Below, one piece after another: positions 1 to 64,000 of a stretch of 64,000 nucleotides of DNA. The position numbers and the translations under genes were made by a program. The stretch is from Clavulina sp. PMI_390 (Eukaryota > Basidiomycota > Agaricomycetes > Cantharellales > Hydnaceae), in the NCBI GenBank assembly GCA_015039315.1, contig WIDE01000053.1, positions 94,429 to 158,428 on the forward strand, given 5' to 3'. Numbering within the stretch: the first letter of the stretch is position 1; each line of letters opens with the position of its first letter. The notes below the pieces were generated by a model, which saw nothing but the letters and a program-made list of their open reading frames with translations, was not told where the DNA came from and ran no database searches.

Positions 1-1936
1 AGGAAGCAGGCGAAGTAGTCAGCGCCAGGCGTCGCTGTGCTGAGGAGGATGATGTATCCTATCATAGCGATGACGGTGAAGAAAATCTAATTGATGTGGG
101 AATGGGACGAAGGGTTATAGCATCAGTTGCCAACCCTACGCGGCTTCTTCAAGGAAGTGTGAGGAGAGGAGAAACGTACGATGAAAGAGGCTCGACGACC
201 AGTGCGGTCAGCAAACCACGCGACTGAAAGATAGGTGATAGCTCCCTATATGGTAAAACAAATAAGAATAAAACTGATCGAAAGGAAAAAAAGGTCGGCC
301 TCACAAGAGCATAGCAAGGGATCGTCATCTAGATGGGAGTATTGAGCACGAAGTGGACGAGTAAGTGATAGAGCAAAGTTTACCACTTGAACAGTGGCGC
401 TCGACCAGTTCCCAATCTCCTGGATGATTGTAGGAAGGAAGGTGCTGTATCCGTAAAGCTACGAAAACCCAAGAGAGCAGGAGGGTAAGATCATTGAGGA
501 TCCCTCGACCAGCAGGAAAAGGGAGGGAAAATGCACCATAGTGTCAACACCAAACTGTGCGGCCGCGAATGCAATAACTCTCCAGTCCGTAAATGCCTTC
601 CTAACATCCTCCCAGTGGAACTCCTGCGCATTCGCGGTCTCACCCTGCTCCTTAAGGCGTCGCACACGAAGGAACTCCTTTTCCTCGGCTGAAAGGTACC
701 CTGCGTTCTCGGGCCCATCGGCGAGGAAGAACCAGGTGATGATACCAGCGACGAATGTGGGGATACCCTCGATGAACATGATCCAGCGCCATCTAGGAAA
801 GGATGAACATCAGTGTGAGGACGCAGGTGACTCGTGTTGAATGGAGGCAATAACTTACCCCTTCAACCCATCGGTACCAGCCAAATGCCCAATGGCAAAA
901 GCGAGCAGACCCTGCAGCACCGCAGTGAGTAAAGTGAATTTTGGAGGGAGATGGAAGCACCTACTCCACATGCACCTGCTAAAGCAGCTGAGACGAACAA
1001 GTACCCGATTCGGAGCGATAGCTCGCGCTTCGTATAGACTAAGATAACCATGTGAGTAGCGGTCGAAGGAGCGAATAACGACGGCTTCACTCACAAAACG
1101 TGAGGTACATCGCGAGACCAGGGCTAGTCGAAGTATTAGCAAAGATCACAAGGGAATGAATAACATAAGCACTCACAAAAGACCAGCCTCAAATACACCA
1201 AGCAAGACACGGCAGGCTATGAACTGATGGTATGTGTGGCATAACCCTGTCAACGAAGCGATAATCGACCACGAAACCGCAAGAGTAGCCACTGCAGAGA
1301 AGAATAATTACTCAGGGTGCAAGCGTTAAGCTCAAAAAAGCAGGGCATACTCCATCGGTGAGGGGTGAACTTTTTGAGAACGAGGTTTGAAGGGACCTCG
1401 AATGCCTAGATGAACGGAGTTAATAGGTGCGTTATTAGCATATGCGGAGAACAGCTGACCAAGTAAGTCACGAAGAAGATCGATAATGCCTATGAAGTCA
1501 GAAGAAGTTCAGATGAATTGTCGCAGGACGTAGAGGGGAGAAAGCAACCTACGACTTCGTATTGCGTATTGGACATGTTGAGGTCGGCCTGAAGACCATA
1601 AAGCCGAGCATTCCTGTTGTACAAGATACGAATGCGTTAGAAAGCGTGAAGAGAAGTGGCAAAGAAGCTCACTAACCCGATGTTGACTCTGTCTAAGAAA
1701 CTTAGCAGGTACAGAGCCATCACAATAGGAACGATATGTAGGTCCATCTGCAATGTAATGTGGCAGATCAGTCCACTTTGGTCATATAGAGATTGGACTA
1801 AACTCGCCTTGCGAACGACGCGCTGCTCAAACGCTGCGTCCCACCGAGGATCTTTGCCCTCGACTGTGATTTTGGTGCTTTCGATATCGGGCCCAGACAT
1901 TGGTGATGACGATCGTTTCTCGTCAGTCGCGCTCAT
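1..1936 (-). CDS. MFS anion:cation symporter (Dal5/TNA1-like), truncated at window edge
   Basis: Major facilitator superfamily permease of the fungal allantoate/nicotinate/vitamin symporter type, expected in the plasma membrane. I start at the ATG at 1936 (MSATDEKRSS) rather than the in-frame ATG at 2077, because the family has a short polar N-terminus. Exons read: 1936-1677, 1613-1553, 1489 onward and several more. Visible family signatures are the first membrane segment ending FLDRVNIGNARLYGLQADL, then ALSIFFVTYLAFEVPSNLV and KKFTPHRW. The central-loop exon at 459-779 carries WFFLADGPENAGYLSAEE, typical of this family. At 1-95 a last readable exon gives a membrane helix followed by DYFACF, so the C-terminus lies to the left of base 1. 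The substrate cannot be told. Family call is firm; internal exons between about 800 and 1440 are only roughly placed. Confidence 0.85.
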
Positions 1937-2911
1937 TAGAAAGGATGTAGACGGCGGCTCCAGAAAGTGGCAGCGATCCCGAGGGAAGGGGAGAGAGGGT
2001 GTGGACCGAGTGGGTGGAGTGATGACGAGAAGACCACGGTTATACTTATATGATGACCTTATCTCGAAGCTGTTCATGTAACGTGACGGCGCCGCGAGTC
2101 GACGGCTAGACGAAACATATTTGTGGGGAAGATAGCGTTCCTAGTGAATCGGTAGATAAGTCGGAAAGAGTCATTCACACCAGGGCGGGAGAGGGTCGGG
2201 TGGTGGCGGTGCTCAAGTGGCCCGGCAGTGAAGACATCATCCCACAAATGAGCGGGTTCGAGGCGGAGCAACGAACCATAGATAAGGCACAGCGAAAGGG
2301 ATTTATTAGTCTTGGAAAGATAGGCTCGTCGTTGCATCCGATCGTGAATATTTCCACTTGGGAGCTGGTTCATCGGGGCTTTTGTCACGTGCTGTTTCTC
2401 ACACACCTGTTTCGCGCCTTTCCAAAAGGATTTTCCTCCTCCACTTGCCCTGGAGTGTGGTATGTTTCGCGAGGAGGCTTTGAATCCAGTGCGCTGGTCG
2501 TTATTTGATCCCAAAAATAGATCTTCCTAGAGGTCGTCTCCGCTACTGCTTCCTATCATATCCATTGAATTTGCTGCCAGTGACCGGTGGTGATCAGTGG
2601 CGTCTCCGCTGACACCCCTCTAGCACGCCGATTGGGATTCTGTCAATGGCCGACGAGTATCAGGGTCGAAAATGAAATAAATGTTTCACTATATGCGACG
2701 CCGTTGGGGCGCCTGTCCTTGGCACGGAGAACGAATGCAGCCCGGAAATTGAAAAGCTGCTCACGTGTATAACAATTACCGATATCACACTGCCTCGTCT
2801 GTTTCTCGTCCTCCCAAAACCCTCGTCCTCCTTCGGGGCTCGTAGAGCTCGTCTCGGTCTATCTATCTCGCTGTCGGTGACTAGGAGTCGCGTGTCTCAC
2901 TCTCTGTCATC
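1937..2911. other. Divergent intergenic region
   Basis: This 975-bp gap separates two divergently transcribed genes, so it should hold both promoters. Overlapping open frames run through it on both strands, but none shows a family signature or splice-consistent extension. Around 2800-2910 the strand leading into the glycoprotein gene becomes C/T-rich, as expected of a fungal transcription start region. Confidence 0.5.
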
Positions 2912-4424
2912 ATGCCATCGAGCCTTATCACGCTTGCGACGTTCCTTATCTATTCATGGCTCGTTCAGCTGCCTTTGAACATTCGAAGCGTCGGCGCTGT
3001 CACATACTCTGCCACATATCTCCCGTACAATGCCCCCAAGAAATCCGAGACTGGTCAGACGGGGACTAATCAGGTGCGTTCTCATCGTCCTTGTTGACTT
3101 CATGGACGCCATTTCCGACGCCTCGAACGATTTACGTCCAGTGTGGTACGAAAAGCAGCCAAGACTCTGAATGTCAGAACGCATATTGTACGTCTTTCTT
3201 TACCTGACGTATTCCCTTTGTGATTCATTCTAACTGAAGTATTCACTAGTAAATGCGCTTGATGACTTCTGCCTTTGGGCTCCACCGGCAAACACCTCGT
3301 CGTACGGTGATTCGAAAATCGCAAACACGGAGCAAATTGAGGTGGCATGGTGTATGCGGGTGAGCATAAGCGCGTCCTCTGGGCGTCTTCTTGGCGTCTA
3401 TTCTTACCTCCCCATCCCAAAACCAAATTTCCTCCTGATTAGGATGGATATGGCACGCGTCTGATCCCTCCAGGCGCCATCAAAGGCGCCCATTTCGTCC
3501 GGACGCCGTACTATGTTCAAGTCACGGGCGTCGGTGATCTCACCAGCATGAACATCCCCAAAGGCGATGACGGCGGCGAGCTCGATCCCCATGGATACGA
3601 CGGCCTCGGAAACCCCATTGGGGGTCTCGTATTTGGAACACCGTATAACGGCACTCTACGACAGTTCCATGAGTGGACGAACTTTATGAGCTCGAACGCG
3701 TTCTGTTTCCGAGTTTGTCCTGATGGGCCACTGGCGCCGACCTATTGCGAGCATGTAAGTCTAATTATAGTTTTTTGAGTGAAACATTTCACGTTTACTC
3801 AAGCTTACCCATCTCTCACACTATTAGATCTACGATACGTGCGTACGGCCATCTCCGCATTGAACCCGAAGCGACTGATGATTCCCTTCATACCAAAATG
3901 ACTATAGGTTGGGCTGTGGATGGAACATGCCTGGAAACTACTCTGAAGGATTTTCCTCGTGCGAGGGCGATCCGACACAACCTATGGGCGTCTACACCTA
4001 CAAAGGAGCCAACGGTGTCGTCACGACGAGCACATTCCACCAAGGCGACCCGTCCACTCCGTCCGCGCACCCCGCCGCCAAGTCCTCTAGCTGCACATAC
4101 TTCGCCACGCTCAGCGCGTACAACGATAATGCGCCTGCCGCGACACCGACTGCTTCGCTTCTTCCTAGCAGCGTCAGTGCAAGCTTGAGCAGAGTGAGCG
4201 TCACAAGCGTTGCGGCTGTGAGCAGTGAGAGTACTGCTAGTGTGGCTAGTGTCACGTCCATCGCTAGCACGTCGAAGCCTACGGGCGGATCCAGCCCAAC
4301 ATCGACAACATCGTCGCACACCGGAGCTGCGCCTGCGAGTATTGACCGAGGCTCGCTCTTAGCGACACTGACGATGGGTCTTACAAGTCTCCTGTTCGGG
4401 TTTTGGGCGATTTCCAGAATCTAG
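2912..4424 (+). CDS. Secreted GPI-type glycoprotein ('macrofage activating glycoprotein' family)
   Basis: Six exons (2912-3073, 3142-3187, 3250-3359, 3443-3754, 3828-3838, 3908-4424) give 385 aa. The fifth exon is only 11 nt. Residues 1-28 are a signal peptide. The mature part is Cys-rich with family blocks CGTKSSQDSECQNAY, the CLWAPP segment, PYYVQVTGVGDLTSMNIP, FHEWTNFMSS, GCGWNMPGNY and FHQGDPSTP. A Ser/Thr-rich stalk (about 270-350) precedes a hydrophobic C-terminus ending FGFWAISRI, suggesting GPI anchoring. The family is common in Agaricomycetes and named after one mushroom protein; its biochemical role is unknown. An AATAAA lies at 4686-4691. The 3' half is duplicated at 8424-9793. Confidence 0.83.
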
Positions 4425-4805
4425 CCCTTCGAGTTTGCTACCTTGAGCTATTGAGGACGATTACGGTTACGATTTCTCCCCTCTCGAGTTGTTATGGACA
4501 TCTCCCTTGCTTCATTTAGTGTTACCATCCATTCGCGGCAGCATGTGTTGGGATACTCTTGATCGGTATCTTTATGTCATTTTGGGGTTTTCAATGCGGA
4601 CTTAGAGCTACATTGGATAGCGATCAGTCTCTCTCTCTCTATATATATATATACTCCGCCCGAGTGATTTGGGGTTGCCAAGTCGAATAAACCAAGGTCA
4701 TCTAACACCGGTTATTGGAGAGGAATAAATTGAGGAGGGGAAAGAAAGTACTAAGTCTTCGTAGATGTTTCCGCCCAGCCCGCGGGGACATGGCAGCAGG
4801 ATCTA
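3401..4805 (+). repeat. Source unit of a partial segmental duplication
   Basis: From the third intron of the glycoprotein gene through its 3' flank (to the CGGGGACATGGCAGCAG motif near 4800), the DNA is closely similar to 8424-9793 on the same strand. The similarity covers exons 4-6, the two small introns and about 380 bp downstream of the stop codon. Confidence 0.85.
4628..4654. repeat. (CT)n(AT)n microsatellite
   Basis: A CT run passes directly into an AT run in the 3' flank of the glycoprotein gene. In the duplicate flank (around 9625-9650) the tract has been shortened and broken up, as expected of a fast-evolving simple repeat. Confidence 0.8.
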
Positions 4806-5320
4806 ACCTGCACCTGAGACAAGCAGGGAGGTGATCCCTTTGTACGACCAACTGGGCCCCCGCGACATCGGACTAGAGCTCGCAGTGGCCGCGGGAATAT
4901 GATGTTGCGGTCCTTTGGATCCGGCGTGGCACGAGCCCCGAAGGCCTCGAGCCAAGGGGCCCACTTTTCTTTTCTCTCTTTTAGGTTTGTTCGTTGAGCT
5001 CGTCCCCGCTCTGTTTTGTACTGGAGACTCCTGGTTAGACCCACCTCTCGAACGTACACCCTCTGTACTCTAACACGAGACCTCCCTTTGCCGGAAAACC
5101 TTGACGTTCCTCAGTGTGATCAGCATGACGACGAGAAGTGCATAATAGATTGTGATAAAAACGAGGGTTCCCCAAAAGACAAGACAGTATGGACAAAATC
5201 TGGTAGCGAGCGTGCTGTTGAAGGGATTGACTTTTCGTGGTGATACAACAACAATGAGCGAGATAAAGCAGCGAAGAAGTAGAGAGAAGAATGCCCCAGA
5301 TCTCCTTGAAGAGAACCTCT

Positions 5321-8147
<2,827 letters not shown>

Positions 8148-8365
8148 GCTCGTTCGGCGCTGATAGATCTTCTTCACTCGAGCTCTCCCAGCGGCCTCAA
8201 ACCCCACCGACCTTAGAACGGATCTGAACGTGCTGATACCATTTGACGGACGGGGGTCGGGGTGAGCTTCGTGAGTATTAATGCTAGTATTGCGTGGAGT
8301 TCTTCGTAGAATCAGAATTACAAGAGAAGAAACGCTCAGGGATGACTCAAAAGAAGAATATTGTG
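8148..8365. repeat. Dispersed ~220-bp repeat, copy 1
   Basis: Starts at GCTCGTTCGGCGCTGATAG and runs to about 8365 (GATGACTCAAAAGAAG). It matches 11177-11410 in the same orientation over its whole length, with point differences and one insertion of roughly 20 bp in the other copy. Neither copy has a coding frame or obvious terminal inverted repeats. It ends about 60 bp before the breakpoint of the duplicated glycoprotein segment. Confidence 0.8.
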
Positions 8366-8423
8366 CTAACAATAGTAATATAGATTGATTCTATTAGTCC
8401 CTCCGTGTGACGGAGTCACAAAA

Positions 8424-9419
8424 CTTACCTTGGCGCCTTCAAACCGAATTTCTTCATCATCAAGATGGATATGGCACGCGGCCGATCCCTCCAGGCGACA
8501 TCAAAGGCGCCCATTGCGTCCGGACACCGTACTATATTCAAGTCACGGGCGTCGGTGATCTCACCAGCATGAACATCCCCAAGGGCGATGACGGCGGCAA
8601 GCTCGACCCCCACGAATACGACGGCCTCGGGAACCCCATCGGCGGCCTCGAATTTGGGACTCCGTATAACGGCACTCTACGACACTTCCATGAGTGGACA
8701 AACTTCATGAGTACAAACTACTTCTGTTTCCGAGTTCGTCCTGATGGCCCATTGGCGCCAACCTATTGCAAGCATGTGAGTCTGATAATAGGCTTCAAGT
8801 GAAACATTTCACATATATTCAGGCTTCCTTATTCCCCGCACTTAGATCTACAATACATGTGTACAGCCATCTCGGTATTGACCCTGAGAGACTGATGATT
8901 ATTATGATTTCTTTTGTAACAAAATGACTATAGGTTGGGATCTGGATGGAGCATGCCTGGAAACTACTCTGACGGGTTCTCCTCCTGCGAAGGTGACCCC
9001 ACACAGCCTATGGGTATCTATACTTTCACCAAGGAGACCCGTCCACTCCATCCGCACATCCCGTTGCCAAGTCCTCGAGCTGCACATACTTCGCTACGCT
9101 TAGCGCGTACAACGACAATGCGCCTGCGGCGACGCCGACTGCTTCACTCCGTTCTGACAACGTCAGCGCGAGCTTTAGTCGTGTGAGCGTCACGAGCGTT
9201 GCGGCTATGAGCAGTGAGTGTACCGCTAGTGTGGCTAGTGTCACGTCTATCGCCAGCACATCGAAGCCTACGGGCGGATCTAGCCCGACATCAACGACGT
9301 CGTCACACACCGGAGCTGCTCCTGCGAGCATTGACCGGGGTTCACTTATGGCGACATTGATATCAATGATGGGTCTTACAAATCTCCTGTTCGGTTTCTG
9401 GGCAATCTCTAGGATTTAA
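8424..9419 (+). pseudogene. Truncated, frameshifted copy of the glycoprotein gene
   Basis: Corresponds to exons 4-6 of the gene at 2912-4424. It lacks exons 1-3, so it has no signal peptide and no original start. The TTAG acceptor before the fourth exon has drifted to TCAAG. The blocks VQVTGVGDLTSMNIPKGDDGG and HEWTNFMSTNYFCFRV survive up to the splice after CKH. Near 9024 a 37-nt deletion relative to the parent removes the linker before HQGDPSTPSAHP and shifts the frame. The frame after that is intact to the hydrophobic tail FGFWAISRI and stop at 9419. The poly(A)-like AATAAA of the parent has become AAAAAG. Most likely dead; transcription from the adjacent repeat is possible but unproven. 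Confidence 0.85.
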
Positions 9420-9793
9420 CCCTTCTAGCTTGCTCACTTTTAGTTATTGAGGACGATCACAGTTATGGTTTCTCCACCCTGAGTTGTTATGGGCACCTCC
9501 CTTGCTTCATCTAGTACTGTTACCATCCATTCGCGGCAGCATATGTTGGGATACTCTTGATCGGTCTCCTTATGTCATTTTGGGGTTTACAATGCGGACT
9601 TGAGCTACACCGAATGGCGATCAGTATATCTCTTTATACATATACTCCGCCCGACTTATTTGGGGTTGCCAAGTCGAAAAAGCCGAGTTAATCTAACGCT
9701 AGGGGTTGGAGACGGATGAACTGAGGAGCTGATAGGGAGTACTAAATCTTTAGATGTCGCCACCGGCCTGCGGGGACATAGCGGCAGTATCAT
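9420..9793 (+). repeat. Duplicated 3' flank of the pseudogene
   Basis: Continues the similarity to the parent gene past the stop codon, through TTGGGATACTCTTGATCGG and ending near CTGCGGGGACATAGCGGCAG. It marks the right breakpoint of the duplicated segment. Confidence 0.8.
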
Positions 9794-11948
9794 ATTCAAA
9801 CCAAAGAATAGGTGTCATTATACATCCAAGCACTGCAGCTAGAGGTCTCGTTCACATAGTGTCTAGGTTTAGCGCGCCAAGAGCAGAGAGAAAGAAGGGT
9901 TGAGGGTTCGTTATTGACTCACAAAACGCGTTCATAGGAGCGAGGCTTCTTCCCTTCCCATAGCAAGGGAGTTTTCGGAAGAATATTAATTCCAGATCGA
10001 CGTTCAATACAGAAGCTTCAGTTTTCGCTCCCTTCGGCGAACCCTGTTGAAAGAAAATTGCGCCCGGTTCCGCGGTTTGTGTTGGAGTGAGTGCGGGCTC
10101 TGCGAATGCCGAGGAGTTCTAATTTGTAATCGGGTTTCGATCTGACCGAGGCCATGGCCCCTGCGCAGTTGATTTAGTTGTCCCAAACTAGCGCCCAAGC
10201 AGCAAAGCACCCAGACTTCCGCATTTGGACATGGCTGGGAGGTTATCGCATGCACGTGAACGCCATGTGGCTCCTGCGGCATACACTCCATCATGTTGAC
10301 ATTGACAAGGATCGAGGACACTCTGAGAGAGAGAGGCTTACCTTCGCTTAGCAGGCAGGAAGAATAAGATCTTGTTTTGCGCGAAGAATGAGCGTGCAAA
10401 GATTGTGCACGGATACGTTGGATTGACCTTTTTTCCGGTGGATCCACGACCATGTCGATCGCAGATCATCCCTTCCCTGTGGCGCAAAACAACGCAAAGG
10501 TGGCTGCTTGGACCTGGTGACTGGGATAATGTGCTGCGTTGCCCGGTTGGCGTCGGCGTTTTGTTGGGGTGCTCCCTACGCCATGATTCGCGGGAATCCT
10601 TATGGCGAGTCGCTATCTCAAGGGGCAGGCAGGACATGGAAACGTTCGGGCTCACGCGGCGAAGTTGCCTGAATGGGGATATCATCGTCCTCAGCCAGTT
10701 TTCGGCAGCTGAAGGTCCGTTCCTGTAAAATGATGAGGTGATGTGCCCGACAAAGATATGTGGTGCGCAGAAAAATCTTCATCACCCTTCGATTGATGGA
10801 AGTCTATCTCGAATGATGCAGTCGCAGCAGCACTCAATGCAGCCAAGACACGCCCAAGGGCTCACGCAAGTACGGAAAAAAGGCGTGCTAAAAGCCTTGA
10901 TAGCAGAACGATCGACAAGAGCGATTACGGCAGCAATGATCACCGGGCAAGTCAGAACCGCCCGCTGAGTTACGTCTGGTTTTCACAACCTGGACGTGTA
11001 TTCGCATGCGCCCGAGGTTGACGAAACTGCGCAAAAGTTCACCTCTCATTGTAGATAGGAACATGGGGGTCTACGTATAATTTCCGACTGGTCATCTCCC
11101 ATTAGGGCAGGTTTCCGTACTGCCCCCGCTCGCAGCACAGCCCCATCATCGCCCCCTTGGCCAAACGAAGGAACGTGCTCGTTCGACGCTGATAGATCTT
11201 CATCACTCGAGCTCTCCCAGCGGCCTCAAGCCCCACCCGCCCTAGAACGGATCAGAACGTGCTGATACCACTTGATGGACGGGGGGCGGGGTGAGCTTCG
11301 TGCATATTAAAGCCAGTGTTGCGTGGGGTCCTTCATAGAATTAGAATTCCAAGAGAAGAGAGAGGACTCAAAGGCGCGGCGGTCGGGGGTGACTCAGAAG
11401 AAGGAAGAAGGATGTCTTAACGGTATCTTGCGCGAATGGGTGCGCCAATGTTAATATGCACGGGCCGTTGGGGCACCCGGGGCAGTGCCGGTGGAGGAAA
11501 AAACCACGGCTGTGCAAATCTCTTCTTTGTCGATGGGTTTAAGAAGTATTAAAATCACCAATACCAGTAGATCTCACTCGCATCGCTTGGTGCAATCGAT
11601 AGAAAATCGTTCCTTGAATTGAGTCACAACAAGAGTAAATAAGATCTCAACATCCCCTCCCACAGCGAGGAGAATTGTGGCCCCTTGGAGATTGACGATC
11701 CAACCACAGTCATAATACCGTGAATATACCCGCTGGAATCTCTTAAGTACTGGCAGTGATCAACGGTGGCCAGGTAATGCCCCGAACTCCCAACCACGCC
11801 ACTTCATTCACGCACTGAATACATCAAGAGCGCATTCTGTTACATCTGTGTTTCTTTCTCTGCCTTTGCTTCTTGTCACGCTCTCCCATCTTTCCCCCGC
11901 TTGCTTTCTCCCTCCACCCTCTCCTCCTCCTCGTTGTGTCTTGGCTGA
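9794..11948. other. Gene-poor intergenic region
   Basis: About 2.1 kb with no gene I can support. Overlapping frames at 10004-10728 have no motif and no splice-consistent partner. A frame at 10738-10968 gives short hydrophobic stretches on the minus strand but nothing assignable. The second copy of the dispersed repeat lies at 11177-11410. From about 11770 the sequence is the likely promoter and leader of the next gene, turning C/T-rich at 11850-11940. Confidence 0.5.
11177..11410. repeat. Dispersed ~220-bp repeat, copy 2
   Basis: Begins GCTCGTTCGACGCTGATAG and matches 8148-8365 nearly base for base, with an extra segment around 11360-11385 (AGGACTCAAAGGCGCGGCGG). Same orientation as copy 1. 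Confidence 0.8.
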
Positions 11949-14587
11949 ATGTCTGACAAGGATCCCACCTACACTCCCTCCTCTGGACGCCGTGCGAACA
12001 GACAGGCTCATTCTCGAAAGTCCAAGCCGTACGAGGCTCCCCCCGATCGCTCTGAGGGGGAGGACTCGGACGGCGGACATGAGAACCCAAAGAGCAGACC
12101 TCGTCTTCGGCACAGTTGCCTACTCTGCCGGTAAGCCTCACCTCTCCTAGCTACACTCACGCCCACCTATTGACCTTCACACCACCAGGGTCCGTTGCAA
12201 GAGCTGTCCAAACCAGTACGATCCCAGTAGTGGTGAACCAGCTCCTGAACGCCCATGCACAGAGTGCGCACGCCTTGGTCTGGAGTGTCTAGGTTGGGGC
12301 AACCAGCGTCCGAGGTTCCTCCAAGTGCGCCGCGCGCCTCTAGCTCAGCCCACGTGTTGTTACTTACGTGATCTTCAATGACGCAGGATCGTGCCAAGCT
12401 CAAAGCTATCAAGAGAGCCCTCAAGAGGCACAACGAGTCCAACATCCACTCATCTCCCCCGAAAGGTACCCTCCTTCTTTGGCCCTCTACAGTTGAATTC
12501 GTGGGATATTAACTTGCTTTGGACTCTCCCTCACGCATCAGCCCTCCTATCGCTTGCTCCATTCTACGAAAGCACTGACTTTACTCCTCCATTCCCCATT
12601 GCTACTCACTCTCATCTCTATGACACCCCTCCTGCGCCCTTGGCATCTCCTCTCATTGGATCCGAGGCCCTTTTCGCTGGCCTCGCTACTGAGGGGCTTT
12701 CTCAGCATATCACGATTGAAGATTCAGTCAATAACCTTACCTTGACCGGACTGCCCTGGCCAGCCTGGCCATTCGGCTCGTTAGTCAACAACATTGACGG
12801 TCTTATTCCTTTTTCAGGAGATGATTTGGCAGCTTATCCTAGTGGTGTTCTGGAACAGCCACTCGTTGCCTCATGCTTACCTGCTCCCTCCGTTCCAGTG
12901 GCATCGGACCACCCATTCAACAACGCTCACTCTAACCCCTATCTTTCCCAGCATGACCTTCAGCTTATTCATTCATTATCTGAGCAACCCCCCTTGAGTG
13001 CCAGCCACTCACTCGCTTCAATTGCCCAACCTCAGCAGCAGCAGGGAAGCATCCCATCTTTCACTTCCAGCATTACGGAACAACTTTGGCCCGCTTTCAT
13101 CAAATGGCTTAACAGCGTTCACAAGCGATTGACTCCGTACGAGTCAACGCTCGACGCTGTCAACCTGTCCGCTTTTGTTGGTGAGGATGCGCCAAACTAT
13201 CAGCAGACCATCCTTGCGCTGCAAAGTATGCATTAAAAATTTAGGATATCGTCGCACAGTTCCTGACCTTCATTAATACCAGATCTTACTGCGGCAATTG
13301 AGACCTACCCAAGCATTAGTCCCTCCATCCTCAAGGCTCAAAGCTTGAACACCCAAAGCCTTTCTGCCCGTGCGTGCGATGATGCAAACGACCCCAGCAT
13401 CGTCATCGATGCGCTATGCGGTGAGTAACATCCTTTGAGTAGCAACATCCATGAGCTTATTCTTATCTGTTGCGCCAAAGGGGTACAATTCGCCGTGGTT
13501 GCAGGTGATAAGAGCAATTGGGTGGATCGACTTGAGATCGCCTGCCAACGTGTTCCCGCCATCTGGGATGCTGTTGTTAAGGGTACGCCCCCTCACTCAT
13601 TCTCGTCCATTCCAGACGTAAACTCATATTTGGCGCCCAGGATCCGCCGCCTCTGCTGCTAGAATCCTTGTTGGCATGACGGTGTGGTATGATATTATTG
13701 CGGCGCTCACCCTGCGCCGCGCACCGCTCCTGGCACAGTTACTCCCTGAAATCCTGCGCGCGGATAGCCCAGTTCAGCTTCACGAGATTATGGGTTGTGA
13801 GAACAGTGTCATGTATGCTTTAGGCGAGATTGCCAGAGTTGCTTCGCTCCTCCGTACTGACGGTAATGGCCCCGAGCTTGTTCCCCCTGAGCAGCTTATC
13901 CGCAAGGTTGCGAGTATCCGCTCAGCGCTCAGCGAATCCACTCAAGGACCCTCCTCAGCGATCCCGTCCCCAGCGTATTCAGGCGCTAGCGAGCTCTCTC
14001 CTCCTCCCTTAGTCCATTCAAGCTTCATCGATCCGTGTTCGCCTGCCTCTTTCTCGCAGCCAAGTGATGACACGTTCGCGTCGCCTCTCAGCGAGCATCT
14101 CCCTAACCCTCTCGAGAATCAGCCCCTTGCTGTGAACACTGTTACACGATTGTTCGCAGCTACTGGTCAAATGGTCTTGAACCAGATCCTCCTCCGCTAC
14201 TCTACTCGTGTTAGTCCTGTACCCTTCAGCCCTGCAGAGTGTGCAGCCAAACTCGCTGATAGCACAGAGCATGTGATGTCCCGTATCCGCTACGTCGTCA
14301 ATGCTCCAGGCTGTAATGCAGGTCGCGCGATCCTGTGGCCTCTTTGTGTTGCGGGCTGTGCCGTGCGCTGTAAAGGGGACAAAGAGTGGTTCGCGGAGAT
14401 GTTCAGGAACATTAAATCTCCGGGCGGGTATGGCAGCATCGAGGAGGGGGACAGCTTGATGCATCGCGTGTGGAGCGAGGAACAGAGCTTGAGCGCTACG
14501 GTCGCCAATACTGGGCTTCCCCTTTCTGAAGCAGATGAGCCCATCTGGACTGATCTCTTGGGTGCCACGCCACCACTGCTGGTCTAA
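11949..14587 (+). CDS. Zn2Cys6 transcription factor with Fungal_trans_2-like C-terminus
   Basis: Seven exons (11949-12130, 12189-12324, 12387-12465, 12542-13225, 13283-13420, 13505-13582, 13641-14587) give 747 aa. Residues 1-55 are basic and Ser-rich. The zinc cluster (about 57-95) starts HSCLLCRVRCKSCPNQ and ends CTECARLGLECLG. It fits CX2CX6CX16CX2CX6C, with an extra Cys inside the first loop and a middle loop longer than usual. After a Pro/Ser-rich region, residues about 340-740 are helical and resemble the regulatory half of Fungal_trans_2 proteins (RILVGMTVWYDIIAA, then GCENSVMYALGEIARVASL). Probably a nuclear DNA-binding regulator; the target is unknown. All exon junctions are GT-AG and in frame. 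Confidence 0.85.
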
Positions 14588-15808
14588 TGCTCTCCGGATG
14601 ATTGAATCTCCCCAACTTCATCCTCCATGCCAGTTCTTTCTTTCTTTCTCTTCTTTTTGGCCTCTCTATGATTCTACCCTCTTACGACTATCTTACTTAA
14701 ACGGACTGACCCAGGGTCCCGGGCGAGATTGTTGTTCTCCTCCCGAAGGCTTTGGTCTTAACTTAATTACTACCTCACCTGTCTCCTTTAGTTTACGTTT
14801 TGATTTCCCAAGTATCTGGCAATTTTTTGCTTTGGTGCCCCTTTCGCACATCTTCCCTCTCCAGTTTCTTCTACTGCACGACGTTCTCTTGCTTTGTTGC
14901 TCCATGTCAAGATCATTTCGTTGTGTGCGATGCAGGATTGATTCATTATTCCCTTGGTTCACCTGCCCCTGAAGTTTTCACTGGTCTCTGGTGGTATCCA
15001 TAAAAGGTGAGTCGTCTTTCTCTCATTCATGATGTAAATCCGCGCAGCCACGACGCTGATTTCGAGAGGTTGTGTGGAAGATGGACCCCTCTTCCCCAAT
15101 TTTTCAGCTTAGGCACCCTCTATTCTCCTGGAATCCTTTTGAGTTTGTTTATTGTGGGGTGATGCGCCTTGGATTCGCTCTTACTCACCTGGACTCGCAA
15201 ATACGTTACTGAACGATCCTCGCAGGCAGTCTGCCTTTCAAGCTGTCGTTCATCAGTCCAGCCTTGGGTATTTCGGGCCATTCTCTACTCTACGGCGCCT
15301 CGAACCTCGTCCCCTCGGTATTTCTGCTACCCAATCTCTACTCTTTCCTTGACTGTTTTCCCACTTGTACCACTCGCTATCACTACCATCCCACCACATC
15401 CCTTGTACCAATCATCCATTAGCCCTTTTCTTACCCCCCCTCCACTTACCTCCTGGTCGATTCATGACAGACCTACTATCTCCCTTCACTCCTAGTTTTC
15501 CAAATTCATCATCCATCATTCTCGTTGCCCCCAATTCCCCACCCCAGCTCGTTTACGCTTGCTTCGTCGTCCGCAGCTTTCTGTTTTCGCTTTTTCTGCT
15601 ATCGTGACTGTTTCATCTCTCTGGTCTACGCCCGCCGTGCCTGATTGTTCTCGCTTCGTGCGGGGCTTAGCCAGATTACGAAAAAAAAAAATCTATTCCT
15701 TCTTGTTCCCGTTACCAAACATACATCTCATATAGTGATCGCTACGTGTCCACGTACAAGCCCGATTACAACATTGAGTGCCGAACGGCTGAGTATTGGG
15801 TGCATTAA
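14588..15808. other. Pyrimidine-rich convergent intergenic region
   Basis: About 1.2 kb between the 3' ends of two convergent genes. The plus strand is strongly C/T-biased from 14590 to 15660 with runs of TTTCTTTC type, and contains an A10 tract near 15681. Open frames here are hydrophobic because of base composition and lack motifs. It may be a long 3' UTR of the transcription factor or a non-coding transcript. Confidence 0.45.
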
Positions 15809-17156
15809 TCAAGAATCTTGATCCTCGTCGCGAAGAACAAACTCCCAGGTACGGCAGATCCCTTGGCCCTTCTGTAGATCCTCGTTGGCCTTGAGCCCTG
15901 TCGCCCCGCCGATCGTACGGCGGTGTTCGTAACCCCTGTACGCGTCAGGGTGGAATTGGAAGGAGCGTACAACTTTGTATTTGTGTGCCGGTGGAGGAGC
16001 ATTGGGTTTTGTGGGAGGGGGATTTTTGGCGAGACGTGTGAGATCCCTGAGGAGTGGAAAGTGCATCAGTCAGATAGGACTGTGGGACCAAGGAGAAGGT
16101 ATACCAAAGCGTATAAGGAGGAGCATCTCGCAGTGTGACTAGGACAGTGCCTCTTGTCGGAGGTGGGCATCTTGGTCTATCGTCTGCACTCATCGGTGGA
16201 ACACTCTGGTTGTTGTCTTCATCCGACAACTGTTCATCGTCGTCCAAGAAGTGGTCTTCATCTGCCTCTTCGTCATCCGGATCACGTTTGCGCTTCTTCC
16301 GAGACCCAGGGACGGATGAAGGATCTTTCCCTTTAGCAAGGAGTGGTGCTGCTGCTTGGAAGAAGTCAACAAGGAGCCGTTGGTTCACAGCGATATTGCG
16401 GTCTTGGTCCTTGATCCCAGCACCTAACAAAATTTCAATGATCAGAAAAGCAGGAGATCGGTTCGTCGATTATCCACAGGGTAGCGGGAAGAGAATGTGA
16501 TTATTTACGCGGCTCTCAACATAAATGAGAGCTAATTTCAACGCACCAACATGGGGAAAGTTGAAAACGATTGTGTCGATGACGAGCTTTTTCAGCGCTT
16601 TGTGCTGATCCAGCTTTGTCGCGTCGACATTAAAGTATACCACAACTCCGGCCGCTCGGAGAGTCTTGACGATGTCAGGAGCATCGGGGTATTTCCGATA
16701 GCATTCATCTTGGGAGTCGAAGGCTGTTGCAATGATGAGGGACCAGGTTGTGCTCTGGGAGAGGAGAGAAAGCGCAAAGGAGAAGTTCCCTTGACTCAAG
16801 AATAGCACAAGCAAGGATTAGAATATGGCTTTCCATGTATCGATCGATTCCGAAGTGCTGGGTTGTCAGTAATAAGGCTCACCTTCACCGACGAGAAGTA
16901 TCCTCCGCCCTTCATGGAATGGGATAATGGGTTTCCGCTTCGTCGCAGATGGTCCAGCAGTCGATGAAGATGAAGTAGCTTGGTTCTTATCAGAATCCTC
17001 AGCTGCATGAGACGGCCGCTTCCTCTTCTTCGAAGGCTGATTCTTGGAGTAGGGAGAAGACTGTTGGGCAGCTTGTTTTCCTCGAGCGTCCACTTTCGCT
17101 TGATGGGATTTCAGGGACTCCAGAAGAGAGCCTTTCTTTTTGTTGGTTTTAGGCAT
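15809..17156 (-). CDS. BMT5: 25S rRNA (uridine-N3)-methyltransferase, BMT5-like
   Basis: Four exons (17156-16883, 16789-16547, 16423-16105, 16046-15809) give 357 aa. The N-terminus (1-75) is Lys/Ser-rich and looks like a nucleolar targeting region. The Rossmann-like BMT5 domain (PF10354/DUF2431 family) begins RRILLVGEGNFSFALSLL, the SAM-binding loop. It continues with IATAFDSQDECYRKYP, VDATKLDQH, the core strand TIVFNFPHVGAGIKDQDRN and GTVLVTLRDAPPYTLWDL. A long acidic insert (DDEEADEDHFLDDDEQ) lies between the last two blocks. The C-terminus has YEHRRTIGG and RTWEFVLRD, typical of the family. In yeast the enzyme methylates U2634 of 25S rRNA in the nucleolus. Ends tail to tail with the upstream transcription factor. 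Confidence 0.9.
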
Positions 17157-17588
17157 GATCGAGCACTCGACAGAAGTGAGTTCGCAGACTCAGAGGGTGG
17201 ATGGTGGGCTTGTTTCCTCACGGTGCACGTGACTGCTCCAGCAATCCCGATTCTTTTGGTGATCGAGAGTGGGATGGAGAGGGAGATCAATGGTTGCGGT
17301 TTACGAAGCATTACACATATAGCGAGAAGACAGCAAACATGGAATCGGAAAATCATTGCCTTGCAGGAGGCAAGGTGTAGGTACTGCAGCTAGAACCAAT
17401 GCATGATCTTGTGCTACGTAAATTGCTATCGAGACCGTTAGTAAGTGAAGCCTGAGTCACAAGAAATGAAACAGTAAAGGTTCCCAAATAGCGCTCGGGA
17501 TGTCCTGGCGTAAATTGAATAATAGAAAACTGAAAGGTAGTTAGGCCGGGCCTCATCCATACAGTGCCGTGCAGAGGGAAGAATGCAG
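17157..17588. other. Short intergenic gap
   Basis: 432 bp between the 3' end of the cyclophilin gene and the 5' end of the BMT5-like gene, both on the minus strand. It must hold the BMT5 promoter. I see no further feature. Confidence 0.5.
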
Positions 17589-18372
17589 TTAGACTTCACC
17601 ACAGTCGGCAATAACGATGTCGACTATCGGAGTCGATGTTCGTTGATCGACCGCAACAGCCTCGATCCTGGCCACTGTTTAACAATGAATCCGCAAGAAA
17701 AGCCATTCATGAGACGAGGTGATTGCCCATGGTGGGTAGTAGAACGTCACGGGAGCAACTGAGTGTGTCCACTTACAGATGTTATAGCTTTCTTGGTCCA
17801 CGAGCTGACCAAAGATAACTGCCTGCCCGTTTAGATAAGGACACGCGCCGAATGTGATGAAGAACTGGGAGCCATTCGTGTTAGGGCCAGCATTCGCCAT
17901 GGCCACCTGCCCACGACACGTGAAGGGCCGAGAGAGATCCTCGTCCATGAAGTATCGTCCATAAATGGATCGTCCTGAGAACGAAATGCGGTCCGCCAAG
18001 GGATCGTCGAGCTCGATACACCACCACAAAAACGCATAACCTGCAGTTGGTAGACCTACCTCCTGAGCCATCCATGAATTCATAATCTCCTCCCTGAACC
18101 ATGAAACCTTTGACGACTCGATGCAACGTTGAACCTTTGTAACGCTGTTGTTTATCCTCAGCATCACCGACAGCCAGAGCACGAAAGTTTTCTGCAGTGT
18201 ATGGTGTCTGATCCCAGTCAAGAGCGAAAGTGAGGTTACCTATCTAACTTAGATCTGTCAGGAGGCAATAAACGAGAATATTTATCACACTCACCAAGTT
18301 CCCGTCTATAGCAATCGTCATCCAGACACGTGGACATCGTTGAACGCCTCGAAGTCTCGACGCCCCTTGCAT
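17589..18372 (-). CDS. Cyclophilin-type peptidyl-prolyl cis-trans isomerase
   Basis: Four exons (18372-18295, 18243-18060, 17974-17777, 17674-17589) give 181 aa, a single-domain cyclophilin. Active-site blocks are [14 protein letters not shown] (catalytic Arg, with Phe/Met and Gln) and [20 protein letters not shown]. The position equivalent to the cyclosporin-contacting Trp of CypA is Tyr ([14 protein letters not shown]). The C-terminus [12 protein letters not shown] is family-typical. No signal peptide or KDEL-like end is visible, so cytosolic or nuclear. Exon 2 begins at ATAGGTAACCTC: using the TTAG acceptor keeps the frame, while the ATAG four bases later does not. The start MQGASRLRG is the first ATG in the open frame. 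Confidence 0.93.
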
Positions 18373-18776
18373 AGTTAGATAGGGTACCAACCCCAAGCAA
18401 TCGGAAGTCTAAAGTCCAGTCACATCGTTCTATTTATCGCGATCAGACAGCCTCAAAAAGTAGGGCGGCGTAATGAGGACAAGCACGGAGAACAGAAAGC
18501 AGCATGGAGAGGCCGGCTACTGAGGTTGAGACAAGAGTGGAAGACAGTTAACGATGTCTCACGCAGGTCAGATTTTAAACCATCGCAAGTGCTGTGAAAC
18601 TATATTAAACTTCATCAGAAGACAAAAAAATGATGTTGGCTGGTCTTGAACTTTTTTTGGTTTCAGGGTGCATCGCGCTTCACGTGACTTGTTCCGCAAC
18701 CTCGAGGCCCTTTTTCTGTTCAACGCGTTGGCCGAACCACTGCACGTCTGCAAGATATTAGAGCATCATAGAATTC
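18373..18776. promoter_or_regulatory. Divergent promoter region, cyclophilin / VTT protein
   Basis: 404 bp separate the two start codons, so both promoters must lie here. No convincing TATA box is seen. Confidence 0.4.
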
Positions 18777-21431
18777 ATGATGGCTGGTTCATCTGATGTG
18801 TTGGCTTCCAGCCACGCCCAGGGGTCGTCATCCGCGGGCGCAAACCTCCCCGAACTGCAACCCAAAGCATCGCAGTTCAGCCTGCATAGCATTCATCAAG
18901 ACTCTAATCGACAAACACCCTACTCTTCATCTTCATACTCTCCCTTGAACCGCTCCGGTGCCAGCACTCCCCTACTCCCGACCACGAACCATGATACTGC
19001 GCCACTGCGCACCGAAGCAGACAACACCTTGGGTCCACCTTCTGGGCTGAGGTCATTCAGCTGGCTTCCTCGAATATTCTGGCGAGCTTCCCCTGCTCCT
19101 ATCCGGTTAGAGGACGAGAGTGAAGGCCGGCTGAACCAAGAGGGTGTTGGCCAGTCTCCCACTTCACCGCGAGCTCAGCATAGTCCTGCGGTCCGGCCTC
19201 GGTCTAGGTTACGGCGAATGCGTATTTGGTTCTCCCGGAAGCCGATTCTAAACGCAGGTCTACGGATATGCTTCATATTCGTTCTTAGCTCGCTCATTCT
19301 CGGTGGCACCCTCTGGCTAGCATTGCCCACCTTGGAAGAGTATGTGTCTCAATCATCACTCGAGAGATAACGATCACAAATGCTTACCCTGTCATATTCG
19401 CACTGGAATTTGACTACCCCTTTCCCTGTCCATCATTATTTCCACGCTCTAGGGACGATCGACCTCGGTTGCGAATCCCTAAATCCTTCGATCAACTTAA
19501 GGACCTCAATGACCTCCTGAAGAAATACAAGTCCATATACCCCTTCAGAACGCTACTGTGTTTTGTAGTTGTTTATCTTTTGTAAGTTCAAAGCATCCAG
19601 CTCTGTTGAGTATCAACTCATTACGTCATTCTGATTATGACCATCAGCCTACAAGCATTCTCTCTTCCTGGTTCTATGTATCTTTCCATCCTTGGTGGGG
19701 CGGTATGGGGTGTCCCTAGGGCCTTGTTCCTTTGTTGTGCCGTGAGTTAAATGCCGGTCAATGGAGGCAGATTTGGTACTAACACGATTGTTGAATAGTG
19801 TGTGGCCACAGGCGCGACACTTTGCTATGCAATTTCAGCTGCGTTGGGACCAGCCCTTCTCACCATGCCAAAATGGAAAGCTCGCATAGATAAATGGTCT
19901 GCGAAAATAGAAGCGCAGCGTGCCAATCTGTTTTCTTTCCTCGTTGTTATTCGGTGAGTGATTGAATGCTTGAATGAATGAATTCTTCTCTATCCTAGTT
20001 CTTCGCATTGCTGTTTCCTTTGTCTTGCACCTTGGTGTCACCCTTTTTATGCCTCGTTAGTGCGTCAAGAGCATGACGCGAAACCTTGGTCGATTCGATG
20101 CCATGCGCTTTGCCTCGTTTCTACCTATTCCAAGCATTGGCCTTGCAACTGCATCGCGCCTCACATGAAGGGCTTCTTGATCATCAGATGTGTTTTGAAT
20201 GCCTCGTGGATTCAATCATCCCCCGCTCATCCTTGAGATGAGACGTTCCAGCGCGGATCATTTACAGTTGACGTTCTTCCAATGCCTGCTCGTTTTGTGT
20301 ATTATATCGTACCTCTTTTGATTGCTCAACTGATCGATTTCCTTCGCATATGCCATTCTACGGCAAATTCTTTCACTCCGTGACTTGATCAATCGATGGC
20401 GATCTCTCTAGAATCTCGCCGCTGCCACCGCACTGGGTGCTGAACATTGCAGCTCCTCACCTCGGCATTGATGTCGTACCATTCTGGATTTCCACATTCT
20501 TTGGAATAATGGGAGTGACGGTGATTCACACCACTATTGGCGGTAAGTGCTTTCTTATCCGCTATATGATCGAATTCGGAGTTCGGGAGAGGCATCGCCA
20601 AGCTTTAATGATGTACACATCCCTCCCTTTCATTCATCGAGTGAGGCGGATATACGACCAGATGGCGGCGGCGATCTTCTCGCCGTTTTTCTTACCTTAC
20701 TGGGAAGCTTTCCGAATCGTGCACCCAAAAAAAGACCCTTCCACCCCCCCGCCGCTACACGCGGTGCTTTACACCAATACGGCTCCCACGGACCGAAGTC
20801 TCTCATTTCCCCAGCCCCTATACTCCCCTCAATTGTTCTGTAGCAGCCTATCTCTGATCCGCTTCATCTAATTTCATTTTTTGCTTCACTAGGCGGACTC
20901 GATGAAATGACCTCGGCCAAGGACTTTCACTTGCTCTCATGGAAGAACGCTCTCGGCCTATCCGCCATTGTCGTCGCTGTGCTTATTCCTGTCGGAATCC
21001 GATACTATTTCCGGAAAGATATTGAGAGCATCCAGGCGCTGAATGGCGAGGTTGAAAGAGTGGCGGAGGAAGCGGAAGCGGAGGATGAGCGAGAGTACGA
21101 AATTGTCCTTGGTGGGAGTCTACTCGGGCGACCATATGGATATGGTTGGCTGCGGGGTGCTGCTGCGAATGGGGAAGAAGGGTCCGAATTGGGTAGAACG
21201 GATTCTGGCTCTCGGGCTTCCCGGCCGAATGGAGACCATGCTGCAGATAGCATCCTGCTGGTGGGGTCTGGGGGGCCCCGCTTGGTACCAGCAAACTCCA
21301 CTACCATTTCTCCTGCTGGTTCTGCAGCACCGGGGAACGGTACGAGTGCTACTCCTGACGCTACCAGTCACAGACGCCGTACGTCGACCTCCTCTGGGAC
21401 ACTGGTCCTCGTCAACGACTCCGACGAATAG
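18777..21431 (+). CDS. VTT-domain (TMEM41/SNARE-associated Golgi family) membrane protein
   Basis: Six exons (18777-19339, 19453-19581, 19648-19741, 19799-19953, 20412-20542, 20893-21431) give 536 aa. Residues 1-155 are a Ser/Pro-rich cytosolic region. A first membrane helix follows (ICFIFVLSSLILGGTLWLA). The VTT core shows LPGSMYLSILGGAVWG, FLVVIRISPLPPHWVLN, NIAAPHLGI and FFGIMGVTVIHTTIGGG. A last helix (LSAIVVAVLIPVGIRYYF) precedes an acidic, then Ser/Gly-rich C-terminus of about 140 residues. Members such as TMEM41B are ER phospholipid scramblases; fungal ones are little studied. The protein is about twice the length of minimal family members because of its disordered ends. Introns 4 (458 bp) and 5 (350 bp) are unusually long for this window. 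Confidence 0.88.
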
Positions 21432-24400
21432 CTGCGTTCGATTATACCCACATTGCTGCGCTCCCTCCATTCCTTCTCCTTCTAGACTGAATCTCGCGCA
21501 TTTCCCACTGTCATTGTTCCTCGATGTTCCGTCAAGATACCCCCGTATGCTAATACTGATCTAATCTCATGACCCTGGGCCGTGGAACCTGCCTGCCTTT
21601 GCGCTTGATATCGGTGCCCGTGCGTTTCGGACGCATCCACTGATTCCAACTCCACTTTTGAGCAGTCTTCTCTGCACGGCAGGCGCGCAAGGTGCATGGC
21701 GACCCTGTAATCAGCAAAGCAAAGTGAGGCTGCCTGCCAGCAGAGAATAATTCGTGCCCTTCTCATCCGGATGAGCCCAGCGTCGCGGGACCCGACTGCG
21801 TTGATTGCACTGCATATCAACCTCCATATTCGGACCGAACCTCCACCTGCTGAATCTATTGCATCCCATTGCGCCTCCCCCCCTGACTGCCTAGCTGGTC
21901 GATTCTAGAGCCATCATCCTCGTCATCAGACCAGTCTCTCTAAATTACGAGTATGGGGGTGTACACATGTAGCTGGTACTCTCTCGGTACTGGCCGAACG
22001 AGTTGCCTGCATGCATCTTTTCAATGTCAATGAGTGCAAGTGATTGGACATGCATGACCTCGCGCGCCGCGCCGCGTTGCGCCCGACCGACTACCTCCTA
22101 GCCCCACTCTGCTCCCTCGGTGGTATATCGCTCTTGGGGGGCGATCTTCGTGAACGGCCAATATGTAAAGAAAAAGGAGTGCATTTAGTCTCCTCTGTAC
22201 GGCCGGCACCATCTCAATCTGATCGATATCTGTATCGGCAGATACAGATGACGAAGGGTTATGCATGCTGTGGGGGGCGATTGAAATGAATGACGACCGA
22301 CAGATGGGCGCGCTTGGTCATGAGTTGCAAAACGTGCTGCGCGCATGGCGTAGTGTGCTGCTGCTGTTCGCTGTCACTCGGACTCGCATCAGGCTGGTCG
22401 GAGTCCGATTCGCTCTAACTATTGACTATTAAAGTGCGATCTAGCTTGGCAGGAAATGTACACACACGCTCGAGAAGCCATCTAAGATACAAGCTTTGCA
22501 TTAGAAAATCTATGAAGGGAAGGGGCGTGTTTCCATGATGGCTGGCCATCGACCACGCCCACTTCCTGTTTCGGAATGTTGGGCCCACCTCCCCCTTACC
22601 GTCTACGCACTTGTCCTCATCTCCGTTTTCAACGGGAGGCTAGGACGAAAGGCCGATTGGCATGCTGCTGGCCATGATTATCCGGCTCCTAAACCAACCT
22701 CTCTGACAGTCGCTGACAGTCATTTTTCAAAAGCTCCAACCGACTGTAGCATTAGGACCGCTATGTAGCTCCTGAATGTCGTCAGCGCTCATTCTGAAAC
22801 GTCACAGCGAAAGAGCAAGAGCCCGCCGATTGATTATAGGAGTTGCATTCATAATGAGTTGAGATGGGAGTCCCACTCCTCGTAAGTAGCTCGTGTCCTT
22901 CCTGTCAAAGCGGCGGGCCCGCACACACCTCACTGTAAAGAAACGAAAAGACAAGATGGATGGATCATAGCAACTAGATCAATCTAGACCGTGAACTCCG
23001 CGGCGCGATCGCAGGCAGGCAATCATCAACGGTTTTAGACCGTCGTTAGTGGGCGAGCATTCATGCTGCTGCGAGTTCTGGAGAGGTGGTTCCTGTTTCT
23101 GTCCGAACCCGAACCCGGGCTTGAGAGATTCGATTGGCAAGGAAACTAATACTTCTACTCAAGGACAAATGGGATACTGGTAGTCATACTAAGACGAAGA
23201 ACAATTCGTCTCGCTGGCGCCAAGGCTGCAACTTTTCGTTCAGACATGACGGGGAGAAGGTCGGATAGATGGGGACCGTAGTCAAAACCAGGGACGCTCG
23301 ACCATGAGCTTGAGAAAGCAGCCAAGACGCAGCATCACCGGAGGCAATATCGATGGGGTAATTTGATTAGGTTCGGTGGGATGCGGCAGTATTCCACAGA
23401 CAGTGGGGTGTGTGGAATCTCCAGCTTTGCTTGCTGCGTGTTTCTCGACGTCGTGAGCATAGGCTCCTCGTTCTGGGAGAAACCTTATTCATAGTCTGGC
23501 TTGGGGGATGAATGAATGAATTGCGGGATCATCGAGGGGAAGAAGGGAGCAGTCAATTCAGAATTGAGGGGAGAGGGGTGGATTGACATTGTGTCAATGG
23601 GGGGGCAAGGCAGTTCAGTGTAGAGTTTTGGTATACTAGTGCAGACGAGCGGGAGAGAGATCTGATTGATTCAGGTGATCTGAACGAACAATAAATATGC
23701 TTGGGGAAATGCTGTTATATGAGGGAACGTTTGATAGCCGGGGGTACTAGTATAGGAGCAGCGGTTGCTGTATATAGCCTGTCTGTGGCCGTGTGCCATC
23801 GCATGTGCCTCTCTGTTCAAATACAAATACACTTCCAGGCAACTCTATTGCGAAAAAACAAAATGGAGCGTGATGCCGGGGAGTTGCACCGCAGAGGGAG
23901 AGAGATGTGGACTGTATACATGTATACATAATTGCATAGAAAAGATGGGAACTACGGAGGCACGGGTAGATGGACCCAGATTCCGATCGGCAACTTACAG
24001 GCATCTATCGACGCAACAAGGCCGAGCAGCAAAAAGGAGCGATAACGACTTGGAGCCTAGATTGATTGCGGAGGGGCGTGTATGCACATGGGATGTGCCT
24101 GTGGAGAACGTGGTGTCATCATCATTGGGCCACAGGCTGTCTTTTTTACTATGGTTATTGAGCGGGGAGGCCCGGCCATGATTAGACCCACCCCAGTAAT
24201 GTGCGCTTAGGCAGTATGGGATGGGAAAAAAGTTGGACGAAGCATTGGATTACAGAGAGCGAGTCGCGCGAGAGATGTGTTCCCTCTATTGTATATATAT
24301 ACATAATGTAATATATCATAAACGATCACGTACACACACGGGGAGCCCAGAGACGATCTGGGCCATTTATTGGGGAGCTAGAGGGAGCGATTAGAGGTGA

Positions 24401-25100
24401 GCGAAAGCGGGTTCGGCAACGACTAGGCGTGGTGTGGTGTGTGTTTACCGAATATAGTATACTATTACTAGTGCTGCTACTTCTTCCTCGCGGTCTCTTC
24501 TTTCTCTCTCTCCTCCCTCTTTCTCCCTTCCTTCCCTTCCTCCTGCTCTTAATCTTGTCTTTTGCGGCTCGGGCCCCCCTGTCGGTCAAGCGGGTTCAAA
24601 CGGGATCCGTTCTTTTTTTTTACTAGGCGGAGGACGCCTCTTTCTAGCGCTCGCGGCGGCGTGAGCAAGGTCGTGCTGCCCTCCCCCGCCGCTCAATTTT
24701 TGCCTCCGAGTCTTCTCCTGCTTACAACCAGGGCCTTTGGAGCAAAAGCCAGCTAGCTCTCTGCACCCTTTCCCGACGTCGACAAACTCCAGCGCCAGTT
24801 GCAAGCGTTGGTATCGAGCAGCAGCAGCAGCAAGAAGAGTCGTAGGAGCAGGTGAGCGGCCGCGTGCTGGCTGCCTCGAGCTGGTCTGCTCCCACATTCC
24901 ACCAGCCTGCGATCTCTCTTCTCCTCCTTCTCCTTTTCCTCTCTACCTCTATCTCCTCTGTTCTCTCTCCGTGTGTTCTCTTATCGGCCGAGTCTGCCCA
25001 TCGCCCATCGGTGACTTACAATCGACACACACATCGTTCCCCTTGGAGCATAAGGCCGTGTGACACTTGCAACGAATAAGCTGCTCAATTTGCGCGCATT
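21432..25100. other. Long gene-poor region and leader of the next gene
   Basis: About 3.7 kb with no protein gene that I can support. Frames present are short, composition-driven and overlap on both strands. From about 24470 the plus strand is very C/T-rich (TTTCTCTCTCTCCTCCCTC and similar). CAGGTGAGC at 24849-24857 looks like a splice donor. This suggests a long 5' UTR, perhaps spliced, for the transcription factor starting at 25101. An AT-rich stretch with TGTATATATATACATAATG lies at 24290-24308. Confidence 0.5.
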
Positions 25101-28100
25101 ATGGCTGAACTGCCGTCTGTGCCTCGCATCCTCGAGCGCGCCCTCTCGCCGCCACTCACTGTGCTCTCTGAGGGTCAGCAGCCATTTGGGCCCTCCTCGC
25201 ATCACTCGCACCACCACCAAAGCCATCATCACACTACCCACCACCATCCACATGCGACACACCACCCCCAATCGCATCATCACTATTCACAGCAGCAGCA
25301 GCAACAACAACAACACCATTCTCACAACCCGCATTCCATTCTCACACATTCCCCTCCTCGTTTGCTCGACGGCGGGCCCCCTCCATCAAAAAAGCGAAAG
25401 AAGACACTAGAGCAGCGTGAGCACGACCTGCAGCTCCCACCCGTCATCGCTCTTGGCCCCGCTACTTCTAGCAACGGTTCAAGTACCGCTTCCACCGTCA
25501 ACTCGGTCAGCAACCTCATCGATATCACCGCGACGCCCTATCCATCCCCGCCTGGAGGTAGCGGGAGTGCTGGTGGTCCCAGTCACGCTGGTTCCCACGG
25601 AGGAGGATCCATGTCCATCTCCATGTCCTCGCCGGACTACTCCTCGTCCTCAGGAAACAACGTCATCGGCATCGCTCCAGGCGGAGTCGGCGTCGGAGGC
25701 AATGGAGGGGGTCCCCCAGGTGCCATCCCCGAACCACGCCGTCTCCGTCGTCTCCACGAAGCGTGCGCCCGGTGTCGGCGCAAAAAGATCAAGTGCGACA
25801 GCATGATGCCCAATTGCGGCGCATGTGCAACCGCCGGCGTCGAGTGCACCCAAGAGGACCGCCATCGCCAGATGCTCAAACCCCGCGCATGGACCGACCA
25901 GCTCGAGACACAGGTCGAAAAGTGTGTTGCGCTGCTCGAGCGGTTGATTGATGGCTTTAGGATCAGCGATGTCGATCATTGGCTCGCCGTGTATGGACCT
26001 GGCTCTGGAGTGGCTGCACGGCCTCCTTCTGGTAGTAGCTCGGCCCCACCACCTCCGCCTGCTACGGCTACAGCAGGTGTCGGCACTCCGACGACGCCTG
26101 GTGCGCCTTACCCCGGTGCTGCCCCTCATCCCCACGAGTATCATCATCCCGACGCGGCGCACTCCCACCCCCAGTATGCCGCAGGAGCAGCACCCACGTC
26201 TGCGTCTTCCTCTTCCTCCACTCGTCCAGGTGCTGGTGGTGCTGGTCCCTCGGGCCCGGGCAATCGCGAGGTCATCGTCAAACTCGAGCCCCCGCCCCCG
26301 CCAACCATCTCCTCGTCCTCCGCCGCAAATGCCTCGATGGCCGCCGCGGACGACAAGGGCCGCGATCCGAACGGGAACGACATGTCGGCGTTTGCGGGTC
26401 TCATTCGAGGATTCGGAGTGGGCAAGGTATATGCGAAGGGCGTTAAGCCTGGTGAGTTGCTCTGGGACTTTGCTTTTTTCGGGTCTCAATCAATTGGCTT
26501 TCTTCACTTGCCTTTTCGCTTGTGAAAGTTTTCTTCCTTCTCGTTTGCTCTCTTTCTCCTTTTTCTCTCTTGATCGCGAGTTGAGTTGGACGCTTTTGGC
26601 TGATCAAGTTGAATCACTTTTCTTTCCTTTCTCTTAATCGCTGATGTGGTGTATGCGCGCCCACACACATCAATCTCCACCATTGCATGCATGACGTGCT
26701 CCGCGGTTATCACATCTAATCGCAATACGTCCACGGTGGCCGCTACATGCTCCCTCGTCCATCTCCTGTGTGCCTGTTGGTTGTGCACTCTGTTTTTCCT
26801 TTGCAGAACCGGCCTTCCGAGAGGATGTCATCGGCGGTATAGGCATGTCTCGTCTCAACGCGTTCTCCAAGCCCCACAACCCAACACACTGGACATCTGT
26901 TGGCCTTCGGCGGGATTCGATACCCATGCCTCCACCCCCACCTCCTCACCTCTCGGCGGCAGCATCCTCTGCCTACTCCAGCACGGGGAACCCCGGGTCT
27001 TCTTCGTCTGCTTCTGGCTCTGGCCGCTTCTCCACCTCTTCCTCGTCGGCCCCCACGCCTGGATCTGGAGCTTCCCCATACACCAACTACTCCGCCGCCC
27101 CTCCGTCCTCCTCTGAATCATCCAACTACAACTTCCTCCTCCCGCGTGATCGCCACCTTGCGCAAAAAGTGCTCGACTGCTACTTTGACAACCTCAATCC
27201 GCACCGACCGGTGTTTATGCGCGATGAGTTTATGGAAAAGGTGCAGGCGCTGTATGATTCGTTGGATGAGGAGCAGCGTGCGGTGAGTGCTGCTGCTGCT
27301 GGTGCAGAGGAGCGGGATCGAGAGGGCCGAAAGCGGGCGATGAGCATCGATTCGCCCGTGGCGCCCATGATGATGAATGGCGGAGAGCATGGGTCTTCGG
27401 TCCCACTTGGTCACTCTGCATCATCGTCTTCTTCGACTGCCACTTCGATGTCTCCGACAACATCCTATTTCCCGCATGGACAACCACAATATGGGCAGCA
27501 GCAGCAACGCCCATCCCACCCGCCCTCGCGCAACTCACAGCCCCAGCTCCCAGTTCATCACCCTACGACGACGAACCCTACTGCTGCGAACCCTGCTAGC
27601 GATGCCGGCTTCCTCTGCTCCGTCTACCTCGTCTTTGCACTGGGCACGATGGCACTGCGGAATCGTCGAGTGCAGCATCAAGATGGCGCACGCGGGAAGA
27701 ACAAGAGCAAGAACAAGGATAAGGGCAAGGAGGACGAAGACGAAGTTGGGCCATACGACGACCCAGCGCTGTTCGCGGCACTCGAGGAGCATTGGCCGAG
27801 CCACGAGGACTTTTACGATCTGGCGCTCGCGCTCAAGACGGATCTGGCAAATAGCATTTCGACGCTGCAGGCGTTGATTCTACTGCATTGGTACTTGTAT
27901 TGCGAGGTGCGTGTTTATTCTATTCTTGCATTTGGAAGGGGGGACTAAGTGTTCTTTTCTCTCATGGCATGGATTCGCGCGCTAATGTCTCTATGCGTCT
28001 CTTCTTCCTTTCTGGGATGCGGTATACAGCGACATGGAAAGGCCCTTTGGCGACTCGTAGGAAATCTGATCCGCCTGGCCATCGAACTCGGGCTGCACCA

Positions 28101-31083
28101 CGATCCGTCGGAGCAGGACGGCACATTCACGTTCAAGGAGCGTCAGCTCCGCTCCCAGTTATGGTATATCTGCCTGGTGCATGATCGCGGAACGTCCATC
28201 ATGTTTGGGCGCCCGCTCGCTGTGCAGAGTGCGGATTACAAGACGCCGTTCCCTCATCGGTTCATCCCGCCTGGGCCCAGCGGGGCGCTGGGAGAGCCTA
28301 GTCCCACGGGAGGAGACGAGGGTGGTCCTTCGGCTGCTTCGTGTGCTCCTGGTACGGCAGGTGGGAGCGGGAGTGGTGTGGCGAGCAATAGCACGAGTCC
28401 TGGTGCCGGGAGCAGCAGCAGCGCCGTGGTAACAGGAGGGGACGTCAAGCGGCAGTTTTTCTCGGAGGACTTTGATCTCAGCAACGGTCTCTGTGAGATC
28501 CAAGGCGAGATTGTGTGCTCGCTCTTGCGCCCTGGCAAGTTGAGCGGCGAGCAGGTCATTGTGCATGCGATCAATATTGAGCGCTTGCTGGAGGATTGGC
28601 GCCAGTCGATGCCCGCGAGCTATAAACGCTGGGTCGGTGCGAGCTCGTTGTTTAGGGTGAATTCGAGTCCCGGTATTGCGGGACGGCTGCATGTGGGCGA
28701 GGAGGGCGAACAGGATGAGCTGTTAGCCGACGTAACCGTTGATGGTGGCCTCGTTATGCTCAAGTACTTGATCTTGAGGTACGTTCTTACTTTGATCCTT
28801 TGTTTGCTTCATTGCTCGTCCTGCATTTTTCGTTGCTTGGGCTATCCTGAGTCACAGCGTCTTGAATGAGTTCTGCACTTCGAGCGGATTCATTCGGCGA
28901 CGAGCGAGATGGATGGTCAATCCTGACATTTCATTATCCTCACAACGCTTATCTCTGATTATTGTCTCCGTCCGCTGCATTACATGCATACATGCTTATT
29001 TTTTCTCCTTTTTATAATTTTCCCCCTTTTTTCTTTCTACAGGATGTGGCTGTTACGAACTATCTTCATGAACACTCTCGTCAAGACGAACATTCGGTTC
29101 AACGCCCTTCGGGATGGTGAGTCTCTTTGACATCTCGTTCTCATATGATCTGTCTTTTCTGTCTCGCTTCCTCGCATATCGGACCGTGATCCACCCCCCT
29201 GTGATGGTGGGACACGCGTGGTGCGTGATGATGGCGTGGCGAGCATGATCTCACGCCACCTCACGTTGAACTGCCTCAATTATGGGCAGCTCACCACCGC
29301 TAGACGGGTGCGCACGAACGCCACCACCGCCGTGGCGAGCGGGGCTGACGCAACTCATGCATGCATGTATATGCCTCTCGTGTGTCCTGAGGCGCCCACC
29401 GCTATGGATTGTGCAGCTTTGCTGCACTTCCGCGCTTTCCCTTTGTCTTTCATCCGGCCCTGACTCGTCAACTTTGCGTGGGAACGTATTGATTGCTGAC
29501 GTTCGCATTTTCTTTTTTCCCTGTTCGGGCTCTCGCTTGTCTACTAGCTGTGATTACCGCCCATAATGTGCTCGCGTTCCATTCCTGCCTGGTGCAGCAA
29601 CCGGATGTGGCCTTCTTCGTCAGTCCTATCCCTATTCAAAGTGAGTATCTTTGGGAACACTTTTACCCTTTTTGTTCGCTGTTTCTTCGGCGCCCCATGG
29701 TGTGCTTCTTCCACTACTTTTTCCCTCACTTGCTGGTGGGAAGGTAGCCTGGTCATCGCACACACCCACTGATGGAGTTACGACATTCCATCCCAGCTTC
29801 ATGGGTACCTCATTCGTGACGCTAGCCATATGCTAACCTTATTCTATTTTTCTAATTTTATAGTGACAGCCATGATTATTCTCTATGCTCGCTTCTCCAA
29901 GGTGGAAGCACTTGACCCAGAGATCGCCAAAGCTGACTGTGCCCTTGCTCTCAAACTCGTGCCGACCCTCCGATGGCGGTGGGAGCGCCAAGACAACCAA
30001 GGGAGTCATCCGCTCATCGCACGGTTGGCACACAAGCTGCTTGATGGGTTCGATGAGAACGTTGTATCGCGGCCCATGCTGATGGATGAGCAATACTGGG
30101 TCCCCAGTCATGTGCTCCAGAGCAGGGGCGAGCCGAACCTCGAGGAGATGCTAATGAGCCCACCGCCGAGCGAGATCCCACTGCCAAACCCAACCCCAGT
30201 TCCTCAACCGCAGCATCAGCCCCAACCTCAACAACAACAACAGCCGCAACAACAATCTCAGCCGATGTCATCTGCAGGTCCATCCGGCCCTACGATGGAC
30301 GACCGACGTATGTCGTCGATGGGCGTCGCGGAACCCGGGCCAATGTACCATCCTGGCCCTCCTATGATGTCATCTATGCCACCACAGACTCAGTCGGGCG
30401 TTGTCAATATGGGCGCACCGCAGTCAGCGAGCACGAGTGTCCAACCCCAGCCCCAGCCTCAGCCTCAACAGATGCCTCCTCACCCAGTGCTCATGAACTT
30501 CGACCAGTTCAACGCGGGGCAGCTGCACTACTTCCCCGACGCCACAATAGGGCCTCTTGGCCCCGTACGTCTGATGAACGAACTTGCGTATCAGCAAGCG
30601 CCGACGACTTACAATTTGCAGCAGATGGCGCGGTTGGCCAATATGGGTATGGCCGGTTATGGGCCTCCTCAAATGGCAGGTGCACCGGGAGGAGCCGGTG
30701 GCCCCATGCATCCTGGGATGGTGAGCGTCAATGTGATGGATATGGAAGGAAGTGCCATGGCCATGCAACATATGCCTCAACAGCAACAACACCAGCAAAC
30801 GCTTCCACAGCAGCAGCAGCCTCAGCACCAACAGCCCCAGCACCCACACCAGCAAATGGGTGGATTGGTCCCCACAGGAGCACTCGGGCTCGGGCTCGGG
30901 CTACCTGCGACGGCTCTCAACGCGGATGGCACGCCTGTTGGGATGCATGTGGGACAAGACGACATGCTCATGCTCAACGCTCGGGCAGCTGCGGGTCATG
31001 TGGCGGGAGGTGTCGATCCGGACGAAAAGTACGAGATTTGGCAGTCCAGACACTCGTTTGGCTATCAGCCACACGAGTACTAG
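25101..31083 (+). CDS. Large Zn2Cys6 / Fungal_trans transcription factor
   Basis: Six exons (25101-26451, 26807-27906, 28030-28778, 29043-29116, 29548-29640, 29864-31083) give 1528 aa. Low-complexity His- and Gln-rich stretches lie at residues 30-75, including an eight-Gln run. KKRKK near 95 may be a nuclear signal. The zinc cluster (about 222-250) is canonical: CARCRRKKIKCDSMMPNC followed by GACATAGVEC, CX2CX6CX6CX2CX6C. The Fungal_trans domain starts about 560 (RDRHLAQKVLDCYFDNLNPH), continues with FLCSVYLVFALGTMALRN, then RHGKALWRLVGNLIRLAIEL and LWYICLVHDRGTSIMFGRP. The last 400 residues are Gln/Pro/Met-rich, likely an activation region. The domain plan resembles basidiomycete carbon-metabolism regulators, but I cannot assign an orthologue. 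Introns (123-407 bp) are longer than in the neighbours. Confidence 0.87.
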
Positions 31084-32277
31084 GCGCTCGACCTATCGCT
31101 AGACTCGTGCTTTCCGTGTGCGTTGAGATTCCACTCGTCTCCTGTCTCCTAATCTGTCATCCCAGGGCTTTTATTACTTAATGACATTTAGCTCGGGTGC
31201 AACCACCCCTACACCCCAGCCATGCCTCTTACACGGACCATTACCTCACTGCCATCCTTCCCTCACCCCTCCACTGTTGTTTCTTCATAGACATTGCCAT
31301 CTCTCTCCCAGTCAGTCTCCATGAATGTGAAATTCCGAAACCTACCTGTTGTTGTGCTCGTACGTACACGCCTCTCCTGCCTGTGATCTGCTTTTCCTTC
31401 TTTCCCTTGCCCCTTCGCAAAGATGCGCGTTATGTTATCGCGGTCTAGATCGGATGATGATGATGACGTTGTTTACCTTTTTTTGTACCGGGTTGGGGCC
31501 CCGTGCTCATCATCATTGTCGTTGTCAACATTTACTATACTTTCCTGTTGCTTGCTTTATCCTTACCAAATTATCGTTTAGCATTTCCCCCTTTCTTCTC
31601 TTTCCCCCTCCCATATTATCTGTTGTCTATCTGTTTTGTTACTCTGTGCTCGTGGAGTTCTAAATCGTCGTTTTCCGCTACGTGCTTCTGGATCTGTTTC
31701 CCAATGTCCCAATGATTCTCATGTGCTCGAGTTTGTGTCTTTCCCACTGTCGTCTGTACTGAACAGAAAGATCGTACTCATTTTGCTCTGATGATATGCT
31801 TGAGAGGTGTGATTTCACGAGGCTGCGCTTGATTGCCCCAGGTATATGCTACTCGAGAGTGTGCCTGCATGGATATCCCAAAGCGTTCCTTGTTGGTTGG
31901 CTAGCACCGGCTCGGCTTCTCTGAGGCTGCGGGAATGCTTCTCTCCGATATGGGCAGGACTGATTGTATGCAAGGTAGCCTGTCAACGAGGAACAATCAA
32001 TTCCGTATCTCCCAGATCGATCGCTCGATTCTCGTAGCCGGCTTTTTGCATCTTGCTCCTGCTACTCGCGCTCCTAACAGCTTAGCTCCGCGATCTCAAC
32101 GGATGGACGTTGTCTCACACAGACACACAAACGACCCAGTCATTTTTACAGACATGATTCATATCATCATCAGCTGCCTAGGAGATTGCGTACAACATGC
32201 GGCTAGTAAGGGGTCCAAGTACACGGTGATACATGTATTTAACGGGAGCAATGTGAAGATACACTGAGTATCATCGT
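31084..32277. other. Intergenic / 3' UTR region
   Basis: About 1.2 kb between the convergent ends of the transcription factor and the metallothionein gene. It is C/T-rich on the plus strand to about 31700, consistent with a long 3' UTR. I see no gene in it. Confidence 0.45.
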
Positions 32278-32677
32278 TTAGCCTGGATACAGGGCGTTGA
32301 TCGTCAGCGGATAATACTTTGGACGAGTGATGAGCGGAAAGGAGAGAAAGGCGTACACTTGCACTGGCCCTCAGCGCAGCCGCAGGTCTCACCGCAACCA
32401 CAAGATTCCTGGCCGCAGCCGTAGTCAACGATGGTCTGAGTGGACTGTGTAGGGCGGAAGAGTCATATGTAGAGAAGAGCAGACAATGGAGATCCCCCAC
32501 ATCGCGTCACCAGACAGAGGATGAAGCGGGATAAGGTCGGGGGCGGAGGTATGACAGATGAATAGGTGTCGGGAGCAAGAGCAAGGATAGCACAATCAAT
32601 CGGTGAAGGAGCGAATCAGCACGACATATCGATGGACGATGGGCTCATACGAGAAACGGTGCACGTACAACGGCCAT
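32278..32677 (-). CDS. Fungal metallothionein, 33 aa, three coding exons
   Basis: Small Cys-rich metal-binding protein, too short for ordinary ORF finding. Exons: 32677-32669 (9 nt), 32444-32357 (88 nt) and 32282-32278 (5 nt, giving the end of the last Cys codon plus TAA). The product starts MAVSTQTIVDYGCGQ and ends CGCAEGQCKC. It has seven Cys at 13, 18, 20, 24, 26, 31 and 33, a single Cys followed by three CXC pairs. No other aromatic residue follows Tyr11, and there is no His. This fits fungal Cu/Cd metallothioneins, which buffer cytosolic metal. Intron 1 is 224 bp and intron 2 is 74 bp (GTACGC...CCAG, with a GCTGAC branch-like site). An alternative acceptor CTCAG nine bases later would drop STQ in frame. 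A TATA box lies 84 bp upstream of the ATG. Confidence 0.82.
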
Positions 32678-32760
32678 TATGGATGTTTGGATTTCGCGGG
32701 ATTTGTGTGTGTGGGTGAAGGTGGGTGGAGAGAGTAGACCAAGAGGGCGATCCCAGAAGG

Positions 32761-32767
32761 CTTTATA
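32761..32767 (-). promoter_or_regulatory. TATA box of the metallothionein gene
   Basis: TATAAAG on the minus strand, 84 bp before the start codon. A strong TATA box suits a highly inducible gene such as metallothionein. No experimentally defined metal-response element was recognised nearby. Confidence 0.6.
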
Positions 32768-33861
32768 CCCTCCTTTCCCCCTTTAGATGGAATCCAGTGG
32801 AAGATCGCTCACGTGCGTCAGCGCGCGGTTTTGTGGACACTCGCCTATAGGTTCGCGGCAAGTGGTTACATGTATTCAGCCCCAGCCCCCCAATACATAT
32901 TGGAATTTATCAGATTAGGGGCCGCGGCCGTTGGCTTGGGTTTGGGGCGCGGCGATTCGGGAATCAACTTGAAAAGAGTGGCGTTCCTTAGAACAATGTT
33001 CCCTTCTCCGATCTTCCTTCCTTCTTTCTGCTGGCTTACTATAGACGATTAAGACGACCTCAGCTCTCGTACCGCCATAGTCCCCGCCTGAAGCCAAGAG
33101 ACGACGGACAATACGCCGGCGAACCACCCTGTCACGCATATTAAATAATCTTTTCGTTTAGGATGAACAAAAGACGAGCAGAACCGCTGGAGGCCCACGC
33201 TGTCAAATGAGCGCTTTTCTGGACACTCTGCGTCTCCAACCGCCAGAGCAATTATAGATCGCCGACGGATGGCGGCTGGTGGTGCAGGGTCATCCTCTCT
33301 TCTCGCAAGTTCGGGAAGCAGGCCATGAGGAGACGTAATTGGTATTACGGGAGGTCAACTGTTCGACGGGACGCTTGACAGTTGACGCTTGTTCGTTCCT
33401 GCACCCTTTTGGCGTTACGCATCCCCGGAACTTCACCTTTCGTCTTGCAGTATGATAAGCCATCCTTAATCGGCTTTTTTCCTTAAATAGTTAGGTACTC
33501 TATCGTGAATAATGAAGGGTCACAATGGAAAAGCATCTAGTGCTGAAAAAACTTTTTTATGAGGTATACATAAACCCGCAAGTGCACTGGCAGCAATTCA
33601 CCTCCATTGATCGCTGTAACCATGTACATACAGAGGTGACCCAAAATCTAGAGAAAGTAAGTAAAAAAGAAAGGGCACATGCTAAAAGAAGGTTGAGACG
33701 AAAGAAAGTTTGTGGTGCCGGAGTCATAGATAATTCATATATCTATGACGAGCGTGATTGTGAGTAGGAGCACTAAATCAGCCTCAAAACATCGGCACTA
33801 CGACCGAGATTACTCACAAGAATAGCGTGAATAGATGGCCTGAAATGGAACCAAAGGGGGG
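32768..33861. other. Intergenic region
   Basis: About 1.1 kb separating the metallothionein promoter from the 3' end of the first GT18-like gene. The stretch 33460-33780 is AT-rich compared with its surroundings and holds an open frame (33525-33767) of basic composition without a recognisable motif or codon bias like its neighbours. I do not call it a gene. Confidence 0.4.
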
Positions 33862-35832
33862 TTAGGTGGGTGGCCAGTCGCGCTGGTGGGCAGCAGATCG
33901 GCGAGCTAGGCCAAAGCGCTCGAGTTCTGCCGGTGGTGCCTCGAGCTCTGCCTTTTCAAGCCAGTCCGTATCGAGGAACTTGGCCCACCGTGCTCGAACG
34001 GCTGCCGTCGTCATACTAGGGGGTATATAGCTGTTGGATTGCCAAAAGTCAAGTGTGTTACCTCATTTATGCAGGCTCGTGGGGCTTATGAAAATATACG
34101 CACCTGACAAAGGTGTTCTCTATTGATCCCCGCAGGGCATCTTGGAACCCTGCTTCATCCTGCTTGAATACGTTGTACACGTATGGTGCGTCGACCCATT
34201 TAAGCCCGGTGTTCTGAGCAACCCAGGCACGACGATCGTCTGGGTGTTCGGGATCATGCTATGGGCAAGAGTATATGAGTGATAAGGGAGAAGCTAGCCG
34301 AAAGAATGGAGGATTGGAGTGAACGTACATGATTGATCGGATTCAAGTAAGGCACTCCCATGCATAGGGCAACATATGGTTGCACCATACTAATCAATGA
34401 GGACAAAAAAGAAAATCAGATGACTAACAAGAATAACAAGGCCAAGAGTAAGCGAGAAGACTGGACATACTCCCGAGGATCCCAGAGCCCTACGAATATA
34501 GACGCCTTGGCCATTTCGTCCAACAGGTCCTTATCAGACATCTTACTGCGGTCAAGTTCAACTAGCGTCTTCGGTACGACCCAGACTCCCTTGGCGCTTT
34601 CATAATATTTGAGACGCGCGGTCTGTGGGTCAAGGGCGGCATATGGCTGTACGTTCGTAGCCGCAACCGCACGGTCAAACCACGAGGGCTTCCACACATT
34701 GTGGTACGTCCAGAAGTACGTCTCGAGGTTCGCATGGATAAAAGCCCGATGGTGCGGATCCTTGGGACGCGCTGCGGCGGGAACTGAGGGGAAGATCTTA
34801 TTTGCACATTGTTCTTCAATCGAGAACCCAATGTACGTCTGTCCGCCATGAAAGGGCTCGCTGACGAGCGTCCAGGGAAGCCCGAGCGGGGAGCCAGGGA
34901 ACTCGTCGTTGCTCCAGCCAAAGATCTTGTACGCGGGGATGCCTTGTGGGAAGCGACGTGACTTTACGCAGCCAACCTCGATCGTGGATATGACGGCTTC
35001 CTCATCCTCTTCTTCTACCTTGTCGAGGTCACTGGACGCGAAACATGACTTAAGGTGGTAAACGTGATCGCCCTCTTGGAAGATGACGGCGTGTACGAGA
35101 GAGGGGAACAGCTTGTGGATCTCAACGGCCCATGTTGAGTTGACGTTACTAAAGACATACGATGCACCCAAGTTATCGAGGGACTTGAGAGCAGAGTGCG
35201 CATAGTAGTCATCTCGCTTGGGCGTGAGGTCGCGGGCATGAGGGAAGATGAATGCGTCCAGAATAACAACTATTGACATCAATATTGATATTAGTGAGTA
35301 ATGTTGTTGAAATAGGTAATGCAGGAAGGAAAGAAGGCTGTCATTTAGTATGAGGCCTCGGGCAGGCGGGCGGCGGGCAATACATACGTTTTGACTGGTA
35401 GTGCGCACATGTTCCACCAAACACACAGTCGACGAGGCCCTCTAGTACTTTGCGATTGTGCTTGGAAATGAACCTGTCAGCCTCTTCGCGCGCTGCCCGT
35501 CCACCTATATAGCCCTCGAAGCGTGCGTCTGGCCGTTCGACGAGAAGTGGCTGGAGTGCATTCAGAGTCTCTTGTCTGTTGTGAGGCATACTCTCCGCAA
35601 GGACGTTCTTGGTTTTGGGTGCAGGTGGGAGTTTTTCACCAAGAGGAAGCCTTCCTTTTGCTGGATGGGATCCAAGATTCTGTTCATCTGCTGTAGGGAG
35701 CTTGACAAGTGGTGGATATCGATTTGAGCTGGTGACGTTATCATTGGAGTCGGACCGTCGATAAAGATAGATTATACCAAGCAACATAACAAGAAGGAGC
35801 GGGTTGAGTTTCGAGGTCGCTAGACGAGGCAT
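33862..35832 (-). CDS. GT18-like (GnT-V type) type II membrane glycosyltransferase, tandem copy A
   Basis: Five exons (35832-35388, 35269-34471, 34389-34329, 34258-34104, 34030-33862) give 542 aa. Cytosolic MPRLATSK is followed by a signal-anchor helix (LNPLLLVMLLGIIYLYRR), a Pro-rich stem, then a lumenal domain. Conserved blocks include VILDAFIFPHARDLTPKRDD, GASYVFSNVNSTWAVEIHKL and WTLVSEPFHGGQTYIGFSIE. The donor-site-like region reads KASIFVGLWDPRDMVQP, VALCMGVPYLNP and APYVYNVFKQDEAGF. The last blocks resemble the C-terminal part of family 18 glycosyltransferases (alpha-1,6-mannosylglycoprotein GlcNAc-transferase V). Expected in the Golgi, facing the lumen. The family call rests on recognised motifs; the donor and acceptor are inferred. 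This copy has the longest C-terminus of the three. Confidence 0.8.
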
Positions 35833-36530
35833 CGTGGTGGGTAGTGAGTGGTGGCCCGGAGCGAGGGGGGCTAACACACGAGTCGGGCTCGAAGCACCCG
35901 CTCGCAATGGACCTTCTGAGAAAATGTTATTGCGAGTTGAGCGCCAAGCCGACCAAAATTGTTTATCGCATTTAGATTGGATTGATTTGCAATGGGGCGC
36001 TCTCAGTCAGAGTGGCCGCTCGGCTGTATTGAAGCGTGGGGTTAGTTTCTTTTCGTGTCAGGCACGAACACCACGCTACTGCCTGAGACGCGTGGAGGAG
36101 ACCTCCGAGGTATCAAGCGACTCCGTCATCCAGTTTCGAATCGAGGGCGTCAATAGGGTCAAGGCACCATTCTTAGCATAGCCACCAATTCAATTTATCG
36201 CTTGGCGGTGAGCTTATCTCTCCAGGTTTCCAGGTCATCAACGCCAAATTAATATTCTGGTTCGGAAGACCCTCGCTTTTCATTTTTCCTAGTCCAGAGT
36301 GGCCTGGGTATACAAAAGATGCATGATCATTAGGAGGACGCTGGGGATGTGTTGCGTATTGAATGTGACAAAAGGATGATGGACGTAGTATATCTGGGCG
36401 AATGGGCGCGCGCGGATTCGTCTCAAAGCATAGCGTGAATAGAGGTAATGCTACCCACAAGTTTATTATACTGAGCACTCTATAGGTAAAGGTGAAAGAA
36501 AGACTATGTGGATTAGCGCAGTGAGTATGA
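35833..36530. repeat. Duplicated promoter of GT18 copy A and 3' flank of copy B
   Basis: The first ~350 bp share blocks with the flanks upstream of copies B and C: GGTGGCCCGGAGCGAGG, TTGAGCGCCAA, ATTTGCAATGG and GTTAGTTTC...GTGTCAGGCAC. The promoter was therefore duplicated with the gene. The rest (36181-36530) is the downstream flank of copy B, without a gene. Confidence 0.7.
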
Positions 36531-38468
36531 TCATTTGGGAACAGTCTGGCGAGCTAGCCCAAAGCGCTCAAGCTCTGCTGGTGGAGACTCAAATTCTGCC
36601 TTTGCGAGCCAGTTGGTGTCAAGGAACTTGGCCCATCGCGCTCGGACAGCTATCATCGTCATGCTCGGGGGGATGTAGCTGTCGAATAATCAAGATTTAG
36701 GAGAGCTATTACATTTGTACAGGGTCGCGGGGCTTGTGAACGTATACGCACCTATCAAAGGTATTCTCCACCGAACCCCGAAGGGCATCTTGGAATGCCG
36801 CCTCATCTTGCTTGAATACGTTATATACATACGGTGCATCGACCCATTTGAGGGCGGTGTTTTGGGCTACCCAAGCACGACGATCGTCTGGGTGTTCAGG
36901 GTCATGCTACAGGTAAAGATAGGGTAATCAGATGGTTAGATGTTGGGGAAAGTTATTGGGAATTGGACTCACTGTACTGATTGGGTTCAAGTAAGGCACG
37001 CCCATGCACAAGGCGACATATGGTTGCACCATACTAACCAATGAGGACAAAATGGAAATCAGCTGACTAGTAAGAATGACACAAGCAAGAGGAACCGAGA
37101 AGACTTGACGTACTCCCGAGGATCCCACAACCCCACAAAGATGGACGCCTTGGCCACCTCGCCCAACAAGTCCTTATCCGACATCTTACTACGATCTAGC
37201 TCGACGAGCGTCTTTGGTACAACCCACACGCCCTTAGTATCTTCATAGTATTCGAGACGCGCGATCTCGGGTTCGAGAGCGGCATATGGCTGTACGTCCG
37301 TGGCAGCAACCGCACGGTCGAACCACGATGGCTTCCATACATTATGATGGATCCAGAAATACGCCTCCAGGTTGGCGTGGATGAATGCGCGATGGTGTGG
37401 GTCCTTGGGACGGGCTGCAGCGGGAACTGAGGGGAAGATCTTATTTGCACATTGTTCTTCGATCGAGAACCCAATGTACGTCTGTCCGCCATGGAAGGGC
37501 TCACTGACGAGCGTCCAGGGCAATCCGAGAGGGGAGCCAGGGAACTCGTCGCTACTCCATCCAAAAATCTTGTACGCCGGGATCCCTTGTGGGAAGCGAC
37601 GGGATTTGACGCAACCAGTTTCGATCTCCCCTTCTTCTTCCAGGCTGTCGAGGGCGCTGGAAGAGAAGCATGACTTTAGGTGATAGATGTGATCGCCCTC
37701 TTGGAAGATGACGGCATGCACAAGGGAGGGGAAGAGTTTATGAATTTCGACGGCCCATGTTGAGTTGACGTTACTGAAGACGTAAGAGGCGCCAAGGTCA
37801 TCGAGCGACTTGAGGGCAGAGTGTGCATAGTAGTCATCCCGCTTGGGTGTCAGATCGCGAGCATGGGGGAATATGTATGCGTCCAAAATAACAACTGTTG
37901 GCATCGATGTTGACATTCGCGAGTAACGGAGGTGAAATAGGCAAGGAAAGAAGGAAAGAAGGATGTCATTTTCATTGTCAGACGTCGGACAGGCGGGCGG
38001 CGGGCAATACATACGTTTCGACTGGTAGTGCGCACATGTTCCATCAAAGACACAGTCGACGAGGCCTTCGAGCACTTTACGATTATGCTCGGCAATAAAC
38101 CTATCAGCCTCTTCGCGGGGTCCTTGTCCACCTATGTAGCCTTCATAGCGCGCATCTGGCCGCTCAACAAGGAGGGGCTGGAGTGCATCAAGGGTCCCTT
38201 GCCTGCTCAAAGGCATGCTCTCTGCGAGCTGGTTCTTGGGTTTCGGTGCAGGAGGGACCTTTTCGCCGAGAGGAAGCCTCCCTTTTGGCGGACGAGGCGC
38301 GTCGAGAGGATCCTGTTCATCTGATGCAGGGGTATTAACGCGCGATGGAGGATATCGATGTGAGGTGGAGGAGCCATAGCTGGACTCAGACCGCCAATAA
38401 AGGAAGATGATCCCAAGCAAGGTGACGAGAAGGAGCGGGTTGAGTTTTGAGGTCGCCAGACGAGGCAT
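36531..38468 (-). CDS. GT18-like type II membrane glycosyltransferase, tandem copy B
   Basis: Same five-exon plan as copy A: 38468-38015, 37894-37114, 37033-36973, 36906-36752, 36678-36531, giving 532 aa. Exons 3 (61 nt) and 4 (155 nt) have exactly the same lengths in all three copies. The signal-anchor helix reads LNPLLLVTLLGIIFLYWR. Copies A and B are the most alike; long blocks such as FPGSPLGLPWTLVSEPFHGG are identical. Copy B lacks A's acidic insert (VEEEDEEAVISTIE) and ends LARQTVPK. Exon 3 ends ATCAGTACA, replacing the AsnHis of copy A, so the loop before HDPEHP differs. Intron 1 is 120 bp, has no in-frame stop and could be retained without breaking the frame. Confidence 0.8.
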
Positions 38469-39180
38469 CGTGTGTCGAAACACCGCAAGTGGTGGTGGCC
38501 CGGAGCGAGGAGGGACTGAGGATCAAACGCGAGCTGGACTCGAAGCAACAGCTGGAAATGGGGCTTCATATGACAAATCGGTACTGCTAGTTGAGCGCCA
38601 AACCAACGATTTTTTCGTTCATTCAGGTCAGAAGAATTTGCAATGGAGCACACTCTTTATTAGAACCAGCCACTCGGCAGTAATCCAGGAGGTTAGTTTC
38701 CTCTGTGTCAGGCACCACCATACTCCCTGCTTTACAGGCGCGGTGGAGATCAAATGCATGCTGGTGAGCGGCTTCACTACGCCAAGGAGTTTTTTCGAAC
38801 CGAGGGGTCAATTATGGGTCGAGGCACGCATCCTCGGCATAGCCACTAATTTAGTCAATCCCTTGGCGGCGGGCCTCCCTCTCCAGGTCATAAACGCCAG
38901 ACTGATATCCTGGTTCGGAGACACTAACTGTTTTTTCTTACTCTAAAGTGGCTTGGGTGCATGGAAGATATATTCTCGTCAGGAGCACGCTGTCATACTG
39001 TTATGCAATTGAGTATAAAACTTGTACATAGTGAATACATCTGGGTGAAGGCGAGCACCTGGATCAGTCTTTAGAACATGATGGATATGTGTAAAGATAC
39101 TCACAAGGCCAGGTTAATATATAAACTCTCTATAACCCAAATTGCAAGGGGTGCCAAACGGATCGGCGCAGCGAGTGTGG
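38469..39180. repeat. Duplicated promoter of GT18 copy B and 3' flank of copy C
   Basis: Positions 38469-38890 align with 35833-36180 in the same order (GTGGTGGCCCGGAGCGAGG, TTGAGCGCCAAACC, TTTGCAATGG, GGTTAGTTTC, TGTCAGGCACCAC). The remainder is the downstream flank of copy C. Confidence 0.7.
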
Positions 39181-41163
39181 TTATTTAGGGACTCCCTGGC
39201 GGGCTAGCCCAAAACGCTCAAGTTCGGCCGGCGGAGACTCAAGTTCTGCCTTCTCGAGCCAGTTCGTATCAAGGAACTTAGCCCATCGCGTTCGGACGGC
39301 TGCCGTTGTCATACTTGGGGGTATATAACTATTGGTAAGAAAGGACATGTGAGCCATGATGATTCTCGTTCCGCTTTTTCATTCAGGGAGAGTTTTGTGA
39401 CTAGGGGCACATGCACACACCTATCAAAAGTTTTCTCCACTGATCCGCGTAGCGCGTCCTGGAACCCTTGTTCGTCGGTCTTGAATACATTATACACATA
39501 AGGAGCATCGACCCATTTGAGTGCCGCGTTTTGGACGACCCAAGCACTACGATCCTCTGGATGCTCAGAATTATGCTATAGGAGGGGACACGAGGGAAAC
39601 TATCAATTAGATGGGGCCAGGGAGGTTAAGACTGTGCAGACGTACGCTGTGGATCGGGTTGAGAAACGGCACGCCCATGCATAGCGCAATGTATGGTTGC
39701 ACCATGCTAAGTAGCGAATTGAGGACAGAGATCAGGACGGTCTATTGATCAGAAAGATAGAGTTGTGCTAATGATGGAATGCACGTACTTTAGTGGATCC
39801 CACAAGCCGACAAAGATGGACGCCTTGGCCATCTCGGTCAATATATCGGTCTCCGACATTTTTCTCCGGTCCAGCTCGACGAGCGTCTTAGGTACCACCC
39901 ATACACCTTTAGTGATAGGATAATCCCTGAGGCGCGCCACTTCGGGGTCCAGGGCCGCATACGCCTGGACGCCGGTCGCTGCAACTGCGCGATCGAACCA
40001 TGAGGGTTTCCAGTCATTATGGTGGAGCCAGAAATACGTCTCGAGGTTCGCATGGATGAACGCGTGATGATGCGGGTCTTTAGGACGCGCCGCGGCGGGT
40101 ATTGAAGGGAACAGCCTGTCTGGACCCGACGCTTCGCACTGTTCTTGGATAGAATAACCAATGTATGTCTGGCCCTGGCTGAACGGTTCGTTGACGAGTG
40201 TCCAGGCTGTCCCAAGTGGAGATCCCGGGAAGTCTGCAGTAAGCCAGCCGTCCGTGCCCCAGCCGAACAGCTTGTGCGCAGGTATGCCGTGCGGGAAGCG
40301 TCCTGGTATTTGTACACACCCATTCTTGATGTCGCTCTCCGGGTCAGCGTCATTGGTGGTGATGGCTGATGCGAAGCACGATGAGAGTTGATAGATGTGA
40401 TCGCCCTCTTGGAAGATGACGGCGTGTACAAGGGAAGGGAATAGCTTGTGGATCTCGATCGCCCATGTTGTGTTCACGTTGCTGAAGACATACGACGCGC
40501 CGAGGGAGTCGAGGGATTTGAGGGCAGAGTGCGAGTAATAGTCGTCGCGTTTAGGCAGGAGATCGCGTGCATGGGGAAATATGAACGCATCGAGAATGAC
40601 AACTATCGATTTGATAACAAAGGGGGGAGTTGAAAAAGGAAGATGAGATGGCGAGAAGGAGGGAAGGATGTCATTTGTCTGTTAGACACAAGGTGGGCGG
40701 GCAGCAGGCAATGAGACATACGTTTTGTTTGAAAATGCGTGCAGGTGGCAGCAAACACACAGTCGACGAGGGCCTCGAGGACTCTCCGGTTGTGCTTTGC
40801 CATAAATTTGTCAGCCTCCTCGCGCGGTGCTTGCCCGCCTATATAGCCCTCGTGGCGCGCGTCAGACCGCTCGACGAGCAAAGGTTGGAGTGCAGCAAGG
40901 GTATCTTGTTTGTTCAATGGCATGCTCTCCGCAAGTGGGTTCTTCAACTGAGGCTTGACTACCGGTTCTACGTCGAGAGGAGGCCCTGGTTTAGCGGCAA
41001 GAGGCAAACCAAGATAATGTTCGTCTGCTGCGAGACCATGGACGCGTGGGGGATATCGAGATTGGTTTGGGTGATAAAAACTGGAGCGCCGATAGAGAAA
41101 GCCAAATCCAAGGAGGACGATGAGGGCTAGTGGGACAAATTTCGATGTCGCCAGACGAGGCAT
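39181..41163 (-). CDS. GT18-like type II membrane glycosyltransferase, tandem copy C
   Basis: Exons 41163-40722, 40602-39789, 39706-39646, 39575-39421 and 39328-39181 give 539 aa. Signal-anchor helix FVPLALIVLLGFGFLYRR. It is the most diverged copy: the stem is different (DVEPVVKPQLKNPLAESMP), and there are insertions at WGTDGWLTADFPGSPLGTAW and CEASGPDRLFPSIPAAARP. The conserved core is kept: VILDAFIFPHARDLLPKRDD, ASIFVGLWDPLNMVQPY, LCMGVPFLNPI and APYVYNVFKTDEQGF. C-terminus LARQGVPK is like copy B. The donor of intron 4 is GTGTGT. Likely a Golgi enzyme like its neighbours; divergence in the lumenal loops suggests a different acceptor preference, which is inference. Confidence 0.8.
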
Positions 41164-41787
41164 CTTACTCTCTGGTTGGTGGCAGGGGTGGTAGTCCGGA
41201 GTCGGGGTCGAAGTGGCATCTTCGGGCTCGGGGTGCAGTCACATACAATACTTGTGCGACGCCCAGCCGCGAATCAGGAAAATTTGCAATGGGCGTGCGC
41301 CACACCCGCGCTCAATTCCACTCGCTCCCGAATTTCTGATCAGGGAACGCATAGTTTCCTTGCGCCAGGCACACTGTTTGTTGGCTGACTGGGATGATGC
41401 GTGTGTCTCATGGTCATGGTGCAGTTCAAATTAACTCGAGGTGCCAACGACCCTCAATTTAAAGGCATGATCCTTGGCATAGCCACCCATTAAGTTGACT
41501 CCTCAGCAAGCCAGCATACTGCTTTTTTTTTCCCTCTAGACTAAGGCTTCACCTTGTGTTACACAGGAAGCTCTATGAAGATACCACCACTGCGAGCTAC
41601 AGCCGAGATCCAAAAAGAATGAGGTAGTGACTTATCACTAGCAGCCGCAGCTGCCACCGCGCGAGAAGCTCAATGCTACACAGACACACATACGCGGTAC
41701 ACCCATGTTGAAACCGGTTCAGGTCAAAATCAGGTAAATACTCATTCTTGCGAGAGAAGACAACGAACAACTCCAATTTGGTGGCTA
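41164..41787. repeat. Duplicated promoter of GT18 copy C and boundary to the F-box array
   Basis: Upstream flank of copy C keeps short versions of the shared promoter blocks (GGGTGGTAGTCCGGAGTCGGGG, AATTTGCAATGGGCG, TAGTTTCCTTGCGCCAGGCAC). From about 41550 it becomes the 3' flank of the first F-box gene. No additional gene is supported. Confidence 0.55.
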
Positions 41788-43403
41788 TCAATTAGGGACA
41801 TAAATCACCTTGATGCCGAAACTTTCGAGCTGGTCCACAACTTCCTGCGTCTGGCGAGCCTCCACGACGTCGGGTTCTGTCTCAATTTTGCATCCCAGTT
41901 TCTTTCTTTTGCATCGAGTGCAGGGAGCCCCATGTCGGGATGATATATTACAACTTGCCTTGGTAAACAACGAAAGAGTATCTGGGTAAGCTGTTCGATA
42001 AGTCCAAATTATTCGAACCACCAACTTACCCTGTTCAACTTGCACCGGTCGCAACATATTGATATCTTCGGAGTATCTCCTCTTGTTGCTTCCTGCTTCC
42101 CACGCGCGATCCAGTTTGGAGGTTCCAGCAAGCGGTTTGGAAAATGCCAAAACACCTGGTAACGAGCTCTTGGCTCTTCGATGTATACATTCTTCAGAAG
42201 CGGAAGAAGGGAATTAACATTAGAGCCAGTGTTTATCTGAGGAACCGACGGCCATCCCGTTGGTCCTTGCTCAAGGTCCCGAGAAATACGACTGAGTAAT
42301 TTTCCGTACCCAGATGATTGAAAGAAATACAAATTCTCTAAGCCTTGGAAGGCTCCAAGCATGGGGAAACCAGCTTCACAATCTATTTCGTGGCCAGAGA
42401 ATGTCACGCTGTTGGCGGGAATCTCCGAAAGCAGTTGCAGGAGCCTAGATTGTTCAGGATCAACTTCGTTCCTATGAATCACGATTGGACCGAAGGATGG
42501 GGTGGACGTGAAAGTGGCATAACGGAGGGACGGCGTAGAGATGTCATACCAGATGGCGGGATGGTTTGTGACCACACGTTCAACAAGAGGCAAAGACACT
42601 CGTGTTCTACGGGGCGATCCCACAACAAATCCTGCCCTCAAGCTGATACGAAACTCTCTGAGGGAGGGAAGCCCCGCAAGTGTCTCACAGACACGGGGCC
42701 AGAATTGGTTTGCAACACTCAACTCAACCAGACATAAGAGAGGCCATGAGACATTGATGGAACTTGGGAGATATCCAACTGCAGCCGAAAACTTCAAAGT
42801 TCGGAGGGGGGTATATTGCGGTGCGATATCCCAAACAGCCTCCCTATTGGGAGGCTCATCCTGCTGAGATCCGTGAATATCAATTACCAAGTCGTGCAGA
42901 CCTGGAAATTTCGTCGTTTTTAAAAATTTTTGGAGCGCGTACGTGGTTCTAGCTTGTCTGAAATCGACTGATATCGAGCGACACCGCCCCATATGAGGTG
43001 CAAGAAGCCTAGTTACTGTTCGCCAATCATTCTCAACCACTGACTGCTGGTTAAGTGGATCATATGCTGGCAATCTCCACGAGCGCTGGATGACGACGTG
43101 GATTGGAGACCGCTTTGACCGTTGAAGAAAGCAACGCACTCTATCAGTGTCAATTGCGAAGAGCCAGGCATGGTGTCTGGGGGAGTCCCTCAATCGTGGC
43201 ATGGAGTACTCGTATACTTTGAGGTATATATTAGACCAAAAGGGGCCATATTTAACCGCAACGTTGCGCCAACGGGAGGAGACAGACGTGACGATGATGA
43301 GGGAAATGAGGCGTGCGCGTGGTGAATCTCCAGCGAGAGTGAGAAGGTGGTCCATCACAAGCAGCAGCAGCTCGTTGGGCAACATAGATATCATTTTATC
43401 CAT
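41788..43403 (-). CDS. F-box protein with C-terminal Zn2Cys6 cluster, tandem copy D
   Basis: Two exons (43403-42030 and 41958-41788; intron 71 bp) give 514 aa. The N-terminal F-box reads MLPNELLLLVMDHLL, then SVSSRWRNVAVKYGPFWSNI. Next come LRR-like irregular repeats (SWPLLCLVELSVANQFWPRV, then LAGLPSLREFRISL), as in fungal F-box proteins that present substrates to an SCF ubiquitin ligase. After the splice the last 60 residues form CDRCKLNR|ASC, nine residues, CTRCKRKKLGC: a perfect CX2CX6CX9CX2CX6C with the basic residues usual in DNA-binding zinc clusters. A short helix follows (VVEARQTQEVVDQLESFG). The acceptor (ACCAAG) was chosen because it is the one that keeps the frame open and restores the spacing; copies E and F give the same result. 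Function is inferred only. Confidence 0.82.
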
Positions 43404-44071
43404 AGGTAGAAATGGGGCTTTTGGGTAAGATGTCGTTTATCTGAGTACTGTTGCGAAGGACTGGAGCCAGGCGCTGTTCAATGGAGTGGGGTAGTTGGGG
43501 CTATAGCGGCGAACTCAGCATATCGTGGAACAAAACGGCAGGTAGTCTAGTTCAGTATTTTCGCTTACCTCTAGTGTGTTTGAAGTCAAGGGTATCACGA
43601 AGGTGGATAACACGATAGGCGAGCGGCTTCCTGTTGTTTGGGCCGTTTTCTCACGGCGGCTCCCTTGCGGATCTCAGTCTGACCAACAGGCATCATATCA
43701 CCCCGACGTCCTCAGGATCAACAATCATCATTGTCTACACAAATTCTTACCCAAGCGGGGGGATAATGATCCTAAATTTCCGATTGATTTAGCTCCCGAG
43801 GACAACTTGCAAAGAAAATGAGCTCTGTGACTTCAGATTCTCAACACCAGTATCACAGAGGTGCCACCACGCAAGTTGGTATCTCCCAAATTAGGTTCAA
43901 ACGATCGTTTGTATGCGGTAGCGAGTTCCATACATGATTCGCAGGGATAGATACGCGGAAGGCTCGCCCTTGAAATGGTACTACTAAATGTAATGCGGTA
44001 AGAATAGTCTCCCCAGGATCGCACCAATACTTGTGATGAGAGGACGTATCACCCCAGACCATCCACTGACA
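43404..44071. other. Intergenic region between F-box copies D and E
   Basis: 668 bp containing the promoter of copy D and the 3' flank of copy E. The stretch 43850-44000 vaguely resembles 46090-46230, the flank of copy F (GGTGCCACCACG against GGTACCGCCACG), consistent with duplication of whole units. No gene is seen. Confidence 0.45.
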
Positions 44072-45657
44072 TCAACGGAGAGCCCAATTCACCTTGATAT
44101 CTAAACCCTGAAGACGGTTCATAGCCTTTTGCGTGTCTCGAGCCTCCATCACCGCAGTATTTGTCTCGATTTTGCAATCTAGACTTTTATCGTCGCACCG
44201 AGTGCAGCTACACCCCTGTTTAAGGAGAAGATTGCAGCGGGTCTTTGAGATAAAGTGAGCGTCCACTTTTGCTTGTTACCCAGCAAAGGCCTTCGTCGTC
44301 CACGTACCTTGTCCACCTTGCACTGATCACAGCCTTTGAGTGTCTTCCAAGTGCCTTCCGTTTTTGGTTTCTGCTCTTGGCGAACAACCCAGTTTGGAGG
44401 TTCTGACAAGCGATTTGGAAACTCCCAAAACATCCAATATAGCCCCTTTGCCTCCTCAATCGACACAGTGTGTAGGAGCGGAAGGAACAAGTTGACGTTG
44501 ACGTCACTGTTCGTGTGCTCGCCCAATTGCCTCTCCGTTGATCCCCGCTCTAGAACTTGTGAGATACGATCGAGTAATTTCCCATGCTTGGACGATTGAT
44601 GGAAGTGCAAATTCTCGACATGATCCAAAGCTTGAAGCATTGGGAAAATGAATTCCCTGTCCATCGCGGTGCCCAAGAATGTGACATCATGAATGGGCAT
44701 CTCCGCGAGTAGTTGCAGAAGTTTGGCCTGCATGGGGTCGAATTCCTGAGCATGAATTCTGGGGTGAAATGGGATAGCCGTGAAAGCGGCGTAGCGGAGG
44801 AATGGTGTAGAGATGTCATACCAAATAGCGGAATTATTTGTAGTGACACGCTCGACAAGGGGTAGGGAGATTCGCGTTGTGCGGGGTGGATCTTCAATCA
44901 GCCCAGCTCCCAAACTAATACGAAACTCCTTGAGAGAAGGAAGGTTTGCGAGTGTCTCGCAAACACGAGGCCAGAAATGGGTTGCGATCTTCAGCTCAAT
45001 GAGAGATAGGAGAGGCCATGAAACGTCGATAGCTCTTGGGATATATCTCCATGTGTCCGAGAATTTTAGAGTTCGTAGGGGTGTGAATTCTGGTGAAATA
45101 TTCCACATAGTATCCCAATTATGGTACTTATCCTCCTTGGTATCACGAAAATCAATCACCAAGTCCTCTAGAACTGAGAATTTCCTAGTGTTTGAAAACT
45201 TGTGAATCTCGGACGAGGCCCTGGCTCCTTTGAAATGTATAGACATCGAGCGACATCGGTCCATATGAGGCGCAATGAGTTTCTCCATGAGCCCCCAGTT
45301 TTCCTCTGCTGCCGTTCGCTTGATCGTGGGATATAAATTCAGGTCTTTCCATGATAAAAAGACGAAGAGGCGGATAGGAGAGCGTTTTGATCGGTCGAGA
45401 AAGCAACGTACTCTGTCAAAGTCGTTTGCAAGAATCTGGGTAAGGCGGGTCTGACGCCATGGGATGGGGGTCTCGTAGGGTTTGACGTATATGTTAGCCC
45501 AGAAGGAGCTACATCCATTAGCAATATTCCGCCAACGCGAGGAGATAGATGTGGCGGTGATGAGGGAAGTGATGAATGCTCGTGGCGAGTCTTCAGCGAG
45601 GAGGAGGAGGTGCTCTATCACAAGCAATACCAGCTCGCTTGGAAGTGCGGATATCAT
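44072..45657 (-). CDS. F-box protein with C-terminal Zn2Cys6 cluster, tandem copy E
   Basis: Exons 45657-44308 and 44242-44072 (intron 65 bp) give 506 aa. F-box: MISALPSELVLLVIEHLLLL, then SISSRWRNIANGCSSFWANI. LRR-like strands follow (SWPLLSLIELKIATHFWPRV, LANLPSLKEFRISLGAGL). Exon 2 is again exactly 171 nt. Using the acceptor CTCAAAG, the junction is CDQCKVDK|TRC, then nine residues, then CTRCDDKSLDC, so CX2CX6CX9CX2CX6C is restored. The nine-residue loop has one extra Cys (LLLKQGCS). The second half of the cluster is acidic/neutral (DDKSLD) instead of basic. A later acceptor (AAACAG) is also in frame but would remove the third Cys. Confidence 0.82.
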
Positions 45658-46298
45658 TCTGTGTGTATCTGGGAAGAAGGATAACGAGGAGGAGACCGTA
45701 TACTCGAGTGGCTTAGCAAAAATCTCTGCAGTTGGACAATGTTTGGTAAGACCACGAAGGTGAGAGCTGGGGCTATGGACGAAGCAAAATAGTGCTTGAG
45801 CACAAAATCAAGCCATTTCAGGGCTTTTGGCTCACCTAGAGTTTACTTGACACCACAGATACTGTCAAGGAACATTAGATGGCCTGTATGAGTGACCCGA
45901 CCATATTCCCACGATTCCCTTCGCATCTGCCTGTGAACTACACTATCGCAGTCACTGGATCGTCAAACTCGACCTCCATCGATCTTGACCATCTTCGTCG
46001 GGGGTAGGAGATCGAGCATCATTCTTGCAGTGCTTCTCATTACTCACACGCTAAAGTCCCGAAAGGTTACCACTCGAAGATTAGCATGTTTGCAACCCCA
46101 CCACCATTGCGTGGTGGTACCGCCACGAATGTGAATTTCCACCAAATCACGTCAAAGTTACCAGACATGCGGCTCGCAGACGTCAATACGAGGAAGATTC
46201 GCCCCTCGCCCCGCTACTATGTCAGATTCATTCGACCTCTATCTTGCCCGCACAGGCTCGTAGTAACAGCATATAATGCCCAGTGGCATCGATCGGTA
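45658..46298. other. Intergenic region between F-box copies E and F
   Basis: 641 bp with the promoter of copy E and the 3' flank of copy F. No gene, RNA or clear repeat is seen beyond the weak similarity to 43850-44000. Confidence 0.45.
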
Positions 46299-47862
46299 TC
46301 AAATGAGAACCCAAGTCACCTCTATACCTAAACCCTGGAGGCGGTCCACAGCTTTCTGTATCTCGCGAGCCTCCACGACAGCAGCATTTGCCTCAATTCT
46401 ACATTCTGAACCCTCGTCTGTGCAACGAGTGCAACTACTCCCCTTCCTAAACAGAATATCGCAGGGGATCTCGAGAAATGGTAAAAATTCGGTTAGGCTT
46501 CGACATAAGTCGATTAATCAATCGTCAACATACTCCGTATACAAGGCACTGATCGCAAGCCTTAAGTAATTTCGAGAATCCTTCCACTGCTGATAATGGG
46601 TCTTGACGAACGCACCAGAGAGGCGCTTCTAGCAAGCGGCTCGGAAACTCCCAAAACATCCAGTAGCGAGTTTGCCAATCCTCAATGAATACACCACTCA
46701 GAAATGGCAGAAAGGAGTTGTCACGGAAGCCAGTATTCATTTGAGCACCCAATGGTCTTTCCGACACTTCCTTTTCGAGTGCCCGAGCAACACGGCTGAG
46801 CAGCTGTCCGTGGTCGTACGATCGATAGAAGTGAATATTTTCAAGACGTTTGAAGGCTTGGATTATCGAGAAGATAATGTTAGAGTCTATCACGAAGCCA
46901 GAGAACGTAACGTCACAGACGGGCATCTCCTCCAACTGCTCCGCTAGAGTTGCGGAAAGCCGGCCGTGCAATGGCATGGCCGTAAAAGAGACGTAACGAA
47001 TAGATGGTGTGGAGATATCACCCCAAATGACAGGGTGATTGGTGACGACATGTTCAACAAGAGGCAGCAAAATCCGTGTTTGGCAGGGTGGAACCGGATT
47101 TGATCCTCCCCCCAGGTTAATGCGAAGCTCTTTGAGAGTAGGAAGCTTTGCGAGCGTCTCGCGGACACGAGGCCAGAGCCGCCCGGCGACATTTAACTCA
47201 ATGAGGGATAGGAGAGGCCATGAAACATCAATAGCTTCTGGAATATAGCTATTTGCATCTGAGAATCTCAGAGTCCGAAGGGGGGTGTATAGTGGTGAAA
47301 TATTCCATGTAGCATCCCAGGGAAGGGGCTGTTCCTGCTGAAGGGCAGAAAAACTCAACACCAGATCCTGCAAGAGAAGGAATTTCACTCCACCGAGCAA
47401 GTCAAAAAGCTCATAGGAAGCCCCAGTTCCTTGGAAACGGACGGATATCGAACGACATCGCCCCATGTGAGGTGCAAGCAGGTTCTTCATAAGTCCCCAT
47501 TCTTTCTCAAGCACCGACTGCTCGTCCGCAGGCATCAGATTGAGGCCTCTCCACGAGCGGGGGATAAAAAGGTAGATTGGGGACTGTTTCGAACGTTCGA
47601 GAAAGCAACGCACTCTGTCTACATCACTTGCCAGGAGACGGGTAGGGCGTTGGGGGTGATCCCATTGCCATGCTGGAGTCTCGTGGAGTTTGACAGATAT
47701 ATAGGCCCAAAAGGGGCTGTATTGTATGGCGGTGGTGCGCCAGTAGGAGCAGATAGATGTGATAGTAATGAGGGCTGTAAGAGATTTACGGGGTAAATCT
47801 CGAGCGGGGAGCAGGTCCTGCATCACGAGCAGGAGGAGCTCACTTGGGAGCACATGGGCCAT
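46299..47862 (-). CDS. F-box protein with C-terminal Zn2Cys6 cluster, tandem copy F
   Basis: Exons 47862-46534 and 46469-46299 (intron 64 bp) give 499 aa from the ATG at 47862, which matches the start of copies D and E (MAHVLPSELLLLVMQDLL). The frame is open upstream to an ATG at 48018, but that stretch has no counterpart in D or E. LRR-like blocks: SWPLLSLIELNVAGRLWPRV and LAKLPTLKELRINLGGGS. With the acceptor CTCGAG the end reads CDQCLVYG|IPC, nine residues (DILFRKGSS), CTRCTDEGSEC: the same CX2CX6CX9CX2CX6C, now acidic in its second half. The helix after it (VVEAREIQKAVDRLQGLG) is conserved with E. Exon 2 is 171 nt as in D and E. Confidence 0.82.
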
Positions 47863-48162
47863 CTTATGTGTAACCCGAAAGAAGGATACGTCCTGAGATA
47901 ATGCGTATCTAGTACTGTTGTGGATAGATAGCGTTTGATAGTGCGTGTTCAGTCTTATAGTAACGGTAGAAGCTGAGGCCCCAATTTCGGGATAGCCTGG
48001 TCGCAACACGGTAGGCAACCTAGTTCTGGATCTGTTAGTGAGGCTGCAATGTGTTTAGGTCACAAGAGATCGTAGAAAAAACAACCTGAAATGCGAGTGG
48101 CCTGTTTGACTCGATTCCCACGACCTATCTGCTCATCTCGATCTAGCTTGACGGCACCAGTC
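47863..48162. promoter_or_regulatory. Divergent promoter, F-box copy F / CobW gene
   Basis: 300 bp between the two start codons. It contains the optional in-frame ATGs of both genes (48018 minus, 48091 plus). No specific motif was recognised. Confidence 0.4.
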
Positions 48163-49723
48163 ATGGCCACATTGAAACCGATTCCTATCACCGTCTTCAC
48201 AGGCTTCCTCGGAAGTGGAAAAACTAGCATTATACTTTCACTGCTTCCCCAGCTCCCGTCAGACTACAAGGTCGTCCTGCTGAAAAATGAGTTTGGCGAC
48301 GTCGAAGGTGCATTATCATCATCATCATCGACATGACATAGTGGTGCCGCATCGCATGTGAATGTCTGCCAACCCACTGTGATGTACCATCGTAATCTGA
48401 CTTAAGAATCTGATATTCGTCTTGGTTTTGTTCTGGTCTGCCATGCCACGTCCGATCCATCATTGCAACGCGCACAGTGGATAGTCAGCTTGCAAAGCAA
48501 TCAAGTCTTGCTGCCGTGAGCGAGATTTTGAATGGTTGCATGTGAGTACATCCACGGTTGTTCTCTGGATGCATTCTGAATGACTCTTTTTTCTGATTGT
48601 TAAGGTGCTGCGTGCTCGTCGGTCAGATGAAGACAGCTATTCTGGAGATTCGAGGTCAGTAGTCCGAAAATGCGCCAGGTTGTCCGGAGAGATATTGAGT
48701 CGATTATCTCTGCTCCGCTATGCCATATAGAGAAATTCAGGCCAGACCGCATCATCATCGAGTCCTCGTGCGTCTCACCCCAGTTTTGCCTTCAGTTCTC
48801 TAGCACTGGCTGATATCCGAAACGACGCTAGAGGATCGGCCTTCCCAGCGACCCTTGCATTTCAGATCCGCGAACTCGAGCGCGAGACCACCGGCGATCT
48901 CAAGCTCGATGCGATCGTCACTGTCATCGATGCAGAGAACTTCGTTGGGTACGAGGATACGAGCACTACTGCCAAGATGCAGGCGCAATACTCAGATATC
49001 TTGCTAATCGTGCGTATAATTCATTCGACTATGGAAGACCTGTTTCTGGCATTTACTATCTCGTTGATATTGGGATTCATCATAGAACAAATGGGAGCAC
49101 GTACGCTATTTTCGTATCTATTTCCCTTCGGTGATTTATTGACGTCTGCTGTTTTATCCTAGGTATCAATGCGCCAGCTGGACATAGTGATGGATCACCT
49201 CTTCACGCTCAACGAGCTCACTCCTAAGATCAAGTGCATTGGGAGGAATGGGGTTGACCCCTCCCTGCTCTTCGGAATTGACTCGAAGCTCTTCCAGTCC
49301 CCGGACGACCATTCGACACATGGTACGGGCGACAGTGATCACCACCACCATCACCAGGAGGACGGTTCGCAGCACGATGAAGTCGAAGTAGCGACGATTC
49401 TCGCTAGGGAAGACTCGCCATCATCCTCTGCTACGATTACAAGAGATGCTCTTGACAAAGCGCTTGCTACACTACCAAAGGATGTCATCTATCGCGTCAA
49501 AGGTTACGTTCCTCTTGCTCCGTCAACCGCGTCCACCCCTATGAGTTCACCAGAGGTTGTCATTCTCAATTGGGCGTTTGGGCGAATCGAGATTACTCCA
49601 CACGTGTCAGCATCACAAGATAGTCCAAGCCAGCTTAGACTATCGGTCATGGGTGAGAGGGGAGAGGTGAAGCGGAAGTGGGCCGTGAGGCTTGCTGATG
49701 CTCTGGGTGGAGTGGTGGTGTAA
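48163..49723 (+). CDS. CobW/COG0523 GTP-binding metal chaperone (ZNG1-like)
   Basis: Seven exons (48163-48307, 48478-48541, 48605-48654, 48731-48767, 48832-49009, 49086-49100, 49163-49723) give 349 aa. G domain: Walker A GFLGSGKTSI, switch block NEFGDVEVDSQL, the metal-binding GCMCC motif (restored across an intron), IIIESSGSAFPATLA, and LLINKWEHV as the guanine-specificity loop. Exon 6 is only 15 nt and encodes NKWEH. A His/Asp-rich loop (DHHHHHQED) lies between the two domains; the CobW C-terminal domain starts about residue 265 (VIYRVKGYVPL, WAFGRIEIT). Related proteins hand zinc to client enzymes in a GTP-dependent way. The ATG at 48163 is preferred to 48091 because the extra 24 residues have no family match. 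Confidence 0.92.
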
Positions 49724-50021
49724 TATGAACCCAAGATGTACTAAGATGGTGACATAGACACCTAGAGTCACGTACAGCTGTAGAATGTAGTTCATTGGGC
49801 TTCGTCGCGCTCAACTAATGCAGTGTTCTTGTGGTCACGAAGACGATGGGCGCGCCCAAGACTCAGGAACAGACTCAGGCAATTGGGGTGATGGGAATCA
49901 TTCATAGCATGAGCCGAACCCTCAGTTACGAGGGTCGGAGAGGACCACATGACAACATACACAACAGCAATGTACCGAAAGAAGAAGCACCAGAATGTGC
50001 ATCTCTTAAGAAAGTGTGCAC
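49724..50021. other. Convergent 3' ends, CobW gene and RPS20
   Basis: 298 bp hold both 3' UTRs. Nothing else is seen. Confidence 0.5.
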
Positions 50022-50697
50022 TTAAGAGGCGATGGTGACCTCGACCTCGACACCAGGGGCAAGAGACATGGAGGTCTAAAAGGAGGAGGAAAGGGGGAAA
50101 AAGCATGTTAGTATATTTAGAAAACCGGAGTAGATCGAGAGGGGGAAGAAGTGAAACGAAAACACGCACGATCTCCTTAACGATCTCAGAAGAGGAGTGG
50201 AGGTCGATCAGGCGCTTGTGGACCTTGAGCTCGTACTGGTCCCAAGTCTTCGAACCCTCACCGCAAGGCTATATGATGATTTAGAGCGAGCACGAAGGAT
50301 TTTGTAAGTAGCAGAAAGTAATCGGGAGAGATAGAGGAGTATACTTGCCGTCTTACGGGTGGAGATGCGGAGAACCTTGGTGGGCAGGCGGATGGGACCC
50401 TTGACACGGAGGTCACGGTCGCGGCCGCGGGCAATCAGGTCGCGAGAGACTATTTCACGAGGAAAGGATGCGAAGAGCAAAAAAGTTTTGGGAAGCACCA
50501 TGACAGATCGAGTTAGCACACAATGCATCGGGAGATAGAGACAACAATTCTTGTCGGAGATTGATATAATACGCACACTTCTCAAGGTTGGCAACGTTGC
50601 TGCTGGTAAGCGTGATGCGGATTTTGTGGGACTTGGCGGCAGGGATCTGAGCGCCAGTGGCATCGTAGTCTTTCTCGCCCTTAGCGACGTAAGCCAT
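50022..50697 (-). CDS. RPS20: 40S ribosomal protein S20 (uS10)
   Basis: Four exons (50697-50577, 50449-50349, 50268-50170, 50075-50022) give 124 aa, the expected length. Family blocks: [70 protein letters not shown] and [11 protein letters not shown]. Part of the head of the small subunit. Intron 2 fits only as GC-AG: the exon must end AAGACG, the intron starts GCAAGT, and exon 3 resumes with CCTTGCGGT (ThrArgLysThr, ProCysGly). Intron 1 donor was set at GTGCGT because that gives the correct phase. Confidence 0.97.
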
Positions 50698-51026
50698 TTT
50701 GCACGATTAGGGAAAATGGAACAGCGGTGACTTCTAAAGAGATGAGTGTAAAGGGCTGAGCAAAGAGGCAGGGGTTGTGTGCGTGGAGAGGACTCACTCG
50801 GACGTGGTGGGGGTGAACTGACCAGTTTCTTGTGGGAACTGGTCTCGTGACCCGTACGCGTTACGTCAGCCAGGTGGTCTGTGGCTGTGTCGACGAATGG
50901 GCGTTCGCATTCAAAAGGTGTAGGCAACACTCGGAACCAGAATTTGTGAATAAGGGAGTTCTATCCAGATGCATTAATACTACGCTATCATCTTCTACAT
51001 CAATGTTGAATGATAACGACTGCCGC
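50698..51026. other. Intergenic gap, RPS20 promoter and COX12 3' flank
   Basis: 329 bp upstream of RPS20 on the minus strand. The minus strand is pyrimidine-rich at 50720-50790, as is common for ribosomal-protein promoters and leaders. No gene is seen. Confidence 0.45.
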
Positions 51027-51803
51027 TCATGGCTCGAGGGATACTGGGAAGGCATTGGACTCGCGCTGCTCATCAAAGCGAGAGATCTGAAATGGTTGAT
51101 ACTTAGTACGGGGTCGCTGAGACAGGGTGGACTGATGAATGGACATACCCAGTCATCTACAAAAGGTAAGTGACGAAGTGAGTAAATAGGAACACATGTT
51201 CACAGAGAAAGCACAGGACGTACTGGGGCACAGCGAGTTGTAGGCACGGAAGAACTGCTTGCATGGCGCAAATTCATCGCCCCTGGTTTAATAGGTAACG
51301 AAACAGAAAAGGTCAACAACTATTGAGCCGGAACAAGTACCGGTAGAAATCGGGTGCTCACTTGGCGCTATAGAGAGGGAGGCGAAAATGTTAGTATCCA
51401 ATGTGAGATGACCAGAACGAGACCGCACATACGCTATGCACTTGTGGTAGTCGACATAGTTCTGGAAGCTAAAGACAAGTTGTCGCGGAATTGAGCGAAT
51501 GAGAATGGTCGAGAATCCAAACAAAGGTTGTCGTTGCAATTTTGAGCCATCGTCCGGTTCAGAACAGCAAAATTCTATCTTACCAGTGGCGTGACTGGTT
51601 AGTGTTGGGGAACCGGGCTAAGTCATAAGTTGGGTTAGGTGTGGAAGAAACAGCATGGTTGTTGTCAGGTTTCTCACCATCGAAGCCAGCGGTTTGGAAG
51701 ACAATAGGCCTAGGAGTAATAAGCAAGAAAACTATGAGATGTTTTCTCGTCAGTCTAGTGGCAGTATATGGCCTTACTTCTGGGCGGCAGCTTCCTCAGA
51801 CAT
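51027..51803 (-). CDS. COX12: Cytochrome c oxidase subunit VIb (Cox12)
   Basis: Nuclear-encoded subunit on the intermembrane-space side of complex IV. Eight exons encode 86 aa: 51803-51778, 51709-51678, 51617-51584, 51468-51433, 51367-51362 (6 nt), 51282-51224, 51156-51149 (8 nt), 51086-51027. The product has IVFQTAGFDARFPNTNQSRH, a CX9C (CFQNYVDYHKC) and a CX10C (CKQFFRAYNSLC), the twin motif that forms disulfides after Mia40 import. It ends DWISRFDEQRESNAFPV. No presequence, as expected. The two micro-exons are needed to keep frame and to give CIAAKGDEFAPC and CPNDW. Divergent from the chromatin gene starting at 51906. Confidence 0.95.
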
Positions 51804-51905
51804 GGTAGGGGATAATTGAGAATGTCACTGTCACGTGGGTGGATACCAAACAAGGCCAAGCAGTTTGTGTGACACTGTCACGCTTTCGTTGAATTGCCGT
51901 TGCCT
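51804..51905. promoter_or_regulatory. Bidirectional promoter, COX12 / DDT-PHD gene
   Basis: Only 102 bp lie between the two start codons, so the two transcripts must share or interleave their promoter elements. A CACGTG box (51833-51838) is present. In other fungi such E-box-like sites bind bHLH factors of respiratory genes; relevance here is inference. Confidence 0.55.
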
Positions 51906-54900
51906 ATGGGGGACCTGCCTCCAAAGCTGCAAGCTCTACGGCAAAGCAACACGTTTGCCGCGCTCTGCCACTTCCTGCACACGTTTCAAGACCCCATCAA
52001 GCTCGAACAATGCACCATCTCCGTAAGCGCGCGTTGTCTCTTCTGTTGTAGCCACTTCGCACGAACGCGACGCTTAACTGGGATTCGCCCTTGTCCTGTT
52101 CATCTTGTAGAATGTCGAGGACGACCTCGCGGGCACAGGCACCACTGTGCTGCCTCACCTGATCGCCCGTCTATTGATCATCATGACCCATGATAGGAAA
52201 ATCACGTACGCACCCACCCTCATTCGTTGTCGTCTTCATTCCCGAAGCGTGTTGTTTACAACTTGTGCATGCGTGACCAAACGCGTTCCCCCACTTTGCA
52301 GGCATGAAAACTTTACAGGTTACCTTAGACGCCAGTTCAATCGGCGCGTGCCGGGTGTTCCCAACCCCTTGGGCGCTGAGGACGAGCCTGTCGAGTGGCT
52401 GGACGTCGAAATGATGGATAAATTAGAATTAGTCTTCCGTCTCTGCGAGTGGCAGTTCGCTGGTTCTGGACGACTTCGGACAATGATGGGCGAGACCGAC
52501 GGAGAGGAATGGGTACGTTTCACCCGTCTATTGTTCTTCTGTGCGATAATTCTGCTCTGGCTCTGACTTATATTTCATATATTTTCACCCCATTTCCCTG
52601 TCCTTCCGCTCCCTGGATGCCCCTCTGTTGGTGTTGGCGTCTCATAGCGTCTCGAACCTGTTGGTCAAGATCGAGAAAAGAATACTTACTGGCTCATTGG
52701 CGAGAACCGATTATGGGTTCAGCGTCCTAATCCTAATCCTCCCCCACCACCCCCCAAGAAGCCTAAGCGCACCGCTCGCCCTACGTCATCGAACGGCAAG
52801 ACTGCCTCTAATTCTGCTCGCTCCAAATCTCGTAAAGCAGCCCCCACCCGCCCTCGTGGTCGTAATACCAAGGGCAAATCCTCCACCGAGAAGAAAGGAA
52901 AGGGCGCATCCACAAGCAACGGGACCTCACGTACCCGAACACGTGGAACACGAGAGCCCTCCCCAAACCCTTCACTACTCGTGACGAATACCCGCACTCG
53001 GAACGGCGGTCGTCAACCCTCCTCCCGAGGCAGTTCTTCCCGTCCTGTCCGTAGCGCTGCAGTCACAGCTAATGCAAACTTGAAGAAGCGCCCATTCCCC
53101 GCCGAGTATTTCGATGACGCAGGCGACGAGCTCGGTGACGTCGATTCTGTGTCGTCTCCTGCTGCTGGTGCAGACGCCCCTACTACACGGAGCAGCAAGC
53201 GTGCTAGGACTGGGACTACTACTGGTACGGGCACGCCCATGAGCTCCAGTGTCCCGCCCCCCACGAAGAGCACTCGCGCGACGCGCAATTCACGACGTGG
53301 AGACGACGATGAGCAGTGGCAGGCGATTCCCCAAGAATGGCTGCAGTCGGACGACGCTGATGCTGACACCAACGTTGACGATGCGGACCCTCTGTCAGAA
53401 GTGGAAGTAGGGATCCCTCGACCTGCTGCTCGTGGGGCAAAGCGCCGTATCGAGTCTTCCCCTGATTCATCTCTGAGCGATGCCCCTTCTCCGTCAGTCG
53501 CTCCCGCTGCATCTGCTGAGGGTTCGGGCACCAAGTCTGCCAAAAATGGGGCGAAGATATTCGACGACGACGAGTCTGACCTTACGGATTTGGATGAAGG
53601 CGAGAACGCGCAAGAAGAGGAGGACGAAGACGATGCAGCAGGCGTGGGAGAAGCTGAGGAAGAGGAGCAAGAAGATGATGATGAGGACGAAGAGGAGTAT
53701 GAAGAGGAGGTCGTGGACGAAGAGGCGGTAATCAGGCTCGAGTTTTCTCAGCCCAAAGACTGGGTCGAATGGGAGACGGTGAGTGATACAATCACTTCAT
53801 AAGACGGATCGACTTATCTCTTGCTACTTGCAGGTTTGTGTCACTCTTGAGGAGTGGGAGGAGTTCCCGCAGCAGTTCCACGGTAGCACGAACACAAAAG
53901 AGCGCCAACTGTACAAGGCGCTCATGGAGATTGCTGAGGGCGTTGTAGCGGCGATGAGGGTACTATATTTCACTCTTATCGTTTCCATCGTTCTTCTGAC
54001 GACTTTTTTGATGTCCAGGCTGCTATTCGCGAGGCCCAGAAAGAGGCGGCTGTCAATGTCCGCAAACGGTCCTCTCGTATCCAAGCTATTGAGGCTCAGG
54101 TCGAGTCCGAAGCCGCTGAGCGAAAGCGACTGCGTGCTGAGGCGGATGCTGAACTGAGAAGCAGAGATAAGCGTCAGGAGAAGCGAGAGCAAAGCCGTGC
54201 GGAGCGCCTGGCGGAGCGAGAGGAACGACAAAAGCAGCGAGAGGTGCGTCTCTTTGATTTCTCCTGCCTTGGGGCAGTGCGTCGATATTAAAGTACTTCT
54301 CCTAGATCGAAGCTGCCCTTGAGGCTCAGCGTGAACTGGAAGCAGCAGAGGCCGCCAGTCGGCCGCCGCCGCCTCCTGAGCCGGAACAGCCTGTTGAGAC
54401 GACTGCCAGCGGACGGCCTGTTCGAGGAACAGGTAAGGCTGCTGCTGCGGATGGTGCGGGCGCGAAGAGGAAGGCAGCTCGTGCTCCAGTACGAGAGCGA
54501 GAGACTGATTGGCTGCTCGATTGTGAGCTTTGTGGAGAAAGGGGCAAGAATGTGGTAAGTGTGAAACTCTCTTTCTGTCTTCCACTTGAAACTAACGAAC
54601 TATTGCATGTCGTAGAGGGAGGGTCCAGACGTCGTTTGCTGCGAGGCGTGCGGATTATGGCAACAGTGAGCGACTTACCACTACCTAATCAGTTATTGTA
54701 ACTGACCTGACATCGTCTAGTACTATTTGTTACGATGACCTTGACAAGGAGAAAGGGAAAAAGCTTCGAAATTGGGACGCTGAGCACTTCTTCTGTGACG
54801 ATTGCGAGCGAGTCAACAAAAGAAGAAGGAAGAACCCGAACCTGCGGCCCAAGCCCGCTCCACGCGTCAACGCAGATGGCCAGCCTGCCGCCACTCCTGG

Positions 54901-56485
54901 CCCAACCCCTGCGCAGCGCAAGCAGCCGAGGGATAAGCATATTACGCCGAAGGAGGTACCTCTTACTGCTGCGTATCCTGGAGGAAACTACCCTGGAGGG
55001 TGGAACCAGCCTGGAGCCTATCCATCGCCATCCACAGGACCACATCCTTATAATACCACAACCCCTCAAAGGGCTGTTCGCCCCCCAACGGGCCAGTACC
55101 CTTACACGTACCCTTCGCCCACCGTGCCTCCCCATTCTCAAATGCGCCCGGCCCAGCCTCCGCCAGTCCGACCGCCATATGCTCATTATCCACACTCCCA
55201 GTCTCCTGCTACCGGTTTCCCATCCCCCCATGGCCAATACCCACAACACATGCAAACGCCAGGTGCTGCTCCCTATGGATCGCCGTATGGAAACGGCACA
55301 CCGTCACTTCCTCCACTTCCCTCTACGTCTGGGATGTCTATTTTAGGTGCGCCAGGTGGTGGACCAACGCTTCCACCTCCACACCCATCTCATCTACTTG
55401 GAGCAGGTACTTATCCAGGACCAGCACGTAACGGCCTTACCAACAACATCCCACCAGGAGGCAGCAGTGCTACGTTCATGCCATCGGTCAACGGTCTTCC
55501 GCCTCCCACTAATACCAGTGGTGGTGGCTATCCTGTGCCGACAACGTTTAGGGATGGTAATGTTTGGCCCTCACCAACTAACTCTGTGAACTCGCCTCAT
55601 GCTTCCTATCCGCCTGCGTCACCGTTCCGGAGCAATGGAACTCCAATGGCAAATCAGTCGCCCTATCATGGCCATGGACAAGACCAGTATCGTAATGCCC
55701 TTCCCACAATGCCTTTGAATTCCATGACTCCAGGATCCAGTACTGGTTCATATGGTCAAGATCCACAATATGGCCTCTCGGGATCACAGGGCGCTCCCTC
55801 TCCATCTCAGCCCCATCAGTTTGCGGCACATCCTTCCCCAACTCGTCAGTTGTCCAACCCAGGCTATGGGATTGCTGGCTCACCGATGTCGACCCCTCAA
55901 GGTCCATTCCAGTCTCCTTCCTCTATGGCCCTTCCTACTACAGTTGTACCGCCAGCTGCAGCACCTCAAACCACTCCCCGTTACACCGCTGAGGAGGTTC
56001 GCCACTGGCAGTTCCCTCCTGCTCCCGGGGTAGATGTTGGCAAGCTGACGCCAATGGCTCCTGGGTCAATCCGGGGTGACCTTCGCATCGATCAAAAGAG
56101 TGGGCGAATCATCCAAACGCATGATCGAACGTGGAACCCTGAAACGGGGCTTCATGATCGAGACCAGTCTCTTCCTCTTCCACAGCCCCCAGTGCCGTCT
56201 CCGCTTCCTCCCCGGAAGCAGCCTCCCCAAGTCATGGTGGAGCCTCATGGCCCAAATCAGCACTTTTCGGGCTCCTTTAGCGCCGTCGTGCCAGGAGGTG
56301 GAAACGAGGTAGCCAATGTGAACGGGAGTGGTGGCGGGAGGCACGCTGACAAGCAGCAGGTCTATCAGCCCCCTCCAACAAAACCCCGAGTCCCTGTTGG
56401 GGGAGCAGCGATTGACAATCTTGCTGCCCTAGCTGAAGCGGCTCAGGCGCAGGCTCACGTTACGCCTCCTCCGAACCCCGTATAA
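51906..56485 (+). CDS. DDT/WHIM-type chromatin protein with PHD finger
   Basis: Nine exons (51906-52022, 52111-52205, 52302-52512, 52648-53778, 53834-53959, 54019-54243, 54306-54554, 54616-54665, 54721-56485) give 1322 aa. Residues 1-140 are helical (FAALCHFLHTFQDPIKLEQC). At 142-170 EWRLEPVGQDREKNTYWLIG then NRLWVQRP matches the WHIM/WSD block of ISWI-associated subunits such as RSF1 and CECR2. A basic, then very acidic region follows (about 180-500). A Glu/Arg-rich coiled coil (560-660) precedes a C4HC3 PHD finger at about 708-757 (CELCGERGKNV, CCEACGLWQH, FFCDDCERV), which reads histone tails in related proteins. The last 550 residues are Pro/Gly/Tyr-rich and probably disordered. A nuclear chromatin-remodelling subunit is likely; the exact complex is unknown. 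Confidence 0.8.
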
Positions 56486-56879
56486 TAAGTTAACTTCCAA
56501 CAATTTGCTCCCTTCCTAAATGGCCTATAAACTAGACCTTTTCTTGACGATTTTATCACCTTATTCGCTCTATAAATGTTTTTGCTCCCCACGACGTCCT
56601 TTCAACTAAATATCCCCTTAGTATATATACGCCTACACAAGGACAGTTCTGAATGTTTCCCCAAAGCCTGGCGTCTGTAATCCCAAAGTAATGTCAATAA
56701 AAATCTTGTTTGTTTGTTTACCTCGACGACCTGGTCCTGGCCTGTCTGCCGAAATCATCGGTGGCGAAAACCATCTACAAGTGCTCTAGATAGATTGAGA
56801 TCATCAAAAGTCTTTTTAAGGGGCATCTCAGGCCTCTGCTCTCTCTGTCACTCGCTTTAGACGCGTTTCATCAAAACGC
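56486..56879. other. 3' UTR of the PHD gene and promoter of the helicase gene
   Basis: 394 bp between two same-strand genes. A poly(A)-like AATAAA is at 56696-56701. The helicase promoter must lie in the following 170 bp. Confidence 0.5.
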
Positions 56880-59759
56880 ATGCCTTTCAGCACCCCTCCA
56901 TGTATGCTCGTCACAAAAATTGATGCTGAACATTGCGAATCTAAACCTGTAAACCTTCTCAGCGACGCCTAAAAAGCTCCAAAATCCTCTGACAAACGGG
57001 AACAAGCGCTCTCATGGCAAAATTGCTTCGGCAAGTGTAACTTCTGCCGGTGGCACAAAGACGGTCTACCTGGGAGACAGTGACGAGGAGGATGAGGCTC
57101 GAGGAGAGTCGTCAGCACACCCTTCGCCTTTTAAAAAGCCGAAAATACCAGGTCCATCTTTCGGGCCAACCCAGAACAACAAAAAAGTAATGCAGAAAGC
57201 CGCAGCGTTGCTTGAGCAACGACGACAATTACCTATTTGGAAAGGTGCGTGTTACCCTCTTCTGCCTGTCGAGAAGTGCTGAAACTTGTTCATTTAGGCA
57301 AGGAAAGCCTCAAACAAGCTGTTAAGAACAACGACACCATCGTTATTTTGGGCGAAACTGGAAGCGGGAAGACCACACGTAAGTCTTTGATGTTGCACCA
57401 AAGTCGTCTCCATTGATTCCCATCATTATTTCTTGCATAAGAGGTCCCACAATTCCTCTATGAAGGGGGATTTGCGGAGCACGGCATCATAGGTATTACT
57501 CAACCTCGGAAGGTCGCTGCTACATCCCTCGCAACCCGTGTAGCTGCGGAACAAGGCACCTCGCTTGGCCAGAGAGTCGGCTATTCGGTGCGATTTGATG
57601 ACAAGTCGTCAGAGGATACCGCCATCAAGTATCTCACGGATGGTATGCTCATGAGGGAGCTGCTCTCTGATCATCTGCTGTCGCAGTACTCGGTCATCAT
57701 TATTGATGAGGCTCACGAGAGGAGTCTTCGGACGGATCTACTACTATCTTCTCTGAAGACCATTCAGAAAGAGCGAAATTCACCCTCTACAGACGCGACC
57801 GTCGAGGATCCAAAAGGAAAACAGCGGCAGCGCGACTCCGTACCCTTGAAGGTCATCATCATGAGCGCCACTCTCGATGCTGAACGGTTTAGCAAGTTCT
57901 TCAACGAGTGCGTACATCCAGTCATCGATCGGCATGAAAAGAGGCATACTCATTATCTCGTTATAGTGCCAAAATATTCTATGTTCAAGGCCGACAGCAC
58001 GCCGTGAAGATGTACTTTTCTGAGACGCCTCAAGAGGATATTACAGACTCTGCACTTCAAACACTGTTCCAGATACACATGCAACAACCGGCAGGTGATG
58101 TGCTTGTGTTTCTTCCTGGTATGCCCTCCCGATTTCATCTCACTGAACATAAAAACTCAATTGGTAATCCTGTCAACGTTAGGGCAAGAACAGATTGAGG
58201 CCCTAGAAAAGTCCATCTCATTCCATACCCAAAAAATACCTGACGGTATAATGAAGGCGAATATTCTCAATTTGGCAGCTTCCAGTAACTCGTCACTGAA
58301 CCCACGCCTCATTTTCAGGTGCAAATTTGTCCTTTATATGCAGCGCTTCCACAGCACTTGCAGAATCGTGTGTTTCAAACAACACCACCGAACACGCGCA
58401 AAATCGTCCTTGCTACCAACATTGCCGAAACATCAATCACGATTCCTGGTATCAAATACGTGATAGATACCGGATTGTGCAAGGAAAAACAGTGGGTGGT
58501 GGCGAAAAACCGCGGCAGCGGTAAGGGGTTTCCTTAGTTGCTGTGGGGCCACATCTCTCATACCACACATCTCCGCAGGATTGGAAGCACTGGTTACAAA
58601 GCCGATCAGTAGATCCTCGGCTCAACAGCGGGCAGGTCGTGCAGGTCGAGAGGTGCGCTTCTCCTATATCCGTACTTTTCATATTCTTGATGGAGTCCAC
58701 ATAATTCCTAGGGGCCCGGGACTTGCTTTAGGCTCTTCACCGAGGAGGCATTCAAGGAAATGTCAGAAGCTGCGCTGCCGGAAATACAGCGATGCAATTT
58801 GTCATTTGCAGTGCTCCAAATGAAGTATTTGGGACAGGATCCCATCACCGCTGATTATATGGATCGACCGCGGACGGAGAACAGTGTGTCCTAGCTTATA
58901 GCTCGTGGTTTCTACCCCTCCTAACCGCTATCTCAATAGTCAAGCACTCCTTGCAAGTGCTGCTTCACCTCGAAGCCCTTACTCAGAAGGGCACGATATC
59001 ACCGCTAGGCAAATCTATCGCCCAATTCCCCCTTGATCCTCCCCAGGCGCGATCGCTTCTTGCATCCAAAGAAAACAACTGCACAGCCGAGACGATCATC
59101 ATTCTCTCGCTCCTCTCGACGTCAGGCACTGTCCTGCTCGATCCTAGTTCAGCAGACATGCGAGACAGCGTCAAGGACATCCGCAGCAAATTCCGACACT
59201 CCAGCGGAGATCATCTCACCCTCCTGAACATATTTCGGACATATGATGAGATCCTGCAAGGCACTGGCGCCGGAACAGTGGCAGGAAAGGGAGGCGCTTA
59301 TTTCGCTGCAAAGCAGTGGTGCGAGGCGCATTTCATTAACGAGCGGGCCCTGAAGGAAGCAAAGGATATCTCGAAGCAGCTAGCAAGTATCTGCGAGAAG
59401 CAGGGATTGGATCCCCACTCGACATGTGGGGACGATACAGATCGTGTCTTAAGGACCCTTCTCACCGGAAGTTATCAGTACTGCGCGTTCCTGACACCAG
59501 AGGGGACATATCAACAGGTTTATGATCGGCAGGTACGAGAGAGAATTTCTCGTGAAGTCTGATAGGGGCCGTCTAATATGTCCATTCAACTTTCTAGCCG
59601 GTCAAAATATTTCCGTCGTCCACAGTATTCCAACGCAAGGCCCCTGCAATCATGTATAGCGAACTTGTCATGACGACTGCTCCCTACGCTCGGACAGTCT
59701 CTGTTGTTCAGCCAGCCTGGGTAGTTGACCTCCCTGCTTATCGCACTCGGTCTGCATGA
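56880..59759 (+). CDS. DEAH-box RNA helicase, DHX33/Dhr2-like
   Basis: Eleven exons (56880-56901, 56963-57244, 57298-57378, 57442-57907, 57967-58118, 58183-58256, 58319-58520, 58579-58652, 58712-58883, 58940-59532, 59598-59759) give 759 aa. Motifs: [10 protein letters not shown], Ia [18 protein letters not shown] ([10 protein letters not shown]), [47 protein letters not shown]. The HA2/OB region follows (TPLG-like [24 protein letters not shown]). The short N-terminus and [20 protein letters not shown] point to the DHX33/Dhr2 branch, which acts in rRNA processing, rather than the splicing helicases. Intron 6 fits only with a weak GC donor (AAG|GCGAAT); using the nearby GTATAA would shift the frame. 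The first coding exon is 22 nt. Confidence 0.9.
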
Positions 59760-59845
59760 TTAGCCTATTGCGTGCTGCATTTGAATCTAGAAGGTACATA
59801 ATACAAAAATTTTCGCAGCTTTATCTTGATGAATGTGAATTCGGA

Positions 59846-61423
59846 TCATGCGTCTGGGTTGGCCGAAGTGACCAACTTGCACACTTTCTCATCGACGTAC
59901 TCGTTTGCGCTCGTGTTCGTGTTAGATGGAATGAAGCCAGTTTGGCCCAAGACCCTAAAAGGAACGGAGGACAAATCAAAACAAGGCATCAGTTTCTGGG
60001 GTTGATCCAGCGTCAATAAGGGTAAATCATACTTGATTGTCTCATGGATCACGGACTGCCGGATTTCTCTGGTGTCGGCGGTATACTTGACAGTGCCCAG
60101 CCACGCCTTGATGTCTGCCTCGGGGTAACCGAACCGCTCCTTTATGAACTCAACGTTGGCGGCTGACCGCGCTTCTGCTGAGTCAAAGGCGCGAACGAAG
60201 CCCGTCAGGCGCTCGAGGAACGAGATGACTGCTTGGGTGGGGGCTCGATCCTGCGACGGATGTGCTGCGATCATCCAGGAAGGCCAGGGCGTTGGGACAG
60301 AGCCGATCTGCGGTAACAAATTAAGCAGGCTCGCGAACAAAATGAGTAACTAAGATACACTTACAAAGCGGACCTCTCCTCGGTCAGCCCATGGTTTGGT
60401 CGTAAACCTTGAGCGCCAATTATGAATGTCAATGAACCTGTTACTTGGAGTCTGCAAGCGAGGGAACGCCATACCATTCCCACATGTAAGCGGAAGTAGT
60501 ATCATCGTTCACGGATGTGTTGAGGCCATGGATATCATTGTTAACTGGTATACCGCTCGTTAATCCCTGTGAAAGCTGCAGGTAGTGACAATCGAGAGAC
60601 GCACTTTTGAATTCCATCTTCTTGACTAGGCCCGTTGAGGGATCAAGCCAGCCTATTATTTGAGTTATTCATCAGTGGGATGCGCCAAGGTATCTTAATC
60701 TAAAGTGGTCATATACAAACCTTGCTGAAGTGCCATCACATTGGCCATAGTATGAGAGCCACTATTTGCATTCATAATCGGTGAATTCATACTCATAATA
60801 GCAGATCTTGGAGACAAAGGGTCGTCACCTGCCAATCCTCGAGATGCCGATGGTGGTTCCTTCTAGTTGGGAGAGGTTCTCGTATTTGCTCTTGATTCCA
60901 GTCACGACCGCCCAATTCAGAGGGGTCATAACATAGCTCCCCACGAGCTTGTAGGATCCTTTTGAGGAGCCATTGATAATACCAGCGAGCAGAGGATCAG
61001 TCAGGGCGATGGCGACGTCGATCTCGTCGTTCACGAGACGGGAAATGACTTGGCCCGTGCCACCTAGTAGGATCAAGTGTGAGACGCTCATTCCTGCCTC
61101 ATATATTTCGGATAAAATGGTATTGCGCGTGGCTCACTTGGGCACTCCACTAGAGTGAACGTCTTGCCAGCGTCCTCGTCGGCAAGCTAGAGGATAGCAC
61201 AGAATTCAGTCCAAGATTTTGGATGTTGTGCCCAAATACCTCAAACCTGGAGAAGAGGAGAAGAGAAATGCTCTCTAATGAATCCGATACGAAGGACTCG
61301 TTCACTGGTCGCCTAAAGGTCCTGGACGCAAATGAGGTATCGAGCAACGGCCAGAGGTTTCAGCACGGCGATGTAGTTCGATCTCAGCGAGTCTTTCTTT
61401 CGAACTGAAAGGACACCCACCAT
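59846..61423 (-). CDS. Ca3427-like periplasmic-binding-protein-fold protein
   Basis: Ten coding exons (61423-61421, 61312-61247, 61186-61138, 61063-60829, 60761-60721, 60652-60605, 60544-60475, 60407-60365, 60307-60033, 59954-59846) give 312 aa. It starts MATSERVLRIGFIREHFSS; the first coding exon holds only ATG. Other blocks: GKTFTLVECPSGTGQVI, NDEIDVAIALTDPLLAGII, TPLNWAVVTGIKSKYENL, GTTIGISRIGSGSHTMA, YMWEWFTTKPWADRGEVRF and IGSVPTPWPSWMIAAHP. This is the fungal type-2 binding-protein fold related to NMT1/THI5-like and bacterial ABC-transporter binding proteins. There is no signal peptide, so it probably acts in the cytosol. The ligand is unknown. Ends 86 bp from the convergent helicase gene. 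Confidence 0.86.
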
Positions 61424-61785
61424 ATTAATTCCGTGCTATTATTTGCAAAGTGTACTCAGAGATCGGATCGGAGTCTCCACACGGAACCGTGACAAGTACG
61501 TGTGACGGACTCGGGGGTCGGCACGGCGGCTGAACTCGTCACTCTCTCGCGACTCCTCGGCTTGGGTTCGTTCACGTCCTCACCCAGTGTTAAGCCCAGG
61601 CTGATTGCCAGTAGCTCACTCCTACATACTGGACGCCCCATTGACAAGCCGCTTACGCGTGAATATCACGGAACCAACGTCACCATCCTTTCCTGCTCCA
61701 CTCACTAAGCGCGTTCATTCCAGCTGCACTTCTCTGGTTGTCACACCGCAAATAATCAAGCACTTGTATTCTATTCCCTAAAACT
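61424..61785. promoter_or_regulatory. Divergent promoter region, Ca3427-like gene / caleosin 1
   Basis: 362 bp upstream of both start codons. GACTCGGGGGTCGGCACGG and the surrounding GC-rich DNA show no motif I can name. Confidence 0.4.
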
Positions 61786-63037
61786 ATGGTTCTCCACACC
61801 CCCGCGCCCGAGCCTCGCACAATGCTGCAGAAAGTAACGCATACCTCTTGCAGTCTATCTTGTGACTTGGTCCATTGAGCTTCGATCCAGCACCTAGACT
61901 ACTTTGACCCAGATCACGATGATGTGTTCTCTCCATATGACACGTTTGTAGGATTCAGAGGTGGGTTTGTATTGGACGTCGCTTTCTCTATTCTGTCGAC
62001 TGACTGCATTATGGGCACAGACCTAGCTTGTATGTGATCCCGCATCGGGTACAGATCTCATCTCTGAATTATTTTCTTAGACCCTCGCTGGTCCGCAGCT
62101 ATTGCAGCCCTGCTTGTACATTTGGCACTCAGGTGTGGTATCCTTTTCTACCCACTCGGTGTTACCGAACTGACTTGAACTTTCCAGCTATAAGACATTA
62201 CCAAAGTACAAAGCTGCTGAGCAGCGTTTCACTCTCGCTACTTTTATTGCCTCCATCCCGCACAGGATATGGAGCTATATCCCTGACCCTCTCCTGAGGT
62301 AGGTACAATCTCGGCGTTTCGAGTAGGCACTTCCCTGACCACACTACCTCCAATCCCCAATCCATGCAGAATACATCTTGACAATATTGGAGGGATCGTT
62401 CATAAATCCGATCCCCAGATGTTCAACGATCAAGGAGAGTTTGACTCACAGAAATTTGAAAAAGTGCGAACAGCCCATCGTGTTTCCGTCTGCCATATTG
62501 ACCTGCTCTCTCGTTTTAGCTCTTCGAGTAAGGGATTTATTATTTTCTCTGGCAGCGGCGCTAACGTTCTCGACGTAGAATGTATTCTAGTGCGCCCAAC
62601 AGAGACTCGCTTACGCGCTCAGACGTTATGAGGATCTGGCGGAGTCAAAGATCTCTGTATGTACAACATGACGCATAGAGGAGATCTCCGGTCTGGCCTA
62701 AAACCTGACCATTTTCTGTCTCTAGGGGCCTCTTCCGCTACATCGGTGAAGGACTCAAATGGCTGGGCCGATGGTACACAGTCTCGCCGCGCTCTGGCTC
62801 TATGACTAAGGATGAGCTTCGCGGTTGTTACGACGTATGTCATGCGGTTTCTCCCCTATGACAAAGTAACTCCTCGATCTCGATCCCGACTTCTGATAAT
62901 CGGCTATTTAGGGCTCGATTCTATATTTGCTGGCGGAGCAGCGGACAGGCCAGGTTGGCTCGACAAAAACTGCCTCGAACCATGTAGCTCCCGCCGACGA
63001 AATGGCGCCACTGTTATCGTCAGATGTTTCAGAGTAA
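61786..63037 (+). CDS. Caleosin-family protein, copy 1
   Basis: Ten exons (61786-61833, 61891-61960, 62021-62029, 62081-62132, 62188-62298, 62370-62463, 62520-62527, 62591-62656, 62726-62834, 62912-63037) give 230 aa. Exons 3 and 7 are 9 and 8 nt. It starts MVLHTPAPEPRTMLQKHLDY. A single EF-hand loop DPDHDDVFSPYD is followed by TFVGFRDLAYPRWSAAIAAL, the membrane/oil-body hairpin region. IHLDNIGGIVHKSD and QKFEKLFDAPNRDSLTRSDV are the caleosin core, and MTKDELRGCYDGSILYLLAE the C-terminal block. Plant and fungal caleosins are Ca2+-binding haem peroxygenases on lipid droplets; the His in IHLD and VHKS could serve as haem ligands by analogy. The paralogue at 63488 has the same exon plan. Confidence 0.9.
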
Positions 63038-63487
63038 TCCAGTAGCTCAAGAGAGCAACTCAGTGCAGCGGTTCCAAATCTTGCCCGCGCCAACAACCCC
63101 CTACCTCCTAATTTTTTTTTCCAAGTTGACGCCATAGCATCAATCCGTCATATTAATTCGTACATAACATCCGGTGCGAAATCTCCGCCAAACAATTGCG
63201 AATGAAAGCTTCGAGAACAATAGAGGACCCAAATATAAGGGGTGCATAAATTGTTGCATGCTACGTCAGTTCAATTGAGATCCTGGGAGCCTGTGGAAAA
63301 TCGCGCCGTTTGCGTGTGCACCATTATCCCACCCCGTATCGCCTCGCACAATACAACAATCTCTCTATCACATGCAAGCGTTCCCCAGAAGTTCCCAGCG
63401 ACCCACTCAGTGGCTGCATCATAAAGCCTCGCGCGTCACTATCTCAACCACCACAACCCCTCTGAACTTGAACCCCACCTCTACACC
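63038..63487. other. Intergenic region between tandem caleosins
   Basis: 450 bp containing the 3' UTR of copy 1 and the promoter of copy 2. A TATAAG (63234-63239) and a C/T-rich stretch near 63360-63480 precede the start codon of copy 2. Confidence 0.45.
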
Positions 63488-64000
63488 ATGGTCCTGCACA
63501 CCCCAGCTCCCGAGCCTCGCACGACGCTCCAGAAGGTAAGAAATCAAGAGACTTGAGTGGCTCATCATAGCCTTGGAACTGATGTCGACGTCGATTGTAG
63601 CACCTCGACTATTTCGATAGTGATCATGACGACATCTTCTCTCCATACGATACCTACCTGGGATTCAGAGGTGAGGACAAACCTTCCAAATCGTGCTATA
63701 TTTACTGAAAATACAATCATCCCATTGTTAATCCAGACCTTGCCTGTAAGACTCGTGCCTGCAATCAATAAGTAGGCACACCTAGTGATGGGACACTATT
63801 TTCCTAGATCCTATCTGGTTCGCGGCCTTGGCAGCACTCTTCCTTCACTTAGGACTTAGGAACGATTCTTTGGCATCTTGTTCAACGCGCATTCGCCTGA
63901 TGCCCTTTATTTCATCTCTAGTTATTGGACACAACCAAAGTTTAACCCTACTGGCGAGAAGCTGGACCCTATCATCTTTATTATCACCCTTCCCAAAAGG
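63488..64000 (+). CDS. Caleosin-family protein, copy 2 (runs off the window)
   Basis: Exons read: 63488-63535 (48 nt), 63601-63670 (70 nt), 63737-63745 (9 nt), 63808-63859 (52 nt) and 63922 onward. The first four have exactly the lengths of copy 1. Start MVLHTPAPEPRTTLQKHLDY, EF-hand DSDHDDIFSPYD, hairpin YPIWFAALAALFLHLGLR, then YWTQPKFNPTGEKLDP. The donor after exon 4 should read GT but is GA (CTTAG|GAACGA, where copy 1 has CTCAG|GTGTGG). No in-phase GT donor lies nearby. Either the intron uses a rare GA-AG pair, the base is a sequencing error, or the copy is decaying. The rest is beyond base 64000. Confidence 0.75.

Follow-up and report, generated by a model that had tools for sequence, protein, structure and literature searches.

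We found that three F-box/LRR genes (D, E, and F) of Clavulina sp. PMI_390 encode, once spliced, a six-cysteine motif that by sequence comparison is a relative of the Zn2Cys6 cluster, and that this cluster is inserted ahead of the last LRR-like unit rather than fused to the C-terminus. What can be read from the sequences is the motif, a common intron position, a single branch in the protein tree, and frozen cysteines among otherwise variable residues. Apparently, the cluster was captured once and the gene then expanded to 11 copies. A DNA-binding domain would thus have moved into a ubiquitin-ligase receptor, with one origin, 11 surviving copies, and a likely donor class, as judged from the shared intron position and the best sequence matches. 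As predicted SCF receptors, the proteins probably choose targets for destruction, and the zinc cluster, once used to read DNA, may now serve as a new surface for recognition.

Coordinates (Table 1) are positions within the 64,000-nt stretch of the genome that was analysed (the window). The predicted spliced cluster spans residues 451-481 in D, 443-473 in E, and 436-466 in F, and in each case it is exactly CX2CX6CX9CX2CX6C. The first-pass annotation had the proteins end in this motif; the spacing held, but 33 residues follow the cluster. Its recurrence went further than claimed, as the exact spacing was found in D, E, F, and altogether in 10 of the 11 F-box/LRR paralogs that carry the cluster and the intron in this genome. 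Three of the six deposited NCBI models for cluster-bearing paralogs (P0001, P0002, and P0006) are identical to the predicted spliced proteins. Models P0003 and P0004 read into the intron and stop there, and P0007 keeps the intron in frame; these were matched by reading to L013, L018, and L015, respectively. Deposited models of D, E, and F themselves were not returned by the protein searches. In the case of D, E, F, L015, and L019, looser splice pairs with other spacings also exist, and their donors or acceptors are poorer, as judged by eye. A CobW-type GTPase gene lies upstream of gene F.

Table 1. Positions of genes D, E, and F and of their parts in the window
Feature	Position	Strand	Description
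Gene D	43403-41788	minus	one phase-0 GT..AG intron, 71 nt
Gene E	45657-44072	minus	one phase-0 GT..AG intron, 65 nt
Gene F	47862-46299	minus	one phase-0 GT..AG intron, 64 nt
Gene D exon 1	42030..43403	minus	F-box, LRR region, and first 8 cluster residues CDRCKLNR
Gene D intron, GTAAGT...AAG	41959..42029	minus	phase 0, between X6 positions 4 and 5
Gene D exon 2	41788..41958	minus	remainder of cluster, last LRR-like unit, stop
Gene D zinc cluster, portion in exon 1	42030..42053	minus	residues 451-458; coordinates from exon ends by arithmetic
Gene D zinc cluster, portion in exon 2	41890..41958	minus	residues 459-481; coordinates by arithmetic
Gene D tail (final helix plus strand)	41791..41889	minus	matches C-terminus of cluster-less paralogs
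Gene E exon 1	44308..45657	minus	F-box, LRR region, and CDQCKVDK
Gene E intron	44243..44307	minus	65 nt, phase 0
Gene E exon 2	44072..44242	minus	cluster remainder 44242-44174, tail 44173-44075, stop
Gene F exon 1	46534..47862	minus	F-box, LRR region, and CDQCLVYG
Gene F intron	46470..46533	minus	64 nt, phase 0
Gene F exon 2	46299..46469	minus	cluster remainder 46469-46401, tail 46400-46302, stop
Gene D F-box-like match	43221..43388	minus	20.2 bits, cut-off 24.3
Gene E F-box-like match	45484..45654	minus	20.3 bits, cut-off 24.3
Gene F F-box-like match	47707..47853	minus	14.8 bits, cut-off 24.3

In Zn2Cys6 clusters, the six cysteines follow the spacing CX2CX6CX5-12CX2CX6-8C. The exact spacing of 10 of the 11 paralogs, D, E, and F among them, falls within this range; the spacing exception L012 has X8 where the others have X6. 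When the 11 paralogs were shuffled at constant composition, the exact motif occurred in 0 of 55,000 sequences; as both cluster and intron also recur in all 11, chance cysteines were ruled out. Against the Pfam profile PF00172 (Zn_clus; gathering cut-off, 21 bits), D, E, and F scored 12.2, 15.8, and 12.1 bits; in this check, which had been proposed earlier, these three genes were below the cut-off and four of the 11 paralogs (L013, L014, L018, and L019) above it. A joint profile of the 11 clusters retrieved Leu3 and Gal4. The structure models predict two short helices, located one residue past cysteine 1 and cysteine 4, respectively, and P0001 as a single query gave only weak zinc-cluster matches among solved structures (best E 0.054). 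The NCBIfam search matched nothing. The Zn2Cys6 relationship proposed in the first-pass annotation is therefore supported by the spacing, the four paralogs above the cut-off, the joint profile, and a shared intron position.

The intron of the F-box clusters lies at the same position as that of one zinc-cluster subclass in this genome (CDxCRRKKIRCD), which is also the most similar to them in sequence; together, these observations suggest capture from a transcription factor of this subclass. The common zinc-cluster class fits more poorly as a donor because its intron lies one codon later (18 of the 38 surveyed clusters, an assignment possibly biased because the scoring of splice candidates slightly favoured basic residues, the loop lysine among them). 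The surveyed loci, likely transcription factors, were hand-picked rather than randomly drawn from 82 + 24 listed matches; 38 of the 39 were resolved (the exception being L003), most with a single splice candidate. Counter to the donor argument, two clusters of the 9/0 class take places 7 and 8 among the 38, and of the 8/0 class, L072 comes 9th and L090 32nd.

When the genome was queried with exon 2, these 11 paralogs and one locus outside the family were obtained. The unrooted tree comprised 28 of the 66 family matches (30 were fetched; the cluster-less L029 and L033, which contain stops, were excluded). The 11 cluster-bearing proteins were placed on one side of one branch and the other 17 on the opposite side, with support of 100/99; many independent gains of the cluster were rejected on this basis.

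The models of P0001 and P0006 predict an LRR-type helix/strand solenoid, and their best fold matches include FBXL17 and FBXL2. The alignments with FBXL17 (6wcq and 6w66) and FBXL2 start at model residue 2-3 (P0001) or 8-9 (P0006). Ctf13 was absent among the fold matches listed for the two models, which excludes nothing. The F-box-like cut-off of 24.3 bits is exceeded by some relatives (e.g., C191:27227, 40.2 bits), and no other Pfam domain was over its cut-off in the 11 paralogs (in seven, the C-terminal piece alone was scanned). The 33 residues after the cluster match the last LRR-like unit that the cluster-less paralogs have; the protein chains thus extend beyond the cluster, and a plain C-terminal fusion was rejected. 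No post-cluster linker, dimerisation coiled coil, or fungal regulatory domain was found, as the tail aligns with this unit. The idea of a cluster fused to an F-box/LRR receptor therefore survives as to the predicted host, but not as to the C-terminal fusion.

The first-pass annotation had proposed a search for the same C-terminus in other F-box proteins; it was present in the 11 Clavulina paralogs, and the protein searches found a cluster-bearing F-box protein in Clavulina only. The negative outside Clavulina is weak because some searches scored just 7999 candidates sharing most words, and one missed its own query members P0002 and P0005. By eye, no other F-box/zinc-cluster neighbours were seen between the 82 Zn_clus and 150 scored F-box matches listed. 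This comparison is nearly blind; the 11 known F-box clusters are missing from the Zn_clus matches listed because the intron splits them. In agreement with the earlier statement that no description was known, a targeted search of the open-licence literature gave none of an F-box/Zn2Cys6 architecture among the matches listed.

As a whole, we tentatively prefer the explanation that the captured Zn2Cys6 domain forms a metal-braced recognition surface in this FBXL-type clade. In Clavulina, 11 FBXL-type SCF substrate receptors, D, E, and F among them, would form one clade, in whose ancestor the domain of a CDxCRRKKIRCD-subclass factor was captured, probably in the form of an intron-containing segment of genomic DNA. 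This segment would have entered the loop that precedes the final LRR helix-strand unit, at the F-box-distal end of the solenoid. The module would bind two zincs, and its loops, which differ between paralogs, would let each SCF receptor grip its own partner. The captured protein would be ubiquitinated via Skp1-Cul1 bound to the N-terminal F-box. DNA reading would have been lost in most members, and we infer a zinc-braced recognition knob rather than a DNA anchor.

It is fairly unlikely that the module is a staple or a loosely constrained insert whose sole role is to stabilise the solenoid at its C-terminal end, leaving recognition to the LRR face. The cysteines are invariant in all 11 paralogs, while the remaining cluster residues vary to about the same degree as the linker beside the cluster (29% and 31% identity, respectively), the closest pair (L016/L018) shows no elevation, and the cluster adjoins the last LRR unit, all consistent with such a role; however, the fetched cluster-less paralogs retain the same last unit without it. 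We also regard as unlikely that the retired cluster is an integrated bait, which would mimic its source factor and capture the partners, inhibitors, or sister factors of its subclass for degradation, with the metal state as a possible switch. If true, this would be a new way to build substrate specificity in SCF ligases. Partner zinc-cluster factors may be bound for degradation, as the first-pass annotation had offered.

That annotation had also suggested that an SCF ubiquitin ligase could be placed on DNA. Such tethering, in which the cluster would have retained DNA binding and would recruit the ligase to promoters, we consider quite unlikely. The Zn2Cys6 ancestry of the cluster speaks for it, as do basic members (loop charge of +5 in L013 and cluster charge of +8 in D), a basic residue kept at loop position 1 in 10 of the 11 clusters, and the precedent of KDM2A/KDM2B (FBXL11/FBXL10), which are F-box/LRR proteins with a DNA-binding CXXC zinc finger, although this is another finger type and is accompanied by a JmjC domain. 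However, the first-loop lysine is present in two of the 11 F-box clusters (E and L019) vs 36 of the 38 clusters from likely transcription factors in the same genome, a count subject to the same scoring bonus; lysine or arginine occupies the position in 5/11 vs 38/38, and the mean loop charge is 2.18 vs 4.11. In addition, the tail after the cluster aligns with an LRR unit instead of resembling a linker with a coiled coil, and in a comparable nematode case, no DNA binding was detected in mobility shifts (PMC12062965). The Fisher test on loop residues is descriptive because the paralogs are not independent. A basic first loop with a conserved lysine does not characterise the 11 F-box clusters as a group, and the DNA-anchor idea is weakened accordingly.

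A switch in which substrate binding is controlled by how much zinc is bound or by oxidation of the thiols appears improbable. It has a precedent in FBXL5, in which an iron-sulphur cluster reportedly gates IRP2 binding, and the CobW-type neighbour of gene F belongs to a class that includes zinc chaperones; however, Zn2Cys6 clusters are usually structural, and the single window holds no evidence of a functional link to this neighbour. If metal-dependent, the Clavulina proteins would represent an FBXL5 equivalent in fungi. A lack of expression or of the predicted splicing, with a relic C-terminal exon and proteins ending in the intron as in P0003 and P0004 or retaining it as in P0007, is highly improbable, as exon 2 is open and the splice sites and six cysteines are preserved in every one of the 11 copies although the proteins are only about 45% identical, the tail codons give a pooled pN/pS of 0.51, the tail completes the last LRR unit, and three deposited models are spliced as predicted.

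Like Gal4/Leu3-type factors (PF00172), the Clavulina proteins have Leu3-identical cysteine spacing and profile-level homology, and they share the intron position of the CDxCRRKKIRCD subclass of this genome. Unlike these factors, they carry the cluster inside an F-box/LRR protein without a following linker or dimerisation helix, mostly lack the first-loop lysine, and, in the case of D, E, and F, score below the Pfam cut-off. With FBXL17, FBXL2, and FBXL5, which are among the best fold matches, they share the layout of an N-terminal F-box, predicted in the Clavulina proteins, followed by an LRR solenoid. A further parallel is that the target of FBXL5 is captured at the distal end of its LRRs; FBXL5 differs in using an iron-sulphur cluster, and we know of no binuclear zinc cluster in these three proteins. 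To our knowledge, PacX has no F-box or LRR.

The cluster is also not N-terminal in PacX and Ume6, where it lies towards the C-terminus; these proteins differ in being transcription factors, and PacX has an N-terminal coiled coil (PMC4832277). Fish F-box proteins gained the zinc-chelating, cysteine-rich CxC7 domain of KDZ transposons, with an unrelated cysteine pattern and a transposon donor, unlike the Clavulina cluster (PMC12062965). The same report describes the Caenorhabditis F-box A2 family, in which an F-box gene captured a Tc1/mariner helix-turn-helix once and then expanded, as apparently also in Clavulina; protein contacts are considered possible for this domain. There, a transposase domain is N-terminal and accompanied by an FTH domain, whereas in Clavulina a transcription-factor-like zinc cluster lies near the C-terminus of an LRR protein. 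The parallel with this unrelated event would suggest that large F-box families repeatedly recruit DNA-binding folds for protein binding. In the yeast CBF3 complex, Ctf13 (F-box/LRR), Skp1, and Cep3 (Gal4-type Zn2Cys6) likewise come together, and a Gal4 domain is stabilised by Ctf13/Skp1; they differ in being separate proteins, DNA-bound at centromeres, and in that Cep3 and Cul1 use the same Skp1 interface (PMC5771398).

In each of the three tandem F-box/LRR genes D, E, and F, a long exon 1 is followed by a short phase-0 intron and a final exon of 171 nt; splicing yields products of 514, 506, and 499 residues, respectively. As the first-pass annotation had read from the DNA, the cysteine spacing CX2CX6CX9CX2CX6C is present after splicing, once in each product; the exact motif occurred in 0 of 55,000 composition-preserving shuffles.

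Coordinates of the features discussed (window positions, except for the array on contig C211)
Feature	Location	Strand	Description
Genes D, E, and F	41788-47862	-	F-box/LRR genes with a zinc cluster
CobW/COG0523-type GTPase gene	48163-49721	+	in pieces, with a His-rich stretch; two pieces above the PF02492 cut-off
Uninterrupted zinc cluster	25764-25847	+	CARCRRKKIKC..., in a 481-aa open frame
F-box/LRR paralog array	C211:196000-368000		large; mostly cluster-less among the members fetched

We searched the 39.4-Mb assembly that contains the window (301 contigs). Exon 1 of gene E gave 66 matches, all belonging to one F-box/LRR family, and the last-exon query found 11 copies of the cluster-bearing exon. 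The sole match beyond these 11 was a Zn_clus (PF00172) locus on contig C280, outside the F-box/LRR family. The spacing is exact in 10 of the 11 paralogs (L012 has X8 for X6), and a single branch (support 100/99) separates them from 17 cluster-less members. Protein searches of limited sensitivity returned no proteins from outside Clavulina sp. PMI_390.

The proposed relation to fungal Zn2Cys6 domains held for the family. Four of the 11 members pass the PF00172 cut-off of 21 bits; D, E, and F themselves remain below it (12.2, 15.8, and 12.1 bits). A profile of the 11 members searched against solved structures found Leu3 (7.7e-6), with the same cysteine spacing, as well as Gal4 (0.0022), LAC9, and AlcR. 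Judged by sequence, the F-box cluster is a Zn2Cys6 relative.

The view that the proteins end in the cluster, as a C-terminal fusion, was not borne out. The helix and strand downstream of the cluster of D, E, and F also form the C-terminal end of cluster-less relatives (for example, VVSRLRAVSIDVTWTL in the deposited protein P0005); thus, the cluster residues are inserted in the loop that precedes the final LRR unit. In the AlphaFold models of two cluster-bearing paralogs, P0001 (pLDDT 67) and P0006 (pLDDT 74), two short helices start one residue past cysteines 1 and 4 and are followed by the last helix and strand. Confidence is middling in the cluster and below 50 in the roughly 20 residues ahead of it, so that the modelled orientation of the cluster is tentative. 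FBXL17-SKP1 and FBXL2-SKP1 were among the best structural matches, spanning almost the whole chain, and for P0001 they were tied with LRR proteins lacking an F-box.

Within the cluster, the six cysteines, an Asp, and a Gly are invariant in all 11 paralogs, and the cysteine codons show zero amino-acid changes. Mean identity is 29% for the other, non-cysteine cluster residues, 31% for the preceding linker, 46% for the tail, and 45% for everything outside the cluster. Pooled pN/pS, with pS near saturation, falls from 0.64 in the cluster codons other than cysteine to 0.59 in the linker, and to 0.51 and 0.50 in the tail and in the F-box plus LRRs, respectively; in the closest paralog pair, it is not elevated in the cluster. 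The first-loop lysine, which contacts DNA in Gal4, is retained in 2 of the 11 F-box clusters versus 36 of 38 other zinc clusters of this genome, and mean loop charge is 2.18 versus 4.11.

With its frozen ligands, variable surface, largely lost DNA-reading lysine, and position at the end of the LRR region away from the F-box, the cluster is compatible with a metal-braced recognition knob of an SCF receptor. The nearest rival is a structural staple under loose constraint. In this reading, the proteins would bind zinc, Skp1, and substrates, and most of them would no longer bind DNA. FBXL5 grips its target IRP2 at the far end of its LRRs (PMC7729025). In nematodes, F-box A2 proteins that captured an HTH gave no DNA binding in mobility shifts with the sequences assayed, and their HTH tended toward binding more proteins (PMC12062965). 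In CBF3, the F-box/LRR protein Ctf13 and Skp1 stabilise a Gal4-type domain (PMC5771398), and transcription factors with a zinc cluster towards the C-terminus are known (PMC4832277). Among the matches listed in the literature searched for this architecture, there was no recognisable description of a Zn2Cys6 cluster in an F-box protein, in agreement with the earlier remark that none was known.

For the origin of the cluster, we compared other zinc-cluster loci of this genome, likely transcription factors, of which 38 of 39 were resolved. Their intron lies after residue 9 in phase 0 (18 clusters), after residue 8 in phase 0 (eight), or elsewhere (six), or is absent (six); in the F-box clusters, it follows residue 8 in phase 0 in 11 of 11. 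The eight others with this position are CDxCRRKKIRCD-like. When an HMM of the F-box clusters ranked the 38, ranks 1-6 all fell to this group, with the C280 gene first, and its last two members ranked 9th and 32nd. The simplest history would be capture of a genomic piece that brought a CDxCRRKKIRCD-like cluster together with its intron. Of the 150 Zn_clus candidates scored genome-wide, the top one (E 3.7e-10) is the uninterrupted cluster in the window.

Three paralogs as spliced here (L014, L016, and L017) are identical to the deposited proteins P0001, P0002, and P0006 of Clavulina sp. PMI_390, and the assembly is assigned to this fungus on the basis of that identity. Among six deposited models of cluster-bearing paralogs, three are spliced as predicted, two stop within the intron, and one retains it. 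In P0003, P0004, and P0007, the cluster intron is missed or retained and the zinc cluster is consequently lost or broken; these are likely annotation errors.

The F-box repertoire of this genome is very large, with 878 candidates, and all 150 that were scored exceeded the Pfam F-box-like cut-off. Some paralogs in the C211 array contain internal stops (L029 and L033), and the array suggests birth-and-death evolution. The CobW/COG0523-type gene is divergent from gene F, and their starts are about 300 bp apart; zinc chaperones are found among the members of this GTPase class.
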